Source: Hymenobacter sp. 15J16-1T3B
GTDB taxonomy: Bacteria > Bacteroidota > Bacteroidia > Cytophagales > Hymenobacteraceae
DNA length: 64,000 bases
NCBI RefSeq assembly: GCF_020711235.1
Contig: NZ_JAJFAV010000015.1
Span: 62,001-126,000, forward strand
Direction: 5' to 3'
Shown one piece after another: positions 1 to 64,000 of this stretch (positions within the stretch are counted from its first letter, which is position 1; each line of letters opens with the position of its first letter). The position numbers and the translations under genes were made by a program. Below the pieces are notes generated by a model. That model searched no databases. It was not told where the DNA came from and worked only from the letters and a program-made list of their open reading frames with translations.

Positions 1-984
1 GACGACGGCAACCAGCTGTCCATCTACCAGGTCGGGCCGTCGAAGGGCAAGCTGCGGGTGGAAGCCGGTCAGGTTTACGACGTGCAGATGCGCCTTTTCG
101 ACGCCTACGGCAACGTGACGCCGCTGCACCTGGTGCTGCGCGGCGAACAGCCCGAGTACTGGCAGACCCGCGCCGCCGCGGTGCGCAAGCCCACCCTGCG
201 CTACGACGTGCTGCGCAACATCCTGCGCGTGACCGTGGACGACACCACCCGCACGGCGCCCAACCTGACCCTGCTGCGCGGCAGCCGGCAGCTGCAGCTG
301 CGCCCCAGCTACACCGACCAGAGCCGCACGGTGTACCTCTACGACCTGCGCGCCGGCCTGCCGGAGTTTATGCGCTTCCCGGGCATCACCAATGACCAGC
401 GCTTCGACCGGGTGGCGGCCATTCCGGCCGGCGAGGAGCAGCTTTTCGCCAACAACCTGGTGAATGTGGTTTTCGCCCCGCGCACCAACTACGACACGCT
501 CTACCTGCAAACCGGCTTCAAGGACAAGACCTGGACCATCCAGAACCCGCGCACGCCCATTCAGCAGGCCATGCGCGTGACGCTGAAGCCCGCCGAGCCG
601 GTGGCCGACAAACCCCACGCGGCGGCCTACCTCATCCGCGGCGGTACGGCTAGCTGGGCCGGCGGCCAGTGGGACGGTGAGCTGCTGAGCTTCAACACCC
701 GCAACTACGGGCAGTTCCGCATTCTCACCGACACGATTCCGCCCTCTGCCCGCCTCGTCAGCCGCGCTGGCGGGCTCACGTTCAAGGTCAGCGACAACCT
801 TTCCGGCCTGGCCAGCTACGAGCTGGAAATCGGCGGGCGCTTCCGCCTGCTGCGCTTCGAGCACAAGAACTCCACGCTCTTCACTGTGCGCACCGACACG
901 CTCGGCCCGGCCCTGCGCGGCCCCGCCCGCCTGCGCCTCACCGACCAGGCCGGTAACGAGCGGGTGCTGCAGCTGAACCTATAG
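1..984 (+). CDS. C-terminal part of a probable periplasmic M23-family metallopeptidase
   Basis: The reading frame is open from the window edge, so the N-terminus is missing; about 327 residues remain. What is visible is beta-rich: a segment around GKLRVEAGQVYDV and a terminal Ig/TIG-like part (IPPSARLVSRAGGLTF, SDNLSGLASYELEIGGRF). This resembles the long non-catalytic C-terminal region of Bacteroidota M23 endopeptidases, which cleave peptidoglycan cross-links or activate other envelope enzymes. The catalytic HxH and HxxxD motifs would lie upstream and cannot be checked, so the family call is inference from the tail alone. Confidence 0.5.
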   Translation, partial: DDGNQLSIYQVGPSKGKLRVEAGQVYDVQMRLFDAYGNVTPLHLVLRGEQPEYWQTRAAAVRKPTLRYDVLRNILRVTVDDTTRTAPNLTLLRGSRQLQLRPSYTDQSRTVYLYDLRAGLPEFMRFPGITNDQRFDRVAAIPAGEEQLFANNLVNVVFAPRTNYDTLYLQTGFKDKTWTIQNPRTPIQQAMRVTLKPAEPVADKPHAAAYLIRGGTASWAGGQWDGELLSFNTRNYGQFRILTDTIPPSARLVSRAGGLTFKVSDNLSGLASYELEIGGRFRLLRFEHKNSTLFTVRTDTLGPALRGPARLRLTDQAGNERVLQLNL

Positions 985-1351
985 TGGCAGGATAAGCTAC
1001 CTGGGGCGGGCGGCGGCTTTTCGACCCGAGAAGTCGCCACCCGCTCTGGTGTTTCTCGGAAGCACCCCGCGCGCGGAGCAGCAACCGAGGCAGCCTAAAT
1101 AAATAACGCAACTTATTCGCGTAAGGCCCGGCGCTGGCGCCGGGCCGAGCCCGACAAATTCCGCTTTGGCCATCAGCGGGTTACTGGCCTAGGCAACATT
1201 TCGAGCGCGGAAAATTCATGCTGGCGCCGGGCCGTTTCCAAAAGCCGGTGCATTTTTACTGCCGCAGCCGCGCCGCGGCCGGCCTGGCCGGCCCTGCTGT
1301 CCGTAGGCTGTTCCGAACCCCGTTCATTCCTCAACCTCGCTTCATACCCCG
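985..1351. other. Intergenic region with one GC hairpin
   Basis: There is no convincing gene in these 367 bases. A perfect 10-bp-arm hairpin lies at 1125-1146 (GGCCCGGCGC, loop TG, GCGCCGGGCC). It lacks a T-run, so it is a weak terminator candidate for the upstream peptidase gene. The remainder should contain the pgi promoter, but no clean TAnnTTTG box was identified. Confidence 0.4.
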
Positions 1352-3058
1352 ATGGGAGAAACGCAACAATCCGTGCCCGCCGCTGCGCTGCACCTGGGCC
1401 CGTACCAAGCCGCCGTCGACGCCAAACTCGCCGAATTCAACGCCAAGAATTTCACCGCCGGCTTCTGGCAAAAGCAGGCCGACCTGTGGGTGCAGGATGC
1501 CCAGGCCCAGGCCGAGCTGCGCGTCTACATGGGCTGGCTGCGCGTGGCCGAAACCATGCAGGAGCGCGTGCCCGAAATCGAGCAGTTCGTGCAGGAAGTG
1601 CGGGCCGCCGGCTTCACCCACGTCATCGTGATGGGCATGGGCGGCTCGTCGATGGCTCCCATTGTGTTCGAAAAGTCCTTCCCGAAGTCGGCTGAGGGCC
1701 TGGAAATGCTGGTGCTCGACACCACCGACCCCGGCACCGTGCAGCACATCGAGCAGCAGGTGCCGCTGGCAACCACCCTGTGCATCGTGGCCAGCAAATC
1801 GGGCACCACGGCCGAGCCGCTGGCTTTCGGCGACTATTTCTACGACCGGATCAAGGCCATCAAGGGCGACAAGGCCGGCGAGAATTTCGTGGCCATTACC
1901 GACCCCGGCTCCAAGTTCATTGCCACGGCCGAAAGCCTGGGCTACCGCCGCGTGTTCCTGAACTTCACCGAGGTGGGCGGCCGCTTCTCGGCCCTCTCCT
2001 ACTTCGGCCTAGTGCCCGCCGCCCTCTACGGCATCGACATCGAAGAACTGCTGCGCCGCTCGGTGGGCATGATGCAGGCCAACGGCTCCAGCGGCGACGT
2101 GACCCACAACCCCGGCCTGGAGCTGGGTGTGGCCCTGGGCGTGCTGGCCCAGCAGGGCCGCGACAAGCTCACGCTGGTAACTCCGGCCGGCCTGAGCGAC
2201 CTGGGTTTGTGGCTGGAGCAGCTCATTGCCGAAAGCACCGGCAAGCACGGCGTGGGCATCCTGCCCGTGGCCGGCGAGCCGTTGGCCGACGTGCGCCTCT
2301 ACGGCAATGACCGCGTGTTCGTGTACGTGGGCTACGAAGGCGAGGCCGACCAGGCCAACCAGCAGAAGCTGCAGGCCCTGGAGGCCGCCGGCCACCCGGT
2401 CATCAGCATCCGCATGCACGACGCGCTGGACCTGGGCCAGGAGTTTTTCCGCTGGGAAGTGGCTACGGCCGTGGCCAGCGCCGTGCTCGAAATCAACCCC
2501 TTCGACCAGCCCAACGTGCAGGCGGCCAAAACCGCCACCGACAAGCTGATGAAGGAAGTGGCCGAAAAAGGCGCCCTGCCCCAGGAAACTGCCACGCTGG
2601 AAGCCGAGGGCCTGCGCTACTACGGCGGCACGGCCGCGGCCGACGCCAAGGCGCTGCTCAGCGGCTTTTTCCAGGCCGAGCCCGGCAGCTACGTGTCCAT
2701 TCAGGCCTACCTAACGGAGACGCCCGAGCTGAACGCGGCCATTGATGAGCTGCGCGCCACCCTGCAGCAGCGCCTGCACGCGGCTACCACCTTCGGCTAC
2801 GGCCCGCGCTTTTTGCACAGCACCGGCCAGTACCACAAGGGCGGGCCGAACACCGGCTTGTTCTTGCAGCTCACCGCCGACAACAACCCCGACCTGCCCC
2901 TGCCCGGCCGTACCTACACCTTCGGCACCCTCAAGGATGCCCAGGCCCAGGGCGACCTGGAGGCCCTGCGCAGCGCCGACCGCCGCACCCTGCGCGTGCA
3001 CCTCGGTGCCGATGCGCTGGCCGGTGTAAAAGCGCTGACCGCCGCACTGAAAGGATAG
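1352..3058 (+). CDS. pgi: Glucose-6-phosphate isomerase
   Basis: This enzyme interconverts glucose-6-phosphate and fructose-6-phosphate in the cytoplasm. The 568-residue protein shows the double SIS fold: the phosphosugar loop GMGGSSMAP, then SKSGTTAEP, ITDPGSKF and the PGI signature GGRFSALSYFGL, with a C-terminal STGQYHKGGPNTG segment. It resembles the isomerase half of bifunctional transaldolase/PGI proteins but has no transaldolase domain. The ATG at 1352 gives a normal N-terminus. It is followed by two hairpins, so it is probably monocistronic. Confidence 0.93.
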   Translation: MGETQQSVPAAALHLGPYQAAVDAKLAEFNAKNFTAGFWQKQADLWVQDAQAQAELRVYMGWLRVAETMQERVPEIEQFVQEVRAAGFTHVIVMGMGGSSMAPIVFEKSFPKSAEGLEMLVLDTTDPGTVQHIEQQVPLATTLCIVASKSGTTAEPLAFGDYFYDRIKAIKGDKAGENFVAITDPGSKFIATAESLGYRRVFLNFTEVGGRFSALSYFGLVPAALYGIDIEELLRRSVGMMQANGSSGDVTHNPGLELGVALGVLAQQGRDKLTLVTPAGLSDLGLWLEQLIAESTGKHGVGILPVAGEPLADVRLYGNDRVFVYVGYEGEADQANQQKLQALEAAGHPVISIRMHDALDLGQEFFRWEVATAVASAVLEINPFDQPNVQAAKTATDKLMKEVAEKGALPQETATLEAEGLRYYGGTAAADAKALLSGFFQAEPGSYVSIQAYLTETPELNAAIDELRATLQQRLHAATTFGYGPRFLHSTGQYHKGGPNTGLFLQLTADNNPDLPLPGRTYTFGTLKDAQAQGDLEALRSADRRTLRVHLGADALAGVKALTAALKG

Positions 3059-3070
3059 TGCTAGGTGCCT

Positions 3071-3149
3071 GGTGCTGAGAGGTGGTTTCGCCTCTCAGCA
3101 CCACAGCCATAAAAAGCCCCGCTGGAACGTATTCCGGCGGGGCTTTTTC
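3071..3149 (+). terminator. Two consecutive hairpins after pgi
   Basis: The first hairpin has perfect 12-bp arms (GGTGCTGAGAGG at 3071-3082 and CCTCTCAGCACC at 3091-3102). The second is a classical bidirectional terminator, AAAAAGCCCCGC at 3111-3122 with GCGGGGCTTTTT ending at 3149. It would stop pgi on the plus strand and the convergent cupin gene on the minus strand. Confidence 0.85.
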
Positions 3150-3246
3150 TTGACGAATGACTGAGCAGCGTATAAAGCGCCGGTAGCCAGTAAGACCGTT
3201 CCGTTTGCGCCCCAAGCACCCGACACTACACTCCAAGCACTACATC

Positions 3247-3750
3247 CTAGCGCCCAAAGTCATCCTGCACGCGCACGATGTCGTCCTCGTCGGAGGGCTG
3301 CTGAGCGTCGGTGTGCTGCCAGATTTCGGCCAGGATGCCCCAGCCGCCCAGGCCCACGAGGCGGTGCCGCTCGCCCTGGCGCAGCGTGATTTGCTCGCCC
3401 ACCTGGTAGGTTTTCAGCTCGCCCTCGGCGTCGGTGTCGCTGGTGACCACGCCCACCGGGCCCTGCACCACGCGCCAAATTTCGGCGCGGCGGTGGTGAT
3501 ACTGCCACGACAGGCGCTGCCCGGGGGCCACGATGAGGATTTTGGGGCTGAGCTTGCCCGAAATGCGCAGCTCGTCCACCGACAGGCCGTCGAAATAGGT
3601 GTCGGCAAACTGCTGGGCCTGCCCTTCGTCGATGACGAAGAAGCCGCCCCAGGGGCGCGTCTGGTCTTGGCGCTCGATGCCGAAGCCCTGCTGGCGGAGT
3701 TGCTGTTCGGTGTGGGCGAAAAGCTGCTGCTTATCGGTTGCGGTGCTCAT
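3247..3750 (-). CDS. Cupin protein like the mannose-6-phosphate isomerase domain of type II PMI
   Basis: The 167-residue protein begins MSTATDKQQLF. It resembles the C-terminal cupin of ManC-type proteins: KILIVAPGQRLSWQYHHRRAEIWRV carries metal-ligand histidines and a glutamate, and the end IVRVQDDFGR matches the family's closing DIVRxxDxYGR. It is a stand-alone cupin without a nucleotidyltransferase domain, so isomerase activity is plausible but unproven. The ATG at 3750 was preferred over an upstream in-frame start because a minus-strand TACCTTTG box lies at 3821-3828, inside the longer frame. Confidence 0.75.
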   Translation of the reverse strand: MSTATDKQQLFAHTEQQLRQQGFGIERQDQTRPWGGFFVIDEGQAQQFADTYFDGLSVDELRISGKLSPKILIVAPGQRLSWQYHHRRAEIWRVVQGPVGVVTSDTDAEGELKTYQVGEQITLRQGERHRLVGLGGWGILAEIWQHTDAQQPSDEDDIVRVQDDFGR

Positions 3751-3820
3751 CAATACTTGGCTAGTGAGAAATCCGGGGCGGCCCGGCCGCGGCCGAGGGA
3801 GTGCGGCCGCCCCAGACCGG

Positions 3821-3828
3821 CAAAGGTA
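3821..3828 (-). promoter_or_regulatory. Bacteroidota -7 box for the cupin gene
   Basis: The plus strand reads CAAAGGTA, which is TACCTTTG on the minus strand, about 70 bases upstream of the cupin ATG. This matches the Bacteroidota TAnnTTTG consensus and supports the shorter start. Confidence 0.6.
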
Positions 3829-3939
3829 AGCAGCCCCGCGCACTCACAAAACGGCGCAAGTATGGCGCGCCCGCGCCTGCGGGCCCGAACGCCCGCGCCC
3901 CGCGCTGCGTACACCGGTGTTGCACCCCACACCTTCCGC

Positions 3940-4503
3940 ATGTCTACGCCCCGCATCCGCAAACCCAGCTTTTGGCCGGCTGCCGCAGCCGTCGTGGCTA
4001 CCAGCGCCGCCGTCTACGCCCTGGCCCGCCGGCGCCACGCCCCGCTCACCACCGTCCCGCACGTCGACTTGCACCGCTACGCCGGGCACTGGTACGAAAT
4101 AGCCCGCCTGCCGCAGCGCTTCGAGAAGGGCTGCACGCACGTCACGGCCGAGTACCGCCCCATGGCCGACGGCAAAATCGAAGTGCACAACACCTGCCAC
4201 CACGACTCCATCAACGGGCCGGCCGAAACCGTGCGCGGCGTGGCCCGCGTGGTTGATTCGAAGACCAACGCCAAGCTCAAAGTTCAGTTTCAGTGGCCCT
4301 TCGAGGGCGACTACTGGATTTTGGCCCTCGACGAGGACTACCGGTTTGCCCTGGTCGGCTCGCCCGACCGCAAAGGGCTGTGGGTGCTGAGCCGGGAGCC
4401 GCAGCTCAGCCACCCGGCCCTGGCCAACCTGCTCGGAATGGCCCGGCAGAAGGGTTTTGCCGTCGACAAGCTTATCTACACCCAGCAGCCGGAGCGAGGA
4501 TAG
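3940..4503 (+). CDS. blc: Bacterial lipocalin (Blc family)
   Basis: This 187-residue protein probably binds lipid or lysophospholipid at the envelope. After a short N-terminal hydrophobic segment (FWPAAAAVVATSAAVYALA) comes the lipocalin signature region, where RYAGHWYEIARLP matches the GxW motif. YWILALDEDYRFALVGSP and LWVLSREP match the second and third conserved blocks of Blc. No lipobox cysteine is visible, so it may be anchored by an uncleaved N-terminal helix rather than a lipid. It diverges from the cupin gene. Confidence 0.88.
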   Translation: MSTPRIRKPSFWPAAAAVVATSAAVYALARRRHAPLTTVPHVDLHRYAGHWYEIARLPQRFEKGCTHVTAEYRPMADGKIEVHNTCHHDSINGPAETVRGVARVVDSKTNAKLKVQFQWPFEGDYWILALDEDYRFALVGSPDRKGLWVLSREPQLSHPALANLLGMARQKGFAVDKLIYTQQPERG

Positions 4504-4644
4504 TATAAGCGGCGCCGCCGCCGCTTGTTGCCCCTTGTGCTTGCCGATTCCAGACGCCCCGGTCCGCGCCGCGCGGCGCCCCGGTGCAGAAACGGGGGCG
4601 CCGCGCTGCCGGCATTTCGGCGCCGTACATCCGGGCCAACTGGT

Positions 4645-4652
4645 TACCTTTG
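4645..4652 (+). promoter_or_regulatory. TACCTTTG -7 box immediately upstream of the peroxiredoxin ATG
   Basis: TACCTTTG ends six bases before the ATG at 4659. With the usual spacing of Bacteroidota promoters the transcript would start at or next to the start codon, predicting a leaderless or near-leaderless mRNA. Confidence 0.6.
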
Positions 4653-4658
4653 GGCCCG

Positions 4659-5111
4659 ATGATTACGCTCAACCCCGGCGACCCAGCCCCCGACTTCACG
4701 GCCCAGGACCAAAGCGGCCAGACCCGCCGCCTCGCGGATTACCGCGGCCAGCGCGTGGCCCTCTACTTCTACCCCAAGGACGACACGCCCGGCTGCACGG
4801 CCCAGGCTTGCTCCCTGCGCGACGGCGAAACCCAGCTCAAAGCCGCCGGAATCCAGGTGCTCGGCGTGAGCCCCGACGACGTGGCCTCGCACCAGAAATT
4901 TGCCGACAAGTTCGAACTGCCCTTCCCCCTGCTGGCTGACCCCGAGCGGCAGCTGGCCGAGGCCTACGGCGTGTGGCAGGAAAAGAAAAACTACGGCCGC
5001 ACCTACTGGGGCGTGGCGCGCACCACCTTCCTCATCGACGCCGCGGGCCGCGTGGAACGCATCATCCGCCGCCCCGACACGAAGAACCACGCCGAGCAAC
5101 TGCTCAAGTAG
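4659..5111 (+). CDS. bcp: Peroxiredoxin, BCP/PrxQ type
   Basis: This thiol peroxidase reduces H2O2 and organic hydroperoxides, using thioredoxin. It has 150 residues with the AhpC/TSA fold. The active site FYPKDDTPGCTAQACSLRD contains the peroxidatic cysteine (GCT) and, five residues on, the resolving cysteine typical of alpha-type BCP. It ends with VARTTFLIDAAGRV. The start MITLNPGDPAPDF is standard for the family and is fixed by the promoter box just upstream. Confidence 0.93.
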   Translation: MITLNPGDPAPDFTAQDQSGQTRRLADYRGQRVALYFYPKDDTPGCTAQACSLRDGETQLKAAGIQVLGVSPDDVASHQKFADKFELPFPLLADPERQLAEAYGVWQEKKNYGRTYWGVARTTFLIDAAGRVERIIRRPDTKNHAEQLLK

Positions 5112-5120
5112 CCTTGGCCG

Positions 5121-5155
5121 CCGGCGGACCCGTCTCGAGGGCCCGCCGGTTTCGT
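5121..5155 (+). terminator. Terminator after the peroxiredoxin gene
   Basis: CCGGCGG at 5121-5127 pairs with CCGCCGG at 5143-5149 and is followed by a T-rich tail, TTTCGTTTT. It is placed 10 bases after the stop codon. Confidence 0.65.
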
Positions 5156-5282
5156 TTTCGGTAGGATTCGCCGCGGGCAGGTTTTGCGCAAACCGCCCCC
5201 AGGGGCGAACTTAGCCGGCCGCGCGCAGCCGGTTTGGCCCGCCGCCCTCCTAACTCATTTGCTCATTCACCTCCTTCCCCAT

Positions 5283-6170
5283 ATGTCCGCTTCTACTTCC
5301 CCCGCCGCCGAAGCCACGGCCACCCGCTCCGTCGCCGAGCTGAAACAGATTGCCGCGCAGGTGCGCCGCGACATCGTGCGCATGGTGCACGCCGTCAACT
5401 CCGGTCACCCCGGCGGCTCCTTGGGCTGCACCGATTTGCTGGTGGCCCTCTACTTCAAAGTGATGAAGCATCACCCGGAGCCCTTCGACATGAACGGCAT
5501 CGGGCAAGACCTGTTTTTCCTCTCCAACGGCCACATTTCGCCGGTATTCTACTCGGTGCTGGCCCGCTCGGGCTACTTCCCGGTGAGCGAGCTGAGCACC
5601 TTCCGCAAGCTGAATTCGCGCTTGCAGGGCCACCCCGCCACCCACGAGCACCTGCCCGGCGTGCGCGTGGCCTCCGGTTCGCTCGGCCAGGGCCTGAGCG
5701 TGGCCATCGGCGCGGCCCAGGCCAAGAAGCTCAACAACGACGACCGCACCGTGTTCGTGCTGATGGGTGACGGCGAGCTGGAAGAAGGCCAGATCTGGGA
5801 AGCGGCCATGTACGCCCCGCACCACAAAGTCGACAACCTGATTGCGGTGGTGGACCGCAACGGCCAGCAGATCGACGGCCCCACCGACAAAATCGGCGGC
5901 TTGGGCGACCTGCGCGCCAAGTTCGAGTCCTTCGGCTGGGAAGTGCTCGAAGCCAACGGCAACGACCTGGAGCAGTTGCTGCCCGCCCTGGAAGACGCCC
6001 AGGCCCGCCTGGGCAAGAGCAAGCCGGTGATGATTTTGATGGACACGCAGATGGGCTACGGCGTGGACTTCATGATGGGCAGCCACAAGTGGCACGGCGT
6101 GGCCCCGAACGACGAACAGCTGGAAAAAGCCCTGCAGCAGCTGGTGGTCGAAAAGGCTTCGGACTACTAA
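5283..6170 (+). CDS. Transketolase, N-terminal (thiamine pyrophosphate) subunit
   Basis: This is the first half of a split transketolase of the pentose phosphate pathway, which transfers two-carbon ketol units. The 295-residue protein begins MSASTSPAAEAT. It shows NSGHPGGSLGCTD, ASGSLGQGLSVAIGAAQ and the TPP-binding block GDGELEEGQIWEA through NLIAVVDRNGQQIDG. The matching C-terminal subunit is at 8511-9467. Subunit genes of this type are normally adjacent; here two unrelated genes lie between them. Confidence 0.92.
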   Translation: MSASTSPAAEATATRSVAELKQIAAQVRRDIVRMVHAVNSGHPGGSLGCTDLLVALYFKVMKHHPEPFDMNGIGQDLFFLSNGHISPVFYSVLARSGYFPVSELSTFRKLNSRLQGHPATHEHLPGVRVASGSLGQGLSVAIGAAQAKKLNNDDRTVFVLMGDGELEEGQIWEAAMYAPHHKVDNLIAVVDRNGQQIDGPTDKIGGLGDLRAKFESFGWEVLEANGNDLEQLLPALEDAQARLGKSKPVMILMDTQMGYGVDFMMGSHKWHGVAPNDEQLEKALQQLVVEKASDY

Positions 6171-6188
6171 ACATTAGCGAAAGCAGCA

Positions 6189-6310
6189 CGTCATGCCGAG
6201 TGCGGCCTAGGCATCTCGCGGGCTGACGCCGGGTAGTAATTGCTTCGTTTACCGAGAACAGTACTGCCGAGCATCAGCCGGCGAGATGCCGCGGCAAGCT
6301 CGACGTGACG
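6189..6310. repeat. Dispersed palindromic repeat, family A (copy 1, degenerate)
   Basis: The left end CGTCATGCCGAG..GCATCTCGCGGGCTGA is followed by a TAGTAATT core. The right end is GCGAGATGCC..GCTCGACGTGACG. The ends are inverted but imperfect. It matches the cleaner copies at 53053-53215 and 57174-57284, with the same CGTCAT ends, the CATCTCGCG block and the TAGTAATT-like centre. No coding capacity is seen. Confidence 0.7.
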
Positions 6311-6341
6311 GCCTACTGATTGATTGGGTGAGGCCCCTCTG

Positions 6342-7751
6342 ATGGCGCGACGCATTTCCCTGCGGAATCTGGTTTGGCTGGCGGCCCTCTGGCTGCTGGC
6401 CGGGCCGCTGCGTGCCCAGCAGGGCGCCCCGTCGAGCCAGCCCAAGACCACGCGCATCCTCTTCGTGCTCGACGCCTCGGGCTCGATGAACGCGCCCTGG
6501 GAAGGGCAACCGCGCTGGAACGTGGCCAAGGCGCTGCTGGCCAAGATGGCCGACTCGCTCAACGCCTACCCCAACCTGGAGCTGGCCCTGCGCGCCTACG
6601 GCCACCAGCACCCCAACACCGAGAACAACTGCGAGGACTCGCGCCTGGAAGTGCCCTTTGCCCGCCAAAACGCCGCCGCCATCAAGCAGAAGCTGCAGGA
6701 CTTGCGGCCCCAGGGCAACACGCCGATTACCTACTCGCTGGGCCAGTCGGCCCAGGACTTCCCGGCCGACCGCAACGCGCGCAACGTGCTCATTTTGATA
6801 ACGGACGGGCTCGAATCGTGCAAGGGGGACCCCTGCGCCACGGCCCTGGCCCTGCAGCGCAAGCGGGTGTTTTTGAAGCCCTTTGTTATCGGCATCGGGG
6901 CCGAACGAGAGTTTGGCGAGCAGCTTAAGTGCTTGGGTCAGTACTACAACGCGGCCGACGTGAAGACCTTCCGCACCATCCTGAGCGACGTCATTGCCCA
7001 AACCCTGGCCAAGACCACAGTGGCGGTGAACTTGACCGACGAGGCGGGCCGGCCGGTGGAGTCGAACGTGAACCTGACCTTCGTCAACAACGTGACCGAG
7101 CAGCCGGAGTACAACTACGTGCACTGGCGCGACGCCAAGGGCCAGCCCGATGTGCTCGACATCGACGCGCTGCAGAGCTACGATTTGGTCATCAACACGG
7201 TGCCGCCGGTGCGCCAGGCCAACTTGGTTATTCGACCCGGCAAGGCCAACGTGCTCACCTACAAAACCCCGCAGGGCACGCTGAATCTGCAGAGCCCGCC
7301 CATCACCACCAACCCCTACGGCGTGGTGCAGGCGGTGGTGCGGGCCCAAGCCTCGCCGGCCACGGTGCTGGCCCGGGCCTTCGGCGCGAAGCAGAAACTG
7401 CTGGCCGGCAACTACGAGGTGGAAATCCTCACGCTGCCGCGCATCATCCGGCGCGTGGCGGTGAAGCAGGGCCAGGAAACCACCGTAACCTACGAGGCGC
7501 CCGGTACCCTGAACATCGTCAGTGACCTGAAAGGCTACGGCAGCATTTACCGCCTGAACCAAGACGACTCGCAAACTTGGGTGTACGATTTGCCGCCCGG
7601 CGGCTCGTCGAAAATCAACCTGCCCATGCAGCCCGGCCCCTACCGGCTGGTGTACCGCACCGCCACGGCCACCGGCAGCAAGTTCACCGACGTGCGCTCC
7701 TTCACCATCCGCAGCGGACAAACCTCTTCGGTCAGCATTTTTGGCAAATGA
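6342..7751 (+). CDS. Secreted von Willebrand factor A-domain protein
   Basis: The 469-residue protein has a signal peptide (LVWLAALWLLAGPLRAQ). Its vWA domain carries the MIDAS start FVLDASGSMNAPW (DxSxS) and NVLILITDGLESCKGDPC. The C-terminal half consists of beta-rich PEGA-like or Ig-like segments. It probably binds a protein or surface ligand in the periplasm through a metal ion. The start MARRISLRNL was chosen because the signal peptide follows directly. The stop codon overlaps the ATG of the next gene (ATGA), suggesting co-translation. The function is not specifically known. Confidence 0.8.
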   Translation: MARRISLRNLVWLAALWLLAGPLRAQQGAPSSQPKTTRILFVLDASGSMNAPWEGQPRWNVAKALLAKMADSLNAYPNLELALRAYGHQHPNTENNCEDSRLEVPFARQNAAAIKQKLQDLRPQGNTPITYSLGQSAQDFPADRNARNVLILITDGLESCKGDPCATALALQRKRVFLKPFVIGIGAEREFGEQLKCLGQYYNAADVKTFRTILSDVIAQTLAKTTVAVNLTDEAGRPVESNVNLTFVNNVTEQPEYNYVHWRDAKGQPDVLDIDALQSYDLVINTVPPVRQANLVIRPGKANVLTYKTPQGTLNLQSPPITTNPYGVVQAVVRAQASPATVLARAFGAKQKLLAGNYEVEILTLPRIIRRVAVKQGQETTVTYEAPGTLNIVSDLKGYGSIYRLNQDDSQTWVYDLPPGGSSKINLPMQPGPYRLVYRTATATGSKFTDVRSFTIRSGQTSSVSIFGK

Positions 7752-8476
7752 TGCAGGCAGCGCGCGACACTTTGCAGGACTACCAACGCGACGGGTTTGC
7801 CGTGGTGGAGCAGGTCTATGCCACGGCCGAAATCCGGGCCATGCTGGCCGTTATCGAACAAGCCCGCACGGCGGGCGGCAACTTCCGCCGCACGGCCGAC
7901 CTGTTTGCCATACGTAACCTGCTCAGCGAGTTGCCCGCGTTAGGTCCGCTCATCTGGAACGCACGGTTTACGGCGCTGCTCCACGAGCTTCTGCCCGCGC
8001 CGCAGCGCCTGGTCAAGGCCATTTACTTCGACAAGCCCGCCGGCTCGAACTGGGTGGTGGCCTGGCACCAGGATTTGATGGTGGCCGTCGACCGCCGCGC
8101 CGAGCTGCCGGGCTTTGGCCCCTGGAACGTGCGGCCCGAGGGCGTGAACGTGCAGCCGCCGCGCGAGTACCTCGAAGGCATCTGCACCCTGCGCATCCAC
8201 CTCGACGCCTGCGACGCCGGCAACGGCGCCCTGCGCGTCGTGCCCGGCTCGCACCGCCGCGGCGCCATTCACGCCACGGCCATTTCTGATTTTACCTCGG
8301 CCACCACGGTGTGCCAGGTGCCGGCCGGCGGGGTGATGCTGATGAAGCCCCTGACCCTGCACGCCTCCCACCGCAGCCTCGACGCGCGGCCGCGGCGCGT
8401 GATTCACCTTGAATTTTCTTCTCACCAGCTGCCCGCCGGCCTGCGCTGGCGCGAAGACGCCGCCCGGGCGTCGTAG
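7748..8476 (+). CDS. Phytanoyl-CoA dioxygenase (PhyH) family protein
   Basis: This is a 242-residue Fe(II)/2-oxoglutarate-dependent oxygenase of the PhyH family. The metal-binding HxD is in VAWHQDLMVAV and the distal histidine is probably in LTLHASHRS. RIHLDACDAGNGALRVVPGSHRRG is the characteristic central block. The substrate is unknown. The ATG overlaps the stop of the vWA gene by four bases, so the two are probably a translationally coupled pair inserted between the transketolase subunits. Confidence 0.85.
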   Translation: MMQAARDTLQDYQRDGFAVVEQVYATAEIRAMLAVIEQARTAGGNFRRTADLFAIRNLLSELPALGPLIWNARFTALLHELLPAPQRLVKAIYFDKPAGSNWVVAWHQDLMVAVDRRAELPGFGPWNVRPEGVNVQPPREYLEGICTLRIHLDACDAGNGALRVVPGSHRRGAIHATAISDFTSATTVCQVPAGGVMLMKPLTLHASHRSLDARPRRVIHLEFSSHQLPAGLRWREDAARAS

Positions 8477-8510
8477 CGGCTTTTCCTCACTGAAACCTCT
8501 CCCTTTTCCT

Positions 8511-9467
8511 ATGAAAGACTTCCCCTACACCGAGAAAAAAGACACCCGCAGCGGCTTCGGCGCCGGCCTGCACGAGCTGGGCCAAACCAACCCCAACGTG
8601 GTGGCCCTCTGCGCCGACCTCATTGGCTCCCTGAAGATGGACGCCTTCGTGAAGGACTTTCCGGAGCGTTTCTTCCAGGTAGGTATTGCCGAAGCCAACA
8701 TGATGGGCCTGGCCGCAGGCATGACCATCGGCGGCAAAATTCCCTTCACCGGCACCTTTGCCAACTTCTCCACGGGCCGCGTCTACGACCAGATCCGCCA
8801 GAGCATTGCCTATTCGGGCAAGAACGTGAAGATCTGCGCCTCGCACGCCGGCGTGACCCTGGGCGAAGACGGCGCCACCCACCAGATTCTGGAGGACATC
8901 GGCCTGATGAAGATGCTGCCGCACATGACCGTCATCAACCCCTGCGACTACAACCAGACCAAGGCCGCCACCATTGCCATTGCCGACTACGAGGGCCCGG
9001 TGTACCTGCGCTTCGGTCGCCCGGTGGTACCCGTTTTCACCCCCGCCGACCAGAAGTTTGAAATCGGCAAGGCGGTGATGTTGAACGAGGGCACCGACGT
9101 GAGCATTTTCGCCACGGGACACTTGGTGTGGAAGGCCATCTTGGCCGGCAAGCTGCTCGAAGAAAAAGGCATCAACGCCGAAATCATCAACATCCACACC
9201 ATCAAGCCCCTGGACGTGGAAGCCGTGTTGACCTCGGCCCGCAAAACGCGCTGCGTGGTGACGGCCGAAGAGCACCAGATGAACGGCGGCCTCGGCGACT
9301 CCATTGCCCAGCTGCTGGCCCGCGAGGAGCCGCTGCCCCTGGAAATGGTGGCCGTCAACGACTCCTTCGGCGAATCGGGTACGCCCGAGCAGCTGATGGA
9401 AAAATACGGCCTCAACGAGCAAGCCATTGTGGCCGCCGTGGAGAAAGTAATGGCCCGCCGCAAGTAA
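8511..9467 (+). CDS. Transketolase, C-terminal (pyrimidine-binding) subunit
   Basis: The 318-residue protein begins MKDFPYTEKKDTRSGFG. FQVGIAEANMMGLAAGM contains the conserved Glu that activates the TPP pyrimidine ring, and SHAGVTLGEDGATHQ is a typical transketolase block. The C-terminal domain follows (SIFATGHLVWKAI, CVVTAEEHQMNGGLGD). It would pair with the N-terminal subunit encoded at 5283-6170. The 34-base gap after the PhyH gene suggests the same transcript. Confidence 0.92.
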   Translation: MKDFPYTEKKDTRSGFGAGLHELGQTNPNVVALCADLIGSLKMDAFVKDFPERFFQVGIAEANMMGLAAGMTIGGKIPFTGTFANFSTGRVYDQIRQSIAYSGKNVKICASHAGVTLGEDGATHQILEDIGLMKMLPHMTVINPCDYNQTKAATIAIADYEGPVYLRFGRPVVPVFTPADQKFEIGKAVMLNEGTDVSIFATGHLVWKAILAGKLLEEKGINAEIINIHTIKPLDVEAVLTSARKTRCVVTAEEHQMNGGLGDSIAQLLAREEPLPLEMVAVNDSFGESGTPEQLMEKYGLNEQAIVAAVEKVMARRK

Positions 9468-9484
9468 TTCCGGCTTCAGCCCAA

Positions 9485-9541
9485 GCGAAACCGCCCCGGT
9501 TGCCAGCTGGCAGCCGAGGCGGTTTCGCGTTTTTACCTTTG
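9485..9541 (+). terminator. Terminator whose T-run merges into the next promoter
   Basis: GCGAAACCGCC at 9485-9495 pairs with GGCGGTTTCGC at 9518-9528 and is followed by GTTTTT. The last T of that run is the first base of a TACCTTTG -7 box at 9534-9541. The end of the transketolase transcript and the promoter of the next gene therefore share bases. Confidence 0.75.
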
Positions 9542-9584
9542 CCGGGTTGCCGTTCGGTCCCATTGCTTCCTCCAAGCGCCGTTG

Positions 9585-10322
9585 ATGCCCAAGCTTCTGT
9601 TCCGCGTTCTGCTGCCCATTCTCTTGCTGCTGACCAGCCATGTCGCCCGCGCCCAGCGCCCCGACACTACCATCATTCACTATGCCGGCACGCTCACAGG
9701 CGCTTTGTCGGCCGGCGGCGTGTACCGCACGCTGCTCACCACCACGCACTCGGTAAGCTTCAGCCGGGGCATGCACTTCGGTCTGCCGCTGGCGGGCACT
9801 TTCACCTACGGCAAGCAGGACCGGCAGCTCAAGGAGCGGGAGGCACTCATCAACGCCACGCCCTACTACTGGAAAGGTCATTTCCGCGCCTACGGCCTCG
9901 GCGGCTACGAGCGCAGTAATTTGCGCGGCATCCAGGACCGCGTGCAAGCGGGCGCCGGCCCGGGCTGGTCGTTCTACCGCGACTCGCTGGGCACGCGCGA
10001 GGTGGCACTCAGCAATTTGCTTATCCGCGAGGCCACCTACTACGTCGACGGCAGCCGGCGCATCGTCACGCGTAACTCCCTGCGCTTGAAGCTGCTCTAC
10101 ACCCTGCGGCAGTTCACCGTCTCCACTTTCACCTACTACCAGCCCTCCATCCCAACCGCGTCGGATTTTCGCGTGAGCCAGCTGGCCACGGTGACGCTGA
10201 AAGTGACCAAGCGCCTGGCCGTCAACGCCACCAGCAATTACACCCACGAAAGCCGGGTGCTGGCCGGCAAAAACCCCGACAACTACAACCTCACGGTGGG
10301 CTTCAGCTACGCCACGCCTTAG
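9585..10322 (+). CDS. DUF481-family outer membrane protein
   Basis: The 245-residue protein has a signal peptide (LLFRVLLPILLLLTSHVARAQ). A series of alternating amphipathic strands follows, ending in a Tyr-containing strand (LTVGFSYATP), consistent with a small outer-membrane beta barrel. The order of strands and the phrase FRAYGLGGYERSNLRGIQDRV fit DUF481 proteins. Function unknown. The ATG at 9585 directly follows an in-frame TTG that could also initiate. Confidence 0.7.
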   Translation: MPKLLFRVLLPILLLLTSHVARAQRPDTTIIHYAGTLTGALSAGGVYRTLLTTTHSVSFSRGMHFGLPLAGTFTYGKQDRQLKEREALINATPYYWKGHFRAYGLGGYERSNLRGIQDRVQAGAGPGWSFYRDSLGTREVALSNLLIREATYYVDGSRRIVTRNSLRLKLLYTLRQFTVSTFTYYQPSIPTASDFRVSQLATVTLKVTKRLAVNATSNYTHESRVLAGKNPDNYNLTVGFSYATP

Positions 10323-10336
10323 GCCCCGGCCCAAAA

Positions 10337-10367
10337 AAGCCCGGCTGCCGTGCTGGCAACCGGGCTT
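10337..10367. terminator. Bidirectional terminator between converging genes
   Basis: AAGCCCGG at 10337-10344 pairs with CCGGGCTT at 10360-10367. A-rich sequence on the left and TTGAAAA on the right make it usable mainly by the minus-strand zinc-ribbon gene. Confidence 0.65.
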
Positions 10368-10400
10368 GAAAACTGGGAACAACAAGTCTTGGACCGCCGC

Positions 10401-11051
10401 TTACTGCTTCGAGCCGCACTCGGCGCAGAACTTCTGCTCGGGCTTCATCGAGGCACCGCAGTTGCCGCAGAATTTGTCTTTGACCTGCGCCGCGGGGTTG
10501 GGCGTGCCGCAGCTGGGGCAGAACTTCTGGCCGGGCGCCAGCTTGGTTTGGCAGCTAGCGCACTGCACCAGCCCGCCCTTGTTGAGGAAGTCGAGGTCTT
10601 TGGTGTAGTCCTGTTCGCGGGTTTTGGTGTAAATCTGGTCGCGGGCGGCCTGGCGCTGCTGAGCGGCCAGTTCTTCCTGCTCGTCGGGGGCACAGTCCTC
10701 GCAGAGGCCGGCTTGGTGGTTCCAGCACACGTCGGGGCATACCCAGTGGCCGCAGCGGGTGCACTGCTTGAAGTAGGTTTTGCCTTCCTGCACGGCTTTT
10801 TCCAGGGCCTCGTCGTGGGCCTTGCCCCCCACGGCGCGCTGCACGTGGTAAGCGGCGCTGCCCGCGTCGGAGAAGTAGCCGCCGAACAGGCTGCCGGCCG
10901 CGCGCATCAGCTCCCCGGCAATGCCCACGGCATTGGGCTGGAAGCGCGACATATGGCCGTTGCGGCACTTGTCGCAATGAAACTTGAACTGGAAGCCTTT
11001 GTCGGTGCTCAGGTCATCGTAGTTGGCGACGAATTGAATCAGGTTGCTCAC
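10401..11051 (-). CDS. Zinc-ribbon protein with several CxxC pairs
   Basis: About 216 residues from a GTG start (VSNLIQFVANYDD). Cysteine pairs occur at HCDKCRNGH, QCTRCGHWVCPDVCW, CEDC, QCASCQTKL, FCPSCGT, FCGNCGA and FCAECGS. The last four form two C-terminal zinc ribbons of the DZR type. A longer in-frame start exists at 11114 but lies upstream of a TATTTTTA stretch that looks like the -7 region. The metal-binding ribbons suggest nucleic-acid or protein binding; no specific role is evident. Confidence 0.65.
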   Translation of the reverse strand: MSNLIQFVANYDDLSTDKGFQFKFHCDKCRNGHMSRFQPNAVGIAGELMRAAGSLFGGYFSDAGSAAYHVQRAVGGKAHDEALEKAVQEGKTYFKQCTRCGHWVCPDVCWNHQAGLCEDCAPDEQEELAAQQRQAARDQIYTKTREQDYTKDLDFLNKGGLVQCASCQTKLAPGQKFCPSCGTPNPAAQVKDKFCGNCGASMKPEQKFCAECGSKQ

Positions 11052-11209
11052 GGTGGCGGGGGCTTGGTTGGGGTTCGGCGGTAAAAATACAGTTCTGCCG
11101 GCCCCCGGCGCCACTCCCGCTTGCTCACGTTGAATTTTCCCAAGCCCGGCCGCCCGCGGCGCGGTACTTTTCCGACGGCAATAGCATGTATATGTGAGCC
11201 GCTAAGCCC

Positions 11210-11836
11210 TTACTCCGCCTCGGCGGTCAGTACCAGCTGCAGCAATCCGTGGCGCACTGCGCTGAGCAGGGCCTGCTGGTACAGCTCGTCCAACACCTTG
11301 TAACGGGCATCCAGGCTGCGCCGGGTTAGCCGCTGCTGCCCGGTGGCGGCCATCAGCAGTTCTCCCTGGGCATCGAGTAGCTCTAGCTGCACCCGCGCGC
11401 CCGCCACCACGCTCTCGGATTCGGCCGCGGCGAAAAACGTCTGGTAGGCATCGTCGATCCGGCAGCGCAGGGTCACGGCGGGCTTGGAGGAGTCGGCCGA
11501 AAACGGAGCCTGCAACACCTTCTGCATTGCGGCGCGCTGCGCGGGCGTGAGCACCGGCCACACCTTGTCCATCTGCCCGGGCCGCGAAAACACCGGCAGC
11601 TTGAGTACCCGGTCCGACGCCAGTGGCCGGGCGTCGTCGATGGTAACGGCCGCGAGGCGGTACTGCGCGGCGGCGGGCAGGCTGGTCAGTTTGGGCAGCG
11701 GCGCGGCCGGGGGCGGCGCGGGAGCCGGGGCCACCGGCAGGCTGTTCAGCTCGAATTGCTGCGCGGCGGCGGGCCGAGCCAGCAGCGCTGCGCCCAGCGC
11801 AGCCAACCTCCAAAAGCGGCAGAAGATAGAAGCCAT
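11210..11836 (-). CDS. Secreted hypothetical protein
   Basis: The 208-residue protein begins MASIFCRFW and has a signal peptide ending PAAAQ. A Pro/Ala-rich linker (APAPAPPPAAPLPK) is followed by a mixed alpha/beta region with no recognised motif. It forms an apparent pair with the next upstream minus-strand gene (11913-12692). The ATG at 11836 was preferred to an upstream start because the signal peptide then has a normal length. Confidence 0.55.
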   Translation of the reverse strand: MASIFCRFWRLAALGAALLARPAAAQQFELNSLPVAPAPAPPPAAPLPKLTSLPAAAQYRLAAVTIDDARPLASDRVLKLPVFSRPGQMDKVWPVLTPAQRAAMQKVLQAPFSADSSKPAVTLRCRIDDAYQTFFAAAESESVVAGARVQLELLDAQGELLMAATGQQRLTRRSLDARYKVLDELYQQALLSAVRHGLLQLVLTAEAE

Positions 11837-11912
11837 AAACAGAAATAGCGGCCCGGCAACGCCTGGCAGAAGGGTTGAAGAGAAAAACAGATGCGGCGGC
11901 AACGCGTATCCA

Positions 11913-12692
11913 TTACCGCCACCACGCCGCCAGTTCCCGCTTTTTCGCGGCCGGGTCTTGTTCGGTCCAGGCTTGCCGGTACTGCTGCCAGCCGTAGGCC
12001 AGGTATTTCGCCGACGGGCTGAATTCGGCCGCGCCTTGGTCCAGGTCGCCGCTGTTTGGTATGCGGTAGTCGCCCCAGTTGCAGCGCTTTACCTGCCCGC
12101 TGCGGTAGGAGGTCCAGGTGCCCACGCCCTGGTTGTTGGCGTAGCTGTCGGCAACGTTCAGTAGGTTATCGTAGTACAACCGGCCGCGGGCGTCTTCGTA
12201 CCATTTGGCCTGCAGCACGCCCCGAAATATGCCGGTGCCGGGCTGGCCGGCCGGCTCGCGCAGCTCGTAGGCAGCCAGCACGATGCCGGATTTCACGGCG
12301 ACGGTGGGCTCGTCGTCGACGGTGCGGGGCCGGTCCCGGTTGACGCGCACGTGCAGCACCCGGAACGTGCCCTGAAAAGCCGCCACGTTGGTTTTGACCC
12401 TGGATTTGCCCGTCACGGTGTACTGCCCCGGCTGCCCGGCTGTGGGCTGCACGCTCAGCAGCTTCAGGTCCAGACGCTGGTAATTCGGACCAATAAAACC
12501 CAGAGCGCCGGCGTCGTCGGCGTGCAGCCATACGGGCGCGAAAGAGCGGCCGGCGTACTGCGGCAGCCGCTCCGCGGGCAACAGCGCGGCATCGGCCAGC
12601 ACGTGGCGGCGGTAGGCTTCGCTTTCCGCGGGCAGCGCGGCGGCGCGCAGGGCCAGCCAGCAGGTAGCTATAAGCGGGAATACGGATGTCAT
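11913..12692 (-). CDS. Hypothetical exported protein
   Basis: 259 residues with a short hydrophobic N-terminus (VFPLIATCWLALRAAAL), probably a signal peptide. The middle contains beta-strand-rich sequence (YTVTGKSRVKTNVAAFQGTFRV) and a conserved-looking GIFRGVLQAKWYEDARGRLYYDN segment. I do not recognise the family. It lies 76 bases upstream of the 11210-11836 gene on the same strand. Confidence 0.6.
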   Translation of the reverse strand: MTSVFPLIATCWLALRAAALPAESEAYRRHVLADAALLPAERLPQYAGRSFAPVWLHADDAGALGFIGPNYQRLDLKLLSVQPTAGQPGQYTVTGKSRVKTNVAAFQGTFRVLHVRVNRDRPRTVDDEPTVAVKSGIVLAAYELREPAGQPGTGIFRGVLQAKWYEDARGRLYYDNLLNVADSYANNQGVGTWTSYRSGQVKRCNWGDYRIPNSGDLDQGAAEFSPSAKYLAYGWQQYRQAWTEQDPAAKKRELAAWWR

Positions 12693-12835
12693 TGGTAGAT
12701 AACAAGATAAGCAGGAGACGCAAGCCCCTCCGGCCCAAGATGAAAAGGTTTTCCCACTTGCTCGTTAAACTCGGGCCCGGCACCGCGCTCTAACCCCCAA
12801 CGCCTCTCCGCTCCACCTCACCTTCTCCACGCTGC

Positions 12836-13381
12836 TTGGAAGATCAGGACATCCTCCTCAAGTTTCGCGACCCGGCCAGCCGCAACCTGGCCTTCAACCA
12901 GCTGGTGCGCAAGTACCAGAGCAAGGTGTACTGGCACGTGCGCAAGATGGTGGTAGACCACGACGACGCCGACGACCTCACCCAGGAGGTGTTTATCAAA
13001 GTGTGGAAGCACCTGGAGAACTTTCGCCAGGACGCGTCGCTTTACACCTGGATTTACCGCATTGCCACCAACGAGTGCCTGAACCTGCTGGCCAGCAAGC
13101 GCCGCAAGTTCTTTTTGCCCCTCAACGACGTGGGCGCCGAGCTGACCCAGAAGCTGGAAGCCGACGAGCAGCTGGCCGGCGACGAAGTAGAGCTCAAGCT
13201 GCAAAAAGCCATCCTGCGCCTGCCCGACAAGCAGCGCCTGGTGTTCAACCTGCGCTACTACGACGAAATGCCCTACGAGCAGATGGCCGAGGTGACGGGC
13301 ACCAGCGTGGGGGCCCTGAAGGCGTCTTACCACCACGCCGTCAAGAAAATTGAGCAGTACGTAAACGAAGCCTCCGATTAA
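12836..13381 (+). CDS. ECF-type RNA polymerase sigma factor
   Basis: The 181-residue sigma-70 region 2/4 protein has DADDLTQEVFIKVW (region 2) and LPDKQRLVFNLRYYDEMPYEQMAEVTGTSVGALKASYHHA (region 4 helix-turn-helix). The only sensible start is the TTG at 12836, since the next ATG falls inside region 2. It heads a three-gene set with a single-pass membrane protein and a CpxP/Spy-like periplasmic protein, a common Bacteroidota arrangement for envelope stress signalling. Confidence 0.9.
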   Translation: MEDQDILLKFRDPASRNLAFNQLVRKYQSKVYWHVRKMVVDHDDADDLTQEVFIKVWKHLENFRQDASLYTWIYRIATNECLNLLASKRRKFFLPLNDVGAELTQKLEADEQLAGDEVELKLQKAILRLPDKQRLVFNLRYYDEMPYEQMAEVTGTSVGALKASYHHAVKKIEQYVNEASD

Positions 13382-13411
13382 ACCCCGGCCCGCCGCGGCC
13401 CTCTAACCGAT

Positions 13412-13888
13412 ATGAAAACGCCTTTCCGCCTCGACGAGCACCCCCGGCGCCCCCAGCCGCCGCTGGCCCCGCCCGCCGCGGATTTCTTCGATAAGCTGCC
13501 GCTGCGCGTGATGCAGCGCGTGCGCCCCGCGGCCGATGCCGACGCGGCCCCGGCGTGGGGCTGGCTGGCGGCCCTGAGCGCCCCGCTGCGCACGGCCCTG
13601 GCATCCGTCGTGGTGCTGCTGACCTTCGTGGGCAGCTTCTGGCTGGCCTCGCGCCCCGGCAGCCAGCCCGCGGTTCGCCCGCTCAGCGCCGCGCAGGCCC
13701 TGGCCGCCGTGCCCCGGGCCGAAGCCGTGCAGTACCTGCTCTCCGACGCCGCCCCGCGCCTGACGCTGGCCGATTTGGCCGACACCCACGTGGCCGAGCG
13801 CGACTTGACCGCCGATTTCTTGCCCGGCACCGACGCCGATATTCAGGCCGCCCTCGACGAGCAGCCGAGCCTGGATGTGTACTTGTAG
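13412..13888 (+). CDS. Probable membrane anti-sigma-type partner
   Basis: 158 residues with one transmembrane helix (TALASVVVLLTFVGSFWLAS). It has a basic, proline-rich cytoplasmic N-terminus and an acidic C-terminal domain predicted outside. No zinc-binding HxxxCxxC motif is visible, so assignment as an anti-sigma factor rests on its position 30 bases after the ECF sigma gene and on topology. Confidence 0.6.
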   Translation: MKTPFRLDEHPRRPQPPLAPPAADFFDKLPLRVMQRVRPAADADAAPAWGWLAALSAPLRTALASVVVLLTFVGSFWLASRPGSQPAVRPLSAAQALAAVPRAEAVQYLLSDAAPRLTLADLADTHVAERDLTADFLPGTDADIQAALDEQPSLDVYL

Positions 13889-13922
13889 TGTTATTTCGCC
13901 CCCGATGTTTGTTTTTCCCCGC

Positions 13923-14408
13923 ATGAACCGCTTCCTCGCCCGCCCCGCCTTGCTGGTGGCACTGTTGCTGCTCGGCAGCCTGGGCGCCCGGGCCCAGCAG
14001 CCCGGCGGCCGGCAGCGCCCCGGCCAGCAGCGCCTCGAAAACGCCCGCATTGCCTACATCACCGACAAGATTGCGCTGACGCCGGAGCAGGCCCAACGCT
14101 TCTGGCCGCTCTTCAACGAATTCACGGAGAAGCGCCGCGAACTGCGCAAGCAAACCAAACTGGGCCTGCGCGGCCAGGACTTCGGCGCCATGAGCGACAA
14201 AGACATCCGCGCGGCCCTCGACGACCAGTTTAAGCTCCGCCAGAACGAAATCAACCTGGAGAAGGAGTACGTCGACAAGTTTGCCAAGGTCATTACCCTG
14301 CGCCAGGTGGCCCAGCTTATGCAGGCCGAGCGCGACTTCACCAAGGAGCTGATTCAGCGCCTCGATAACCGCCGCGCTGCCGGCGGTGCCCTGAGCGGCT
14401 CCAACTAG
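13923..14408 (+). CDS. Periplasmic CpxP/Spy-like protein, sensor of ECF sigma cassettes
   Basis: 161 residues: a signal peptide (LLVALLLLGSLGARA), then a long helical region containing the LTPEQAQRFWPLFNEF motif (LTxxQ type) and a coiled-coil-like stretch ending with RQVAQLMQAERDF. Such proteins act as periplasmic chaperone-like sensors next to ECF sigma factors. An alternative start 18 bases upstream (13905) is possible. A terminator follows. Confidence 0.75.
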   Translation: MNRFLARPALLVALLLLGSLGARAQQPGGRQRPGQQRLENARIAYITDKIALTPEQAQRFWPLFNEFTEKRRELRKQTKLGLRGQDFGAMSDKDIRAALDDQFKLRQNEINLEKEYVDKFAKVITLRQVAQLMQAERDFTKELIQRLDNRRAAGGALSGSN

Positions 14409-14426
14409 CCGCATATACTATAGATG

Positions 14427-14462
14427 AGCTGAGGCGGCCCGCAAGGCCGCCTCAGCTGTTTT
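14427..14462 (+). terminator. Terminator of the sigma-factor operon
   Basis: AGCTGAGGCGGCC at 14427-14439 and GGCCGCCTCAGCT at 14445-14457 form a perfect 13-bp stem with loop CGCAA, followed by GTTTT. Confidence 0.9.
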
Positions 14463-14489
14463 AACGCGGGTTCATGCCGGCGCAGGCGG

Positions 14490-14497
14490 TACCTTTG
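14490..14497 (+). promoter_or_regulatory. TACCTTTG -7 box upstream of the aminotransferase
   Basis: TACCTTTG ends 26 bases before the ATG at 14524. Confidence 0.6.
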
Positions 14498-14523
14498 CCG
14501 TCCGTTTCAGTTCCGACTAGCCT

Positions 14524-15729
14524 ATGCTCACGCCCCGCCAGCTCTTCCTGCGTCACCAGGCCCAAACCTCCGACTTTCCCCTGCTGCTCGAAATCGAGCG
14601 GGCCGAAGGGGTGTGGATGTACGGCCCCGGGGGCCGGCGCTACCTCGACCTGATTTCGGGCATCGGCGTGAGCAACGTGGGCCACCGCCACCCGCGGGTG
14701 CTGCAGGCCATTCAGGGGCAGCTGGACAAATACCTGCACCTGATGGTGTACGGCGAGCTAGTGCAGGCCCCGCCGGCCGAGCTGGCCCAGGCCCTGCACC
14801 ACACGCTACCGCCCGAGCTCGACAACGTGTACTTCACCAACTCCGGCGCCGAGGCCGTGGAGGGCGCCCTCAAGCTGGCCAAGCGCCACACCGGCCGCAC
14901 CGAGCTGATCAGCTGCCTGAACGCCTACCACGGCTCCACCCAGGGCGCTTTGTCGGTGACGGGTTCCGAGAGCTTCAAGCGCAGCTTCCGGCCCCTGCTG
15001 CCCGACGTGCGCCACATCCGCCACAACGAAGTGGCCGACCTCGCCCTGATTACGGAGCGCACCGCCGCCGTCATCGTCGAAACGGTGCAGGGCGAGGCCG
15101 GCGTGCGCGTGCCCGCGGCCGACTACTTGCCGCAGCTGCGTCGGCGCTGCGACGAAGTGGGCGCGCTGCTGATTCTGGACGAAATCCAGTGCGGTTTCGG
15201 GCGCACCGGCACGTTCTGGGCGTTCGAGCAGTTCGGCGTGGTGCCCGACATCCTGCTCACGGCCAAAGGCATGGGCGGGGGCATGCCCATCGGCGCGTTT
15301 ATTTCCCGGCAGGATATCATGCAGGGCTTTAAAACCGACCCGATTCTGGGCCACCTGACCACTTTCGGCGGGCACCCGGTGTCGTGCGCGGCGGCCCTGG
15401 CCACCCTGCGCGTGATTCAGGAGGAAGGCCTGCTGGCGGGCGTGGCGGCGAAGGCCGAGCGGTTTCGGCAGCAGTTGCGCCACCCGGCCATTCGCGGGGT
15501 GCGCGGGCTGGGGCTGCTGCTGGCCGTGGAGTTCGACTCGTTTGCGGTCCTCAAGCCCATCATCGACCACGCCCTGGAGCACGAAGGCGTGCTGACCGAC
15601 TGGTTTTTGTTTTGCGACAATTCCTTGCGCCTCGCCCCGCCCCTGACCATCACCGACCCGGAAATTGACTGGGCCTGCGCGGCGCTGCTGCGGGCCGTGA
15701 CGCACGTGGTCGGCCCCGCCGCGGGCTGA
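14524..15729 (+). CDS. Class III PLP-dependent aminotransferase (acetylornithine/ornithine type)
   Basis: The 401-residue protein covers the full class III fold. It has FTNSGAEAVEGALKLAKR, AYHGSTQGALS, LILDEIQCGFGRTGTFWA (PLP-contacting Asp) and the probable Schiff-base lysine in LLTAKGMGGGMPIGAF. It transfers an amino group, probably between an omega-amino compound and 2-oxoglutarate. Substrate specificity cannot be read from the sequence, and no arginine or lysine biosynthesis gene is nearby. Confidence 0.85.
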   Translation: MLTPRQLFLRHQAQTSDFPLLLEIERAEGVWMYGPGGRRYLDLISGIGVSNVGHRHPRVLQAIQGQLDKYLHLMVYGELVQAPPAELAQALHHTLPPELDNVYFTNSGAEAVEGALKLAKRHTGRTELISCLNAYHGSTQGALSVTGSESFKRSFRPLLPDVRHIRHNEVADLALITERTAAVIVETVQGEAGVRVPAADYLPQLRRRCDEVGALLILDEIQCGFGRTGTFWAFEQFGVVPDILLTAKGMGGGMPIGAFISRQDIMQGFKTDPILGHLTTFGGHPVSCAAALATLRVIQEEGLLAGVAAKAERFRQQLRHPAIRGVRGLGLLLAVEFDSFAVLKPIIDHALEHEGVLTDWFLFCDNSLRLAPPLTITDPEIDWACAALLRAVTHVVGPAAG

Positions 15730-15825
15730 GTAGCGGGCCGAAACCTCGGCAGAGTGAAATAAATATCGTAGAATAATGTACTATATTAGTACCGCTTATT
15801 TTGGCTGCACTCTGCCCTTGCCCCG

Positions 15826-17817
15826 ATGCCCCACTTTTTACTCCGCTTAGCCGCGTTGCTCGGCCTTGGGCTGCTGGCGGCGTGGTCGGCAGGGGCCACG
15901 CCGCGGCGGCCGGCCGCCGCGGGGCCATCCGTGGCGCCGAATCCGGCCACCTTGGCGGCCAGCAGCGTGCAGCGCACCAGCCAGCACCGCCTCGACAGCC
16001 TCCAAGCGCTGATTGACGCCCGGCCGCAGCCGGACACCATCACCGTGATGCTGCTCACGAAGCTGGCCTGGGAGCGACAGCAGCGCGACACCCGCTCCGG
16101 CCTGCCCGTGTTGCAGCAGGCCCTGCGCCTGGCCCGCCGCCTGCACTGCCGCGATTTTGAAGCCGAAACCCTGCTCGAAGTCGCCGACTGCTACATTTTG
16201 CTTGGGGAGTACGAAGCGGCCAAGCACTGGATGACACTCGCCGAAGCCGAGTTTACCCGCATCCACAACATCGGCGGGCAGATCCGCTGCTTGGGCCGCT
16301 TGGCCAAAATAGCCGCGCAGCAGGGCCAGTACGCCACGGCCTTGGCCTACTGTTTCCGCGTGCCGCCCTCCTTCGACGCCGGCGACACCCGCCGCTTCTA
16401 CACCAGCCTGCAGATCCAAATCGGCAACGTGTACCGGCAGCTCGGCGAACTGGACAACGCCGAACAATACCTGCACCACGCCCTGCAAGTGTCGCAACAC
16501 TGGGATTATCCCGATCGGCTCAACTTGATCTTCGGAGAGTTAGGCGAAATCCGCCGCCAGCAGGGGCGCTGGATGGAGGCGCGCTACTACTACACCCAGA
16601 GCATGGCCATCAGCCAGCGGCTGCACCTAGCCGCCGAAGTGCTGCGCATGGAAATCAACTTGGCCGAAATGGACGAGCAGCTCGGGCACGGCGCCGCGGC
16701 CATGACGCGCGCCCACGTGGTGCTCGGCACGGCCCGCAAAGTGCTGCCCCTATCGGTGCCGCGGGTGCTGGGGCTGCTGGCCCGCAGCAGCCTGGGCCGC
16801 GGCTGGCCCGACAGCGCCGTGGTATACGCCCGCCGCAGCCTGCGGGAAAGCCAGCTGCTGCACGTCCCCGAGGGCATCCGCGACGCACACGAGGTGCTGG
16901 CCCGGGCCTACGCGCGGCGCGGCGACTTCGCCCGCGCTTACCAGGCCCAGCAGCAGTTTATGGCCGCCCGCGACAGCCTGACCGGCGCCGAGGTCAGCCG
17001 CCGCACCGTGGCGTTGCAGTACCGCCACGAGCTGGGCCAGCAGCAGGCTCAGATTCAGCTGCTCACCCAGAAAACGCGCCTGCAGCAGCAGCGGCAGGAA
17101 CTGAACCGCCTGCGCCAGCGCTGGCAGGCCTTGCTGCTGCTGGGCCTGGCCGGGCTGATCCTCGGATTGAGCGGGCTGGCGTTCTGGCAGTACCGCCGCC
17201 GCCAGGCCGCCCGCGAAGCCGCCCTGCGCACCAGTCTGGCGGCCGACCTGCACGACGACGTAGGTTCCCTACTCACCCAGATTTCCATGCAGAGTACCAT
17301 GCTGCGCGAGGGGCTGTACCCGCCCGAACAGCAGCGCCAACACCTCGACCACATGGCCGAAACCAGCCGGCAGGCTGCCCGCCAGATGAGCGACGTGGTG
17401 TGGGGCATCGACGCGCGCAACGACTCGCTCACGAGCGTGCTCGACCGCATGCGTGACCACGCCTACCTGGTGCTGCCTCCGGCCGGGGTGGAACTGGATT
17501 TCGTGGCCGAGCCGGATCTGACCGCCGCCGCGGTGCCGCTGGCGGCCCGGCAGGCGCTGTACCTGATCTACAAGGAGGCTCTGCACAACGCGGTGAAGCA
17601 CGCCGGCGCTCGGCAAGTGACGGTGCGCCTGCGCCTGCGCGGCCGGCAGCTGGAGTTGGACGTGCACGACGACGGCAGCGGCGCCGCCCTGCCCGCTCGG
17701 CCCGTGGGCCAGGGCCTGCGCAACATGCAAGCCCGGGCCGCCGCCGCTGCCGGCTCGGTCAGCTACGACGCCAGCGGCCCGGGCTTTCGGGTGGTGGCCC
17801 GGCTGCCGCTGAGCTAA
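15826..17817 (+). CDS. TPR-containing sensor histidine kinase (HisKA_3 / LytS-NarX type)
   Basis: 663 residues: signal peptide, about 390 residues of TPR repeats predicted in the periplasm, a coiled coil, one transmembrane helix (WQALLLLGLAGLILGLSGLAFW), then HisKA_3. The phospho-acceptor His476 is in AADLHDDVGSLLTQIS. The C-terminal HATPase shows KEALHNAVKHAGA (N box) and DDGSG and GQGLRNMQARA (G boxes). The NarL-type response regulator encoded downstream is the obvious partner. The signal is unknown. Confidence 0.88.
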   Translation: MPHFLLRLAALLGLGLLAAWSAGATPRRPAAAGPSVAPNPATLAASSVQRTSQHRLDSLQALIDARPQPDTITVMLLTKLAWERQQRDTRSGLPVLQQALRLARRLHCRDFEAETLLEVADCYILLGEYEAAKHWMTLAEAEFTRIHNIGGQIRCLGRLAKIAAQQGQYATALAYCFRVPPSFDAGDTRRFYTSLQIQIGNVYRQLGELDNAEQYLHHALQVSQHWDYPDRLNLIFGELGEIRRQQGRWMEARYYYTQSMAISQRLHLAAEVLRMEINLAEMDEQLGHGAAAMTRAHVVLGTARKVLPLSVPRVLGLLARSSLGRGWPDSAVVYARRSLRESQLLHVPEGIRDAHEVLARAYARRGDFARAYQAQQQFMAARDSLTGAEVSRRTVALQYRHELGQQQAQIQLLTQKTRLQQQRQELNRLRQRWQALLLLGLAGLILGLSGLAFWQYRRRQAAREAALRTSLAADLHDDVGSLLTQISMQSTMLREGLYPPEQQRQHLDHMAETSRQAARQMSDVVWGIDARNDSLTSVLDRMRDHAYLVLPPAGVELDFVAEPDLTAAAVPLAARQALYLIYKEALHNAVKHAGARQVTVRLRLRGRQLELDVHDDGSGAALPARPVGQGLRNMQARAAAAAGSVSYDASGPGFRVVARLPLS

Positions 17818-17979
17818 CGCCACCGTATGCCATTATTACCCTGTTGTTATCAATGCGTTATTCTCAATAAATCAAATAATTCCTCCCGGATCTGCGGGGT
17901 CAATCCACGGGTCCCATACCCGTTATTTTCACATCTTTATGCTATACCCCAGGCGCTGCTTCGTACTGACCTTTGTCCC

Positions 17980-18603
17980 GTGATTTACCTCGGCATTATT
18001 GAAGACCAACCGACGATTCGGGAGGCGCTGACGGGCTACCTCTGCGCCCAGCCGGAGTTTAGTTGCGTGCTCAGCGCGGCCTCCGTCGAAGAGTTTCTGG
18101 CCGCGGTGCCCACCATGATTCACCGCCCCACGCTTATCCTCTCCGACATCGGGCTGCCGGGCCTCTCGGGCATCGAAGGGCTGGCGCCGCTGCGGCATCT
18201 GCTGCCCCAAGCCGAAGTCGTGATGCTCAGCGTGTACACGGATGCGCAGCGCGTGTTCGATTCGTTGCGCGCCGGTGCGGTGGGCTACCTGGAAAAAGAC
18301 ACCCCGCTGCCCGTGCTCAAGGACAACCTGCTGCAAGTGGCCGCGGGCGGTTCGCCCATGTCGCCGGGCATTGCGCGCCACGTCATCCGCTACTTTCAGT
18401 CGCCCCCACGCCCCGCGCTGGAGCCGCTGACGCCCCGCGAGCAGGATATTGTGCGCGGCATCGAGGACGGGCTGAGCTACCAGCGCATCGCCGACCGTTT
18501 GTTTCTGAGCATTGACACCGTGCGCAGCCACATCCGGCAGGTGTACCGCAAGCTGCAAGTCAATTCCAAGGCCGAACTCCTGGCCCGCGGCTACCGCCGC
18601 TAA
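17980..18603 (+). CDS. NarL/FixJ-family response regulator
   Basis: 207 residues from a GTG start (MIYLGIIEDQPTIREAL). The receiver has acidic residues in IIEDQ, the phospho-acceptor Asp56 in LILSDIGLPG and the conserved Lys in YLEKDTPLP. The LuxR-type helix-turn-helix is LTPREQDIVRGIEDGLSYQRIADRLFLSIDTVRSHIRQVY. The AT-rich 162-base gap after the kinase gene suggests its own promoter. It probably regulates transcription on phosphorylation by the 15826-17817 kinase. Confidence 0.9.
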   Translation: MIYLGIIEDQPTIREALTGYLCAQPEFSCVLSAASVEEFLAAVPTMIHRPTLILSDIGLPGLSGIEGLAPLRHLLPQAEVVMLSVYTDAQRVFDSLRAGAVGYLEKDTPLPVLKDNLLQVAAGGSPMSPGIARHVIRYFQSPPRPALEPLTPREQDIVRGIEDGLSYQRIADRLFLSIDTVRSHIRQVYRKLQVNSKAELLARGYRR

Positions 18604-18647
18604 CCCTGCCGGCGCTACCAAAAGCCGTCCTCCTCCCTCCTAACGCA

Positions 18648-18682
18648 GCAAAGGCGCGGCCGCAGTGCGGCCGCGCCTTTGC
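18648..18682. terminator. Long GC-rich bidirectional hairpin
   Basis: A perfect 16-bp stem separates the converging response regulator and TerB-like genes: GCAAAGGCGCGGCCGC at 18648-18663 and its complement at 18667-18682, loop AGT. Confidence 0.8.
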
Positions 18683-18701
18683 GCTTATTGCCAAATCGGT
18701 T

Positions 18702-19166
18702 TTACAGGCCGTTGCCGTGCGTGGGCTCGCCTTTGCCCTGAAAATTCAGAAAGGCTTGCGACTCTTCCTTGATTTGCTCGCGGGGCAGGCCGTCGCGCAC
18801 GCCCATCGAGATTTTGCGCACCAGCACGCCCACAATGGCTTTGCGGAAGCCCAGCTTCTCGGCCATGTCGATGCAAAAGTCCATCTCGTTGTCGTCCACC
18901 ACGCCGTCGGCCAGCATCATGTCCACGAGGTCAAAGATCTGGTCGAACCGTTCCGAGTCGTTGTCGGGAATGTGCAGCACGTGGGTGCTGGCGTTGGAGA
19001 CGGCGCTGCGCACGTCGCTGGCGCTCAGACCATTTTTCTTGCCCACGGCCACCAGGAAGTTCATTTCTCGCTCATCGATGTGCCCGTCGACGCGGGCCAG
19101 GGCGGCGAGGTTGTGGATGTGGCTGCGGACTTTTTTGTTCTGCTCGCTTTCGAAGAAACCAAACAT
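18702..19166 (-). CDS. TerB-like (tellurite resistance TerB fold) protein
   Basis: 154 residues, all helical. LAALARVDGHIDEREMNFLVAVGKKNGLS and MMLADGVVDDNEMDFCIDMAEKLGF form the two acidic, metal-binding-like repeats of the TerB fold. In Bacteroidota such proteins occur singly, without the rest of a ter operon, as here. The exact role is unknown. Confidence 0.75.
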   Translation of the reverse strand: MFGFFESEQNKKVRSHIHNLAALARVDGHIDEREMNFLVAVGKKNGLSASDVRSAVSNASTHVLHIPDNDSERFDQIFDLVDMMLADGVVDDNEMDFCIDMAEKLGFRKAIVGVLVRKISMGVRDGLPREQIKEESQAFLNFQGKGEPTHGNGL

Positions 19167-19384
19167 AGGTCGGGCAGGAATAAAGCGGTGAAGGGAGGAG
19201 CGGCCGCGGGAAGGTTGGGGATGTGGTCCGCCGCCCGGCGACCATGGCGGGCGGCAACGGGGCGATGTTAAGGTATGGTTTCGCCTTCATCCGTTCAATA
19301 CGGGGTTGCAAAAAAAACTGCCATTTTGCCGGTCATATTTGCGCACAAATTTTAGGTCAAGCGGCGCCGGTTGGCCGGTTCTTG

Positions 19385-19392
19385 TACCTTTG
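19385..19392 (+). promoter_or_regulatory. TACCTTTG -7 box for pfkA
   Basis: TACCTTTG lies 54 bases upstream of the pfkA ATG, so the 5' leader would be about 50 bases. The whole 19167-19446 gap otherwise holds only AT-rich promoter-like sequence. Confidence 0.6.
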
Positions 19393-19446
19393 CCATTTCA
19401 TGGACGGCCCATCCCCGGACGGGCCGTCATCCTGACCCACGAAAGA

Positions 19447-20418
19447 ATGAAGCGAATTGGAGTGTTTACCAGCGGCGGTGACGCGCCCGGTATGAACGCC
19501 GCTGTGCGCGCCGTGGTGCGCACGGCCCTTTACCACGGCATCGAAGTATACGGCATCATGCGCGGCTATTCGGGCATGATCAAGGGGGAAATCGTCAAAC
19601 TCGATTCCACCTCCGTGGCCAACATCGTGCAGCGGGGCGGCACCATCCTCAAATCGGCCCGCTCGCAACGATTTCAGACCAAGGAAGGCCGGCAGGAGGC
19701 CTTCGACCAGCTGGTGAACCACCGCATCGAGGGCTTGGTGGCCATCGGCGGCAACGGCACCTTCACCGGCGCCGAGCTGTTTGAGCGCGAATTCGGCATT
19801 CCGACGGTGGGCGCTCCCGGCACCATCGACAACGACCTCTACGGTACCGACTACACCATCGGCTACGACACGGCCGTGAACACGGCCCTCGACGCCATCG
19901 ACAAAATCCGCGACACGGCCGACTCGCACGACCGCGCCTTCTTCGTGGAGGTGATGGGCCGCGACTCGGGCTACATCGCCATTCCCTGCGCCATCGGCGG
20001 CGGGGCTGAAATCGTGCTGGTGCCCGAGCAGGTACAGAGCATCGACACCGTGATTGAAACCCTGCAAGTGGCCCGCAAGCGCCAAAAGTCGTCGTTTCTG
20101 ATCATCGTAGCAGAGGGCGACGAGGAAGGCAACGCCACGGCCGTGGCCACCAAGGTGAAGGAAGCCATTCCGGAAATGGACGCCCGCGTGACGGTTATCG
20201 GCCACATTCAGCGCGGCGGCGCCCCCTCGGCGGCCGACCGCCTGCTGGCCTCGCAAATCGGCATTGCCGCCGTGGAAGGCCTGCTCAACGGCATGCGCAA
20301 CGTGATGGCCGGCATCGTGGACCGCAAGCTGGTGTACACGCCCTTCCAGGAGTGCATTTCGCGCAAGAAGATGATCAACCAAGGTTTCATGCGCATGGTG
20401 GAAATCCTCTCGGTGTAA
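19447..20418 (+). CDS. pfkA: 6-phosphofructokinase
   Basis: 323 residues, the normal length for bacterial PFK; it phosphorylates fructose-6-phosphate in glycolysis. It has GVFTSGGDAPGMNAAVR (nucleotide loop), PGTIDNDLYGTDYTIGYDTA with the catalytic Asp in TIDND, EVMGRDSGYIA and GHIQRGGAPSAADR. Oddity: the usual GGDGS/T motif reads GGNGT, so Asn103 occupies the place of the Mg-ATP-contacting Asp103 of E. coli PfkA. Whether this is common in related organisms could not be checked. Confidence 0.92.
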   Translation: MKRIGVFTSGGDAPGMNAAVRAVVRTALYHGIEVYGIMRGYSGMIKGEIVKLDSTSVANIVQRGGTILKSARSQRFQTKEGRQEAFDQLVNHRIEGLVAIGGNGTFTGAELFEREFGIPTVGAPGTIDNDLYGTDYTIGYDTAVNTALDAIDKIRDTADSHDRAFFVEVMGRDSGYIAIPCAIGGGAEIVLVPEQVQSIDTVIETLQVARKRQKSSFLIIVAEGDEEGNATAVATKVKEAIPEMDARVTVIGHIQRGGAPSAADRLLASQIGIAAVEGLLNGMRNVMAGIVDRKLVYTPFQECISRKKMINQGFMRMVEILSV

Positions 20419-20420
20419 AG

Positions 20421-20507
20421 GTGAGCTTGTGAAATTGTGAAGTGGTGAGTTTGACGTTCTGATTGTATGGACGTCAAACTCACCACTTCACAATTTCACA
20501 AGCTCAC
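20421..20507. repeat. 37-bp perfect inverted repeat at the pfkA-miaA junction
   Basis: The left arm at 20421-20457 is the exact reverse complement of the right arm at 20471-20507, with a 13-base loop. The arms are AT-richer than the surroundings and consist of degenerate GTGA-type words (GTGAGCTTGTGAAATTGTGA). The right arm covers the miaA stop codon at 20488-20490 and the last codons of miaA. It probably terminates both converging transcripts, though no T-run follows. Confidence 0.9.
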
Positions 20508-21393
20508 AAATTGCCGCCTCGGCCGCCTCCGGGTGCAGCCACTGGTACTGCTCGTCGCGGCGCAGCCAGGTGAGCTGGCGCTTGGCGTAGCGGCGGGTGT
20601 TGCGCTTGAGCAGGCGCACGGCTTCGGCCCAGTCGTAGAGGCCGTCGAGGTAGCCGAAAATTTCCTGGTAGCCCACCGTTTGCAGGGCTTGTGCGTGGCG
20701 GTGCGGCAGCATGCCGCGCACTTCCTCCAGCAGGCCCTGGGTTAGCATCTGGTCCACGCGCTCATCGATGCGCTGGTACAGCTCGTCCCGCTCGCGCGTC
20801 AAGGCCACTTTCACGGTGCGCCAGGGCCGCTCGGTTTTCGGGCCGGCTTGGTGAAACGAGCTGAACGGGCGGCCCGAGCTGCGACACACTTCCAGGGCCC
20901 GCAGCACGCGCACCGGGTTTTGCCGGTCGATACGTGCGTGGCAGACAGGGTCTAGCTCGGCCAATTCTTCAACCAAGGCGGGCAGGCCTTTTTCCGTGAG
21001 TTCCCGCTGCAGCTGGGCCCGGAGGGCGGCGTCGGCGGGCGGCAGTTCGTCCAAGCCGTCGGTGACGGCCTGCAGGTACAGGCCCGAGCCGCCGGTCAGG
21101 ATAATGACTTCGTGCTGCTGAAACAGCTCGTGCAGCAGCTGCAGGCAGTCGGCTTCGTAGCGGCCGGCGCTGTAGTCCTCCGTGATGCTGTGCGAATCGA
21201 CGAAGTGGTGGGGCACGCCCTGCATTTCCTGGATGGTGGGCTTGGCCGTGCCGATGTGCATTTCGCGGAAAAACTGCCGGGCGTCGGCCGATACGACCTC
21301 GGTGCCAAAGTGCTGGGCCAGGCGCACGCACAGGGCGGTTTTGCCCACGGCGGTGGGGCCGGCTACCACCAGCAAAGTAGGTTGCTTGCTCAT
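20488..21393 (-). CDS. miaA: tRNA dimethylallyltransferase
   Basis: 301 residues. It transfers a dimethylallyl group to A37 of tRNAs that read UNN codons. It has the P-loop VVAGPTAVGKTALC, SADARQFFREMHIGTAKP, ILTGGSGLYLQAVTDG, and the DPVCHARIDRQNPVRVLRALEV and RRYAKRQLTWLRRD blocks. The ATG overlaps the stop of the upstream glycosyltransferase gene by four bases, so the two are translationally coupled. Its last codons lie in the large inverted repeat. Confidence 0.95.
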   Translation of the reverse strand: MSKQPTLLVVAGPTAVGKTALCVRLAQHFGTEVVSADARQFFREMHIGTAKPTIQEMQGVPHHFVDSHSITEDYSAGRYEADCLQLLHELFQQHEVIILTGGSGLYLQAVTDGLDELPPADAALRAQLQRELTEKGLPALVEELAELDPVCHARIDRQNPVRVLRALEVCRSSGRPFSSFHQAGPKTERPWRTVKVALTRERDELYQRIDERVDQMLTQGLLEEVRGMLPHRHAQALQTVGYQEIFGYLDGLYDWAEAVRLLKRNTRRYAKRQLTWLRRDEQYQWLHPEAAEAAICELVKL

Positions 21394-22511
21394 GCGGATA
21401 CAGTCTTGGGCTCGGCGGGCCAGAGGGCGGCGTAGAGGCGCAGCAGCTCCTGTTCCTCGCGCTGCCAGTTCAGCTCCAGCCGGGCGCGGCGGCAGTGCTC
21501 GGCCAGTTGCTGGTAGCGGGCAGGGGTGCCGAGTAAGCCGTTCAGGGCGGCGGTCAGGGCCGCGGGCGTCAACTCGGGTACGACTTCCGCCACGTGGTAC
21601 TGTTCGTTCAGGGCCAAGTATTCGGGCAAGGGCGAAATCAGTTGAGGCACGCCGGCATGCAGGTAGTCGAAAAACTTGTTGGCCAGCGAGTAATAGTAGC
21701 TTAGGCCCAAGTTTTCGAGGACGCTGATGCCCACGGCGGCCCGGGCCGTTACCTCGCGCAGCGCGGCGGGCAGCACGTAGCCCCGAAACTCCACCCGGCC
21801 GCTTTGCAGCAAACCCAGTTCCTCGGCGCGCCCCCGCAGGCTGTCCGACAGGTCGCCTTCGCCGCAGATGATCAGGCGGGCCGGTACCTGGGGCATGGCT
21901 TCGAGCAGGGCTTCGAGGCCGCGGCCGGCGTTGAGGGCGCCTTGGTAGAGAATGTAGCCTTCACTGGCCACGGCCGGGGCGCTTTCGGCCAGCCGGCTGA
22001 TGTTGCGCACCGTTCCGAAGGGCCGCCCGTAGCGCTGCTGAAACAGCCGCGCCAGCGCCGGGCCCACGGTGTAGGCCAGCGTGGCGCGCGGCACCACGAA
22101 GCGCTCCACGGCCAGCCACAGGCGGCGCACGGCGGGCCGGCCCACCACTTCGGGCACTTCCGTAAACAGCTCGTGCGCATCGTATACGAAGGGCACCCCG
22201 CCCAGGCGGGCGCGCAGCCAGGTGGGCAGGGCCGCGTCGAGGTCGGCGCAGCCGTAGGCCGCGAAGCCGCGCTGCCCGAGCAGGTACAGCAGCAGGCGCA
22301 GGTTGTATTCGAGGTAGAACAGCTTGCCCTTGCTGAACCAGCAGCGCAAGCGGTGTTGTTCGTAGGGCTGGGCCGTCAGCGGCTTCGACGCGCGCCACTC
22401 CCGCCCCACGAGGCGCACCTGGTAGCCCGCGCCGGCCAGCGAAGCGCAGATGCGCTGCATCCGTTGGTCGTAGTTCAGGTCGGTGGTGACGGCGAAGAGC
22501 AGGCGGCGCAC
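21390..22511 (-). CDS. Glycosyltransferase, GT4 family
   Basis: 373 residues from a GTG start (VRRLLFAVTTDLNYDQRM). The C-terminal Rossmann half shows EGYILYQGALNAGRGLEALLEAM, RLIICGEGDLSD and a donor-binding region SYYYSLANKFFDYLHAGVPQLIS. It probably adds a sugar to a surface polysaccharide or glycolipid. An in-frame GTG 45 bases upstream (22556) is an alternative start. Confidence 0.85.
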   Translation of the reverse strand: MRRLLFAVTTDLNYDQRMQRICASLAGAGYQVRLVGREWRASKPLTAQPYEQHRLRCWFSKGKLFYLEYNLRLLLYLLGQRGFAAYGCADLDAALPTWLRARLGGVPFVYDAHELFTEVPEVVGRPAVRRLWLAVERFVVPRATLAYTVGPALARLFQQRYGRPFGTVRNISRLAESAPAVASEGYILYQGALNAGRGLEALLEAMPQVPARLIICGEGDLSDSLRGRAEELGLLQSGRVEFRGYVLPAALREVTARAAVGISVLENLGLSYYYSLANKFFDYLHAGVPQLISPLPEYLALNEQYHVAEVVPELTPAALTAALNGLLGTPARYQQLAEHCRRARLELNWQREEQELLRLYAALWPAEPKTVSA

Positions 22512-22567
22512 GAGAAAAAAGGAAAAAACCAAGCCCGCCGGGCAACGAACGGGCACCGGGGTTCGGA

Positions 22568-22584
22568 TATATTTGACAAATTTA
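22568..22584. promoter_or_regulatory. Face-to-face -7 boxes between divergent genes
   Basis: TATATTTG (plus, 22568-22575) and TAAATTTG (minus, 22584-22577) both match TAnnTTTG, are separated by one base and point towards each other. They would serve the hybrid kinase gene (plus) and the glycosyltransferase gene (minus). Confidence 0.45.
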
Positions 22585-22653
22585 AGAAGTAAACCCTGCT
22601 CCCCGGCCGCCTGCCTCCCCCACGGCGGCGCGGCCGGCCGCTAGTTCTCCCGC

Positions 22654-26796
<4,143 letters not shown>

Positions 26797-26855
26797 CGGG
26801 CCGTTGTTGCAGCACCGCTCCACCCTACCTTCCCCCAAACCCTTAGCTAGCAGTC

Positions 26856-27233
26856 ATGTCCGACTCCAAAACCATTCTGATTGCGGAGGACAGCTCCGTT
26901 ATTCTGAACCTGACCAAGAAGATCCTGGAGCTGCAGAAGTACCGCATCGTGTCGGCCAAAAACGGCGGCGAAGTGATGAAACAGCTCGAAGCCCAGCCCA
27001 TCGACTGCATTTTGCTGGATATAAATATTCCGGTGAAAGACGGCATGACCGTGGCCCGCGAAATCCGCCAGAGCACGAACGACAAAATCCGGCAGGTGCC
27101 CATCATTGCCATCACCGGCAACGCCAACAATTATTCGATGGACGACTTCCGCGAAGCCGGCGTGACGGACTACCTGCCCAAGCCCCTGGACTTCGACGCG
27201 CTGGTGCGCACCGTGAAGCAACACATCGGGTAA
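26856..27233 (+). CDS. Single-domain response regulator
   Basis: 125 residues, receiver only. Acidic pocket in ILIAEDSSVI, phospho-acceptor Asp55 in CILLDINIPVKDG, conserved Thr in IAITGNAN and Lys in YLPKPLDF. There is no output domain, so it acts as a phosphate relay or by protein contact, probably downstream of the HPt domain of the preceding kinase. Confidence 0.9.
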   Translation: MSDSKTILIAEDSSVILNLTKKILELQKYRIVSAKNGGEVMKQLEAQPIDCILLDINIPVKDGMTVAREIRQSTNDKIRQVPIIAITGNANNYSMDDFREAGVTDYLPKPLDFDALVRTVKQHIG

Positions 27234-27239
27234 GTATTC

Positions 27240-27329
27240 GGGTGATTAGGTGATTGGGTAATTGGGTAATGAAGTCCGTGGACGTTGCCTACTACCTAAT
27301 CACCTAGTCCCATAATCACCTAATCACCC
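27240..27329. repeat. GTGATTAGG-type intergenic palindrome
   Basis: The outer 16 bases (27240-27255) and their exact complement (27314-27329) enclose further degenerate GGTGATT/GGGTAAT words and a central GTCC/GGAC hairpin. It ends two bases before the next ATG. It resembles the 20421-20507 element in style, not in sequence. Confidence 0.75.
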
Positions 27330-27331
27330 AA

Positions 27332-28099
27332 ATGCAGGTCACTTTCCTCGGCACGGGTACGTCGCAGGGCGTGCCGGTTATCGGCTGCCACTGCGAGGTG
27401 TGCCGGTCGGTGGACTTTCGCGACAAGCGCCTGCGCGTGTCGGTGCACCTGCAGGTGCAGGGGCGCAGCATCATCATCGACTCGGGACCCGATTTTCGGC
27501 AGCAGGTGCTGCGCGAGCGAGTCGACCGGCTCGACGCCTTGGTGTTTACGCACGAGCACAAGGACCACACAGCGGGCATGGACGACATTCGCGCTTACAA
27601 CTTCAAGCAGCAGCAGGACATGCCCGTGTACGCCGAGCCGCGGGTGCTGGAGCAGCTCAAGCGCGAGTACGCCTACATCTTTGCCGAACACAAGTACCCC
27701 GGCGTGCCGCGGGTGCAGACGGTACCCATCCTAAGCGACACCGCGGCCTTCGAAGTCGAGGGCATCGAGTTTCAGCCCGTCCGCGCACTGCACTACAAAC
27801 TGCCGGTGCTCGGCTTCCGGGTAGGTCATTTCTCGTACGTCACCGACGCCAACCACCTTTCCCCGGAAGCCCGCGAGCAGCTGCGCGGCTCCGACGTGCT
27901 GGTGCTCAACGCCCTGCGCCACGAGCCGCACATTTCGCACTTCAGCCTTTCCGAGGCCTTGGAAGTCATCGAGGACGTGCAGCCCAAGCGCGCCTACCTC
28001 ACCCACATCAGCCACCTGCTCGGCAAGCACCGCGAGGTGGAAGCCACCCTGCCCGCCCACGTGCGCCTGGCCTACGACGGGCTACGGCTGGAGGTCTGA
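27332..28099 (+). CDS. MBL-fold metallo-hydrolase (PhnP/RNase Z-like)
   Basis: 255 residues. FLGTGTSQGVPVIGCHCEVC is the opening block of PhnP-like phosphodiesterases, including the structural Cys pair. The metal-binding motif FTHEHKDHTAGMDDIR, the ligands in VTDANHLS and the closing THISHLLGKH are all present. It probably hydrolyses a phosphodiester, with the substrate unknown. No phosphonate genes are nearby. Confidence 0.85.
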   Translation: MQVTFLGTGTSQGVPVIGCHCEVCRSVDFRDKRLRVSVHLQVQGRSIIIDSGPDFRQQVLRERVDRLDALVFTHEHKDHTAGMDDIRAYNFKQQQDMPVYAEPRVLEQLKREYAYIFAEHKYPGVPRVQTVPILSDTAAFEVEGIEFQPVRALHYKLPVLGFRVGHFSYVTDANHLSPEAREQLRGSDVLVLNALRHEPHISHFSLSEALEVIEDVQPKRAYLTHISHLLGKHREVEATLPAHVRLAYDGLRLEV

Positions 28100-28147
28100 G
28101 CCTGCGGTTCAGGGCAAGTGCCGCAGCGGGCGCCCAGCTCCGTTGCC

Positions 28148-28624
28148 CTAGGGCCGTACTTCGGTCAGGCGCAGCCACAGCCCAAAATCCGCTTTGACCG
28201 GCATCTCCGAGCCGTTGAGGGCGCGCTCCAACTCCCAACGCGAATACACCACGGCGTACCGATGTCCCGCAGCCACCACGCTGGTGGTATCCAGCAAGTT
28301 CAGCCGCTGCGCGGCCTCGGCGTGTAGGGGCAGCCGGATGTCCTGCTCTTGCCCCCGGGCATCGGTAATGCGCAGCGTGGGCCACGCGAAGTTGGGCACA
28401 AAGCAATTGGCTCCTGCCGGACAATACGCGTAATCCAGCGCGGTCATGCGCACCGTCAGCAGCGGCTGCGCGGCCGAGGGCAGGCGCACCTGCTGCTCGT
28501 AGTGCAGCTTTACCTCCTGCCCAAAAGCGGCCTCCAGGTCGGCCGGGCGGGCGGGTTCCACGGTTTTTTTCTGACAGGCCACCAGGCCAAGGCTCGTCAT
28601 TAGGGCTAGTACAAGTGGTTTCAT
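28148..28624 (-). CDS. Hypothetical lipoprotein
   Basis: 158 residues with a lipobox (LALMTSLGLVAC, Cys17). The rest is a beta-rich domain with a Cys pair (AYCPAGANCFVPN) and RWELERALNG. Similar small lipoproteins occur in Cytophagales. Function unknown. It converges with the MBL hydrolase gene. Confidence 0.65.
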   Translation of the reverse strand: MKPLVLALMTSLGLVACQKKTVEPARPADLEAAFGQEVKLHYEQQVRLPSAAQPLLTVRMTALDYAYCPAGANCFVPNFAWPTLRITDARGQEQDIRLPLHAEAAQRLNLLDTTSVVAAGHRYAVVYSRWELERALNGSEMPVKADFGLWLRLTEVRP

Positions 28625-28792
28625 TGGGCAACGCGCGATAGAGTAGCTTTAAGCAGTGCGAACAAACACTGCCGACCGGAAGAGCTCCGCCAGTGAACAA
28701 CGGGTTGCATGGCCGAACAAGAATTAAGCCACGCACCAGCTGCCTTACCTAGTACCTTCGCGGTAGCAGCCTTGCTGTTTTTCCCGGGTTTC

Positions 28793-29203
28793 ATGCTGAA
28801 TCTACAAGGGCTGCACCATGTGGCCATCATCTGCGCCGACTACATCCGCTCGAAGCGCTTCTACACCGAAGTGCTGGGCTTTGCGGTGCTCCAAGAAGTG
28901 TACCGCGCCGAGCGCGACTCTTGGAAGCTGGACTTGGCACTCAACGGGCAGTACCTCATCGAGCTGTTTTCCTTTCCTGGCCCGCCGGCCCGGCCCAGTC
29001 GCCCCGAAGCCGCCGGCCTGCGTCACCTGGCCTTCGCCGTAGCCGACCTCGACGCGGCGGTGCAACACCTGGCCCGGCACGGCGTCGGCTGCGAGCCGGT
29101 GCGCACCGACGAGTACACCGGCCGCCGCTTCACGTTCTTCTTCGACCCCGACCAACTGCCGCTGGAACTCTACGAAGCCGGCCCGCTCACTGCCGTTAAG
29201 TAG
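28793..29203 (+). CDS. VOC-family (glyoxalase/bleomycin-resistance fold) protein
   Basis: 136 residues: LQGLHHVAIICADYIRSKRFYTEVLGF, GQYLIELFSFPGPP and LRHLAFAVADLDAAVQHL, then FFFDPDQLPLELYE. The His and Glu positions fit the metal site of glyoxalase I-like proteins of the GloA2/YaeR group. The physiological substrate is unclear. The ATG at 28793 directly precedes the first VOC strand; longer starts only add unstructured sequence. Confidence 0.85.
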   Translation: MLNLQGLHHVAIICADYIRSKRFYTEVLGFAVLQEVYRAERDSWKLDLALNGQYLIELFSFPGPPARPSRPEAAGLRHLAFAVADLDAAVQHLARHGVGCEPVRTDEYTGRRFTFFFDPDQLPLELYEAGPLTAVK

Positions 29204-29271
29204 CCCCTATGGGCCGCACAGGGCCGGTGGCAGCGGCAGAATCCGCAACTTGCGCCGCAAGCCCGCTTTCC

Positions 29272-30861
29272 ATGCACAACAACTATTACTTTCTGCGCCT
29301 GCTCGCCCCGGCGCTGTCGCGGCAGCTCGCCGGTTGCCGCGTCACGGCGTGCTTTTCGCAGGAAAAAGACGAGCTGGTGGTCGGCCTGCTCCGGCCCCAC
29401 GCGGCCCCGGAAGCGGCCGAGTGGTGGCTGAAGGTGCGCCTAGCCGGGACTCAGCCCCTGCTCAGCCTGCCCGAGAGCTTCCACCGCGCCCGCCAGAACT
29501 CGGTGGATCTGCTGCCCGAATTGCTCGGCCAGGAAGTCGAACAAGTAAGCGTGCTGCCCAACGACCGGGTTCTGCAACTGCACTTTCGCAGCGGGGGCGC
29601 GCTGTGGCTGAAGCTGTTCGGGCCACACGCCAACGCTGTGTTCTACCCCGCGCCGGCCGCGCCTGCGCAACTGTTTCAGCAACGCTTCACGGCCGATGCC
29701 GGCCTGCGCGAGGTGCCCATCCGACCTGAGCCCAGCCCCGCCCACGTGGCCGCTCATCCCGACCCGGCCCGCCTCTACCCCACCCTGGGCGAGGTGCCGC
29801 GCTACTGGCTGCGGCAGCGCGGCTACGACGCGGCCCCGCCCGCCGAGCGACTGGCCCTGCTGCAAGCGGTGCTGGCCCTGCTAGCGCAGCCGTCTCAGCT
29901 GTACATCGTCAATCTGGAGGGCCGCACCCGCCTGAGCCTGCTGCCCGTGGGCGAAGTGGAGCAGATCTTGCCGCCCGACCCCGTGGCGGCCCTGCGTGCC
30001 TTCGTGCCCTTGTTGCTTGGGCGCGGCGCCTACGAAGGCGAGCTGCGCCAACTGCGGCAGAGCCTGGAAAAGCGCGCCGACGAAGCGGCCACCAGCGCCA
30101 GCATGGCCCGCCGCCGCCTGTACGCGCTGGAGCACGAGGCCAGCTACCGCCAAACGGCCGACCTGATTATGGCCAACCTGCACCAGATTCCGGCCGGCGC
30201 GGCGCAGGTGGAGGTGCTCGACTTTTACCAGAACGACCAGCCGCGGCTGATCAAGCTCAAGCCCAGCGAGACGCCCCAGCGCACCGCCCAAAACCTGTAC
30301 CGCAAGGCCAAAAACCAGCAAATCGAACAGCAACAACTGCGGGAACGTGCCGACCGCCGCGAAACCGAGGCGCTCTGGTGCCTGGAGCGGCTGGAGGAAC
30401 TGGCCGCCCTACCCGACCTGCGCCAGCTGCGGGCCTGGCGCAAGCAGCACGGTCTCGACCCGGCCGTGCAGGCCAAGGCTGCGGCCTCGGAGCTGCCGTT
30501 TAAGGTGTTCGAGGACAGTGGCTTCACTATTCTGGTTGGGCGCAACGCCCAGAACAACGACTTGCTCACCCAACGCTACGCCCACAAGGACGACTTGTGG
30601 CTGCACGCCAAGGACGTGAGCGGCTCGCACGTGGTCATTCGGCAGCGGCCGGGCCACGCGGTGCCCACGCCGGTGGTGGAGCGGGCCGCCCAGCTGGCCG
30701 CATGGTACTCGCGCCGCCAGAACGACTCGCTGTGCCCGGTCACCGTCACGCCCAAAAAATTCGTGCGCAAGCCCCGCGGCGCGGCCCCAGGGCAAGTGGT
30801 GGTGGAGCGCGAAAAGGTGATGCTGGTGGTGCCGGCCAACCCGTTCGAGCGCGCCGGTTGA
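29272..30861 (+). CDS. NFACT-family protein (RqcH-like, ribosome-associated quality control)
   Basis: 529 residues: an N-terminal NFACT-N region (NNYYFLRLLAPALSRQLAGCRV), a long coiled coil (about 270-400), and a C-terminal NFACT-R domain with ILVGRNAQNNDLLTQRYAHKDDLWLHAKDVSGSHVVIR. Members bind stalled 60S/50S-tRNA complexes, and bacterial RqcH adds alanine tails. The Bacteroidota proteins are divergent, so the activity is inferred from the family. Confidence 0.85.
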   Translation: MHNNYYFLRLLAPALSRQLAGCRVTACFSQEKDELVVGLLRPHAAPEAAEWWLKVRLAGTQPLLSLPESFHRARQNSVDLLPELLGQEVEQVSVLPNDRVLQLHFRSGGALWLKLFGPHANAVFYPAPAAPAQLFQQRFTADAGLREVPIRPEPSPAHVAAHPDPARLYPTLGEVPRYWLRQRGYDAAPPAERLALLQAVLALLAQPSQLYIVNLEGRTRLSLLPVGEVEQILPPDPVAALRAFVPLLLGRGAYEGELRQLRQSLEKRADEAATSASMARRRLYALEHEASYRQTADLIMANLHQIPAGAAQVEVLDFYQNDQPRLIKLKPSETPQRTAQNLYRKAKNQQIEQQQLRERADRRETEALWCLERLEELAALPDLRQLRAWRKQHGLDPAVQAKAAASELPFKVFEDSGFTILVGRNAQNNDLLTQRYAHKDDLWLHAKDVSGSHVVIRQRPGHAVPTPVVERAAQLAAWYSRRQNDSLCPVTVTPKKFVRKPRGAAPGQVVVEREKVMLVVPANPFERAG

Positions 30862-31011
30862 GTGGGCGCCGCAGGGCCTGCCCGGGGCTAACTGGCGGGG
30901 CGCTGCCTCCGGACGTACCAGCGCCCTCCAATACCCACGCTAGGCGCGACGAGCAGGCGGGGAGTTCGTGGAAGCTGAATTTTGTGGCCCTGGCGCGGCC
31001 AGGGCCAGGTC

Positions 31012-31056
31012 TAAAAACAACAGCGGCCGGCTCCTGAGGTCAGGAACCGGCCGCTG
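31012..31056 (-). terminator. Terminator of the tRNA-Leu transcript
   Basis: CAGCGGCCGG..TCCTGA at 31021-31037 pairs with TCAGGA..CCGGCCGCTG up to 31056. On the minus strand it is followed by TTGTTTTTAG, which makes an intrinsic terminator just downstream of the tRNA. Confidence 0.85.
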
Positions 31057-31064
31057 GGCTGGTG

Positions 31065-31146
31065 TGCGCACAGGGAGAGTCGAACTCCCACACCCGAAGG
31101 CACCACCCCCTCAAGATGGCGTGTCTACCAATTTCACCATGTGCGC
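31065..31146 (-). tRNA. tRNA-Leu(GAG)
   Basis: 82 bases, class II tRNA. Acceptor GCGCACA/TGTGCGC; D arm with GGTAGACAC; anticodon arm CCATC-TTGAGGG-GGTGG giving anticodon GAG; a long variable arm (TGCCTTCGGGTG); T arm GGGAG-TTCGACT-CTCCC; discriminator A. The CCA end is not encoded (CAC follows). Confidence 0.95.
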
Positions 31147-31381
31147 AGAACACGTAAACGACGCTGTGGAGGGCGCCCGCTCCGCCGTCGAGGGCGGCGA
31201 AGTGGGGGCAAAAGTAGTAGAAGCTTTTGGGCCATGCAAGCCGAAGAAGCGGTTTTACTGGCTAAATTACGTAGCAGCAAGGTTATCAGGCATAAAAATT
31301 GCCACCCGCGGCGCTTTCACGCGCCTTTCACTCTACTTGCCGAAGTTCGTGCCGCCTCTCACCGCCTCACCACACCCCCTC

Positions 31382-31864
31382 ATGACCAGTAAGGAATCCT
31401 TCCAGGAAATCGGCACCCAGCGCCAAGGCAGCTTTTTCCAGCGAATGGCCCAGCGCATCACGCAGTGGTCGGGCTCGACGGGTGCCTTCCTGCTCGCCCT
31501 GGGCACCATAGTGGTCTGGGCCATCAGCGGGCCCATCTTCAAATTCTCCGAGACGTGGCAGCTGGTCATCAACACCGGTACCACCATCGTCACGTTTTTG
31601 ATGGTGTTTTTGATTCAGCGCGGGCAGAACAAGGATTCGCTGGTGCTGCACCTGAAGCTCAACGAGCTAATTGCCGCGACTAAAGGCGCCAGTAACCGCC
31701 TCATCAATGCCCAGGACTTCACGGAGGAAGAAATTGCCCTGCTCCACCAGTTTTACTGCCTGCTAGCCGAAAAAGCCCACCAGGACAACGACCTGGGCCG
31801 CACCCACACCGTGGAAGAAGCCGAGGAAAACCACGTTGAAAAGCTGGAGCACCAGCGCAACTAA
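31382..31864 (+). CDS. Low-affinity iron permease family protein (Fet4-like)
   Basis: 160 residues with two membrane helices (FLLALGTIVVWAISGPIF and WQLVINTGTTIVTFLMVFLIQ), followed by RGQNKDSLVLHLKLNELIAATKGASNRLINAQDF, the conserved block of this small bacterial family. The name comes from yeast Fet4; transport by the bacterial members is not well established. Its position beside Dps and a VIT1-like gene supports a metal-related role. Confidence 0.82.
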   Translation: MTSKESFQEIGTQRQGSFFQRMAQRITQWSGSTGAFLLALGTIVVWAISGPIFKFSETWQLVINTGTTIVTFLMVFLIQRGQNKDSLVLHLKLNELIAATKGASNRLINAQDFTEEEIALLHQFYCLLAEKAHQDNDLGRTHTVEEAEENHVEKLEHQRN

Positions 31865-31888
31865 GGCCGCGGCGCCCGCCCATCAGCA

Positions 31889-31925
31889 ACGCGGCGGCCC
31901 CTCCACTCCGGAAGGGCCGCCGCGT
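31889..31925. terminator. Bidirectional hairpin between converging genes
   Basis: ACGCGGCGGCCC at 31889-31900 pairs with GGGCCGCCGCGT at 31914-31925. It separates the permease gene from dps. Confidence 0.8.
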
Positions 31926-31955
31926 TTGGGTTTGGAACAAGGATAAGCCGGGCGC

Positions 31956-32687
31956 TTAGTCGGCTTTGGCCAGCGGGGTGTCCACCACGTGCTCCGACAC
32001 AAACCACACCTGCATTTCGTTGGTGCGCATCACGTCACTCACGATGAGGTCGTTGGTGCCGTCGTCGCCGGAATCGTCGGCGCGCTTGGCGAAGTCGTGG
32101 CAGTTTTTGAGCATGATCTGGTGGGCTTCCAGCAGGCGCGACACCTGCACCGGCGCTTCCTCGCGGTCCTTGGGCGGGCGCGGAATGCTGGTCAGCTCGG
32201 CCACGTCGGCGGCCATGGCCACGGCCACGCCGCCCAGGATCTGGATGCGCTCGGCAATGGTGTCGACCAGCTCGCTTTGCTCCTCGTAGTGCTTGTCGTA
32301 GAGCAGGTGCAGCTGGTAGAAGGTGGGGCCCACCACTTGCCAGTGGTGCTTTTTGTACATATCACGCAGGGTGATGGTGTCGGCCAGCATCTGGTTAAGC
32401 ATGGTCACGCTTTCCTGGCGCACCTGCTCGCTCAGGCCGATGGGCAGGCGCTGGGCCACGGTGCCGTATTTCTGCAGGGGCGCGGGGGCATTGCGTTGCT
32501 GGTTTAGAATGGGCTGCACCTGCGGCTGGTTGCGGTCGACGGGGCGCACGGGCGCGTCGATGTCGGCGGCCTGCGGGGCTTTGGCCGTATCGGCTTTGCC
32601 GTTGGACGAAGCAGCTTTTTTGGCCGCGGCAACGCGCGGAGCGGGGGCGGCGGGGGCTTTTTTAGCGGGAGTGGCTTTGGTTGCCAT
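31956..32687 (-). CDS. dps: Dps-family DNA-binding ferritin-like protein
   Basis: 243 residues. The C-terminal part is a Dps four-helix domain: LNQMLADTITLRDMYKKHHWQVVG, YDKHYEEQSELVDTIAERIQILGG with ferroxidase ligands, and a final helix. It stores iron and protects DNA from Fenton chemistry. Unusual is an extended N-terminus of about 75 residues, rich in Lys, Ala and Pro (KKAPAAPAPRVAAAKKAA), resembling histone-H1-like tails and probably binding DNA. Confidence 0.9.
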   Translation of the reverse strand: MATKATPAKKAPAAPAPRVAAAKKAASSNGKADTAKAPQAADIDAPVRPVDRNQPQVQPILNQQRNAPAPLQKYGTVAQRLPIGLSEQVRQESVTMLNQMLADTITLRDMYKKHHWQVVGPTFYQLHLLYDKHYEEQSELVDTIAERIQILGGVAVAMAADVAELTSIPRPPKDREEAPVQVSRLLEAHQIMLKNCHDFAKRADDSGDDGTNDLIVSDVMRTNEMQVWFVSEHVVDTPLAKAD

Positions 32688-32857
32688 GGGTTGGTAAGGA
32701 AGAGGTGCGGATGATGCGGGGAAACCGGCCGGTGGCCGGGGCGGCGGGCTCGGCAGCGCGGGCCCACTGACGGCAGTACGCCAAGCAACCGGTCGGGGTT
32801 AGGGCCGGGCCGTATATTTAGCGGCCTGCCGGCCCTTTGCCGGCGGGTTTGCACCCC

Positions 32858-33565
32858 ATGTCGGCTTTCCACCAGCACCCCCACCCCGAAGAACACCTAG
32901 CCAGCTCGGCCTTGCTGCAGGACATCGTCATCGGCCTTTCCGACGGCCTGACGGTGCCGTTTGCGCTGGCGGCTGGCCTGAGCGGGGCCGTGCAGTCGTC
33001 GGGGCTGGTCATCACGGCGGGGCTGGCCGAAATCGTGGCCGGCTCCATTGCCATGGGCCTGGGCGGCTACCTCTCGGGACGCACCGAGCTGGACCACTAC
33101 GCGGCCGAGCTGCAGCGCGAGTACCGGGAGGTGGACGAAGTGCCCGAAGTGGAGCGCGCCGAGGTGCAGGAGCTGCTGGCCGACATGGGCCTCTCGCCCG
33201 CCACCCAGGAGCTGGCCATGCGCGAGCTGACAGCCGACCGGGACCAGTGGGTGAAGTTCATGATGAAGTACGAATTGGGCCTGGAAGAGCCCGACCCGCG
33301 CCGCGCCCGCAACAGCGCTGCCACCATCGGGCTGGCCTACGCCGTGGGCGGCCTCATTCCGCTCAGCGCGTATTTCGTCACGGCCACGCCCACCGACGGC
33401 CTGCTGTGGTCGGCCGTCATCACCCTGCTCTGCCTGCTGGTGTTCGGCTACTTCAAAAGCCGCATGACGGGCCAGCCGCCGGTGCTCGGGGCGCTGAAAA
33501 TGGCCGCCATCGGGGCGCTGGCGGCGGCCGCCGCCTTTGGGGTAGCCCGCCTGGTGGAAGGCTGA
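32858..33565 (+). CDS. VIT1/CCC1-family iron/manganese transporter
   Basis: 235 residues with about five membrane helices. It opens with LLQDIVIGLSDGLTVPFALAAGLSGA and VITAGLAEIVAGSIAMGLGGYLS, the VIT1 hallmark, followed by a cytoplasmic acidic helix region (DHYAAELQREYREVDEVPEVERAEVQ) that binds metal in this family. It exports Fe2+ or Mn2+ or moves it to a store. Divergent from dps. Confidence 0.88.
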   Translation: MSAFHQHPHPEEHLASSALLQDIVIGLSDGLTVPFALAAGLSGAVQSSGLVITAGLAEIVAGSIAMGLGGYLSGRTELDHYAAELQREYREVDEVPEVERAEVQELLADMGLSPATQELAMRELTADRDQWVKFMMKYELGLEEPDPRRARNSAATIGLAYAVGGLIPLSAYFVTATPTDGLLWSAVITLLCLLVFGYFKSRMTGQPPVLGALKMAAIGALAAAAAFGVARLVEG

Positions 33566-33713
33566 GGCGTTTGCCGGGGCTCGTGCCGGAGCGCATGAGC
33601 GCCACAATGCGGCGGCGGTTAATCCAGCCCGCACGCCGGGCGCGGCAGCCGCATTGGCACAACCAAACCGGCCCCCGCTCCGAACAACAACCCACAACCA
33701 ACGACCCGCGACC

Positions 33714-34247
33714 ATGCCCTTTCCCAACTTCGGCGACGACAAATCGGTGGTGGCCCGCCTGCTGGCTACCCTGCCCCAAACCGGCCGCGTGGCGTGGATT
33801 GGGGTGCGCCCCAAGCGGCGCGAACCGCTACTAGCCGTGCCCGAGGTGGAGGTGCTGACCGACGCCCACCTTGCCGGCGACCATGCGCGCATCAAGCCCG
33901 GCGGCAAACGGCAGGTCACCTTGATTCAGCACGAGCACTTGGCGGCCATAGCGGGCTTTCTGGGATTGGCCGAACCGGTGGAGCCCGGGCGGCTGCGGCG
34001 CAACCTGGTCATCAGCGGCCTGAACCTGCTGGCCCTGAAAAACCGCCGTATCCGCATCGGGGCCGACGTACTGCTCGACATTACCGGGGAATGCCACCCT
34101 TGCTCTCGCATGGAGGAAGAACTGGGCCCCGGCGGCTACAACGCCGTGCGCGGCCACGGTGGCCTGACGGCGCGTATTGTGCAGGGCGGGTACATCCGCC
34201 TGGGCGACGCGGTGCGGGTGGAGCCAGAGCCACCCGCCGGCAGCTAA
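33714..34247 (+). CDS. MOSC-domain protein
   Basis: 177 residues: LAGDHARIKPGGKRQVTLIQHEHL, RRNLVISGLNLLALKNRRIRIG and GECHPCSRMEEELGPGGYNAVRGHGGLTA. The Cys in GECHPCSRM is the conserved MOSC cysteine. MOSC proteins sulfurate or bind molybdenum cofactor or handle sulfur compounds. No molybdenum enzyme is nearby. Confidence 0.85.
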   Translation: MPFPNFGDDKSVVARLLATLPQTGRVAWIGVRPKRREPLLAVPEVEVLTDAHLAGDHARIKPGGKRQVTLIQHEHLAAIAGFLGLAEPVEPGRLRRNLVISGLNLLALKNRRIRIGADVLLDITGECHPCSRMEEELGPGGYNAVRGHGGLTARIVQGGYIRLGDAVRVEPEPPAGS

Positions 34248-34661
34248 ATTCGAAAATGGGTCATCAGCACCTTCGCGGGAGCCTGAGGCGGCGCCGGCAG
34301 CCCAGGCCGCACCCAGGATACCTTGGAGACTTTCTCGCCAGGTGATTCGCCCGGTGGCCGCTTGGCAGGCGTGACGGGAGTGGCTTTTTGGGCCTACGCC
34401 TACTTCTGAGCCAAGCCCCAAGCCCGGAACCTATTGGCGTTCTATTTTTAGCCGGAATAGTTCAGTAAATAGATATTGTCGCCGGATTGCGCCTGTATTT
34501 TGGTATAGTCGGGCTTTTTAATACCTTTTTAATTAAATAATACAATCCACAAGCAGGCCTGTAGCCGTATGCATCTGCGGCTATGCCACGCCTTCGGGTG
34601 CTAGGCGGCTCGATTACCCTTTGAAAATCATTCTCTTCTCAACCCAACCCTATTACTGCGT
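34248..34661. other. Intergenic region, AT-rich promoter side
   Basis: No gene is supported in these 414 bases. From about 34435 to 34640 the sequence turns AT-rich (ACCTTTTTAATTAAATAATACAAT), which stands out in this GC-rich window and probably holds the promoter and leader of the large surface-protein gene at 34662. Confidence 0.5.
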
Positions 34662-37600
34662 ATGCCCACACCCCTACTCCGCCCCGCCACTGCTCGTCCT
34701 GCCTTCCGCCGCTCCCTAGGGCTGCTGGGCGGCGCCGCGTTGCTGAGCCTGGCGGCCCACACTGCCGATGCGCAAGTCGTGTTCGGCCTTTCCGGCTCCG
34801 ACCTGACTTCGGTAAACCTGGCCAGCCCTTTCACTTCGCAAACGCGCGTGGCCATTACCGGCGTGACGGTCGGGCAGACGCTCGTCGGGCTGGATTTCCG
34901 CCCGGCGACCGGCGAGCTGTACGCCCTGGGGTACAACGTCGCGCTGTCCACCGCCAACGCCCAGCTGTACGTCATCAACCAAACCACGGCCGCGGCCACG
35001 CCCGTGGGCGCCGTCATGTCGCTGGCCTTGGGCGGCAGCACCGAGCGCATTGCCTTCGACTTCAACCCGACGGTGGACCGCATCCGGGTGGCCAGCACCA
35101 ACGACACCAACTACCGCCTCAACCCGACCACCGGGGCCGTCACCATCGACACCAACCTCGCCTTCGTGGCGGGCGACGCCAATGCCGGCCAAAACCCCTA
35201 CGTGGGCGCGGCGGGCTACACCAACTCGTTTATCGGGGCGGCCAGCACTACGCTCTATTACATCGACGAGCAACGCTCCCTGCTGCTGCGCTCCGACACT
35301 CCCAACGGGGGCACCCTGGCCACGGTGGCCACTCTCAACCCGCAGGCGGCCGGTAACCCCGCGCCCATCAACGCGCCCGGCGCCAGCACCGACCTGGACA
35401 TCTACACCTTCGGGCCCAACGACCAGCAGGCTTATCTGAACGTCAACCAAGTGCAGGGCGGCTCTTTTGTTTCGCTGCTGTACCGCGTCAACCTGTCGTC
35501 GGGCGCCACCACGCTGTCCGGGGCCATCAACGGCACGGGCGTGGGCATCACCGACATTGCCGTGCGCATCGACCGCACGGCCCCGGCGCCGAGCGGGCAG
35601 TTGCTGTACGCCGTCAACACCAACAACACCCTGCTCTCCTTCTATTCGGGCACGCCGGCCTACATCAACTCGGCGGTGCCCCTCTCGGGCATCACCGCCG
35701 GGCAGACGCTGGTGGGCACCGACTTCCGGCCCAACACCGGCCAGTTGTTCGGTTTCGGCTACGACCCCGCCACGGCCGGGGCCAACTCGCAGCTGTACAC
35801 CATCGACCCGGCCAGCGGCGTGACCACGGCGGTGGGCCCGGCCATCCGGCTGGAGCTGGGCGACGCGACCAACAACATCGGCTTCGACTTCAACCCGACG
35901 GTGGACCGCATCCGGGTGGTCAGTACCAACCGGGCCGATTACCGCCTCAACCCCAACAACGGGGCCCTGGCCGCCACCGACGGGCAGCTCACCTACGCCG
36001 CCGGCGACGTCAACGACGGCACCGCGCCGCGCGTCGGCTCGGTGGCCTACCTGAACTCCTACCCGGGCAGCACCGGCACGGTGCTCTACGACATCGACGA
36101 GGCGCTGAGCGTGGTGGCCAGCCAGAGCCCGCCCAACAACGGCACACTCAACACCCTAGGCACCACCGCCGGCGTGACGCTGGACCCCAGCAACGCCCTG
36201 GTGGACCTGGACATCTACTTCGACCGCAGCGCCCTGAGCAACCAAGCGTTTCTAACGGCCAACCCCGGCGGGCAGAACACCAGCAACCTCTACACGATGA
36301 GCCTGGGCACCAGCGGCGGAGCCTTTGGCACCACCACGCTGGTCGGGGCCATCGGCCTGGGCATTCCGGTGCGCGACATCTCGGCCCAGCTCGCCGGGGC
36401 CGACGCCTCGGCCGCGCTGACGGGGCGCCTGCTCTACGGCGTAGCCGGCGGCAACCTCGTTTCGTTTGATTCGGGCAACCCCACGGTAATTCGCACGGCG
36501 GTGAACATCACCGGCCTGCCGGCGGATGGCTCGCAGGTGCTGGTGGGCACGGATTTCCGTCCGGCCACCGGCGTGCTGTACGCGCTCGGCTACAACGCCG
36601 CCACCCAGCAGGGCCAGCTGTACACCCTCAACCTGACGTCCGGGGCCTTGACGGCCGTGGGAGGCCTGACGAGCATGGGCCTGGGCTCCAGCGCGGCGTC
36701 CATTGGCTTCGACTTCAACCCCGTGGCCGACCGCATCCGCATCACCGCGGGCACCACGCAGGCCAACCTGCGCATGAACCCGGCCGACGGCACCTTCGTG
36801 ACGGATACGCCGCTGACGGGCGTGGGGGCGCTGACCGGCGTGGCCTACACCAACAACGACAACAACGCGGCCACCGGCACCATCATCTACGGCATCGACC
36901 AATCGGGCAGCCTGGTGACGTCGGCCGCGCCCAACGGCGGCTCGTACACCAGCGTGGGCAGCCTGGGCGTGTCGCTCAATCCCGCGCAGGGGGCCGATTT
37001 CGACATCTACTCCGATCTGCTGGCCAACTCGGCCAACCCGCCCAGCTCGGCGTTTTTGGCCACTTCGCCTACCGGCACCACCACCGACAACCTGTACGCG
37101 GTGAACCTGGGCACCGGGGCAGCTTCGTTGCTGGGCCGCGTCGGCTCGGGCACGAACCTGACGGGGCTGGCCGCCTTCCTCACGCCCGGCCCGGTGCTGC
37201 CCGCCGGCCTCACCTGGACCGGCGCCGTGAGCACCGACTGGGGCACGGCCGGCAACTGGAGCCCGGCGCAGGTGCCCAGCCTGACGGACGACGTGACCAT
37301 TCCCAACGTGGCCAACGACCCGGTGGTGAGCGGCAACCAGGCGGCCAACAACCTCACGCTGGGCAGCGGCGCCACGCTCACGTTTAACAGCGGTGTGCTC
37401 GCGCTGAACGGTTCGCTTACCAACAACGGCGGCACCACCCAGGGCCCGGGGGCCGTTAACTTCCAGGGCGCCGCCGGCCAGAGCGTGACCGGCACCACCA
37501 CCACCCTCTACAACGTGGTGGTGGGCACCAACGGGCTGACGGCCGCCGGCCCGCTGCGGGTGCAGCGCGAGCTGTTTCTCAACGGCAACCTCGCCTCCAA

Positions 37601-39089
37601 CGGCAACCTGACCCTGCTCTCCGACGCGACGGGCACGGCCCAGGTGCTTTCCCTCGGCGGTTTCACGGTGACGGGTACGGCCACGGTGCAGCGCTACATC
37701 GACCCCAGCCTGAACCCGGGTCCGGGCTACCGGCACTTCTCCGCGCCTGTGCGCAATACCACGGTGGCCGATCTGGCCACGGGCGGCTTCACGCCGGTGG
37801 TCAATCCGGCTTACAACACGGCCCCGGTGCCCAACCAAGTCACACCCTTCCCGACGGTGTTCGGCTACGACCAAGCCCGCGTGACGACCAGCGGCAACCC
37901 CGCTCCCCAGGATTTTGACAAGGGCTTCTTCTCGCCCGCCTCGGTGGCCGACTCCATGACCGTGGGCCGGGGGTACACGGTGAACATCTCGGCCGGACTG
38001 ACCCCGGACTTCGTGGGCCGGCTCAACAACGGCAACATCGCCGTGGGCGGCCTGGCCCGCGGTACCCAGGCCGAATCGGGCTGGCAGCTGCTGGGCAACC
38101 CCTACCCCGGGGCCCTCAACTGGGACCTGGTGAGCCGCAGCAACGTGGACGCAGCCGTGTACGTGTACCGGAGCACCGGTCCCTACGCCGGCACTTACTC
38201 CAGCTACGTAGCCAACGGCGTGGGCGCCAACGGCGGCAGCAACGTCATCGGTACCGGGCAGGGCTTCTTCGTGCGGGTGAGCACGCCGGGCACGGCCAAC
38301 GGGCAGGTGGCGTTTGCCAACTCCATGCGCTTCAACACCTACCAGAGCCCGGTGTTCCAGCGCGCCACGACCGTGACCGGCCCCTTGGTGCGCCTGGCCC
38401 TGCAAGCGGCTAGCGGCCCGGCCGATGAAACCGTGGTGTACCTGGAGCCCGGCGCTACCGCCGGCTTCGACGCCGCCCTCGACGCCTACAAGCTACTGGC
38501 CGGCGGCGCCCCGCTGCTGGCCTCTCCGCTCGACGCCACCACGCGCCTCTCGGTGAATGCGCTGCCGCCGCTGACGGCTGCTGCGCCCGAGCGCGTGATT
38601 CCGCTGCACGTGCAAGGCCTGCAGGCCGGCGCGTACACGCTGCGCGCCGCCGAGCTGCTGAACCTGCCGGCCGGCACCTACGCCTACCTGCGCGACGCGG
38701 ACACCGGCGCCGTGGTGGACCTGCAGGCCCAACCCAGCTACGCCTTCACCCTGGCCAACACAGCCCTGACCACGCGCTTCAGCCTGGTGCTGACGCAGAA
38801 CCGCGTGCTGGCCACCGCCCCCGTGGCCCTCGACCAGCAAGTAGGCCTGTACCCCAACCCGGCCCGCACCCAGGTAACGCTGCAGCTGCCGGCCAGCCTG
38901 GCCCAGCAGCCGGTGGCCGTGTCGGTGCTGAACGCGCTGGGCCAGCAGGTGCTCACGCGCGTGCTCCCCGCCGGCCGCCCCGCCGAGGGCGCGCTGACCC
39001 TGCCTTTGACGGGCTTGGCCAAGGGCGTGTACTCCGTGCGCCTGACCACCCCGCAAGGGCTGGTCACCAAACGGTTGGTTGTTGAATAA
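34662..39089 (+). CDS. Large secreted protein with three DUF4394 domains and a type IX sorting domain
   Basis: 1475 residues. Signal peptide (LGLLGGAALLSLAAHTADAQ). Three tandem DUF4394 domains start near residues 38, 330 and 590, each with LVGxDFRPxTGxLxxxGY and GFDFNPxxDRIRV motifs. A WxxxxWxxAGNWSPAQVPSLTDDVTIP segment follows (about 855), then a beta-rich region, and a C-terminal type IX domain (VGLYPNPARTQVTLQLPAS ... GVYSVRLTTPQGLVTKRLVV). Exported through the type IX system and probably surface attached. The function of DUF4394 is unknown. Confidence 0.88.
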   Translation: MPTPLLRPATARPAFRRSLGLLGGAALLSLAAHTADAQVVFGLSGSDLTSVNLASPFTSQTRVAITGVTVGQTLVGLDFRPATGELYALGYNVALSTANAQLYVINQTTAAATPVGAVMSLALGGSTERIAFDFNPTVDRIRVASTNDTNYRLNPTTGAVTIDTNLAFVAGDANAGQNPYVGAAGYTNSFIGAASTTLYYIDEQRSLLLRSDTPNGGTLATVATLNPQAAGNPAPINAPGASTDLDIYTFGPNDQQAYLNVNQVQGGSFVSLLYRVNLSSGATTLSGAINGTGVGITDIAVRIDRTAPAPSGQLLYAVNTNNTLLSFYSGTPAYINSAVPLSGITAGQTLVGTDFRPNTGQLFGFGYDPATAGANSQLYTIDPASGVTTAVGPAIRLELGDATNNIGFDFNPTVDRIRVVSTNRADYRLNPNNGALAATDGQLTYAAGDVNDGTAPRVGSVAYLNSYPGSTGTVLYDIDEALSVVASQSPPNNGTLNTLGTTAGVTLDPSNALVDLDIYFDRSALSNQAFLTANPGGQNTSNLYTMSLGTSGGAFGTTTLVGAIGLGIPVRDISAQLAGADASAALTGRLLYGVAGGNLVSFDSGNPTVIRTAVNITGLPADGSQVLVGTDFRPATGVLYALGYNAATQQGQLYTLNLTSGALTAVGGLTSMGLGSSAASIGFDFNPVADRIRITAGTTQANLRMNPADGTFVTDTPLTGVGALTGVAYTNNDNNAATGTIIYGIDQSGSLVTSAAPNGGSYTSVGSLGVSLNPAQGADFDIYSDLLANSANPPSSAFLATSPTGTTTDNLYAVNLGTGAASLLGRVGSGTNLTGLAAFLTPGPVLPAGLTWTGAVSTDWGTAGNWSPAQVPSLTDDVTIPNVANDPVVSGNQAANNLTLGSGATLTFNSGVLALNGSLTNNGGTTQGPGAVNFQGAAGQSVTGTTTTLYNVVVGTNGLTAAGPLRVQRELFLNGNLASNGNLTLLSDATGTAQVLSLGGFTVTGTATVQRYIDPSLNPGPGYRHFSAPVRNTTVADLATGGFTPVVNPAYNTAPVPNQVTPFPTVFGYDQARVTTSGNPAPQDFDKGFFSPASVADSMTVGRGYTVNISAGLTPDFVGRLNNGNIAVGGLARGTQAESGWQLLGNPYPGALNWDLVSRSNVDAAVYVYRSTGPYAGTYSSYVANGVGANGGSNVIGTGQGFFVRVSTPGTANGQVAFANSMRFNTYQSPVFQRATTVTGPLVRLALQAASGPADETVVYLEPGATAGFDAALDAYKLLAGGAPLLASPLDATTRLSVNALPPLTAAAPERVIPLHVQGLQAGAYTLRAAELLNLPAGTYAYLRDADTGAVVDLQAQPSYAFTLANTALTTRFSLVLTQNRVLATAPVALDQQVGLYPNPARTQVTLQLPASLAQQPVAVSVLNALGQQVLTRVLPAGRPAEGALTLPLTGLAKGVYSVRLTTPQGLVTKRLVVE

Positions 39090-39106
39090 GCCCGCGCATT
39101 CTGGTG

Positions 39107-39139
39107 CCCGGCGGCTTCCGCGGAAGCCGCCGGGTTTAG
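39107..39139 (+). terminator. Perfect 28-bp palindrome after the surface-protein gene
   Basis: CCCGGCGGCTTCCG at 39107-39120 is followed directly by its complement to 39134, then TTTAGG. It acts as a terminator. Confidence 0.75.
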
Positions 39140-39165
39140 GTTTCCACCGTTTCTCCCCCTACTGT

Positions 39166-39387
39166 ATGAAGCACTTCGCCCCTTCCATGCGCCGGCTGCT
39201 GCCCGGAGCCTGCTTGCTACTGCTCGCCTACGCCGCTCCGGCTCAAACGCCGGGCTCGGGCGGCCCCACGCCCGGCACGCCCGCCGCCGACCCCACCGCC
39301 GTGCCCCTCGACGGTGGCGCCTCCCTGCTGCTCGCTGGCGGCGCGGCTTACGCCCTCAACCGCCTGCGCAAGCGTCGCCCAGCTTAA
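39166..39387 (+). CDS. Small PID-CTERM-type sorted protein
   Basis: 73 residues: signal peptide (LLPGACLLLLAYAAPAQ), a short Pro/Gly-rich mature part, then PLDGGASLLLAGGAAYALNRLRKRRPA at the end. A PxDGG motif, a hydrophobic helix and a basic tail form the Bacteroidota PID-CTERM sorting signal. The mature peptide would be only about 30 residues. Function unknown. Confidence 0.75.
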   Translation: MKHFAPSMRRLLPGACLLLLAYAAPAQTPGSGGPTPGTPAADPTAVPLDGGASLLLAGGAAYALNRLRKRRPA

Positions 39388-39420
39388 CCCGCGGCTCTTA
39401 AGCGCGGCCGTTCTACCACG

Positions 39421-39453
39421 GCGCCGACCATTTGCTGGTCGGCGCTTTTTTTT
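39421..39453 (+). terminator. Strong intrinsic terminator
   Basis: GCGCCGACC and GGTCGGCGC (loop ATTTGCT) are followed by eight T residues. Confidence 0.92.
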
Positions 39454-39852
39454 GCTCGCTCCTTGAGCAACAGCCTGTTGCCCCAGCGCCGGGGTGCCGG
39501 CGGCCGTAGTTCGCGAAGCCCGCACTACCGACGGCCTGCTGGCTTCCCCAGCCCCCGGTTTTCTTCGTCCGGCCTTGGGCCTCAGCCTTCCCACCCGCAC
39601 CGCAGGCAACAGGTGCTGCTGCCCTGCGGCGGACAACAGCTCGCCCCGATGACCGCGCCGCGCTTGGCTACGCAAGCACACGGCTCATCCGGCGGGTTTT
39701 CGCTGCGGAGCCATTGGTGATACGGCGGCCGCAAATGCCGATATTCTGCCGGCTGGCCTTCATTCCCAGGCCCAAATTTTCAGTGCTAGCACTGAAGCTG
39801 GGAAGTGGAGCATTGCCTTATTTCGAGCTTTGCTCCGTCCCCACCCGGCCCT
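39454..39852. promoter_or_regulatory. Upstream region of the CHAT gene with an 18-bp palindrome
   Basis: No gene is supported here. A perfect palindrome, TTCAGTGCTAGCACTGAA, lies at 39779-39796, 57 bases before the CHAT start. It has no T-run and is the size of a dimeric-repressor operator. No regulator gene is adjacent, so the cognate protein is unknown. Confidence 0.5.
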
Positions 39853-42063
39853 ATGGAACACAATTTCAACCTCAAGGTCACGAAAGACCCACTGCGCAAG
39901 CCGCAGCTGATCCTGGACGCCACCGACTGGCAACAGCCCGGCCCGGCGGTGGGCCACCCGGAAGCACCCATCTTTCTGGTTTCGACCGACGACCTGATTT
40001 CGCTGACTGTCAGGCAGGCCGGGCAGAGCCTGGAAGGGCTGCGGTTCACGACCTACACCAACCAGGAGCTTACCGAAGAAGAGGAAGTGGACTTCGACCG
40101 GCACGGCCTGCTGCGCTACACGCGCCGCCCCAACGCCCCGGGCCTGCTGATGATTACCACTGCCTCCCCTCCCTCGAAGCGCCCCCGCCCTTTGGGCGCC
40201 GTTCTCTTCGACCCGGAGCTGCCCGCTGCGAGCCGCGAGCCGTCCACTCCCACCCTGCCCGACCTGGCCGCGCGCGTGCTGCGAGCCACCGCCAACCCTT
40301 ACCTGCACCAGTGGTTTGCCCAGAACCTGCACCCCCACGAGTTGCCGCTGAAGGGGTTGGAGCGAAACGACAGCCTGCACTTTCGGAACATATTATTCAG
40401 TCTGCCCCGCGCCGCTGGCGCCAATTTTGGGGATACTGCCGCGGCCGGTTCTCCCCCTCTTCCCAACTCATTTCCACGTAGTCCCTTCCCACCCGATTCG
40501 TTCGACCACATCTGGACGCCGGAGCCCAGCCCGGTGCGCGGCGACGCGGCTCCGCCCAAGGCCCCTGCGGCCGCGGAACAGCGCCAGTTGCTGGTTCAAA
40601 CCCAGGAGCAGGTCCGGGTCGCCGAGGACTTTGCCCTCACGGTAGAAATAGCCGTGGACGCCGCCGCGGCCGGGGAGCACGAAGGCACTGCGCCCCTGCC
40701 CGAAGGCTTTGCGGGGCAGCTGCAAATCGACGTGCGCGCCCCGGGCCTGCGGTTGACCACCGCCAGCAGTCTGCCGCTAGTTGTACCACCCGCCGGCGGC
40801 TCCGCTCCCATCCGGTTTGGGTTTCAGGCGCCGCAGCCCGGCCGCTACTCCATCACCGTCAATGCCTGGAACGGCGCGGCCCACATTGCCAGCGTAACGG
40901 TGGCGGTGCGGGTGGTGCTAGCCGCGGCCGAACCCGCCCCGGCCGCCGGCCCGGCCCTGGGCAGCGCCACCGACCGCGGCCCGGACGAACCCGGCGGCGA
41001 CGGGCAGGCCACGGTCGCCCTGCGCAACCCCGAGGCCGGAGAGTATACCCTGGAAGTCGAATACGACGCAGCCGAAGGCCAATACAGCTTCCGGTTGCGC
41101 TCGGAGTGGGAAGTGCACCCGCCCCTGCACAGCCCGGAGCTAGTCGCCAACCGAAGCGACATTCTGGGTGGCTTGGCGCGCATGATGAACGATCTGGCCC
41201 GTAACACCCAGCGCTACACCGACGAGCAAGCCCTGAACTGGCTGCAGGGCATGGGTACGCTGATGTTTGAGCAGCTGCTGCCCCCGGAGCTGCAACGCCT
41301 GCTGTGGCGCGAACGAAACCGCATGCAGCGGCTCAACCTCATTTCCACCGCCGACCAGATGCCGTGGGAAATCCTGTTTCTGTCGGACCCGGATGCGGGA
41401 CCGGACGACGCGGCTGGAATATTCCTGACCGACGCCACCCTGGTGGTGCGCTGGGTATACGGCCCCGGCGCGCCGAGCCAGTTGCGCCCCGCGCCGGCCT
41501 ACGTGGTGATTCCGCCCGATGCCCCGGCTGAGGCTCAGCAGGAACTGGCCTCGGTTGCCAGCGTCTGCGGCCAGCCCAAGCTGGTTTCGGACCTCGACGC
41601 GCTGCGGCAGCTGACCAGCAACGGCGCGTTTCGCTGGCTGCATTTCGCGGCCCACAACATCAGCCTGCCCGACCAGGTTGGCACGGCATACATTCCCTTC
41701 GGCAAATCGGCCTACAGCCTGCCGCTGCTGGCCGCCGCACCGCGCCGCCGCTACGCCGCCGATCAGCCGCTGGTCTTTATGAACGCCTGTACCACGGCCG
41801 GCGCGCAGCCCCTGTTTACTGAAATGGGCGGCTGGGCCGACAACTTCCTGCGCCGGGGGGCCGCGGCCTTTATCGGCTCCCTCTGGGAAATCCGCGACCA
41901 GCCCGCCGCAGAGTTTGCCGCCGCCTTCTACCAGGCCTTGGCCGAAAACAACAACCTGGGCGAGGCCGTGCGCCGCGCCCGCAAGTCGCTGAAACCCGGC
42001 GACCCTACTTACCTGGCTTACACCCTCTACGGCAACCCGAGCGCCGTGCTCGTTAAACAGTAG
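39853..42063 (+). CDS. CHAT-domain (caspase-like) protease
   Basis: 736 residues. The C-terminal 220 residues form a CHAT domain: the catalytic pair is His601 in WLHFAAHN and Cys646 in MNACTTAG, followed by GGWADNFLRRGAAAFIGSLWEIRD, the conserved CHAT closing block. Residues 1-180 are an unrecognised domain, 180-255 a Pro-rich linker, and about 255-400 an Ig-like beta sandwich. CHAT proteases act in bacterial immunity and regulated proteolysis. The lipase-like gene starts nine bases after the stop, so it is the probable partner or substrate. Start ATG 39853 chosen over an in-frame codon 48 bases upstream. Confidence 0.85.
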   Translation: MEHNFNLKVTKDPLRKPQLILDATDWQQPGPAVGHPEAPIFLVSTDDLISLTVRQAGQSLEGLRFTTYTNQELTEEEEVDFDRHGLLRYTRRPNAPGLLMITTASPPSKRPRPLGAVLFDPELPAASREPSTPTLPDLAARVLRATANPYLHQWFAQNLHPHELPLKGLERNDSLHFRNILFSLPRAAGANFGDTAAAGSPPLPNSFPRSPFPPDSFDHIWTPEPSPVRGDAAPPKAPAAAEQRQLLVQTQEQVRVAEDFALTVEIAVDAAAAGEHEGTAPLPEGFAGQLQIDVRAPGLRLTTASSLPLVVPPAGGSAPIRFGFQAPQPGRYSITVNAWNGAAHIASVTVAVRVVLAAAEPAPAAGPALGSATDRGPDEPGGDGQATVALRNPEAGEYTLEVEYDAAEGQYSFRLRSEWEVHPPLHSPELVANRSDILGGLARMMNDLARNTQRYTDEQALNWLQGMGTLMFEQLLPPELQRLLWRERNRMQRLNLISTADQMPWEILFLSDPDAGPDDAAGIFLTDATLVVRWVYGPGAPSQLRPAPAYVVIPPDAPAEAQQELASVASVCGQPKLVSDLDALRQLTSNGAFRWLHFAAHNISLPDQVGTAYIPFGKSAYSLPLLAAAPRRRYAADQPLVFMNACTTAGAQPLFTEMGGWADNFLRRGAAAFIGSLWEIRDQPAAEFAAAFYQALAENNNLGEAVRRARKSLKPGDPTYLAYTLYGNPSAVLVKQ

Positions 42064-42072
42064 CTTTTCCCC

Positions 42073-43230
42073 ATGGCCGAACCCATCGTTATCATCCACG
42101 GCGTTGCCAACCGCATCGAAGAAGACTTTCTAGAGTCCGTCGCGCAGCTGCAGCATCAGCTTGGCGGCGAGTGGGAGCTGCTGCCCGTGTTCTGGGGCGA
42201 CCTAGGCGGGGTGGGCACCGACATTACCGACTGCCTGCCCGTGCTGCACAACGGGCAGTGGGGAGTGCGCGGCCAAGCAGAGCAGCCGCTGCCGCTGCCG
42301 CGCGGCTTGGTGGACACCGGCACCCTGCCCAACCCCGCGCGGGCCGAGCTCATTGCCGCGGCGGCCGCGCCCGCCGGGCAGCTGGTGCGCAGCGCGGCCA
42401 CCGATGCCACGGTGCAGCAAGTGGCGGAACAGGAGCTGCCGGCTACGCAAATCCTGCAGCACCTCGACGACGAAGCCGTGTTCCGCGCTTTGGGCGAGGC
42501 CATCGGTGCGGCCGTTGAGGAGCTCGACGGCCGCGCTACCGACCCGGCGGAGTCGCTGGTGCGCGGCGCCGGCGGCCACGGGGTCCGCGGCCTGCTCGAC
42601 CCCGTGGGCAAGGTCACCAAGCGCCTCATCCACGCGGTGGACGACATCCTCGGGCGCACGCTCAGCAACCGCCTGGGGCAGTTCAACCAGAACCTGCGCG
42701 CTGCCGTGCTTCCGCCGCTGGCCCTGTTCTTCGGCGACATCATCGTGTACCAGCGCGACCAAGCCCGGATCCAAGCCCGCATCTGGGAGGCCCTGGCCCG
42801 GCACGGGGGCGGCTACGGCACGGCGGCGCAGCCGGTGCACGTGGTGGCGCACAGCCTCGGCGGCGTCATCACCTTCGATGCCGCCGTGCAAAAGGATAAC
42901 CCGCTGCACCTGAAATCCTTTACCACCTTCGGCAGCCAGGCCGCGTTTTTTCACATCGTGGATCAGCGCCGGACTCTGGACGTCTACCGCCAGGGCCAAC
43001 CGGTGACGCTGCCTGCCACCATCCGGCGCTGGACCAACCTCTGGGACACGGCCGATCTGCTGGCCTTTACCGCCAGCACCGTGTTTCGCCTAGCCGACGG
43101 CAGCCGGCCGCAGGATGTGCCGGTGCTCGATCCGTTGAGCCGCATCGTCGACGAAAAAGCGTGGATGCACTCCGTTTACTGGGGCACCCAGGAGTTGCTG
43201 CAGGCCATCCGCGAAACCGTAGCCTCCTAG
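42073..43230 (+). CDS. Alpha/beta-hydrolase, lipase-like
   Basis: 385 residues, cytoplasmic (no signal peptide). PIVIIHGVANR opens the fold and the nucleophile elbow is AHSLGG with Ser261, preceded by an oxyanion-type loop. Asp is likely in NLWDTADLL and His in the C-terminal MHSVYWG region. The middle (about 90-190) is a helical insertion. The sequence resembles bacterial lipase-like proteins found with signalling or defence proteases. It probably hydrolyses an ester, perhaps a lipid; the substrate is inference. Confidence 0.72.
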   Translation: MAEPIVIIHGVANRIEEDFLESVAQLQHQLGGEWELLPVFWGDLGGVGTDITDCLPVLHNGQWGVRGQAEQPLPLPRGLVDTGTLPNPARAELIAAAAAPAGQLVRSAATDATVQQVAEQELPATQILQHLDDEAVFRALGEAIGAAVEELDGRATDPAESLVRGAGGHGVRGLLDPVGKVTKRLIHAVDDILGRTLSNRLGQFNQNLRAAVLPPLALFFGDIIVYQRDQARIQARIWEALARHGGGYGTAAQPVHVVAHSLGGVITFDAAVQKDNPLHLKSFTTFGSQAAFFHIVDQRRTLDVYRQGQPVTLPATIRRWTNLWDTADLLAFTASTVFRLADGSRPQDVPVLDPLSRIVDEKAWMHSVYWGTQELLQAIRETVAS

Positions 43231-43240
43231 TGCCCGCAAC

Positions 43241-43282
43241 CCGCGCCCCGGTGCTGCCGAAACTGGCAGCACCGGGGCGCGG
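43241..43282. terminator. Bidirectional hairpin after the CHAT-lipase unit
   Basis: An 18-bp perfect stem with a six-base loop (GAAACT); arms start CCGCGCCCCGGTGCTGCC. It terminates the lipase gene and the converging hydrolase gene. Confidence 0.85.
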
Positions 43283-43286
43283 GGCT

Positions 43287-45200
43287 TTACTGCGGTAGCA
43301 CGGGCAGCCACACGCCCGAGGCATGCTCGGCGTCGTGGTACAGGCGGATGGTGGCCTTCTGAAAGTCCGCCGCGCCGGCCGTGGGAATGGGCACGAAGGT
43401 CTGCGGGTTGCGGTCGACCAGCGGAAACCAGCTGCTCTGCACCTGCACCATCAGCCGGTGGCCCTTCTTGAAGGTGTGCAACACGTCGGGCAGCTGGTAG
43501 CGGACCTCGGCCACCTGCCCGGGCTGGAAGGCTTCGGGCTTCTCAAATGAGTTGCGGAAGCGCCCGCGAAATACTTCGGCGCGCACCAGCTGCTGGTAGC
43601 CCGCCCGCGGAGCGGGCGTAACCCCGGGCGCCACGCCGCGGGCCGAATCGGGTAGCACGTCGATAATCTTGACGACAAAATCGGCGTCGGTGCCGCTGGT
43701 CGACACAAAGAGCTTGACCGGGATGGGCCCGGCCACGGTCACGTCCGCGGGCAGGGGCTCGGTTTGGTACACCAGCACGTCGGGGCGCTGGGCGGCGAAG
43801 CGCTGGTCTTCCACCATGTACTCGTTGTTGCGCTCGGCACGGACGCCGTTGGTATAGGGCACTGGGCGCTGCGGGTCGCTAACGTACTCGTCGAAGCCGC
43901 CGCTGGCGCCGGGTTTATCGGGGCGTAGGGCGCCGCCGGCCTGCAGCATGCAGGGCGTGGCGCTGGTGTTGGGCGGCCAGGCCGCATGCTGCTCCCACTG
44001 CGCGGTGCCGGTATTGAACACGGTGGCTTCGCTGGCGTTGAAGCTGCCTTTGCCCTTGAGGTAATAGTTGAAAAACGGCAGCTCCAGGTTCTGGCGGTAC
44101 CACTGGGCGGTGTTTTGCCCAAAGCCCAGCGGCCCGAAACGGCTCCATTCGGGCCGGGCCCAGGCGCCGTGGGTCCAGGGCCCCATCACCAGCCGGTTTT
44201 GGGCGCCCGGGCTCTGCTGCTCGATGGCGCGGTAGGTGTTCAAGGCCCCGAACAAATCCTCCGCGTCGTACCAACCGCCCACGACCAGGGTGGCCGGCTT
44301 CACGTGTTTGAGGTGCGGCCGGATGTTGCGGGCCTGCCAGTAGGCGTCGTAGGTGGGGTGCGCGAGGTACTCGTTCCAGGTTTTGGCGCGGCCGTTGTAG
44401 TAGGTCGGGCCGTTGGCGTTGTTGATGGGCCCGAGGTCGAGGAAAAAGCGGTAAGCATCGGCAAATTCGGCGCTGAACAACGGGGTGTATTTCGCCTGCG
44501 GCCCGGGGTGCGGCGCGTCGAAGCTCTGCATGAAGTCGAAGTTGTCGAGCAGGAAGAAGGCGCCTTGGTGGTTGGCGTCGTCGCCCATGAACTCGTCCGT
44601 CACCGGCGCCTGCGGCGACACGGCCTTGAGGGCCGGGTGCGCGTCGGGCAGGGCGGCGGAGGCGTAAAAGCCGGGATAGCTGATGCCCATCAGCCCCACG
44701 CGGCCGTTGTGGTGGGGCACATTTTTCAGCAGCCACTCGATGGTGTCGTAGGTGTCGGTGCTCTCGTCGTGCGGGGCGGTTTTGCCTTTTTTGGCCTTGC
44801 CGTGGGCGGCGGGTACGGTGGGCGTCATTTCCTCGAACTGCCCCTCGCTCATGTAGCGCCCGCGCACGTCCTGGCTTACGAAGATGTAGCCTTCTTGGGT
44901 CAGTTCGCGGCTCTGACCAGGGCCCGCTTGGGGGTAGTTGCCCTCGCCGTAGGGCCCGGCCGAATAGGGCGTACGCCGCATCAGAATGGGGTACTCGCGG
45001 CCCTTGGCGGCGTCCTTGGGCACGTAGATGACGGTATAGAGCTGCACGCCGTCGCGCATGGGGATGCGGCGGTCGAGCTTCAGGTAATGGTCGCGCACGT
45101 AGGCCGAGTCGGCGGCGCGGGTGGCCGCCGGCACCTGGGCGTGGGCTGCGGTGGCAGTGAGGAGCAGCAGCGGCAGGGCCGCAGCAGAAAGTCGGGGCAT
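43287..45200 (-). CDS. CocE/NonD-family (peptidase S15-like) secreted hydrolase
   Basis: 637 residues from ATG at 45200. Signal peptide (LSAAALPLLLLTATAAHAQ). S15 fold: nucleophile Ser in GISYPGFYA, Asp in VVGGWYDAEDLFGA, His in MGPWTHGAWA. The C-terminal jelly-roll domain has PVKLFVSTSGTDADFVVKIIDV. Members cleave acyl esters (glutaryl-7-ACA, cocaine esters) or X-Pro peptides. Exported; the natural substrate is unknown. Confidence 0.88.
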   Translation of the reverse strand: MPRLSAAALPLLLLTATAAHAQVPAATRAADSAYVRDHYLKLDRRIPMRDGVQLYTVIYVPKDAAKGREYPILMRRTPYSAGPYGEGNYPQAGPGQSRELTQEGYIFVSQDVRGRYMSEGQFEEMTPTVPAAHGKAKKGKTAPHDESTDTYDTIEWLLKNVPHHNGRVGLMGISYPGFYASAALPDAHPALKAVSPQAPVTDEFMGDDANHQGAFFLLDNFDFMQSFDAPHPGPQAKYTPLFSAEFADAYRFFLDLGPINNANGPTYYNGRAKTWNEYLAHPTYDAYWQARNIRPHLKHVKPATLVVGGWYDAEDLFGALNTYRAIEQQSPGAQNRLVMGPWTHGAWARPEWSRFGPLGFGQNTAQWYRQNLELPFFNYYLKGKGSFNASEATVFNTGTAQWEQHAAWPPNTSATPCMLQAGGALRPDKPGASGGFDEYVSDPQRPVPYTNGVRAERNNEYMVEDQRFAAQRPDVLVYQTEPLPADVTVAGPIPVKLFVSTSGTDADFVVKIIDVLPDSARGVAPGVTPAPRAGYQQLVRAEVFRGRFRNSFEKPEAFQPGQVAEVRYQLPDVLHTFKKGHRLMVQVQSSWFPLVDRNPQTFVPIPTAGAADFQKATIRLYHDAEHASGVWLPVLPQ

Positions 45201-45218
45201 AAGCAACTAATAGGGCGG

Positions 45219-45226
45219 CGAAGGTA
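45219..45226 (-). promoter_or_regulatory. TACCTTCG -7-like box for the S15-like hydrolase
   Basis: TACCTTCG on the minus strand ends 18 bases before the ATG; one mismatch from TAnnTTTG. Confidence 0.4.
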
Positions 45227-45293
45227 TGGCCGGAGCGGGCCGCGGCCCAAATACACGGTTTGGGCCGCGGCCGTTGCGCGCTGCACCGCTCGT

Positions 45294-45851
45294 TTACGGC
45301 GCCAGGTGCGCCAGGCCCCGGATGCGAATCTGCCCGGGCGGCACCGGCGGCGGGGGCAGGCGCACGAGGCGGATGTTGACGATGGTTTCGTCGGCCGCCG
45401 TAGCCCCGCGCCGGATTTCCAGGGTGGCAATGGCCGCGGTGGCAACCCGCAGCGAGTCATCCTCCAACAACTGGCCGTCGACCTGAAACCGCACCGGCCC
45501 GCTCAGCTTCAGCCAGCGCCTAAGCTGCGCCTGGCTTTTCGAGTCGGGCCGCACCTTGGTTGTCAGGGTGATACTCAGGATGCCATAGTAGGCCAGGCTG
45601 CGCCACTTGGCCGGGGCGCTGCCGTTTTTGTACACGACCACGCGGCGGATACTCTGCGGGCTGATGGCGCGCAGGCCGTTGTCGCCGACAACGTACCGCT
45701 CGTTGATGATGTACACCGGTCCGGGCAGTGGCACCGGCTCCAGCAGGGCCGGGAGGGGCTGGGCAGCACTGGTGGGCTGCTGCGCCAGGGCCGCCGGGGC
45801 CGGCCCGCAACGCAGAGCCAGCAGTAGTGCGAGGGAGGAGAAGAAACGCAT
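45294..45851 (-). CDS. Secreted hypothetical protein, TonB-plug-like
   Basis: 185 residues: signal peptide (LALLLALRCGPAPAALAQ). GPVYIINERYVVGDNGLRAISPQSIRRVVVYKNGSAPAKWRSLAYYGILSITL resembles the carboxypeptidase-regulatory/plug-like module in Bacteroidota that names a residue-by-residue plug of TonB receptors. The rest has beta strands and a Pro-rich C-terminus. A stand-alone copy; function unknown. Confidence 0.6.
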   Translation of the reverse strand: MRFFSSLALLLALRCGPAPAALAQQPTSAAQPLPALLEPVPLPGPVYIINERYVVGDNGLRAISPQSIRRVVVYKNGSAPAKWRSLAYYGILSITLTTKVRPDSKSQAQLRRWLKLSGPVRFQVDGQLLEDDSLRVATAAIATLEIRRGATAADETIVNIRLVRLPPPPVPPGQIRIRGLAHLAP

Positions 45852-45946
45852 GTGGTCAGGAAATGTGGTCGGATGAATACAGTATCGGATGGATGCGCTT
45901 GGCCCGGCATTTCCACAGTATGCACGCTAGCTCAGCGGCTACCTCA

Positions 45947-46152
45947 GCCGTCATTGCGGGAAAGCCGCAACGGTGGCACTACGGGCGGCCGCCCGAAACA
46001 GCACTGCCCGAAACCAGAGTTACCAGTTTCGGGCGGTGCCGGTTTCGGTTGGGAAGTATTGCGTCGTCGGTGCCATTAGAGGAAGGAGTGCCGTGCTTTG
46101 CTCGCAATGACGGCTAGTTGGGCCGCCGGGCCTGCTCGCAATGACGGCTGGA
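45947..46152. repeat. Dispersed palindromic repeat, family B (copy 1)
   Basis: Left end GCCGTCATTGCGGG, right end CTCGCAATGACGGC (to 46114); an internal inverted CCCGAAAC/GTTTCGGG-type pair (CTGCCCGAAACCAG, CAGTTTCGGGCGG). A further partial right end TGCTCGCAATGACGGC follows at 46133-46149. It matches copy 2 at 59916-60107 in end sequences and order of blocks. No coding content. Confidence 0.7.
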
Positions 46153-46177
46153 GTAGCCGGAAGGTATTGCTTGCCGC

Positions 46178-47614
46178 CTATTCCCCGCCGTACTTGCTCT
46201 TGCCCACGCCGCCGGCGTCCATGCGCACGATTTTGGGCTGAAACGAGCCGAGCACGTCGACCAAGTCGCGTTGGTGGTCCATCACCTGGTGAATGTCCTT
46301 GTAGGCCATCGGGGCCTCGTCGAGGCCGCCGCCGATGAGCTCCACGCCTTGGTCGCGCAGCAGGCGGCGCAGCTCCCCTTCCGACACCTGCTGCTTGGCC
46401 TGGGTGCGCGAGAGGCGCCGCCCGGCCCCGTGCGCGGCGGATTGGATGGAGTCCCGCTCGCCCCGCCCGCGCACGATGAAGCCGGGCGCGGTCATCGAGC
46501 CGGGAATAACGCCGAGTACGCCCTGGCCGGCCGGGGTGGCGCCCTTGCGGTGCACGATGGCCGTGCGGCCGTCGGCCAGCTCTTCCTTCCAGGCAAAGTT
46601 GTGGTGGTTTTCCACCTTGGCCAGCACCTCCTGGCCCAGCGCCTTGCTGAGGCGGCGGTGAATGTCGCGGTGGCAGGCGGAGGCGTAGTCGCCGGCCAGG
46701 TTCATGGCCGCCCAGTACTCCTGGCCTTCCTGGGTGTGCAGGTCGAGCCAGGCGAGGTAGCGGGCTTCGGGCGGCAAGGGGCAGCGGTTCATGGCCACCT
46801 TGGTGTAGTGCTGGGCAATGGCGGCGCCCAGCCCGCGCGAGCCGCTGTGCGAGAGCAGCCCCAAGTATTGGCCGATGGGCAGGTTCAGGTCGTTGTCTTC
46901 GGCGGTGATGTCGACCATGCCCCACTCCACGAAGTGGTTGCCGGAGCCGGAGGAACCGAGCTGGTTGATGGCCGCTTCGCGCTTGCCGCGCACCACCGGT
47001 ATTTCCTTGAACTCGGGCCGGTCGAGAATGGGGTCGTCGGCGGGCGTCTTGAACACTTCCTTGCCCCCGAAGCGGGTGTGGTTGTGCAGCAGCTTTTTCA
47101 GCTCGTCGCGGCGTTGCTCCAGGTAGCGCGGCGGCACGTCGAACACCGACAGGGCCATGCGGCAGCCGATGTCCATGCCCACGCCGTAGGGGATGACGGC
47201 GTTGTCGACGGCCAGCACCCCGCCGATGGGCAGGCCGTAGCCCTGGTGGGCATCGGGCATGAGCGCCCCGTCGATAGTGACGGGCAGCTGCATGGCCGTG
47301 TCCATCTGCCGGCGGGCGCCGTCCTCGATAAACGAGTCGCCGTAGCGGCGGTAGTCTTTCACGTCGGGGCTCAGGCGCACCTCGCGGCTGGGCTGGGGCA
47401 CTAGCTCCTGGGCCAGGGGGCGCCAGGTTTCGTCGCGCACGTACTTGTAGGGGTCTTGCTTGATGTCGCGCAGCAGGGCCAGGGCGCTGCCTTTGTCGAG
47501 GCGGCGCAGCTCGCGCTGGTCGAGGATATCGAGGGCGAGGCTGATGTGCTTGTCGTCGGTGAAGCCGAGCTGGCGCAGGTCCTTGCCGTGGAGTTTCTGG
47601 GTGTTTTTGGCCAT
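46178..47614 (-). CDS. rtcB: RtcB RNA ligase, paralogue 1
   Basis: 478 residues. RtcB joins RNA 2',3'-cyclic-phosphate or 3'-phosphate ends to 5'-OH ends through a GTP-dependent guanylylated histidine. Metal ligands and catalytic elements are present: GVGMDIGCRMAL, SGSGNHFVEWG, LLSHSGSRGLG, VENHHNFAW, HRKGATPAGQGVLG, MTAPGFIVRG. ATG at 47614. It lies on the same strand as the Y-RNA array, Ro60 and PARG genes but is separated from rtcB-2 by two small genes. Confidence 0.95.
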   Translation of the reverse strand: MAKNTQKLHGKDLRQLGFTDDKHISLALDILDQRELRRLDKGSALALLRDIKQDPYKYVRDETWRPLAQELVPQPSREVRLSPDVKDYRRYGDSFIEDGARRQMDTAMQLPVTIDGALMPDAHQGYGLPIGGVLAVDNAVIPYGVGMDIGCRMALSVFDVPPRYLEQRRDELKKLLHNHTRFGGKEVFKTPADDPILDRPEFKEIPVVRGKREAAINQLGSSGSGNHFVEWGMVDITAEDNDLNLPIGQYLGLLSHSGSRGLGAAIAQHYTKVAMNRCPLPPEARYLAWLDLHTQEGQEYWAAMNLAGDYASACHRDIHRRLSKALGQEVLAKVENHHNFAWKEELADGRTAIVHRKGATPAGQGVLGVIPGSMTAPGFIVRGRGERDSIQSAAHGAGRRLSRTQAKQQVSEGELRRLLRDQGVELIGGGLDEAPMAYKDIHQVMDHQRDLVDVLGSFQPKIVRMDAGGVGKSKYGGE

Positions 47615-47749
47615 GACGGGGCGGGGAAGGGTGGTACCCGGTGTAGCGCAGGGGCCGCGCGGCGGGTTACGGCGGAGCTTGGCGGGCCACTGGCTCTGGG
47701 TCGCTCGGCTCAGCCCGGGCCAGTACCTTGCGGCCTTGGTGAAGTATCC

Positions 47750-48295
47750 ATGGACCTACTTTTTTTGCTGCTGTTCTGCGCATTGCTGGTGCTGAGCGTA
47801 CCGGTGGGCATCTGCTGGCTGCTTTACCACTGGCTACGGCATCACGGCCACCGGCGCAGCGCCGTAGCAGTGCCCGCCCTGATTGCCCTGGCGCTGGTCT
47901 ACTTCGTCTACTCGGCCCTTTACCCCGGCGACGACTTTTATGAGCAGCAATACGCGCAGATAACCGGCCGGTCCTTGCCTGCCTCTGCCGTCATTCAGCG
48001 CAACGACGCCAGCTACCCCGACCAGCACGGCGACTATGCCGCCTGCGCCCGCATCGAACTATCGGCGGCTGATTATCAGCAGCTGCTCCGGCAACTCAAC
48101 CGCGACACCGCCTTCCACGCCCAAGGCAGCCCGCGCTACGCCTTTATCGGCAGCCAGACCTTCGACAACGTCAACCCGGATCTGAAAGCCGAAAGGCGCT
48201 GCCGCCACGCCTTTTCGCGTAACGGCAGCGCCTTTCGGTTCATCGGTTTTCTGCACGATGGGCGCACCATCATTGCCTACCGCAGCAGCAGCTAG
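47750..48295 (+). CDS. Hypothetical membrane protein
   Basis: 181 residues with two N-terminal membrane helices (LLFLLLFCALLVLSVPVGICWLLYHW and AVAVPALIALALVYFVYSALY), then a soluble domain of about 125 residues with FIGSQTFDNVNPD and a Cys pair. It is on the opposite strand to the RNA-repair genes around it, so probably not part of that unit. No family recognised. Confidence 0.65.
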   Translation: MDLLFLLLFCALLVLSVPVGICWLLYHWLRHHGHRRSAVAVPALIALALVYFVYSALYPGDDFYEQQYAQITGRSLPASAVIQRNDASYPDQHGDYAACARIELSAADYQQLLRQLNRDTAFHAQGSPRYAFIGSQTFDNVNPDLKAERRCRHAFSRNGSAFRFIGFLHDGRTIIAYRSSS

Positions 48296-48322
48296 GGTTG
48301 AGCGGCGGGTTACACCTCTGCC

Positions 48323-48874
48323 CTACTCCACCGGCAGGCGGAACATCACGTCGGTGCGCAGCACGTACTTCACGCCTTCGGTCACGCTGCGGCCCAGGTG
48401 GTAGAGGCCGTGCTCGAACACGAGCAGGCGGCCTTGCTTGGGCCACACGCGCAGGTCGCGGAAGGCCGTGTCGCCGCCCTGGAAGTTGTCGTTCAGGTAC
48501 ACCATGAAAGTCAGCAGGCTGGCTTCGCTGGGGCTGCGCACGAAGCTTTGGTCGTAGTGGCCGCGAAACTGCTGCTCCCGCTCGTAGCGGTAGAAGCGGA
48601 ACAGCTCGTTCAGGCCCAGCGCCCGGCTGCGCCCAAATTCGGCCGGGATGAAGGGCCGGGCCCGCTCCCACAGCTGGTGGGCCAGCTCTTCGCTGCGGTG
48701 AAAGGCGCGGCTGTTGTTGCGCACGGCGGGCATCAGCCGGGCGCCCTTGGTGGTGTTGATTTTGGCGGCCTCGTAGCCCAGTTGCTCACTAAGCACCAAA
48801 TATTCCAGGCATTCCTGGCGGGTCAGAAAATCGTCGACGGTAAAGATTGATTCGGCTAGCTGAGTTCGGGTCAT
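48323..48874 (-). CDS. 2-oxoglutarate/Fe(II) oxygenase, prolyl-4-hydroxylase-like
   Basis: 183 residues. Double-stranded beta-helix fold: HxD at His106/Asp108 (RGHYDQS), distal His159 in YHLGRSVTEG, Lys169 for 2-oxoglutarate, and FMVYLNDNFQGGDTAF. It probably hydroxylates a protein or nucleic-acid residue. It sits between two rtcB paralogues on the same strand. Whether it modifies the RNA or the repair proteins is unknown. Confidence 0.8.
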   Translation of the reverse strand: MTRTQLAESIFTVDDFLTRQECLEYLVLSEQLGYEAAKINTTKGARLMPAVRNNSRAFHRSEELAHQLWERARPFIPAEFGRSRALGLNELFRFYRYEREQQFRGHYDQSFVRSPSEASLLTFMVYLNDNFQGGDTAFRDLRVWPKQGRLLVFEHGLYHLGRSVTEGVKYVLRTDVMFRLPVE

Positions 48875-48887
48875 GAGTAGTAGAAGC

Positions 48888-48961
48888 GTGGATGAGTGAA
48901 TAGGTGGATGGATGACGAGTAGATAAAAAAGCCCGTCATCCTGCGCAGAGCGAAGGATGAC
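48888..48961. repeat. GTGGATGA-type degenerate tandem words and a small GTCATCCT hairpin
   Basis: 48888-48925 consists of degenerate words (GTGGATGAGTGAATAGGTGG). 48935-48961 is a hairpin with GTCATCCT and AGGATGAC ends. Both lie between the P4H-like gene start and the rtcB-2 stop. Confidence 0.55.
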
Positions 48962-48984
48962 AGCTCCGAAACAGACTCTCTGCT

Positions 48985-50388
48985 TTAGGCGCCGCCGTCC
49001 ATGCGCACGATTTTGGGCGTGAAGGTGCCGAGCACGTCTACCAGCTCCTGTTGGCTTTGCATCACCTGGTGAATGTCCTTGTAGGCCATCGGCGCTTCGT
49101 CGAGGCCGCCGCCGATGAGCTCCACGCCGTGCTGCTGCAGGTGACGGCGCACCTCGGCTTCGCCCAGTTCGGCCTTGGCCCGGGTGCGCGACATCAGCCG
49201 GCCCGCCCCGTGCGAGGCCGAGGCCAAGGAATCGGCCACCCCGCGGCCCCGCACGATAAAGCCGGGGGCGGTCATCGAGCCGGGAATGACGCCGAGCACG
49301 CCCCGGCCGGCCGGCGTGGCGCCCTTGCGGTGCACCACCACCTCGCGGCCGTCGGCGAGGCGCTCCTTCCAAGCGAAGTTGTGGTGGTTTTCCACCTTGG
49401 CCAGGGGCCGCTCGCCCAGGGCCCGGGCCACGCGCTGGTGAATCTGGTGGTGGCAGGCCGAAGCGTAGTCACCGGCCAGGTTCATGGCGGCCCAGTACTC
49501 CTGTCCCCCTTCCGAGTCGAGCGTGAGCCAAGCCAGGTGCTGGGCTTCGGCGGGTAGCTGGCAGGTGTCCTTGGCCAGCTTGGTGTAGTGGTTGGCAATG
49601 CTGGCGCCCAGGCCGCGGGAGCCGGAGTGCGAGAGCAGCCCCAGGTACTGGCCCACCGGCACGCCCATGTCATTGGTCGGGTCGGTAATTTCCACGATGC
49701 CAAACTCGACGAAGTGGTTGCCGGAACCGGAGGTACCGATTTGCGCCGCCGCCGTTTCTTGCTTGTTGCGCAAGAAGGGTATCGAGGCAAATTCGTCGCG
49801 CTCCAGCACTTCGTGGCCCAGCTTCTGGCCGTGGCGAAACACGTCGCGGTTGCCGAATTTGGTGGTCGTGAGCAGCACGTTGCGCAGCTCCTGCACCCGC
49901 TGGGTGAGATAGTGCGGGGGCAGGGCGAAGATGGACAAGGCCATGCGGCAGCCGATGTCGACGCCCACCGCGTACGGGATGACGGCGTTGTCCGTCGCCA
50001 GCACCCCGCCGATGGGCAGGCCGTAGCCGTGGTGGGCGTCGGGCATGAGGGCCCCGGCCACCGTGACGGGCAGCTTCATGGCCGTTTCCATCTGGTGAAT
50101 GGCGCCCGGCTCGATGTGCTCGGCGCCGTAGAGCACGTAGTCCTTGCGGGCCGCCAGGGCAATGTGGCGGCTGGGCGGGGGCAGCAGGGCCGCCGCGGTG
50201 TGTCTCCAGTCGAGGTCGGTGAGGAAGTTGGTAGGGGTTTGCAGCAGGAGTTTGAGCAGCGCCAATTGCTCGGTGTGCGAGAGGCGCTTGAGGTGCTTGC
50301 GCTGCAGTTGAGCCAGCGCCAGCCCGATGGCCCGACCTTCCGGGAAACCCAGTTGGCGAAGGTCGTTGCCGCGTAATTGATTGGCCAT
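48985..50388 (-). CDS. RtcB RNA ligase, paralogue 2
   Basis: 467 residues, with the same catalytic blocks as paralogue 1 (GVDIGCRMALS, GSGNHFVEFG, LSHSGSRGLG, VENHHNFAW, HRKGATPAG). It differs clearly in its first 60 residues and in surface loops. Start MANQLRGNDLRQLGF at 50388. It is the gene immediately downstream of the Y-RNA array, separated by a terminator-like structure at 50427-50563. Two RtcB copies imply different substrates or partners. Confidence 0.95.
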   Translation of the reverse strand: MANQLRGNDLRQLGFPEGRAIGLALAQLQRKHLKRLSHTEQLALLKLLLQTPTNFLTDLDWRHTAAALLPPPSRHIALAARKDYVLYGAEHIEPGAIHQMETAMKLPVTVAGALMPDAHHGYGLPIGGVLATDNAVIPYAVGVDIGCRMALSIFALPPHYLTQRVQELRNVLLTTTKFGNRDVFRHGQKLGHEVLERDEFASIPFLRNKQETAAAQIGTSGSGNHFVEFGIVEITDPTNDMGVPVGQYLGLLSHSGSRGLGASIANHYTKLAKDTCQLPAEAQHLAWLTLDSEGGQEYWAAMNLAGDYASACHHQIHQRVARALGERPLAKVENHHNFAWKERLADGREVVVHRKGATPAGRGVLGVIPGSMTAPGFIVRGRGVADSLASASHGAGRLMSRTRAKAELGEAEVRRHLQQHGVELIGGGLDEAPMAYKDIHQVMQSQQELVDVLGTFTPKIVRMDGGA

Positions 50389-50426
50389 AATGGTCAGTGC
50401 GCCGCTTGGGACGCGGTGAGGTGAAG

Positions 50427-50563
50427 AAAAAACGTTGGCGCGCCAGTAATGCCGGCCGAAGCCGGACGGCGCGCAACGCGACAGGAGGTGGTGCTGCGCA
50501 AACCCATTCGGGTTCTGCTTCGGCGGCCCTAGGCCGCCGCGCCGAGCACCATTCAGCGCCAAC
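50427..50563 (-). ncRNA. Structured RNA end and terminator at the 3' end of the Y-RNA array
   Basis: Outer stem GTTGGCGC (50563-50556) and GCGCCAAC (50441-50434) with a partly paired second helix inside, three internal hairpins (one closed by TTCG at about 50460), then GTTTTTT. It lacks the conserved GTGCCGTA and TACTTCG blocks of the other units, so it is either a divergent tenth member or just the terminator of the array transcript. It ends 39 bases before the rtcB-2 start. Confidence 0.6.
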
Positions 50564-50577
50564 CATTCGCCCACCAA

Positions 50578-50679
50578 CAGCCGGAGCAACAGGGCGGCCC
50601 GCGTACAAATGGGGTACACCTCGCGGCGTACTACCCGACGTGACAGGTCGAAGTAACGCGGGCCTACGGCATCCGGCCG
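50578..50679 (-). ncRNA. Y-RNA-like unit 9 (hairpin type)
   Basis: Lower stem CGGCCGGA/TCCGGCTG; conserved GATGCCGTAG; upper stem GGCCCGCGT/ACGCGGGCC (perfect 9 bp); conserved TACTTCG; 3' internal loop with GTTGCTCC. The distal part is a hairpin (GGGTA..TACCC) instead of a tRNA-like domain. Confidence 0.75.
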
Positions 50680-50696
50680 ATTGGGCGGGTAGAGTT

Positions 50697-50786
50697 GGGC
50701 CGGGGTAATCAATCGGTGGCCTGCTATGCCTAGAAGGGGGTAGCCCTCCAAGGCCCGAAGTATGGCCAGCCTACGCCACCCGGCCC
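50697..50786 (-). ncRNA. Y-RNA-like unit 8 (hairpin type)
   Basis: Lower stem GGGCCGGG/CCCGGCCC; GTGGCGTAG; upper stem GG(C)TGGCC/GGCCACC with one bulge; TACTTCG; distal hairpin GCCTTGGAGGG with CCCCCTTCTAGGC. The shortest unit, without tRNA-like elements. Confidence 0.72.
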
Positions 50787-50795
50787 GCTCCCCCC

Positions 50796-50937
50796 CTGCC
50801 TGGGCAACCAAGCGCGCCGCCTCTTTCTCTTCCTGCTTTTACCCATCAGCCACGGGTGGTTTACAACACACCCGGCGGGACTCGAACCCACATCTTGAAG
50901 TGTACACGAAGTATGGCGGCGCTACGGCACCAGGCAG
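50796..50937 (-). ncRNA. Y-RNA-like unit 7 with tRNA-like domain
   Basis: Lower stem CTGCCTGG/CCAGGCAG; GTGCCGTAG; upper stem GCGCCGCC/GGCGGCGC; TACTTCG; an anticodon-like loop TTCAAGA; T arm GTGGG-TTCGAGT-CCCGC; acceptor-like CGGGTG/CACCCG closed by a 10-base loop; D-like arm GCTGATGGGTAAAAGC; then GTTGCCC. Confidence 0.82.
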
Positions 50938-50945
50938 AAACAAAA

Positions 50946-51102
50946 GCTGCTTACCAGGGCTACCAACGGCGGGCGTTCCAGGTGCCGCCCCTGGCGGAGC
51001 GGGCACCTACCGGCCACCGAAGCGGCCGGGTGAAGGAGTTGAACCTACTAAACGAAAACGTCTTACCGAAGTAACACCCGCCTACGACACCCGGTAGGCA
51101 GC
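50946..51102 (-). ncRNA. Y-RNA-like unit 6 with tRNA-like domain
   Basis: Lower stem GCTGC..TACC..GGG with CCC..GGTA..GCAGC; GTGTCGTAG; upper stem GGCGGGTGTT/AACGCCCGCC (10 bp); TACTTCG; T arm GTAGG-TTCAACT-CCTTC; acceptor-like CGGCCGC-TTCG-GTGGCCG (UUCG loop). The D arm is replaced by a long hairpin (AGGTGCC/GGCACCT). A T-rich stretch follows the unit. Confidence 0.8.
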
Positions 51103-51113
51103 CATGCAAATAA

Positions 51114-51250
51114 CCGTTGGGGCAACTGGGCGCCCGGCCCGATCCTGCTCTACCAAACTGAGCTACCGCTGCCAGAGCAGCGGGGAGGATTCGAACCTCC
51201 GACCCGGGCATTAAAAGTGCGAAGTAGGGCCGAGCTACGGCACCCAACGG
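51114..51250 (-). ncRNA. Y-RNA-like unit 5 with tRNA-Lys-like domain
   Basis: Lower stem CCGTTGGG/CCCAACGG; GTGCCGTAG; upper stem GCTCGGCCC/GGGCCGGGC (9 bp, one wobble); TACTTCG; anticodon-like loop CTTTTAA (UUU) on a GCA/TGC stem; T arm GGAGG-TTCGAAT-CCTCC; acceptor CCGCTGC-TCTG-GCAGCGG; D arm GCTCAGTTTGGTAGAGC; GTTGCCC. The clearest tRNA mimic of the set. Confidence 0.88.
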
Positions 51251-51253
51251 TCA

Positions 51254-51405
51254 TACTATCCGAGGCAACAACGCGCCCAGCCTACGAACCTGCTCTAACC
51301 CCTGAGCTACCGCCGGCTCTGGCGAGCCAACGGGCGGGAATCGAACCCGCGACCCGGCGAATCACAATCGAAGTACGGCTGAGCTACGGCACTCGGTGTA
51401 CAGTA
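51254..51405 (-). ncRNA. Y-RNA-like unit 4 with tRNA-His-like domain
   Basis: Lower stem CCGAG/CTCGG (with an outer TACT/AGTA); GTGCCGTAG; upper stem GCTCAGCC/GGCTGGGC; TACTTCG; anticodon-like loop TTGTGAT (GUG) on CGA/TCG; T arm GCGGG-TTCGATT-CCCGC; acceptor 10-bp stem closed by GCCA; D arm GCTCAGGGGTTAGAGC; GTTGCC. The lower-stem CTC/GAG replaces CCC/GGG of other units, a compensatory change. Confidence 0.87.
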
Positions 51406-51411
51406 GCATTT

Positions 51412-51572
51412 CGGGCAAAGGCGGGACAACAGGGCGGCGCGCCCCTTGCATTAGCGTGTCTACCCGTTTCACCACGGGCCGCCTCGCGGCAACCCGGCAG
51501 GACTCGAACCCGCACGCCTGACGGCACTAATTCCCACGAAGTACGGCGCGCTTACGGCACCCGCTTCGCCCG
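51412..51572 (-). ncRNA. Y-RNA-like unit 3 with tRNA-Leu-like domain
   Basis: Lower stem CGGGC..GCGGG with CCCGC..GCCCG; GTGCCGTA; upper stem GCGCGCC/GGCGCGC; TACTTCG; anticodon-stem halves ATTAG and CTAAT in the 3' and 5' parts; variable arm GCCGTCAGGCG; T arm GCGGG-TTCGAGT-CCTGC; acceptor 9-bp stem with a GCGA loop; D arm GGTGAAACGGGTAGACAC, as in tRNA-Leu; GTTGTCC. Confidence 0.87.
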
Positions 51573-51714
51573 ATAAAAACAAATCCGCCGGGGTAAAATG
51601 AGCCTCACTTCTGCTCTACCATTGAGCTACGGGCCCAGAATTGGCATTCTTGGGTGGGCCCGATAAGAGTCGAACTTATAACCCGAAGTAGGTGAAGGCA
51701 ACGACACCCGGCGG
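51573..51714 (-). ncRNA. Y-RNA-like unit 2 with tRNA-like domain lacking an anticodon arm, plus a T-run
   Basis: Lower stem CCGCCGGG/CCCGGCGG (51714-51585); GTGTCGTTG; upper stem GCCT(T)CAC/GTGAGGC; TACTTCG; T arm ATAAG-TTCGACT-CTTAT follows after a few bases, leaving no anticodon arm; acceptor CGGGCCC/GGGCCCG closed by a loop with its own AGAAT/ATTCT hairpin; D arm GCTCAATGGTAGAGC. The 3' loop is TCATTTTA instead of GTTG. GTTTTTAT at 51580-51573 makes the end terminator-like. Confidence 0.82.
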
Positions 51715-51734
51715 GGTATCGGCGGGGCTTCGGC

Positions 51735-51873
51735 AACGGCCGGGGCAACAGGCGCAGCGCGTGTATTTTCCTACTGCCGCCAAAGCAGCAGCGCGGGATT
51801 CGAACCCGAAGCCACCCCGTGAGGCAACCCGAAACAGCCACGAAGTAACGCCCCGCTACGGCACCCGGCCGCT
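51735..51873 (-). ncRNA. Y-RNA-like unit 1 with tRNA-like domain
   Basis: Lower stem AGCGGCCGGG/CCCGGCCGTT; GTGCCGTAG; upper stem GCGGGGCGT/ACGCGCTGC (one mismatch); TACTTCG; long variable-arm-like segment; T arm with GGGTTCGAATCCC; acceptor CTGCTGC-TTTG-GCGGCAG; degenerate D region; GTTGCCC. It is the promoter-proximal unit, 73 bases after the PARG stop codon. Confidence 0.84.
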
Positions 51874-51945
51874 GGCAGAAGATCCGCAGCAGCTTACGCC
51901 GCTAGCGCTGATTGATTTTTCATTGGAGTACGCTGGTTGAAATGT

Positions 51946-52779
51946 CTATTGAAAGGCCTCCTCGAATGCCCACAGCGTGTCGTGCGGCGGCTTGGGGTCG
52001 AAGACGGCAAAGTCGATGCGCTTGAAGTGGCTGCTGACGTTCAGCTCGCGCAGAGCTTCTGCGAACAGCTGCGCTACCTGCGCCGGCTCGTTGCCAAATA
52101 CCCCGCAGCCCCAGGCCCCGAGCACCAGGACCTCGCAGCCGTGGCGGGCCGCCGCGCCCAGCACCAGCCGGATGCGCCGCTGCATGGTGGGCACTAGCGC
52201 CGGCAGCAATTCAGGGTTGTTGCGGCGCAGCGCCCCGGCATTTACTGCCGGCGCCGTTAGCACGTCGATGCAGTAGGGCTGCTCCAGCCAGCGCCCGGCG
52301 TCGTCGCGGACGACGGGCACCGCGGGGGAGTAGATCAGGTAGTCGCTGTAGAGGCCGTTGAGGTGGGCATTGTGCTGATACATCTCGCTGAACTGCGCAA
52401 TGCACGGATACAAGCCCGAGGAGCGGGCCAGGCTTTCTTCCTGGGCCTGACTGCCGCCCAGAAAGCCGCCCCCAGGGTTGCGGGCCGAAGCAAAGTTCAG
52501 TACGCCCACACGACCAAACTCCCGGCAAAGCGCCTCGGCGGCCTGCAGGGTGGTGGCCTGGTACACGCGCACCTCGGCGGGTTGAGCGTCCGGCAGGGCC
52601 GCGCCGAGTTCCTGCCCCAGCGCGTCGGCGTCCGCCGGCCGGTAGAGCAGGCTGCCGTGATGGGCAGCGTGTTGCCAGGCCTCGATAGTCACTTCCCGGC
52701 CGGTGGCGGTCCGGTAGCGGCCCGTTTCCAGGGCATCGAGGGTGAGGCGGGCCAGTTGTTGACGTTGTTCGCGGTTCAT
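51946..52779 (-). CDS. TIGR02452-family PARG-type ADP-ribose glycohydrolase
   Basis: 277 residues. Macrodomain-like fold with the PARG signature: Gly103-Gly105 of NPGGGFLGG and Gln113-Glu114-Glu115 of SQAQEESL. LVLGAWGCGVFGN is the second phosphate loop. It would remove ADP-ribose or poly-ADP-ribose from proteins or RNA ends. It is directly upstream of the Y-RNA array on the same strand and probably shares a transcript with it. Start MNREQ chosen over an in-frame codon 24 bases upstream. Confidence 0.88.
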   Translation of the reverse strand: MNREQRQQLARLTLDALETGRYRTATGREVTIEAWQHAAHHGSLLYRPADADALGQELGAALPDAQPAEVRVYQATTLQAAEALCREFGRVGVLNFASARNPGGGFLGGSQAQEESLARSSGLYPCIAQFSEMYQHNAHLNGLYSDYLIYSPAVPVVRDDAGRWLEQPYCIDVLTAPAVNAGALRRNNPELLPALVPTMQRRIRLVLGAAARHGCEVLVLGAWGCGVFGNEPAQVAQLFAEALRELNVSSHFKRIDFAVFDPKPPHDTLWAFEEAFQ

Positions 52780-53236
52780 TGGGGCAGGTGGTGTCGGCAG
52801 CATCCGGACGCGGGGCGCGGCGGCCCAGTTGCCGCCGCGCCATGCCGCTTGAGGGTTGCGGTCTGGTTTAGAATCAGGAGTAAAGTCAGGCGGTAAAGCA
52901 GCGCACGGGCATCAGCGGTAAGAATCTTCGGGTAAGGAGTCGGTAAGAATGGGCACGTAAGCAGGCCGCTTTACCGCCTGGATTAATGGAATTATCAGGT
53001 AGGCTGCCGAGGGCAGTCGAAGCAACGTTACCGCCTCGTGGCCTCCTCCAGACCGTCCTGTCGAGCTTGTCGAGACATCTCGCGGGCTGATGCTGGCTAG
53101 TAATTTTACTATCCAGCGAAGCGGTAGAGATGCTTCGCTCTGGCTCAGCATGACGTTCTAGATTTATCAGTTCAACGACGCACGCGAGATGTCTCGACTG
53201 CGCTCGACAGGACGGGCTACTATCAGCGGAGCGACA
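52780..53236. other. Intergenic region between the PARG and Ro60 genes
   Basis: 457 bases without a gene. It holds a perfect 11-bp hairpin at 52814-52841 (GGCGCGGCGGC/GCCGCCGCGCC), 35 bases upstream of the PARG start on the minus strand, several CGGTAA/TTACCG words (52890-53035), and the family A repeat listed separately. Confidence 0.55.
53053..53215. repeat. Dispersed palindromic repeat, family A (copy 2)
   Basis: The left end CCGTCCTGTCGAGC..GTCGAGACATCTCGCG matches the complement of the right end CGCGAGATGTCTCGAC..GCTCGACAGGACGG. The core has TAGTAATT and a second pair of short arms. Ends 21 bases after the Ro60 stop codon. Confidence 0.8.
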
Positions 53237-54766
53237 TTACAGCTCGATTCGCTCAATTTCCGTCAGGGCCGAGCCGCCGTTTTCCAGCGCCTGCAGCACG
53301 TCGAAAACTTTGTCGGACCAGCCGGCGATGAGCGCCACTCCCTCCTGCTCGTGCACTTGCACCGGGGTGGTGCCGTGCCCGGCCAGGTCGAAGAGGTAGA
53401 GGCGGGCCTGCGGGGCCACGGCGCGGCGGTAGGCAGCCCATTCCTGGGCCAGCGTGCCGCCGTCGCCGGTGCTGTTCCACAGCTGGCCGTCGGTGAAGAT
53501 CATGACCTTGTCGACGGCTTCGGCCCGCAGGCGCAGGTCGCGCACCACCAAGTAGCCGTTGGTGCTGTAGCCCACCTCGCCTTCGCGGCGGTAGAGCTCC
53601 TGCACGTTGCTCAGCACTTGGTTTTGCGGCAGCTGCACGCGCTTCCAGATGTTGCCGAACATGCCGGTCACCACGTGGGCGCAGCGCGCCTGCAGCAACA
53701 TGCCCAGCACCAGCCCGATGTCGTAGTACTGCACCTTGCTGCGGGCCGAAACCGGCTGCTGCATGGAGCCCGACACGTCGCAGGCCACCACCACGCGGGT
53801 GTCGGCGCCGAAACCGCGCAGGTTGGCGGTGGAGTGGCCAATGGCCGTTTCCAGCGCCGTGAGCACCCGGGCCAGGTGCCCGGAACGCACCTGCAACAGC
53901 TCCCGGTAGGCGGCTAGGAAGCGGAAGGGCAGCTGCTTGCTGCGCTGCACCGCCCGCTCGTCCGTCAGCGTAGCCACCACGCGCTCCATCGCTGCAGCCG
54001 ATACCTCGGCTTCGAGGATGTTGCGCAGGTTGCGCAGCAGGGCCATGTAGCCCAGCTTGCCGCTGCTAATCAGCTCCTCCCACTTCTGGCGGAAGGCCGT
54101 CTGCCGTTCCGTTGCATCCGCAAACGTCTGCTGGCCCAGGGCCGACAGCTCCGTTTCCCAGGTGTAGGGCGTGGGCAGCTCGCCGCGCACCAGCTGGTCG
54201 AACAGCACTTGCTGCTCGGGGCTGTTGGCCTGCGGGTGCACCAAGAATAAGGCGTCGCGCAGGCGCACCTGCCCGGCGCGGTCGTACTTGGCCAGCTGGT
54301 AGCCGTCGAAGCGGTTGAAAGCCAGGGCCAGGCCCTTCTGCAGCTGCTTGGAGAGACGGTTCAGGGTTTTGGGGCCCTGGCGCTGGTTGGCCACGGCGTA
54401 GAAGGCCAGCAGCTCGGTAATCTCGTCGGCGCGCTGCACCACGCGGGCCACTAAGCGGCTCACCAGGTTGTCGCCGCGGTGCACCTGAGCCAGCTCCACG
54501 GCCAGCACCAGCGGCACGGTGCGCAGGTAGAGCTGCTCGCGGGCGTACACGGCCAGCTGGGCCACGAAGCGCGGCTCGTTCTGGCGGATCAGCTGGCGCA
54601 GGCGCTGCAAGCGGGTGTCGGCGGTTTCGTAAAACTGGTCGCTGAGCCCGGCCGTAGCCACGGCGGCGTACAGCTCCAGCTGCGGAGTCAGAGTGAAAGC
54701 CGCCGCGCCCTCGTGGTTCACCACGGCCGTCGGCTTGTTTTTGCGGAAGCTAAAGTTGAAGCGCAT
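53237..54766 (-). CDS. Ro60-family TROVE-domain RNA-binding protein
   Basis: 509 residues. N-terminal TROVE ring of helical repeats (about 1-320: RLRQLIRQNEPRFVAQLAVYAREQLYLR, RGDNLVSRLVARVVQRADEI), then a vWA domain with the MIDAS motif VVACDVSGSMQQP and MIFTDGQLWN. Ro60 rings bind misfolded RNA ends in the cavity and Y RNAs on the outside. Bacterial Ro60 genes usually lie near Y-RNA genes and often near rtcB, as here. ATG at 54766. Confidence 0.95.
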   Translation of the reverse strand: MRFNFSFRKNKPTAVVNHEGAAAFTLTPQLELYAAVATAGLSDQFYETADTRLQRLRQLIRQNEPRFVAQLAVYAREQLYLRTVPLVLAVELAQVHRGDNLVSRLVARVVQRADEITELLAFYAVANQRQGPKTLNRLSKQLQKGLALAFNRFDGYQLAKYDRAGQVRLRDALFLVHPQANSPEQQVLFDQLVRGELPTPYTWETELSALGQQTFADATERQTAFRQKWEELISSGKLGYMALLRNLRNILEAEVSAAAMERVVATLTDERAVQRSKQLPFRFLAAYRELLQVRSGHLARVLTALETAIGHSTANLRGFGADTRVVVACDVSGSMQQPVSARSKVQYYDIGLVLGMLLQARCAHVVTGMFGNIWKRVQLPQNQVLSNVQELYRREGEVGYSTNGYLVVRDLRLRAEAVDKVMIFTDGQLWNSTGDGGTLAQEWAAYRRAVAPQARLYLFDLAGHGTTPVQVHEQEGVALIAGWSDKVFDVLQALENGGSALTEIERIEL

Positions 54767-54861
54767 AAGTAGTGGTGAAATAGCGTGGTGGAAAACGAAT
54801 GAGTTGGCAGCCTGCCGGCTGCTGGAGCGTCGTTTAGGTCGTCCGAACGGGCGCGGCCGAA

Positions 54862-54920
54862 GCATTCCGCTGGATCGGTAGTCTTCCCTTACTACCATCC
54901 GGCACCATTGCACGGAATGC
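54862..54920 (-). ncRNA. Hairpin with two stems between the Ro60 and PcfJ-like genes
   Basis: On the minus strand: GCATTCCG, a 12-base loop strand containing GGTGCC, GGATGGTAGT, loop AAGGGAAG, ACTACC(G)ATCC, then CGGAATGC. Two perfect stems are joined by an asymmetric internal loop. The layout resembles a small Y RNA, but the TACTTCG block is absent. It may also be a leader structure of the Ro60 mRNA. Confidence 0.45.
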
Positions 54921-54957
54921 CCCCGCCACGCCCGGCGGATCAGGGTTGTTCGGCCGC

Positions 54958-56262
54958 TTACCCAAACAGGTGCTTGGGAATCAGCAGGCGGTTGTCGGTG
55001 GCCCAGCGCTGCACCCAAAACAGCTCTTCCTCGTTGAGGCGGCGGTTGAGCAGGCCCCGGGCTTGCACCACGGTGCGGTTGGCCTGCACTTCCAGGGTCA
55101 GGGCCCGGGTGCCGTCGAGGGTGAGCGAGAAAATGCCGCTGCGCCCGCGCTGGCAGGCGCCGAGGTAGGAGGCCACGCAGTGCCGCAGCGCCCGGCCCTC
55201 GTCGATGAGGTCCCAGTAGCTCAGCAGCTGGGTAATGCGCACCTTGCACTTGTGGCCGCCGGCAAAATCCTGCACCGCCAGCGGCTCCCAGGTAGTCGTG
55301 TAAGCCGGTTCGGCCGCGGGCTGGCGCTGGGCGTGTTGAGCCAGTTGGCGGTGCCACTTGGCCGTCTGCGCCAGCACGCTCTGCATCGAGCGGCCTTTCA
55401 AGGAGAAGCCCGGCTGGGCCGGCTCGTCGCCTATACCCTCGCTGCGCTTCTGGTGAATCCAGTCGCACACCGGCCCGAGTTGGTAGGGGTCGACCAGGGG
55501 CGCGGCGGCGAAGAACTCCACCACCCGCAGCCAGAACTCGTCGTCGCGCTCCAGGCGGCGGCCCAGGCGGGAGTCGAGCACCGGCCCGAGCCACTCCGGC
55601 AGCTCGCGGGCGGCGAGCTGGGCGTAGCGCAGGGCCTGCAGGAAGGTGTAGCCCGCCGGCGCCTGCCGCAGGTGGTGCTCCACCTTGCGGGTGAGCTTCA
55701 CCGGCAGCCGGTGGAAGGTGCGCAAGGCCCCGCCCCGGCCCAGGTGCACCGTGAGGTCGGCGATGTTGACGCCGCCGTCGTGGAGGCGGCCGGTAGTCCA
55801 GGAGCTGAGTATCCAGGCCGGCACGTCGCCGTAGCGGTCGAAGAGGTGGCGCACCAGGCTTTCCAGCTGCCGAAACGGGTTGCGGCTGCGGGGCTGCCAG
55901 TCGGCCAGCTCGCGGCAGCGGTGACGCTGAAAGTCGGCCACGGCCGCCAGGGCCGGGGCCAGTTCGGGGCGCCAGAGCAGGCTGCTGCGCTTGGCGGCTA
56001 GGCTGCGCAGCAAGGCGGCGCACCGGTCGCGCTGCTCCCAGGTTTTTTCGTGGGCGCAGTGGCGGTAAAACAGCGCCAGGGGTGAATCTTCCCCGAAATG
56101 AGCGTCGATTACGGGCAGCGGGCCCTGCACGCTGAACAGGTACGCAACCTGCTCCTTGGGGGCCATGCGGCGCCAGTCGACGCGCCGGGCCGCCGCCAAA
56201 ACTATGCGGGCTTGCTCGGCTTGCCAGACGGCGTGCGGGAGGGGTTTGAGGCGGTTTGCCAT
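54958..56262 (-). CDS. PcfJ-domain protein
   Basis: 434 residues, helical in the N-terminal three quarters. RALRHCVASYLGACQRGRSGIFSLTLDGTRALTLEVQANRTVVQARGLLNR is the conserved PcfJ block with an HCV motif, found in proteins on conjugative elements and in RNA-related loci. Activity unknown. It is the most upstream gene of the minus-strand set and probably starts the Ro60 transcript. ATG at 56262. Confidence 0.8.
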   Translation of the reverse strand: MANRLKPLPHAVWQAEQARIVLAAARRVDWRRMAPKEQVAYLFSVQGPLPVIDAHFGEDSPLALFYRHCAHEKTWEQRDRCAALLRSLAAKRSSLLWRPELAPALAAVADFQRHRCRELADWQPRSRNPFRQLESLVRHLFDRYGDVPAWILSSWTTGRLHDGGVNIADLTVHLGRGGALRTFHRLPVKLTRKVEHHLRQAPAGYTFLQALRYAQLAARELPEWLGPVLDSRLGRRLERDDEFWLRVVEFFAAAPLVDPYQLGPVCDWIHQKRSEGIGDEPAQPGFSLKGRSMQSVLAQTAKWHRQLAQHAQRQPAAEPAYTTTWEPLAVQDFAGGHKCKVRITQLLSYWDLIDEGRALRHCVASYLGACQRGRSGIFSLTLDGTRALTLEVQANRTVVQARGLLNRRLNEEELFWVQRWATDNRLLIPKHLFG

Positions 56263-56717
56263 CGGTCGGGGTGCCCCGCGCGGGGGCGGTTACCGATTGA
56301 ATAATCAGACATAGTCGGGGCCGCGGGGGCGGCTGGATGAAGCAGGAGCCGGAATGATTCGTACATGGTAGGTGCTTGGAAAGAGGGTGCAAGATGCCGC
56401 CCGGCAATTCCCGTGGAATTAATTACCGGTGCGTGATTATTTAGAACAAGAATAATTCGGGCAATATTTTCCTAGGCGACAATAATTGCGTCGCAATTCC
56501 GAAATTAATTACCCTGAATCAAACCCGAGAAAAAGCCATCGGGCGGTGGCCGTAAGCCGTTACCGGCCGCGTTTTCGGGCGGGGCAACTAGCTTGAGCGG
56601 CCGGCCGGATGTCGCCGCGCCAGCGGCGCGCGGGCACCGATACGCGGGCAACGAGGCGGGGCTGGGAGTGGCGGTTCGACATCAGGTAAACGAGTTAGAA
56701 AAGCTATGAGTAAAAAC
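56263..56717. other. Intergenic region upstream of the PcfJ-like gene
   Basis: No gene is supported. 56420-56530 is AT-rich (ATAATTCGGGCAATATTTTCC) with several partial inverted words (ATTGCGTCGCAAT) and probably holds the promoter of the PcfJ-Ro60 transcript. Confidence 0.45.
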
Positions 56718-56923
56718 AAAACGCCCGAATCTGGTGGGATTCGGGCGTTTTGCAAGTTGAGCTTCTATCGAAAGAGCTTCACTCCGTTGCGTGCGCGCCG
56801 AACCCCGGCTGGACCTTATCCTCCGAGCTGGTTGGCATACCTAGGTATTGATTAAAGTGGCGGCGCATGACGAGTGAAGTCGTTTGTTCGTTTAGGTTTG
56901 GGGCTTTGAACGGGTCAAAGGTA
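56718..56923 (-). ncRNA. Candidate small RNA with its own promoter and terminator
   Basis: On the minus strand: TTGACTT at 56947-56941, about 21 bases, then TACCTTTG at 56923-56916, a good Bacteroidota promoter; at the far end AAAACGCCCGAATC and its complement (56718-56751) form a 14-bp terminator with T-rich tail. The transcript would be about 195 bases. CTTCACTC and GAGTGAAG inside it can pair to form a long hairpin. It contains a possible 29-codon frame (56868-56779). Confidence 0.6.
56779..56868 (-). CDS. Possible 29-residue small protein within the small transcript
   Basis: ATG to TGA, beginning MRRHFNQYLGMPTSSEDK. Third-position GC is lower than in neighbouring genes and its ends lie in a predicted stem, so it may be a chance frame in a non-coding RNA. 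No family recognised. Confidence 0.3.
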   Translation of the reverse strand: MRRHFNQYLGMPTSSEDKVQPGFGAHATE

Positions 56924-57444
56924 GAAAGGTTATTTTTCATAAGTCAATAGTTTGCAAAAGTTTTTTCGAAATATTTTTTCGAATTCTATTCCACACGCAT
57001 TTCCAGCTTATCAATCCATCGTTTAGAAATCTATTTATAATTAATCAATGCATAAACTGCCGCTTTTTTTACTGCGAATTTGCTCACAAAAGCGGTATTG
57101 AGCGGATTGAGAATTCCAAGTGTTGGACCTGCTCAGCTCACACCCCTCGCTTCGCATGAACAGGTCCCCCGCCCGTCATGTCGAGCGAAGTCGAGACATC
57201 TCGCGTGCTGATGTTAGGGAGTAATCAACCTGAGAAAGAGAAATTACTATCCGGCGAGATGTCTCGACTTCGCTCGACATGACGTTCTGGTAGGCTGTTC
57301 AACGACACAAGTACTCAACCGCGGCCTGCTGCGGCTAGTATCCGGCCGCATTAGCAGGCCGCCCGACAGTCGCGCATTGCAGCCCGCGCTGCTTACCGGG
57401 CACCGCGCACCCCGAGTTTCCCGCGCCCGGTGAATCTTTGCCGC
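56924..57444. other. AT-rich intergenic region
   Basis: 56930-57110 is strongly AT-rich (TTTCGAAATATTTTTTCGAATTC), unlike the rest of the window. Apart from the small-RNA promoter and the family A repeat at 57174-57284 I see nothing in it. The Nudix gene's promoter may be near TGAATCTTTG at 57431-57440. Confidence 0.45.
57174..57284. repeat. Dispersed palindromic repeat, family A (copy 3, perfect ends)
   Basis: 31-base arms at 57174-57204 and 57254-57284 are exact reverse complements (CGTCATGTCGAGCGAAGTC..). The 49-base core includes GAGTAATC and AAATTACT, a second inverted pair. Confidence 0.9.
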
Positions 57445-57840
57445 ATGATCGACAAAGTAGCCTGGCTCTGCTGGCAAGACGGCCGCATCCTGAGCACCCG
57501 CAGCCGCGGCAAAGACCGGTTTTACTTTCCCGGCGGCAAGCGCGAAGCCGGCGAAACCGACGCGCAAACCCTACGACGCGAAATCGAAGAGGAGCTGACC
57601 GTGCACCTGCGGCCCGACAGCCTGCGCTACCTCGGCACCTTCGAGGCGCAGGCCCACGGCCACCCGGCCGGCGTGCTGGTGCGCATGATCTGCTACGCGG
57701 CCGAGTACGAGGGCACGCTGCAGCCCGCCCACGAAATCGAGGAAGTAACGTGGCTCACGTACCAGGACCGCCCGCGCGTGTCGGCGGTGGACCAGCTCAT
57801 CTTCGACTGGCTGCGCGAGCAGGGTGTGCTGGCGGACTAA
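57445..57840 (+). CDS. Nudix hydrolase
   Basis: 131 residues. Nudix box GGKREAGETDAQTLRREIEEEL (residues about 34-55) with the catalytic REIEEE; the usual Gly after it is replaced by Thr. It cleaves nucleoside diphosphates linked to another group; substrate unknown. The ATG at 57445 gives a compact fold. Confidence 0.88.
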   Translation: MIDKVAWLCWQDGRILSTRSRGKDRFYFPGGKREAGETDAQTLRREIEEELTVHLRPDSLRYLGTFEAQAHGHPAGVLVRMICYAAEYEGTLQPAHEIEEVTWLTYQDRPRVSAVDQLIFDWLREQGVLAD

Positions 57841-57902
57841 CCGCGGCACCGGGCCCTACCCATTCGCGGCCCGGCCCGTAGACTTGCAGCGTATTCCGCG
57901 CC

Positions 57903-58862
57903 ATGCCCTGCCTCGCCTCCTCCGACCGCTACTCCATCTCGCTGCCCGACGGCCACCGCTTCCCCATTGCCAAGTACGAGCTCATCCGCGAGCAGCTCCT
58001 CTGGCAGGGCATTGCCCAGCCCGCCGACATCTACGACCCGGGCTTTTGCGCCGAGGAAGACATTTTGCGGGTGCACACGGCCGAGTACTGGGGCAAGGTG
58101 AAAGAGCTGCGCCTCTCCCCCGCCGAGGTGCGCCGCCTGGGCCTGCCCCAGAGCCCGGAGCTGGTGCGCCGCAGCCTTTCGTCGGCCGCGGGCACGGTGC
58201 AATCGGCCTTGCGGGCCCTGCGCGACGGCATCGGACTGAGCTTGGCCGGGGGCACCCACCACGCCTTTGCCGACCGCGGCGAGGGCTTTTGCGTGCTCAA
58301 CGACCTGGCCATCAGCGCCGCCCGCTTGCTGAACCACGGCCAGGCCCGGCAGGTGCTCATCGTCGACCTCGACGTGCACCAGGGCGACGGCACGGCCAGC
58401 ATTTTCCGGGACGAGCCGCGGGTGTTCACCTTCAGCATGCACGCCGGCGCGAATTACCCGCTGCGCAAGGAGCAGTCGGATCTGGACATCGAGTTGCCCC
58501 TGGGCATGGACGACGAGGCTTACCTGGCCACCCTGCGGGATACGCTGCCGGGCCTCGTCGACCGCGTGCGGCCCGATTTCGTCTTTTTCCAGGCCGGCGT
58601 CGACGTGCTGGCCACCGACAAGCTGGGCAAGCTGGCCCTGACGCCCGCCGGCTGCCGGCAGCGCGACGAGTTCGTGCTCGGCCTCTGCCAGCAACGCCAG
58701 CTGCCGGTGGCCGTGAGCATGGGCGGAGGCTACTCCGAGCGCCTGCGCGACATCGTCGACGCGCACTGCCAGACCTTTGCCGTGGCCTACGCCTTGTGGG
58801 GCCACGCGCCCTGCCGACCTTTGCCCCCTTCTACCGACGTTTCTGCGCATGCCTTTACCTAA
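57903..58862 (+). CDS. Histone-deacetylase-family protein
   Basis: 319 residues. Zinc-dependent deacetylase fold: GGTHHAFADRGEGFCVLND with the catalytic His-His pair, VDLDVHQGDGTASIF with zinc-binding Asp and His, FFQAGVDVL with the third ligand, and VSMGGGY. Bacterial members act on acetylated small molecules such as polyamines or on proteins. Its last 14 bases overlap the next gene. Confidence 0.9.
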   Translation: MPCLASSDRYSISLPDGHRFPIAKYELIREQLLWQGIAQPADIYDPGFCAEEDILRVHTAEYWGKVKELRLSPAEVRRLGLPQSPELVRRSLSSAAGTVQSALRALRDGIGLSLAGGTHHAFADRGEGFCVLNDLAISAARLLNHGQARQVLIVDLDVHQGDGTASIFRDEPRVFTFSMHAGANYPLRKEQSDLDIELPLGMDDEAYLATLRDTLPGLVDRVRPDFVFFQAGVDVLATDKLGKLALTPAGCRQRDEFVLGLCQQRQLPVAVSMGGGYSERLRDIVDAHCQTFAVAYALWGHAPCRPLPPSTDVSAHAFT

Positions 58863-59889
58863 GTTCGAAGACTTCGATTCCAGCCGCACCCCGATGCCGC
58901 AGCGGGGCGTGCAGCCCCACGGCCAGCCCGAGGCAGCGCCCGGCACGCCCGCGCAGCAAGCCTTCCGCGAGGCCATCGAGAAAGTGGAAAGCCTGCGCCT
59001 GCAGGTACAGGAGCTGGAACGCGAGCAGCGCGAAGCCAAAAACAAGTACTGGCGCCAGGTCGGGCCGCTGGCCGATGCGGTGGTGGCCACGCGCCGCGCC
59101 CTCTTCGAGCCGCTGGAACACGCCCTGACGACGGGGTATTTCAGCCGGCTGGAGGAGCAACGCATCGAGGAGTTGCTGTGGCGCAACGCCAAGGCCCTGC
59201 AGTACCGCTTCGGCGAGGACGTGGACGACCTGCTGCTGCGCTACGCGCCGAAGCGCCCGGTGCCCGCATTCGACGACGAGGACGACGCGGGTTCCGGGGC
59301 CCGCCGCCCCGAACCGGGCCCCGCTGAGCCTCTTCACCACGAACACCACGCCCACCAGCGCGGCAAGCGCAAAAGCAAGGAGGAGCGGGCGCAGGAAGCG
59401 GCGGCCCGGGCCCTGCAGGCCGATCAGCAGCGCCTGCAGGCCGGCACCAAAGCGGTGTACCGGCAGTTGGCCCGCGCCAATCACCCCGACCTGGAGCGCG
59501 ACCCGGCGGTGGCCCGCCAAAAGACGGAGCGCATGCAGCGCATCACCCGCGCCTACGAGGCCGACGACCTGTACGCCCTGCTGCAGCTGCTGGCCGAGCA
59601 CACCGCCGTCGATGCCGACCAGGAATCGGACGAGTTGCTACTGCGCTACGTGCGCGCCCTGCAGCAGCAGCAAACCGAGCTCAAGCTGCGCCTGCAGCAG
59701 CTCAAGTACGGCGACCAAAACGCCTTTTCGGGCACCGGCAAAAAGCAAGAAGCGGAGTTGCGCCAGATCAAGCGCGAGCTGCGCGCCGAAGCCGAGTACC
59801 TGGACCTGGTGCAGAAGGCCATCCGGGAGCCCGAAGACCTCCGCCAGTTGCTGCGCGAGCTGGATGCCGCTGGCCAGGAGGAAATCTAA
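58849..59889 (+). CDS. J-domain-like coiled-coil protein
   Basis: 346 residues. N-terminal coiled coil (AIEKVESLRLQVQELEREQREAKNKYWRQV), a His-rich linker (HHEHHAHQRGKRKSKEE), then TKAVYRQLARANHPDLERD with the J-domain HPD motif, and a further C-terminal coiled coil. It could recruit an Hsp70. It overlaps the deacetylase gene by 14 bases, so the two are coupled. Confidence 0.7.
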   Translation: MPLPKFEDFDSSRTPMPQRGVQPHGQPEAAPGTPAQQAFREAIEKVESLRLQVQELEREQREAKNKYWRQVGPLADAVVATRRALFEPLEHALTTGYFSRLEEQRIEELLWRNAKALQYRFGEDVDDLLLRYAPKRPVPAFDDEDDAGSGARRPEPGPAEPLHHEHHAHQRGKRKSKEERAQEAAARALQADQQRLQAGTKAVYRQLARANHPDLERDPAVARQKTERMQRITRAYEADDLYALLQLLAEHTAVDADQESDELLLRYVRALQQQQTELKLRLQQLKYGDQNAFSGTGKKQEAELRQIKRELRAEAEYLDLVQKAIREPEDLRQLLRELDAAGQEEI

Positions 59890-59915
59890 GAGGGCCCAGG
59901 AGCACGGTTCACCCC

Positions 59916-60107
59916 GCCGTCATTGCGAGAAAGCACGACGAAGCACTCCTTCCCCTAGCAGCACCGCCGACCCAATTCCTGCTACCCGAAAACACGACTG
60001 CCCGAAGCCGGTAGCTCCAGTTCCGGGCGGAGCCATTATCAGGTCGTGCTTCTCGTACCGTCGTGCCGCGAGGGGAAGGATTGCCGCGCTTTGCTCGCAA
60101 TGACGGC
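59916..60107. repeat. Dispersed palindromic repeat, family B (copy 2)
   Basis: Left end GCCGTCATTGCGAGAAAGC, right end GCTTTGCTCGCAATGACGGC with inner blocks GGGGAAGG/CCTTCCCC and CCCGAAAACACGAC. Same layout as the copy at 45947-46152. Confidence 0.75.
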
Positions 60108-60141
60108 TGGTGCCACCGCATGTGGGGCTCCATGTCCTCCG

Positions 60142-61071
60142 CTACTGGAGAAACCCGGCAATCTGGCGGATTACGCCTTGGTCGCGCATGATTTTGTTGT
60201 GTCCGAGCCCGGTAGTGGGATGAAACACCAACCCCGGCCAGTTGCGGGCTATGGCCTGCGCCTCGGCGAAGGGCACGGATTCGTCCTGGCAGTCGTGCAG
60301 GAGCAGCACGCGCGCGGCGCGGGCCTTGCCGGCGGCTTGGGTCAGGTTGAAGCTTTCGGCGTCGCGGCCGGTTTGCTCGCGGATGTGCCGGGCCATGCGC
60401 CGCACCACGGCCTCGGACAGACCCAGCAAGTCGGCGAAGCGCTGGGCCACGGCGGGCGTGTCGCCGGGCGCGCTCATCAGCACCAAGCGCGGCAACGTGC
60501 CGGTGCCGGCGCGGTTGAAATGCACCGGCAGGCCCGCGGTGGTGGCCGCCCCGAAGGAATGCCCCACCACGCCCCACACCTCGCCCAGCCAATCGGCCAC
60601 GGCCTGGGTGGCGCGGGCGTATTCCGGCAGCGTGGTCAGGCGCCCGGGCGAGTCGCCGTGGGCGGGCCCGTCGAAGGCCACGACGCGGTAGCCGGCGCGC
60701 ACCAGGCCATCGGCCAGGATGCCCCAAAAGGCCGCGCGATGCTCCCAGCCGTGCACCAGCAGCACCGTGCGCTGGCCCTGCGGGTTCCACTCGTAGGCAG
60801 CCAGTGCCCCGTGTTCGAAGGGCACCCGAAAGGCCCGGGCGGTGGCCAAGGCGGCGTCCTCCCACTTTTTGCGCGGCAGCCGCCGCGGCGTGCAAAACTG
60901 GCGCCAGGCCTCGCGGAACGCCCACTCCGTCGACACTGCCGCCAGCAGCCGGAACTTCAGCCGCACCCAGCCAATGCCGGGCGGAGCCGCGTAGCGAAAC
61001 GGCGTGGGGGCGGCGGGCAAGGGTTCGTGCCGGGCCGGAAACTGGTAAGCGGGCGAAAAGGTGTTCACCAT
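60142..61071 (-). CDS. Alpha/beta-hydrolase
   Basis: 309 residues. VLLVHGWEHRAAFWGILADGLVRAGYRVVAFDGPAHGDS, nucleophile Ser in VVGHSFGAAT, Asp in LLHDCQDESVPF and His in TGLGHNKIM form a complete triad. Probably an esterase; substrate unknown. It lies 52 bases downstream of the TetR gene on the same strand and may be regulated by it. Confidence 0.87.
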   Translation of the reverse strand: MVNTFSPAYQFPARHEPLPAAPTPFRYAAPPGIGWVRLKFRLLAAVSTEWAFREAWRQFCTPRRLPRKKWEDAALATARAFRVPFEHGALAAYEWNPQGQRTVLLVHGWEHRAAFWGILADGLVRAGYRVVAFDGPAHGDSPGRLTTLPEYARATQAVADWLGEVWGVVGHSFGAATTAGLPVHFNRAGTGTLPRLVLMSAPGDTPAVAQRFADLLGLSEAVVRRMARHIREQTGRDAESFNLTQAAGKARAARVLLLHDCQDESVPFAEAQAIARNWPGLVFHPTTGLGHNKIMRDQGVIRQIAGFLQ

Positions 61072-61123
61072 AGCAGTGGCGGTGAAGGTGAGAGGTCGGC
61101 GAAGAGAGGACAGTCGGGGCGCG

Positions 61124-61723
61124 TCAGGCGGCGGGCAGCAGCTCGGTGCGCAACTGCTTGAGGATGTACTGAAACTGCCCTTCGCCGTGCACGCGCGCCA
61201 CTTGCAGGGCGCCGGCGAGGGTGGTCAGTACCTGGGCCGCTTTGCTGAAGGGGTGGCCGCTGAACTGCAGCGTGCCATCGGCGCGGCCGGCGGCCAGCAC
61301 CCCGGCCAGCCACTGCGTCAGCTCCTCGCTGAAGGTTCGTAGCTCCTGCTGCATGGCGGCGGGCAGGGTCAGAAAATCGGCCGCCAGCGCCCCGAAAAAA
61401 CACACCTGCGGGCCGTGGGCGGCGCAGGCGCGCTGGCGGTACACATCCAGCAGCGCCTCCAGCTGCTGGGCGGGCGTCAGCTCGGTCACGCGGGGCAAGC
61501 CGCGCCACTTGCGCAGGCGCCCGAGCTGCCGCCGGATGACGGCCGTGCCCAGGTCTTCCTTGCTGGGGTAGTGGTAATGGATGGCGGCGGGCTTTACCTG
61601 CAACTCCTTGGCAATGTGCTGGTAGCTAAAGGCATTGAAGCCCCGGGCCAGCAGCAGTTCCTCGGCCAGGTTGAGGATGCGCGTGCGGGTATCGAAAGTA
61701 GATGCGGGAGCGGCGGTAGACAT
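61124..61723 (-). CDS. TetR/AcrR-family regulator
   Basis: 199 residues. N-terminal helix-turn-helix: RTRILNLAEELLLARGFNAFSYQHIAKELQVKPAAIHYHYPSKEDL. The C-terminal ligand-binding part contains two Cys residues near CAAHGPQVCFFG, typical of a TetR_C subfamily. It probably represses itself and the hydrolase through the palindrome just upstream. Confidence 0.92.
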   Translation of the reverse strand: MSTAAPASTFDTRTRILNLAEELLLARGFNAFSYQHIAKELQVKPAAIHYHYPSKEDLGTAVIRRQLGRLRKWRGLPRVTELTPAQQLEALLDVYRQRACAAHGPQVCFFGALAADFLTLPAAMQQELRTFSEELTQWLAGVLAAGRADGTLQFSGHPFSKAAQVLTTLAGALQVARVHGEGQFQYILKQLRTELLPAA

Positions 61724-61738
61724 GACGGGCCAAACATA

Positions 61739-61758
61739 CTTACTTACTAGTAAGTAAG
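61739..61758. promoter_or_regulatory. 20-bp perfect palindrome, probable TetR operator
   Basis: Two 10-base halves, CTTACTTACT and AGTAAGTAAG, lie 16 bases upstream of the TetR start and 62 bases upstream of the DUF3592 start. The sequence fits the TnAGTnA type of TetR operators. Confidence 0.78.
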
Positions 61759-61820
61759 CAAACTTTTTGTTTGCCACCGCCCCGCGCTTGTGGCTAGATT
61801 ACCGGTCTATTTTCCCCGGT

Positions 61821-62240
61821 ATGCACATTTCCTTTCCTGCCGAGGCCGTCATCTTTCTGCTCATGGGCCTGTTTTTCGCCGGCGCTTCCCTGTACGGCCG
61901 GCGGCTGCAGCGGGCCCGGCAGCAGCGCGGGCAGCTGGCCGAGGCCACCATCGTGGCCCTGACGCCCACGCGCCAGCTTTTCACCCCCAAAGTCCGCTTT
62001 ATGACTGCCGCCGGGCACGCGGTGGAAATCGACACGGAAACCGCCGCCGACGCAGACCAGTACCACGTTGGCCAACAGGTGCAGGTGATTTACGACCCCG
62101 CCAACCCGGAAAACGCCGACCTGGCCGCGGCTACCGGCGGGGGCTATGGATACGGGCTGCTCGTCGGGCTGCTGTTTGCGGGCGTCGGGGTGCTGCAGAT
62201 GCTCGGGGTGCTGCCGGTATTTGAGCAATACGCGCACTGA
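61821..62240 (+). CDS. DUF3592 membrane protein
   Basis: 139 residues with two membrane helices (AVIFLLMGLFFAGASLYG, YGYGLLVGLLFAGVGVLQML) around an extracytoplasmic beta domain (VRFMTAAGHAVEIDTETA, QVQVIYDPANPENADL), the DUF3592 layout. Function unknown. Divergent from the TetR gene and possibly under the same palindrome. Confidence 0.82.
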   Translation: MHISFPAEAVIFLLMGLFFAGASLYGRRLQRARQQRGQLAEATIVALTPTRQLFTPKVRFMTAAGHAVEIDTETAADADQYHVGQQVQVIYDPANPENADLAAATGGGYGYGLLVGLLFAGVGVLQMLGVLPVFEQYAH

Positions 62241-62443
62241 CGGCCGCCCCGCGCACGCGTCTCCCGCAACGCACGTTTCGCGCACCCGCTCCCCGCGCTC
62301 TGCCCCGCCGCGGCCGCAAACACGAAAAGGGTGCGGCTGAGCAACGCTCAACCTCGCCCTTTCGAATAGCCCGCGTGCTTTCCCACGCGGCGTCATACGG
62401 TAGCTAGTTGCGCACCAGGCCTTGGTGCTGGCCCGTGCGGCCT

Positions 62444-62911
62444 TTACTCGGCGAAGTGGTACAAAAACGTCACTACGCCGTTGTAGGCCGGCTTTTTCTG
62501 GTCTTTGATTTCCAGCGTTACTTCAATCTGGGCCTTGGCAATGCCGCGCAGGTTTTTCACCGACACGAGCTTGGTGCGCAGTCGCACTTCGCTATCCACC
62601 GTCACGGCCTGGTTGAAGCGCAGGTGCTCGATTTCGTAGTTCACCTGCATTTTCAGGTTCTCGATGCGCACAATCTGGTTCCAGAGATAGGGCAGCAACG
62701 AGAGCGTGAGGTAGCCGTGGGCAATGGTACCACCGAAGGGCGACTCCGTGCGCGCCCGCTCCGCGTCGACGTGAATCCACTGGTGGTCGAGCGTGGCCTC
62801 GGCGAAGCGGTTTATTTGCTGCTGGGTGATGGGAAAATACTCCGAAACGCCGAGTTCCTGGCCCTGGTGTTGTTCGAGGTCGGCTAGGCTGCGGATGGTG
62901 AGAAGGCTCAT
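62444..62911 (-). CDS. MaoC-like (hot-dog fold) dehydratase
   Basis: 155 residues. The (R)-hydratase motif is present: TLDHQWIHVDAERARTESPFGGTIAHGYLTLSLL, with catalytic Asp and His. It hydrates enoyl-CoA, giving (R)-3-hydroxyacyl-CoA. The upstream gap (62241-62443) carries a small CGCGTG/CACGCG hairpin at 62373-62391 that could end the transcript. Confidence 0.87.
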   Translation of the reverse strand: MSLLTIRSLADLEQHQGQELGVSEYFPITQQQINRFAEATLDHQWIHVDAERARTESPFGGTIAHGYLTLSLLPYLWNQIVRIENLKMQVNYEIEHLRFNQAVTVDSEVRLRTKLVSVKNLRGIAKAQIEVTLEIKDQKKPAYNGVVTFLYHFAE

Positions 62912-62977
62912 GGGGAAGCTGAGGAAGCGGCGGGCCGGAGCGGCCGCCGAAAGGGAAAAGAACGAGACGCCAAGATA

Positions 62978-63775
62978 TCAGTCTTGCTCCTTATCGAGCC
63001 GGCTGAGCAGTTCCTCCACCTGCCGCTCCAAGCGGCTCACCCGCTCCTCCAGGGCCGAGGGCGGCCGCAGGTGCGTGGTAAACACCGCCTTGACTTCCCA
63101 GATTTCCAGGGCCTGCCCGAGGTCAAATTCCTGGGCCCCGTAGTCGGGGTTGTCGGCGCGCAGCTTGAGCTGCCCGTCGGGCAGGCGCTCCACGAGGCGG
63201 CGCACGAGCAAGCGGTTCGGCGTCACGAAGGCGTAAATGCGGCCCGAACGCAGGGCGGGCGCGGCCCGGTCGATGCGGCGGCAGAGCACTACGTCCTGGT
63301 GACGCAGGCCTTGCTGCTGGTGCTGCATTTCGGCTCCTTGGATTTCAAATGCGCGCGTGGCGGGTCCGAGCATGTGCGGAAACGTCAGCGCCGGCAGCGC
63401 GTCCACGAAGGCCTTGTCGTGGTAGTGCACGATGTATTCGAGCAGGCGGTCGGCGCGCACGTAGGGCGTTAGCGCGGCCAGTTGGTCGGCTACGGCCACG
63501 GGGCTGGCTTCGGCAGGCGCTGCGGCTTGCAGATCCTGCTGAAAGATATCGAAGCCGTAAAGGTCGTTTACCGTTAGCTCTTTCGTAAGTAGCAAGTCAA
63601 CGGACAGGCCAAAATGATGAGCAATCTGAATTAGCGTCTCCATTTTGGGCTCGGAGCGGCCTTCTTCGTATGCCCCCACGCTGGGACGGGCCAAACCAAA
63701 CAATTCCGCAAAAGCCGCTTGGCTCAGCTTTTTAACTGCGCGGATCTTGCGGATGTTGTTGCCAATGTAGGACAT
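62978..63775 (-). CDS. XRE-type regulator with S24-like C-terminal domain
   Basis: 265 residues. N-terminal helix-turn-helix (IRKIRAVKKLSQAAFAELFGLARPSVGAYEEGRSEPK), then a peptidase S24/LexA-like domain (QGLRHQDVVLCRRIDR, IYAFVTPNRLLVRRLVERLPDGQLKLRADNPDY) and a C-terminal leucine-zipper-like coil. The S24 part is often inactive in Bacteroidota XRE proteins. Probable autoregulation through the repeats upstream. Confidence 0.85.
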   Translation of the reverse strand: MSYIGNNIRKIRAVKKLSQAAFAELFGLARPSVGAYEEGRSEPKMETLIQIAHHFGLSVDLLLTKELTVNDLYGFDIFQQDLQAAAPAEASPVAVADQLAALTPYVRADRLLEYIVHYHDKAFVDALPALTFPHMLGPATRAFEIQGAEMQHQQQGLRHQDVVLCRRIDRAAPALRSGRIYAFVTPNRLLVRRLVERLPDGQLKLRADNPDYGAQEFDLGQALEIWEVKAVFTTHLRPPSALEERVSRLERQVEELLSRLDKEQD

Positions 63776-63794
63776 TCTGCTGAAAAAATTTTAC

Positions 63795-63900
63795 GCTCAA
63801 AGTTTGAGCCATGCTAGAACTTTCAGTATTCTTGCACCGTAAAGCTACCACAAATCCGCTGATGGCTTAGCTGGAAACGCCAGCAGTTTGAGCCGTGCTA
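63795..63900. promoter_or_regulatory. Operator-like repeats upstream of the XRE gene
   Basis: GCTCAAA-G-TTTGAGC (63795-63809) is a palindrome, and AGTTTGAGCCATGCTA (63801-63816) recurs as AGTTTGAGCCGTGCTA at 63885-63900, 15 of 16 bases the same. They sit between the XRE gene and the divergent partial gene. Confidence 0.6.
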
Positions 63901-63930
63901 ACGAATCTTTCCATTGCCCGCCCGTTGCCT

Positions 63931-64000
63931 ATGGCTCACTCCTACTTTGCCACCATTCGCCAGCACCTGCTTACGCTCGGCTTCGACATCCGCCACGCCG
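63931..64000 (+). CDS. Truncated gene at the window end
   Basis: ATG at 63931 followed by 23 codons (MAHSYFATIRQHLLTLGFDI) to the edge. The start resembles YbjN/chaperone-like proteins, but too little is present for a family call. Confidence 0.5.
   Translation, partial: MAHSYFATIRQHLLTLGFDIRHA

Follow-up and report, generated by a model that had tools for sequence, protein, structure and literature searches.

What does the tandem array of small RNAs between a PARG gene and an rtcB gene of Hymenobacter sp. 15J16-1T3B encode, and what might its tRNA-like parts be for? The window in which we analysed it is a 64,000-nucleotide stretch of one contig. A preliminary description of this DNA placed nine minus-strand units between the two genes, read them as a Y-RNA family, and proposed a covariance-model search of this genome and its relatives as a check. 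The model that we built (R1; 20 units from 17 genomes, with units 4 and 5 its sole training units from this DNA) matches the 64-kb window at exactly nine places, all on the minus strand (50577-51872, 28.6-123 bits; Table 1), and each of the 18 relatives that carry a Ro60 gene has such an array next to it. Start-to-start spacing is 107-168 nt, and the TACTTCG noted as invariant is indeed found in 9/9 units. Each unit has a Ro60-type stem: a lower stem, an asymmetric internal loop (GUGCCGUA / GUUGCC, with variants), an upper stem, and UACUU. Nine copies were also thought to be more than is typical; the number is in the upper range but is not exceptional, since loci carry 1 to 11 units and 9 or more occur in 6/109 (clustered-motif count, duplicate units removed).

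Table 1. Y RNA units, their parts, and neighbouring genes, in window coordinates.
Feature	Position	Strand	Description	Score
Ro60/Rsr gene	53237..54766	-	509 aa, TROVE and Ro60 vWA domains (Pfam); start codon by comparison with relatives	
Microbial-type PARG	51946..52803	-	between Ro60 and array (Pfam)	
Y RNA unit 1	51736..51872	-	Y stem, T arm, closed acceptor hairpin; no D arm recognised by eye	R1 59.8 bits, E 4.9e-14
Y RNA unit 2	51584..51715	-	permuted T arm, acceptor hairpin, D arm, no anticodon loop	R1 52.1 bits; Rfam YrlA 44.3 bits, E 3.2e-8, below gathering
Y RNA unit 3	51417..51568	-	tRNA-Leu-like (class II) domain, no anticodon loop	R1 49.4 bits
Unit 3 long variable arm	51513..51527	-		
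Unit 3 T arm	51497..51513	-		
Unit 3 D arm	51454..51475	-	Leu-type	
Y RNA unit 4	51256..51400	-	permuted tRNA mimic, His-type anticodon arm	R1 123 bits (in training set); Rfam YrlA 32.8 bits
Unit 4 anticodon hairpin	51358..51370	-	CGA-TTGTGAT-TCG; lower 2 bp: 51356-51357 (CC) with 51289-51290 (GG)	
Y RNA unit 5	51113..51251	-	permuted tRNA mimic, Lys-type anticodon arm	R1 119.6 bits (in training set); Rfam YrlA 43.1 bits
Unit 5 anticodon hairpin	51208..51220	-	GCA-CTTTTAA-TGC; lower 2 bp: 51206-51207 (CC) with 51144-51145 (GG)	
Y RNA unit 6	50950..51098	-	T arm, variable-arm-like hairpin, long hairpin replacing D arm (by eye)	R1 48.3 bits
Y RNA unit 7	50795..50938	-	permuted T arm, acceptor hairpin, D arm	R1 70.8 bits; Rfam YrlA 23.8 bits, E 0.027
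Y RNA unit 8	50696..50787	-	short, no tRNA domain	R1 28.6 bits, E 6.7e-6
Y RNA unit 9	50577..50680	-	short; Asp-type anticodon hairpin and acceptor-like hairpin, no T or D arm	R1 63.4 bits
Unit 9 anticodon hairpin	50636..50650	-	CGAC-CTGTCAC-GTCG	
RtcB RNA ligase	48985..50388	-	467 aa, directly downstream of array (Pfam); start codon at 50388	
2OG-Fe(II) oxygenase ORF	48323..49372	-	start uncertain, overlaps rtcB (Pfam)	
Second RtcB RNA ligase	46178..47614	-	Pfam	

The Ro60 gene ends 1.36 kb upstream of the array on the same strand, and across 58 relatives the arrays track this gene. R1 has full-length matches scoring 41.4 bits or more in 18/18 of the Ro60-bearing genomes, versus, among the matches listed, 1/40 of the Ro60-less ones, where the match (G055) lies inside an ordinary tRNA gene cluster. 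At E <= 0.001, R1 has matches in at least 47/58 genomes, and those listed in Ro60-less genomes are mostly partial (model positions 31-117 or shorter), at no more than 38.8 bits; further full-length matches are one in G035 at 33.2 bits and a second one in G055. Where stretches were inspected, the match in G008 is two tRNAs and an extra site in a Ro60-bearing genome, G016, is one tRNA. One relative without Ro60, G032, keeps two degenerate units ahead of rtcB, as expected after Ro60 loss. At least two clustered motif hits occur in 97/100 Ro60 loci drawn from named genomes and a phylum sample, which share species with one another and with the 18 relatives, so that the counts are not independent. 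The association supports the assignment of the array units as Ro60-associated bacterial Y RNAs, with Ro60 as the presumed binding partner. That part of the earlier proposal, a Y-RNA family serving the nearby Ro60, is supported by the tracking and the proximity; what it missed is that many units contain a permuted tRNA domain and some an anticodon arm.

The conservation of pairing in the face of sequence change, also claimed from the window, is borne out by compensatory changes in homologues: 96% of cells in the homologue alignment are paired, and double changes number 129 versus 36 in shuffles. They fall in 22 pairs, 13 of which belong to the lower and upper stems (94.9% and 96.3% of cells paired, respectively). 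Pairing in the local anticodon stem of the 20-row alignment is 86.7%, a figure lowered because four of the rows, with GCA-type hairpins, are shifted by one column, and one of its three pairs has double changes. Thermodynamic folding alone is weaker evidence for the units, with z-scores for units 1 to 9 of -1.47, -3.97, +0.79, -2.01, -2.01, -5.14, -3.43, -2.52, and -3.09; unit 3 is therefore no stabler than its own shuffles. The anticodon hairpin of unit 5 appears in the minimum-energy fold, while that of unit 4 is absent from its own, where another fold is preferred.

That these loci encode anticodon-bearing permuted tRNA mimics is, as a matter of structure, nearly certain. Many units have a tRNA domain in circularly permuted order, running from the T arm through a closed acceptor hairpin to the D arm, and a subset adds a complete anticodon arm of 5 bp with a 7-nt loop. 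In units 4 and 5 the 5' strand of this arm is broken by the Ro60 stem, which is inserted between nucleotides 28 and 29. The loops of units 4, 5, and 9 are those of His(GTG), Lys(TTT), and Asp(GTC), each identical to the loop of the corresponding host tRNA. After un-permuting, ARAGORN calls a tRNA in 41/77 units from 18 genomes and in 0/77 in each of five shuffled sets; the 77 remain from 105 extracted units, some of them false motif hits or with a wrongly chosen 3' end, after 28 without a domain of usable length were dropped. Four window units (3, 4, 5, and 7) are among those called. The commonest call for un-permuted variants of unit 4 is tRNA-His(gtg) (155, followed by Asn(att) with 46) and for those of unit 5 tRNA-Lys(ttt) (97, followed by Ala(ggc) with 47); anticodon calls for unit 3 vary. 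The split stem pairs at 27-43 and 28-42, the tRNA register, in 67/67 testable units with 11 dinucleotide combinations, against a permutation mean of 27.7 (maximum 37) and 0-8 in shifted registers. This test started from 79 units with a three-bp hairpin, 12 of which were dropped when no D arm was found, with duplicates removed.

The loops themselves are tRNA-like. In a survey of 593 units, from which 373 with no recognised D arm were left out for the split stem, a length of seven is found in 105 units and any other length in 1-9, and among the seven-nucleotide loops U33 is present in 95/105 and R37 in 94/105, neither having been used for selection. Whole loops are nearer to real host tRNA loops than are column shuffles (mean distance 1.43 versus 1.72, 0/2000). 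Chance hairpins are ruled out by the shuffles and the loop-length controls. By the loop-length test, 33/109 loci have no complete anticodon arm; 11 of the 19 named among them are Flavobacterium or Chryseobacterium, and one is a Hymenobacter. An arm of the 2+3 type occurs in the apparent counterpart of unit 7 in some relatives (orthology by eye), and in G001 and G003 the unit at the place of unit 8 has a Phe-type loop, CTGAAAA.

Why would a Y RNA display an anticodon? One answer is that Ro60 holds the anticodon-bearing Y RNAs as tRNA decoys. Lacking a free CCA end, they could not be charged, and they would present their anticodon loops to enzymes that bind tRNAs at the anticodon or attack them there, most probably anticodon nucleases connected with stress or phages. 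Members of the classical YrlA type may meanwhile tether Ro60 to a partner in tRNA or RNA processing, the adjacent RtcB ligases could seal cut tRNAs and possibly cut decoys, and anticodon switching would follow changing attackers. We see an even chance that this account as a whole is right, with nine Y RNAs serving the neighbouring Ro60 and decoys held by Ro60 beside RtcB, and we put the decoy function itself somewhat below even. More tentatively still, and with the balance of probability against it, the anticodon Y RNAs of Bacteroidota, proteobacterial plasmids, and phages, often beside RtcB repair genes, might amount to a quickly diversifying library of tRNA decoys or baits, tethered to Ro60 and directed at anticodon-cutting effectors, with Ro60 as a shield against, or sensor of, tRNA damage. 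If true, the decoy reading would connect the Ro60 family with conflicts in which tRNAs are cleaved, and a switching anticodon arm makes the vague term 'tRNA mimic' testable by predicting which enzyme is addressed.

The frequent RtcB neighbour, the fast change of the anticodon between orthologues, and the arrays carried by phages favour the decoy reading. RtcB lies inside the fetched stretch at 82/118 Ro60 loci, including 13/18 in relatives, and among the 86 neighbour ORFs of relatives (103 minus 17 that hold Ro60) it accounts for at least 17, with PNKP_ligase and Hen1_L at least 2 each, in the first 25 of 51 families listed. Neither the ten ORFs at the locus (Pfam) nor, within those 25 families, the 86 ORFs of relatives (Pfam, PADLOC) include an anticodon nuclease. 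That these scans identified no such nuclease speaks against a decoy function, as does the available text of PMC7790460, which reports that Salmonella YrlA fragments went undetected and YrlA was hence not a substrate of the induced nuclease. On the same side stand the unnatural anticodons, the missing enrichment of natural triplets, arrays whose anticodons are no more varied than in class-preserving shuffles, the loci in which no complete arm is seen, and the alternative minimum-energy fold of unit 4. The studies described in that text do not address the roles of bacterial Ro60 and Y RNAs in RNA-repair operons.

Alternatively, the tRNA domain, anticodon arm included, could dock Ro60 onto tRNA-binding proteins such as PNPase, tRNA-modifying enzymes, synthetases, or RtcB, with different units recruiting different partners and the anticodon picking the partner. 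Y RNA tethers Rsr to PNPase, and YrlA is modified by DusA and TruB, according to the sections of PMC8394870 available; by eye, distinct unit types hold the same places in sister species, and one unit (unit 3) resembles tRNA-Leu, variable arm included. In a tether to a conserved enzyme, however, the anticodon ought to be preserved, and between orthologous units positions 34-36 differ at 0.44-0.49 per site, compared with 0.04 at position 33, 0.13 at position 37, and 0.12 in the tRNA body. In one pair of loci (L025 and L033), the 64-nt bodies are identical and the anticodon hairpins are different. We consider docking of this kind unlikely. Whether arrays deliberately carry different anticodons is a separate matter, and the idea was rejected: 0/37 within-locus pairs are identical, with P 0.24 in a class-preserving shuffle and P 0.03 when the shuffle ignores classes.

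The arm could also be a structural relic, in which a permuted domain copied from tandem tRNA genes keeps the arm because it completes the L shape, and the triplet, having no function, drifts or is overwritten through gene conversion. A tandem tRNA gene cluster has the same order of arms at each junction and gives a full-length R1 match of 41.4 bits. Such a junction is suggested as a simple origin of the permuted tRNA domain. Nor are the triplets always natural: 9/104 arms have anticodons that begin with A, and the stop anticodon TTA occurs once. Among distinct types there is no enrichment of natural triplets (16/24 in the 3+2 class versus 40/64; 51/67 by unit), which together with the unnatural anticodons fits a loop tolerant of change. 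Yet position 33, the purine at 37, and the loop length are held while the stems covary, whole loops resemble real tRNA loops beyond composition, and the YrlA consensus manages without the loop. Anticodon arms also recur in phages and in plasmids of other phyla, proteobacterial plasmids included; of 14 such arms, one of them doubtful (Deinococcus gobiensis, loop TTCATTC), 11 have U33 and 13 have R37. Phages carry Y RNA arrays with R1 matches, and at the thresholds used R1 has no match in 5/20 plasmid and phage stretches (L217, L218, L219, L227, and L228) and only weak matches in a haloarchaeal stretch rich in tRNA genes (L221). A relic without function seems improbable to us. A last reading, that the array holds tRNA pseudogenes or is a degenerate cluster of tRNAs and not of Y RNAs, is highly improbable and was rejected: the units have tRNA-like halves and the annotated tRNAs of two phage records overlap R1 matches, but the order is permuted, the Y stems covary, the arrays track Ro60 in 18/18 genomes, and neither ARAGORN nor the Rfam tRNA model (RF00005) finds a tRNA among the array units.

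In the part of the literature covered we recognised no report of anticodon arms in Y RNAs; one may exist elsewhere. The vertebrate Y RNA family (Rfam RF00019), which is not known to have a tRNA domain, has no array match at E <= 10 and no match at gathering in the window. Vertebrate Y RNAs are likewise Ro60 partners with a terminal stem (PMC4726728, text available in part). The same is true of partnership in the Deinococcus radiodurans RYPER complex (Rsr-Y RNA-PNPase), where the Y RNA serves as a tether to PNPase (PMC4726728; PMC8394870); for that Y RNA, the available sections of these papers describe neither large arrays nor a domain with an anticodon. The Salmonella rsr-yrlBA-rtcBA RNA-repair operon similarly unites Ro60, Y RNAs, and RtcB (PMC7790460, in the part available), whereas at the Hymenobacter locus there are two RtcB genes and a PARG gene, with RtcA and RtcR absent from the ten neighbouring ORFs (Pfam).

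The closest relation is with YrlA (Rfam RF02553; Salmonella YrlA, PDB 6CU1), a type mentioned in the preliminary description. Four of the nine window units match RF02553 in a search at E <= 10 (E 3e-8 to 0.03), the best at 44.3 bits against a gathering score of 69 bits; the units are YrlA-like but, with scores below gathering, are not filed in RF02553 itself. YrlA, as described in the available portions of PMC8394870 and PMC11472068, likewise sits beside Ro60/Rsr and in some bacteria RtcB, and has a terminal Ro60-binding stem with an internal loop and a circularly permuted T arm, closed acceptor hairpin, and D arm. Many of the array units share this permuted order; units 8 and 9 are without T and D arms. 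The YrlA consensus has no anticodon loop, its Y stem running on into the position of the anticodon arm; by eye units 2 and 3 fit this arrangement, while units 4, 5, and 9, with their 7-nt anticodon loops, do not. A subset of the units here differs in having an anticodon stem-loop with diverse anticodons, the Y stem entering within the anticodon stem; the stem motif is GUGCCGUA...UACUU in the array versus AUGC...CUAC in YrlA, and arrays here reach nine or more units.

The array units are Ro60-linked, covarying, permuted tRNA mimics with a closed acceptor, some of which carry a complete anticodon arm. Nine units (u1-u9) lie on the minus strand between the PARG gene and rtcB, each anchored by GUGCCGUA-N9-UACUUCG or a close variant, and a search of the whole window with a covariance model (R1; 20 homologous units of 17 genomes, only u4 and u5 from the window) returned exactly these nine and no others, confirming the array where the preliminary description had placed it. 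Across the 20 homologous units, paired cells reach 96.0% against 72.2% in shuffles, sliding the partner lowers them to 36-50%, double changes number 129 against 35.8 in shuffles, and none of five pairing measures was equalled by shuffles (0/500). Sequence evolves and structure stays, as that description had also held. Folding energy alone supports the structure less clearly than this comparison: z-scores are negative in eight of the nine window units (-1.47 to -5.14) and +0.79 in u3.

The earlier reading of the units as Y RNAs of Ro60 is borne out by their distribution. TROVE was found in 18 of 58 relatives, and clustered units adjoin Ro60 in all 18, at two to nine per locus after exclusion of chance motif matches at other places in the stretches (the fewest, two, on a 5.9-kb contig in G051). 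The covariance-model search proposed at that stage gave, besides the nine window matches, full-length matches of at least 41.4 bits in all 18 Ro60-bearing relatives, and among the 40 relatives without Ro60 only in G055, at a 13-gene tRNA cluster. The best named match of the window Ro60 is that of H. jeollabukensis (92% identical). In named genomes and a phylum sample, which partly share species with the 18 relatives, the motif search covered 100 Ro60 loci and found at least two clustered matches in 97, and none clustered in L148, L203 and L207. The mimics often adjoin RtcB, which lies inside the fetched stretch at 82 of 118 Ro60 loci and in 13 of the 18 relatives. One relative (G032, stretch L210) has no Ro60 match, yet two units with damaged motifs stand directly before rtcB, apparently the remnant of an array in decay.

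In the 5' to 3' direction, a complete unit runs through lower stem, loop, upper stem, UACUU, anticodon arm where present, variable region and T arm, then acceptor 3' strand, loop, acceptor 5' strand and D arm, and finally upper stem, GUUGCC loop and lower stem. The same permutation of tRNA has been described for YrlA (PMC8394870, PMC11472068). Four window units align to Rfam YrlA with scores of 23.8-44.3 bits, short of its 69-bit cut-off. After the permutation was undone, 41 of 77 units (four from the window) were recognised as tRNAs by ARAGORN, compared with 0/77 in each of five shuffled sets; the program's most frequent call is mostly the hairpin's own anticodon in units with an anticodon hairpin, and varies in units without one. 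Leu-like units resembling u3, which has no anticodon loop, recur in relatives when read by eye. R1 also matches further genomes in part (positions 31-117). At junctions of tandem tRNA genes, examined in G055 (L208) and at three further sites, the parts follow one another in the permuted order of the Y RNA domain, a likeness that hints at the origin of the permutation.

Many units carry a short hairpin directly 3' of UACUU (29 of 104 in the first 18 loci against 2.6 expected; 96 of 532 in the 100-locus set against 10.7). The anticodon stem of a tRNA has five pairs; three are local in the units, and the other two are expected from the nucleotides after position 26, beyond the T and D arms. The 593 distinct units collected from 109 loci include 67 that combine a 3-bp hairpin with a recognised D arm; the two far-side letters pair in all 67, using 11 combinations (e.g., GG/CC, AC/GT, GC/GC, CA/TG). 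Exchanging D sides among them leaves a mean of 27.7 pairing (maximum 37), and registers shifted by -3 to +4 leave 0-8; a second class, split 2+3, pairs in 22 of 29 units (8.2 on average and no more than 13 after permutation). When the loop letters are left free, a split stem and a 7-nt loop occur together in 105 of the 220 units that have a D arm, against 8.5 (at most 17) in linker shuffles, and loops of 4, 5, 6, 8, 9, 10 and 11 nt occur in 2, 9, 5, 4, 1, 3 and 5 units. Of the 105, 95 have U33 and 94 have a purine at position 37. Far-side pairing in the tRNA register, together with the 7-nt loop, argues that in arm-bearing units the Ro60 stem almost certainly interrupts the anticodon stem of what is otherwise a complete permuted tRNA. 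The case for this is comparative: the minimum-energy fold includes the anticodon hairpin in u5 and lacks the arm in u4 folded alone. In the window, the hairpin, split-stem and loop tests gave no anticodon arm in u1, u2, u6, u7 and u8, and u9 lacks a T arm and a D arm. The Asn-like arms at L121 and L136 differ in register from the split arms.

Features of the array and of related loci
Feature	Position	Observation
u3	window 51417-51568	tRNA-Leu class II mimic including long variable arm
u4 loop		host tRNA-His(GTG) loop, letter for letter
u5 loop		host tRNA-Lys(TTT) loop, letter for letter
u9 loop		host tRNA-Asp(GTC) loop, letter for letter
Unit at L121	~11038	CTGACTGTTAATCAG, uninterrupted tRNA-Asn-like anticodon arm
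Unit at L136	~11701	CTGACTGTTAATCAG, as at L121
Unit at L127	~9968	tRNA-Asn-like arm, altered loop reading CTGTTCA
Caulobacter phage CcrColossus (L213)	2128-2195	annotated 'tRNA-Gln'; overlaps R1 match with Y stem
Brevundimonas phage Kikimora (L222)	2763-2837	annotated 'tRNA-Ser'; overlaps R1 match with Y stem
Brevundimonas phage Marchewka (L214)	6773-7030	Rfam match to permuted tmRNA, 57.2 bits

The anticodon changes quickly. Over 71 pairs of units whose bodies are at least 85% identical, a set of overlapping, non-independent pairs, positions 34, 35 and 36 differ at rates of 0.46, 0.49 and 0.44 per site, position 38 at 0.45, 32 at 0.28, 37 at 0.13, 33 at 0.04 and the body at 0.12; the anticodon differs in 56 of 68 such overlapping pairs selected for U33, and L025 and L033 have different anticodon hairpins on a 64-nt body that is identical in the two. 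Fast loop change can mean diversifying selection or tolerance. Whole loops lie closer to the host's real tRNA loops than column shuffles do (mean 1.43 against 1.72 mismatches, 0/2000), and 7 of 63 distinct loops are identical to host loops against 3.1 expected (P 0.03). Three results speak against a strict identity code: distinct natural triplets (16/24 vs 40/64) are no more than chance, A34 occurs in nine of 104 arms, and within-array repeat avoidance does not exceed what unit classes predict (P 0.24).

Twenty Ro60 stretches (8 plasmid, 12 phage), hand-picked from 76 and 95 matching records, contain 33 permuted T+D modules; 14 of them, spread over 10 stretches, combine a stem split 3+2 with a 7-nt loop, other loop lengths giving 0-2; U33 is present in 11 of the 14 and R37 in 13. 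R1 had no match in five of the 20 at the thresholds used. Among the carriers of these arms are Caulobacter phages CcrColossus and CcrPW, Xanthomonas phage Olaya, Brevundimonas phage Kikimora and Gordonia phage Rabbitrun, along with plasmids of Rhizobium (two), Shinella and Xanthomonas sacchari; one in Deinococcus gobiensis is doubtful. The anticodon arm is therefore not peculiar to Hymenobacter. Given the overlaps in the table, the annotated tRNAs of CcrColossus and Kikimora are probably misannotated Y RNAs. In the 348-kb Marchewka phage, Ro60 and Y RNA matches accompany the tmRNA match.

The mimics might serve as decoys or baits for anticodon-directed enzymes, a role we favour tentatively on indirect grounds: the setting among RNA-repair genes, carriage by phages, an anticodon that switches rapidly while U33 and R37 persist, and the impossibility of charging. 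A tether model and a structural-relic model are serious alternatives, each of them rather unlikely. Our best explanation, which joins the near-certain anatomy to the uncertain decoy function, could as readily hold as fail. More important than the nine-unit array is a bacterial Y RNA variant that displays a tRNA anticodon arm. Known YrlA-type RNAs may contain such an arm that has gone unnoticed; when the X. sacchari RNA is aligned to Rfam YrlA, its anticodon hairpin shows up as an insertion.
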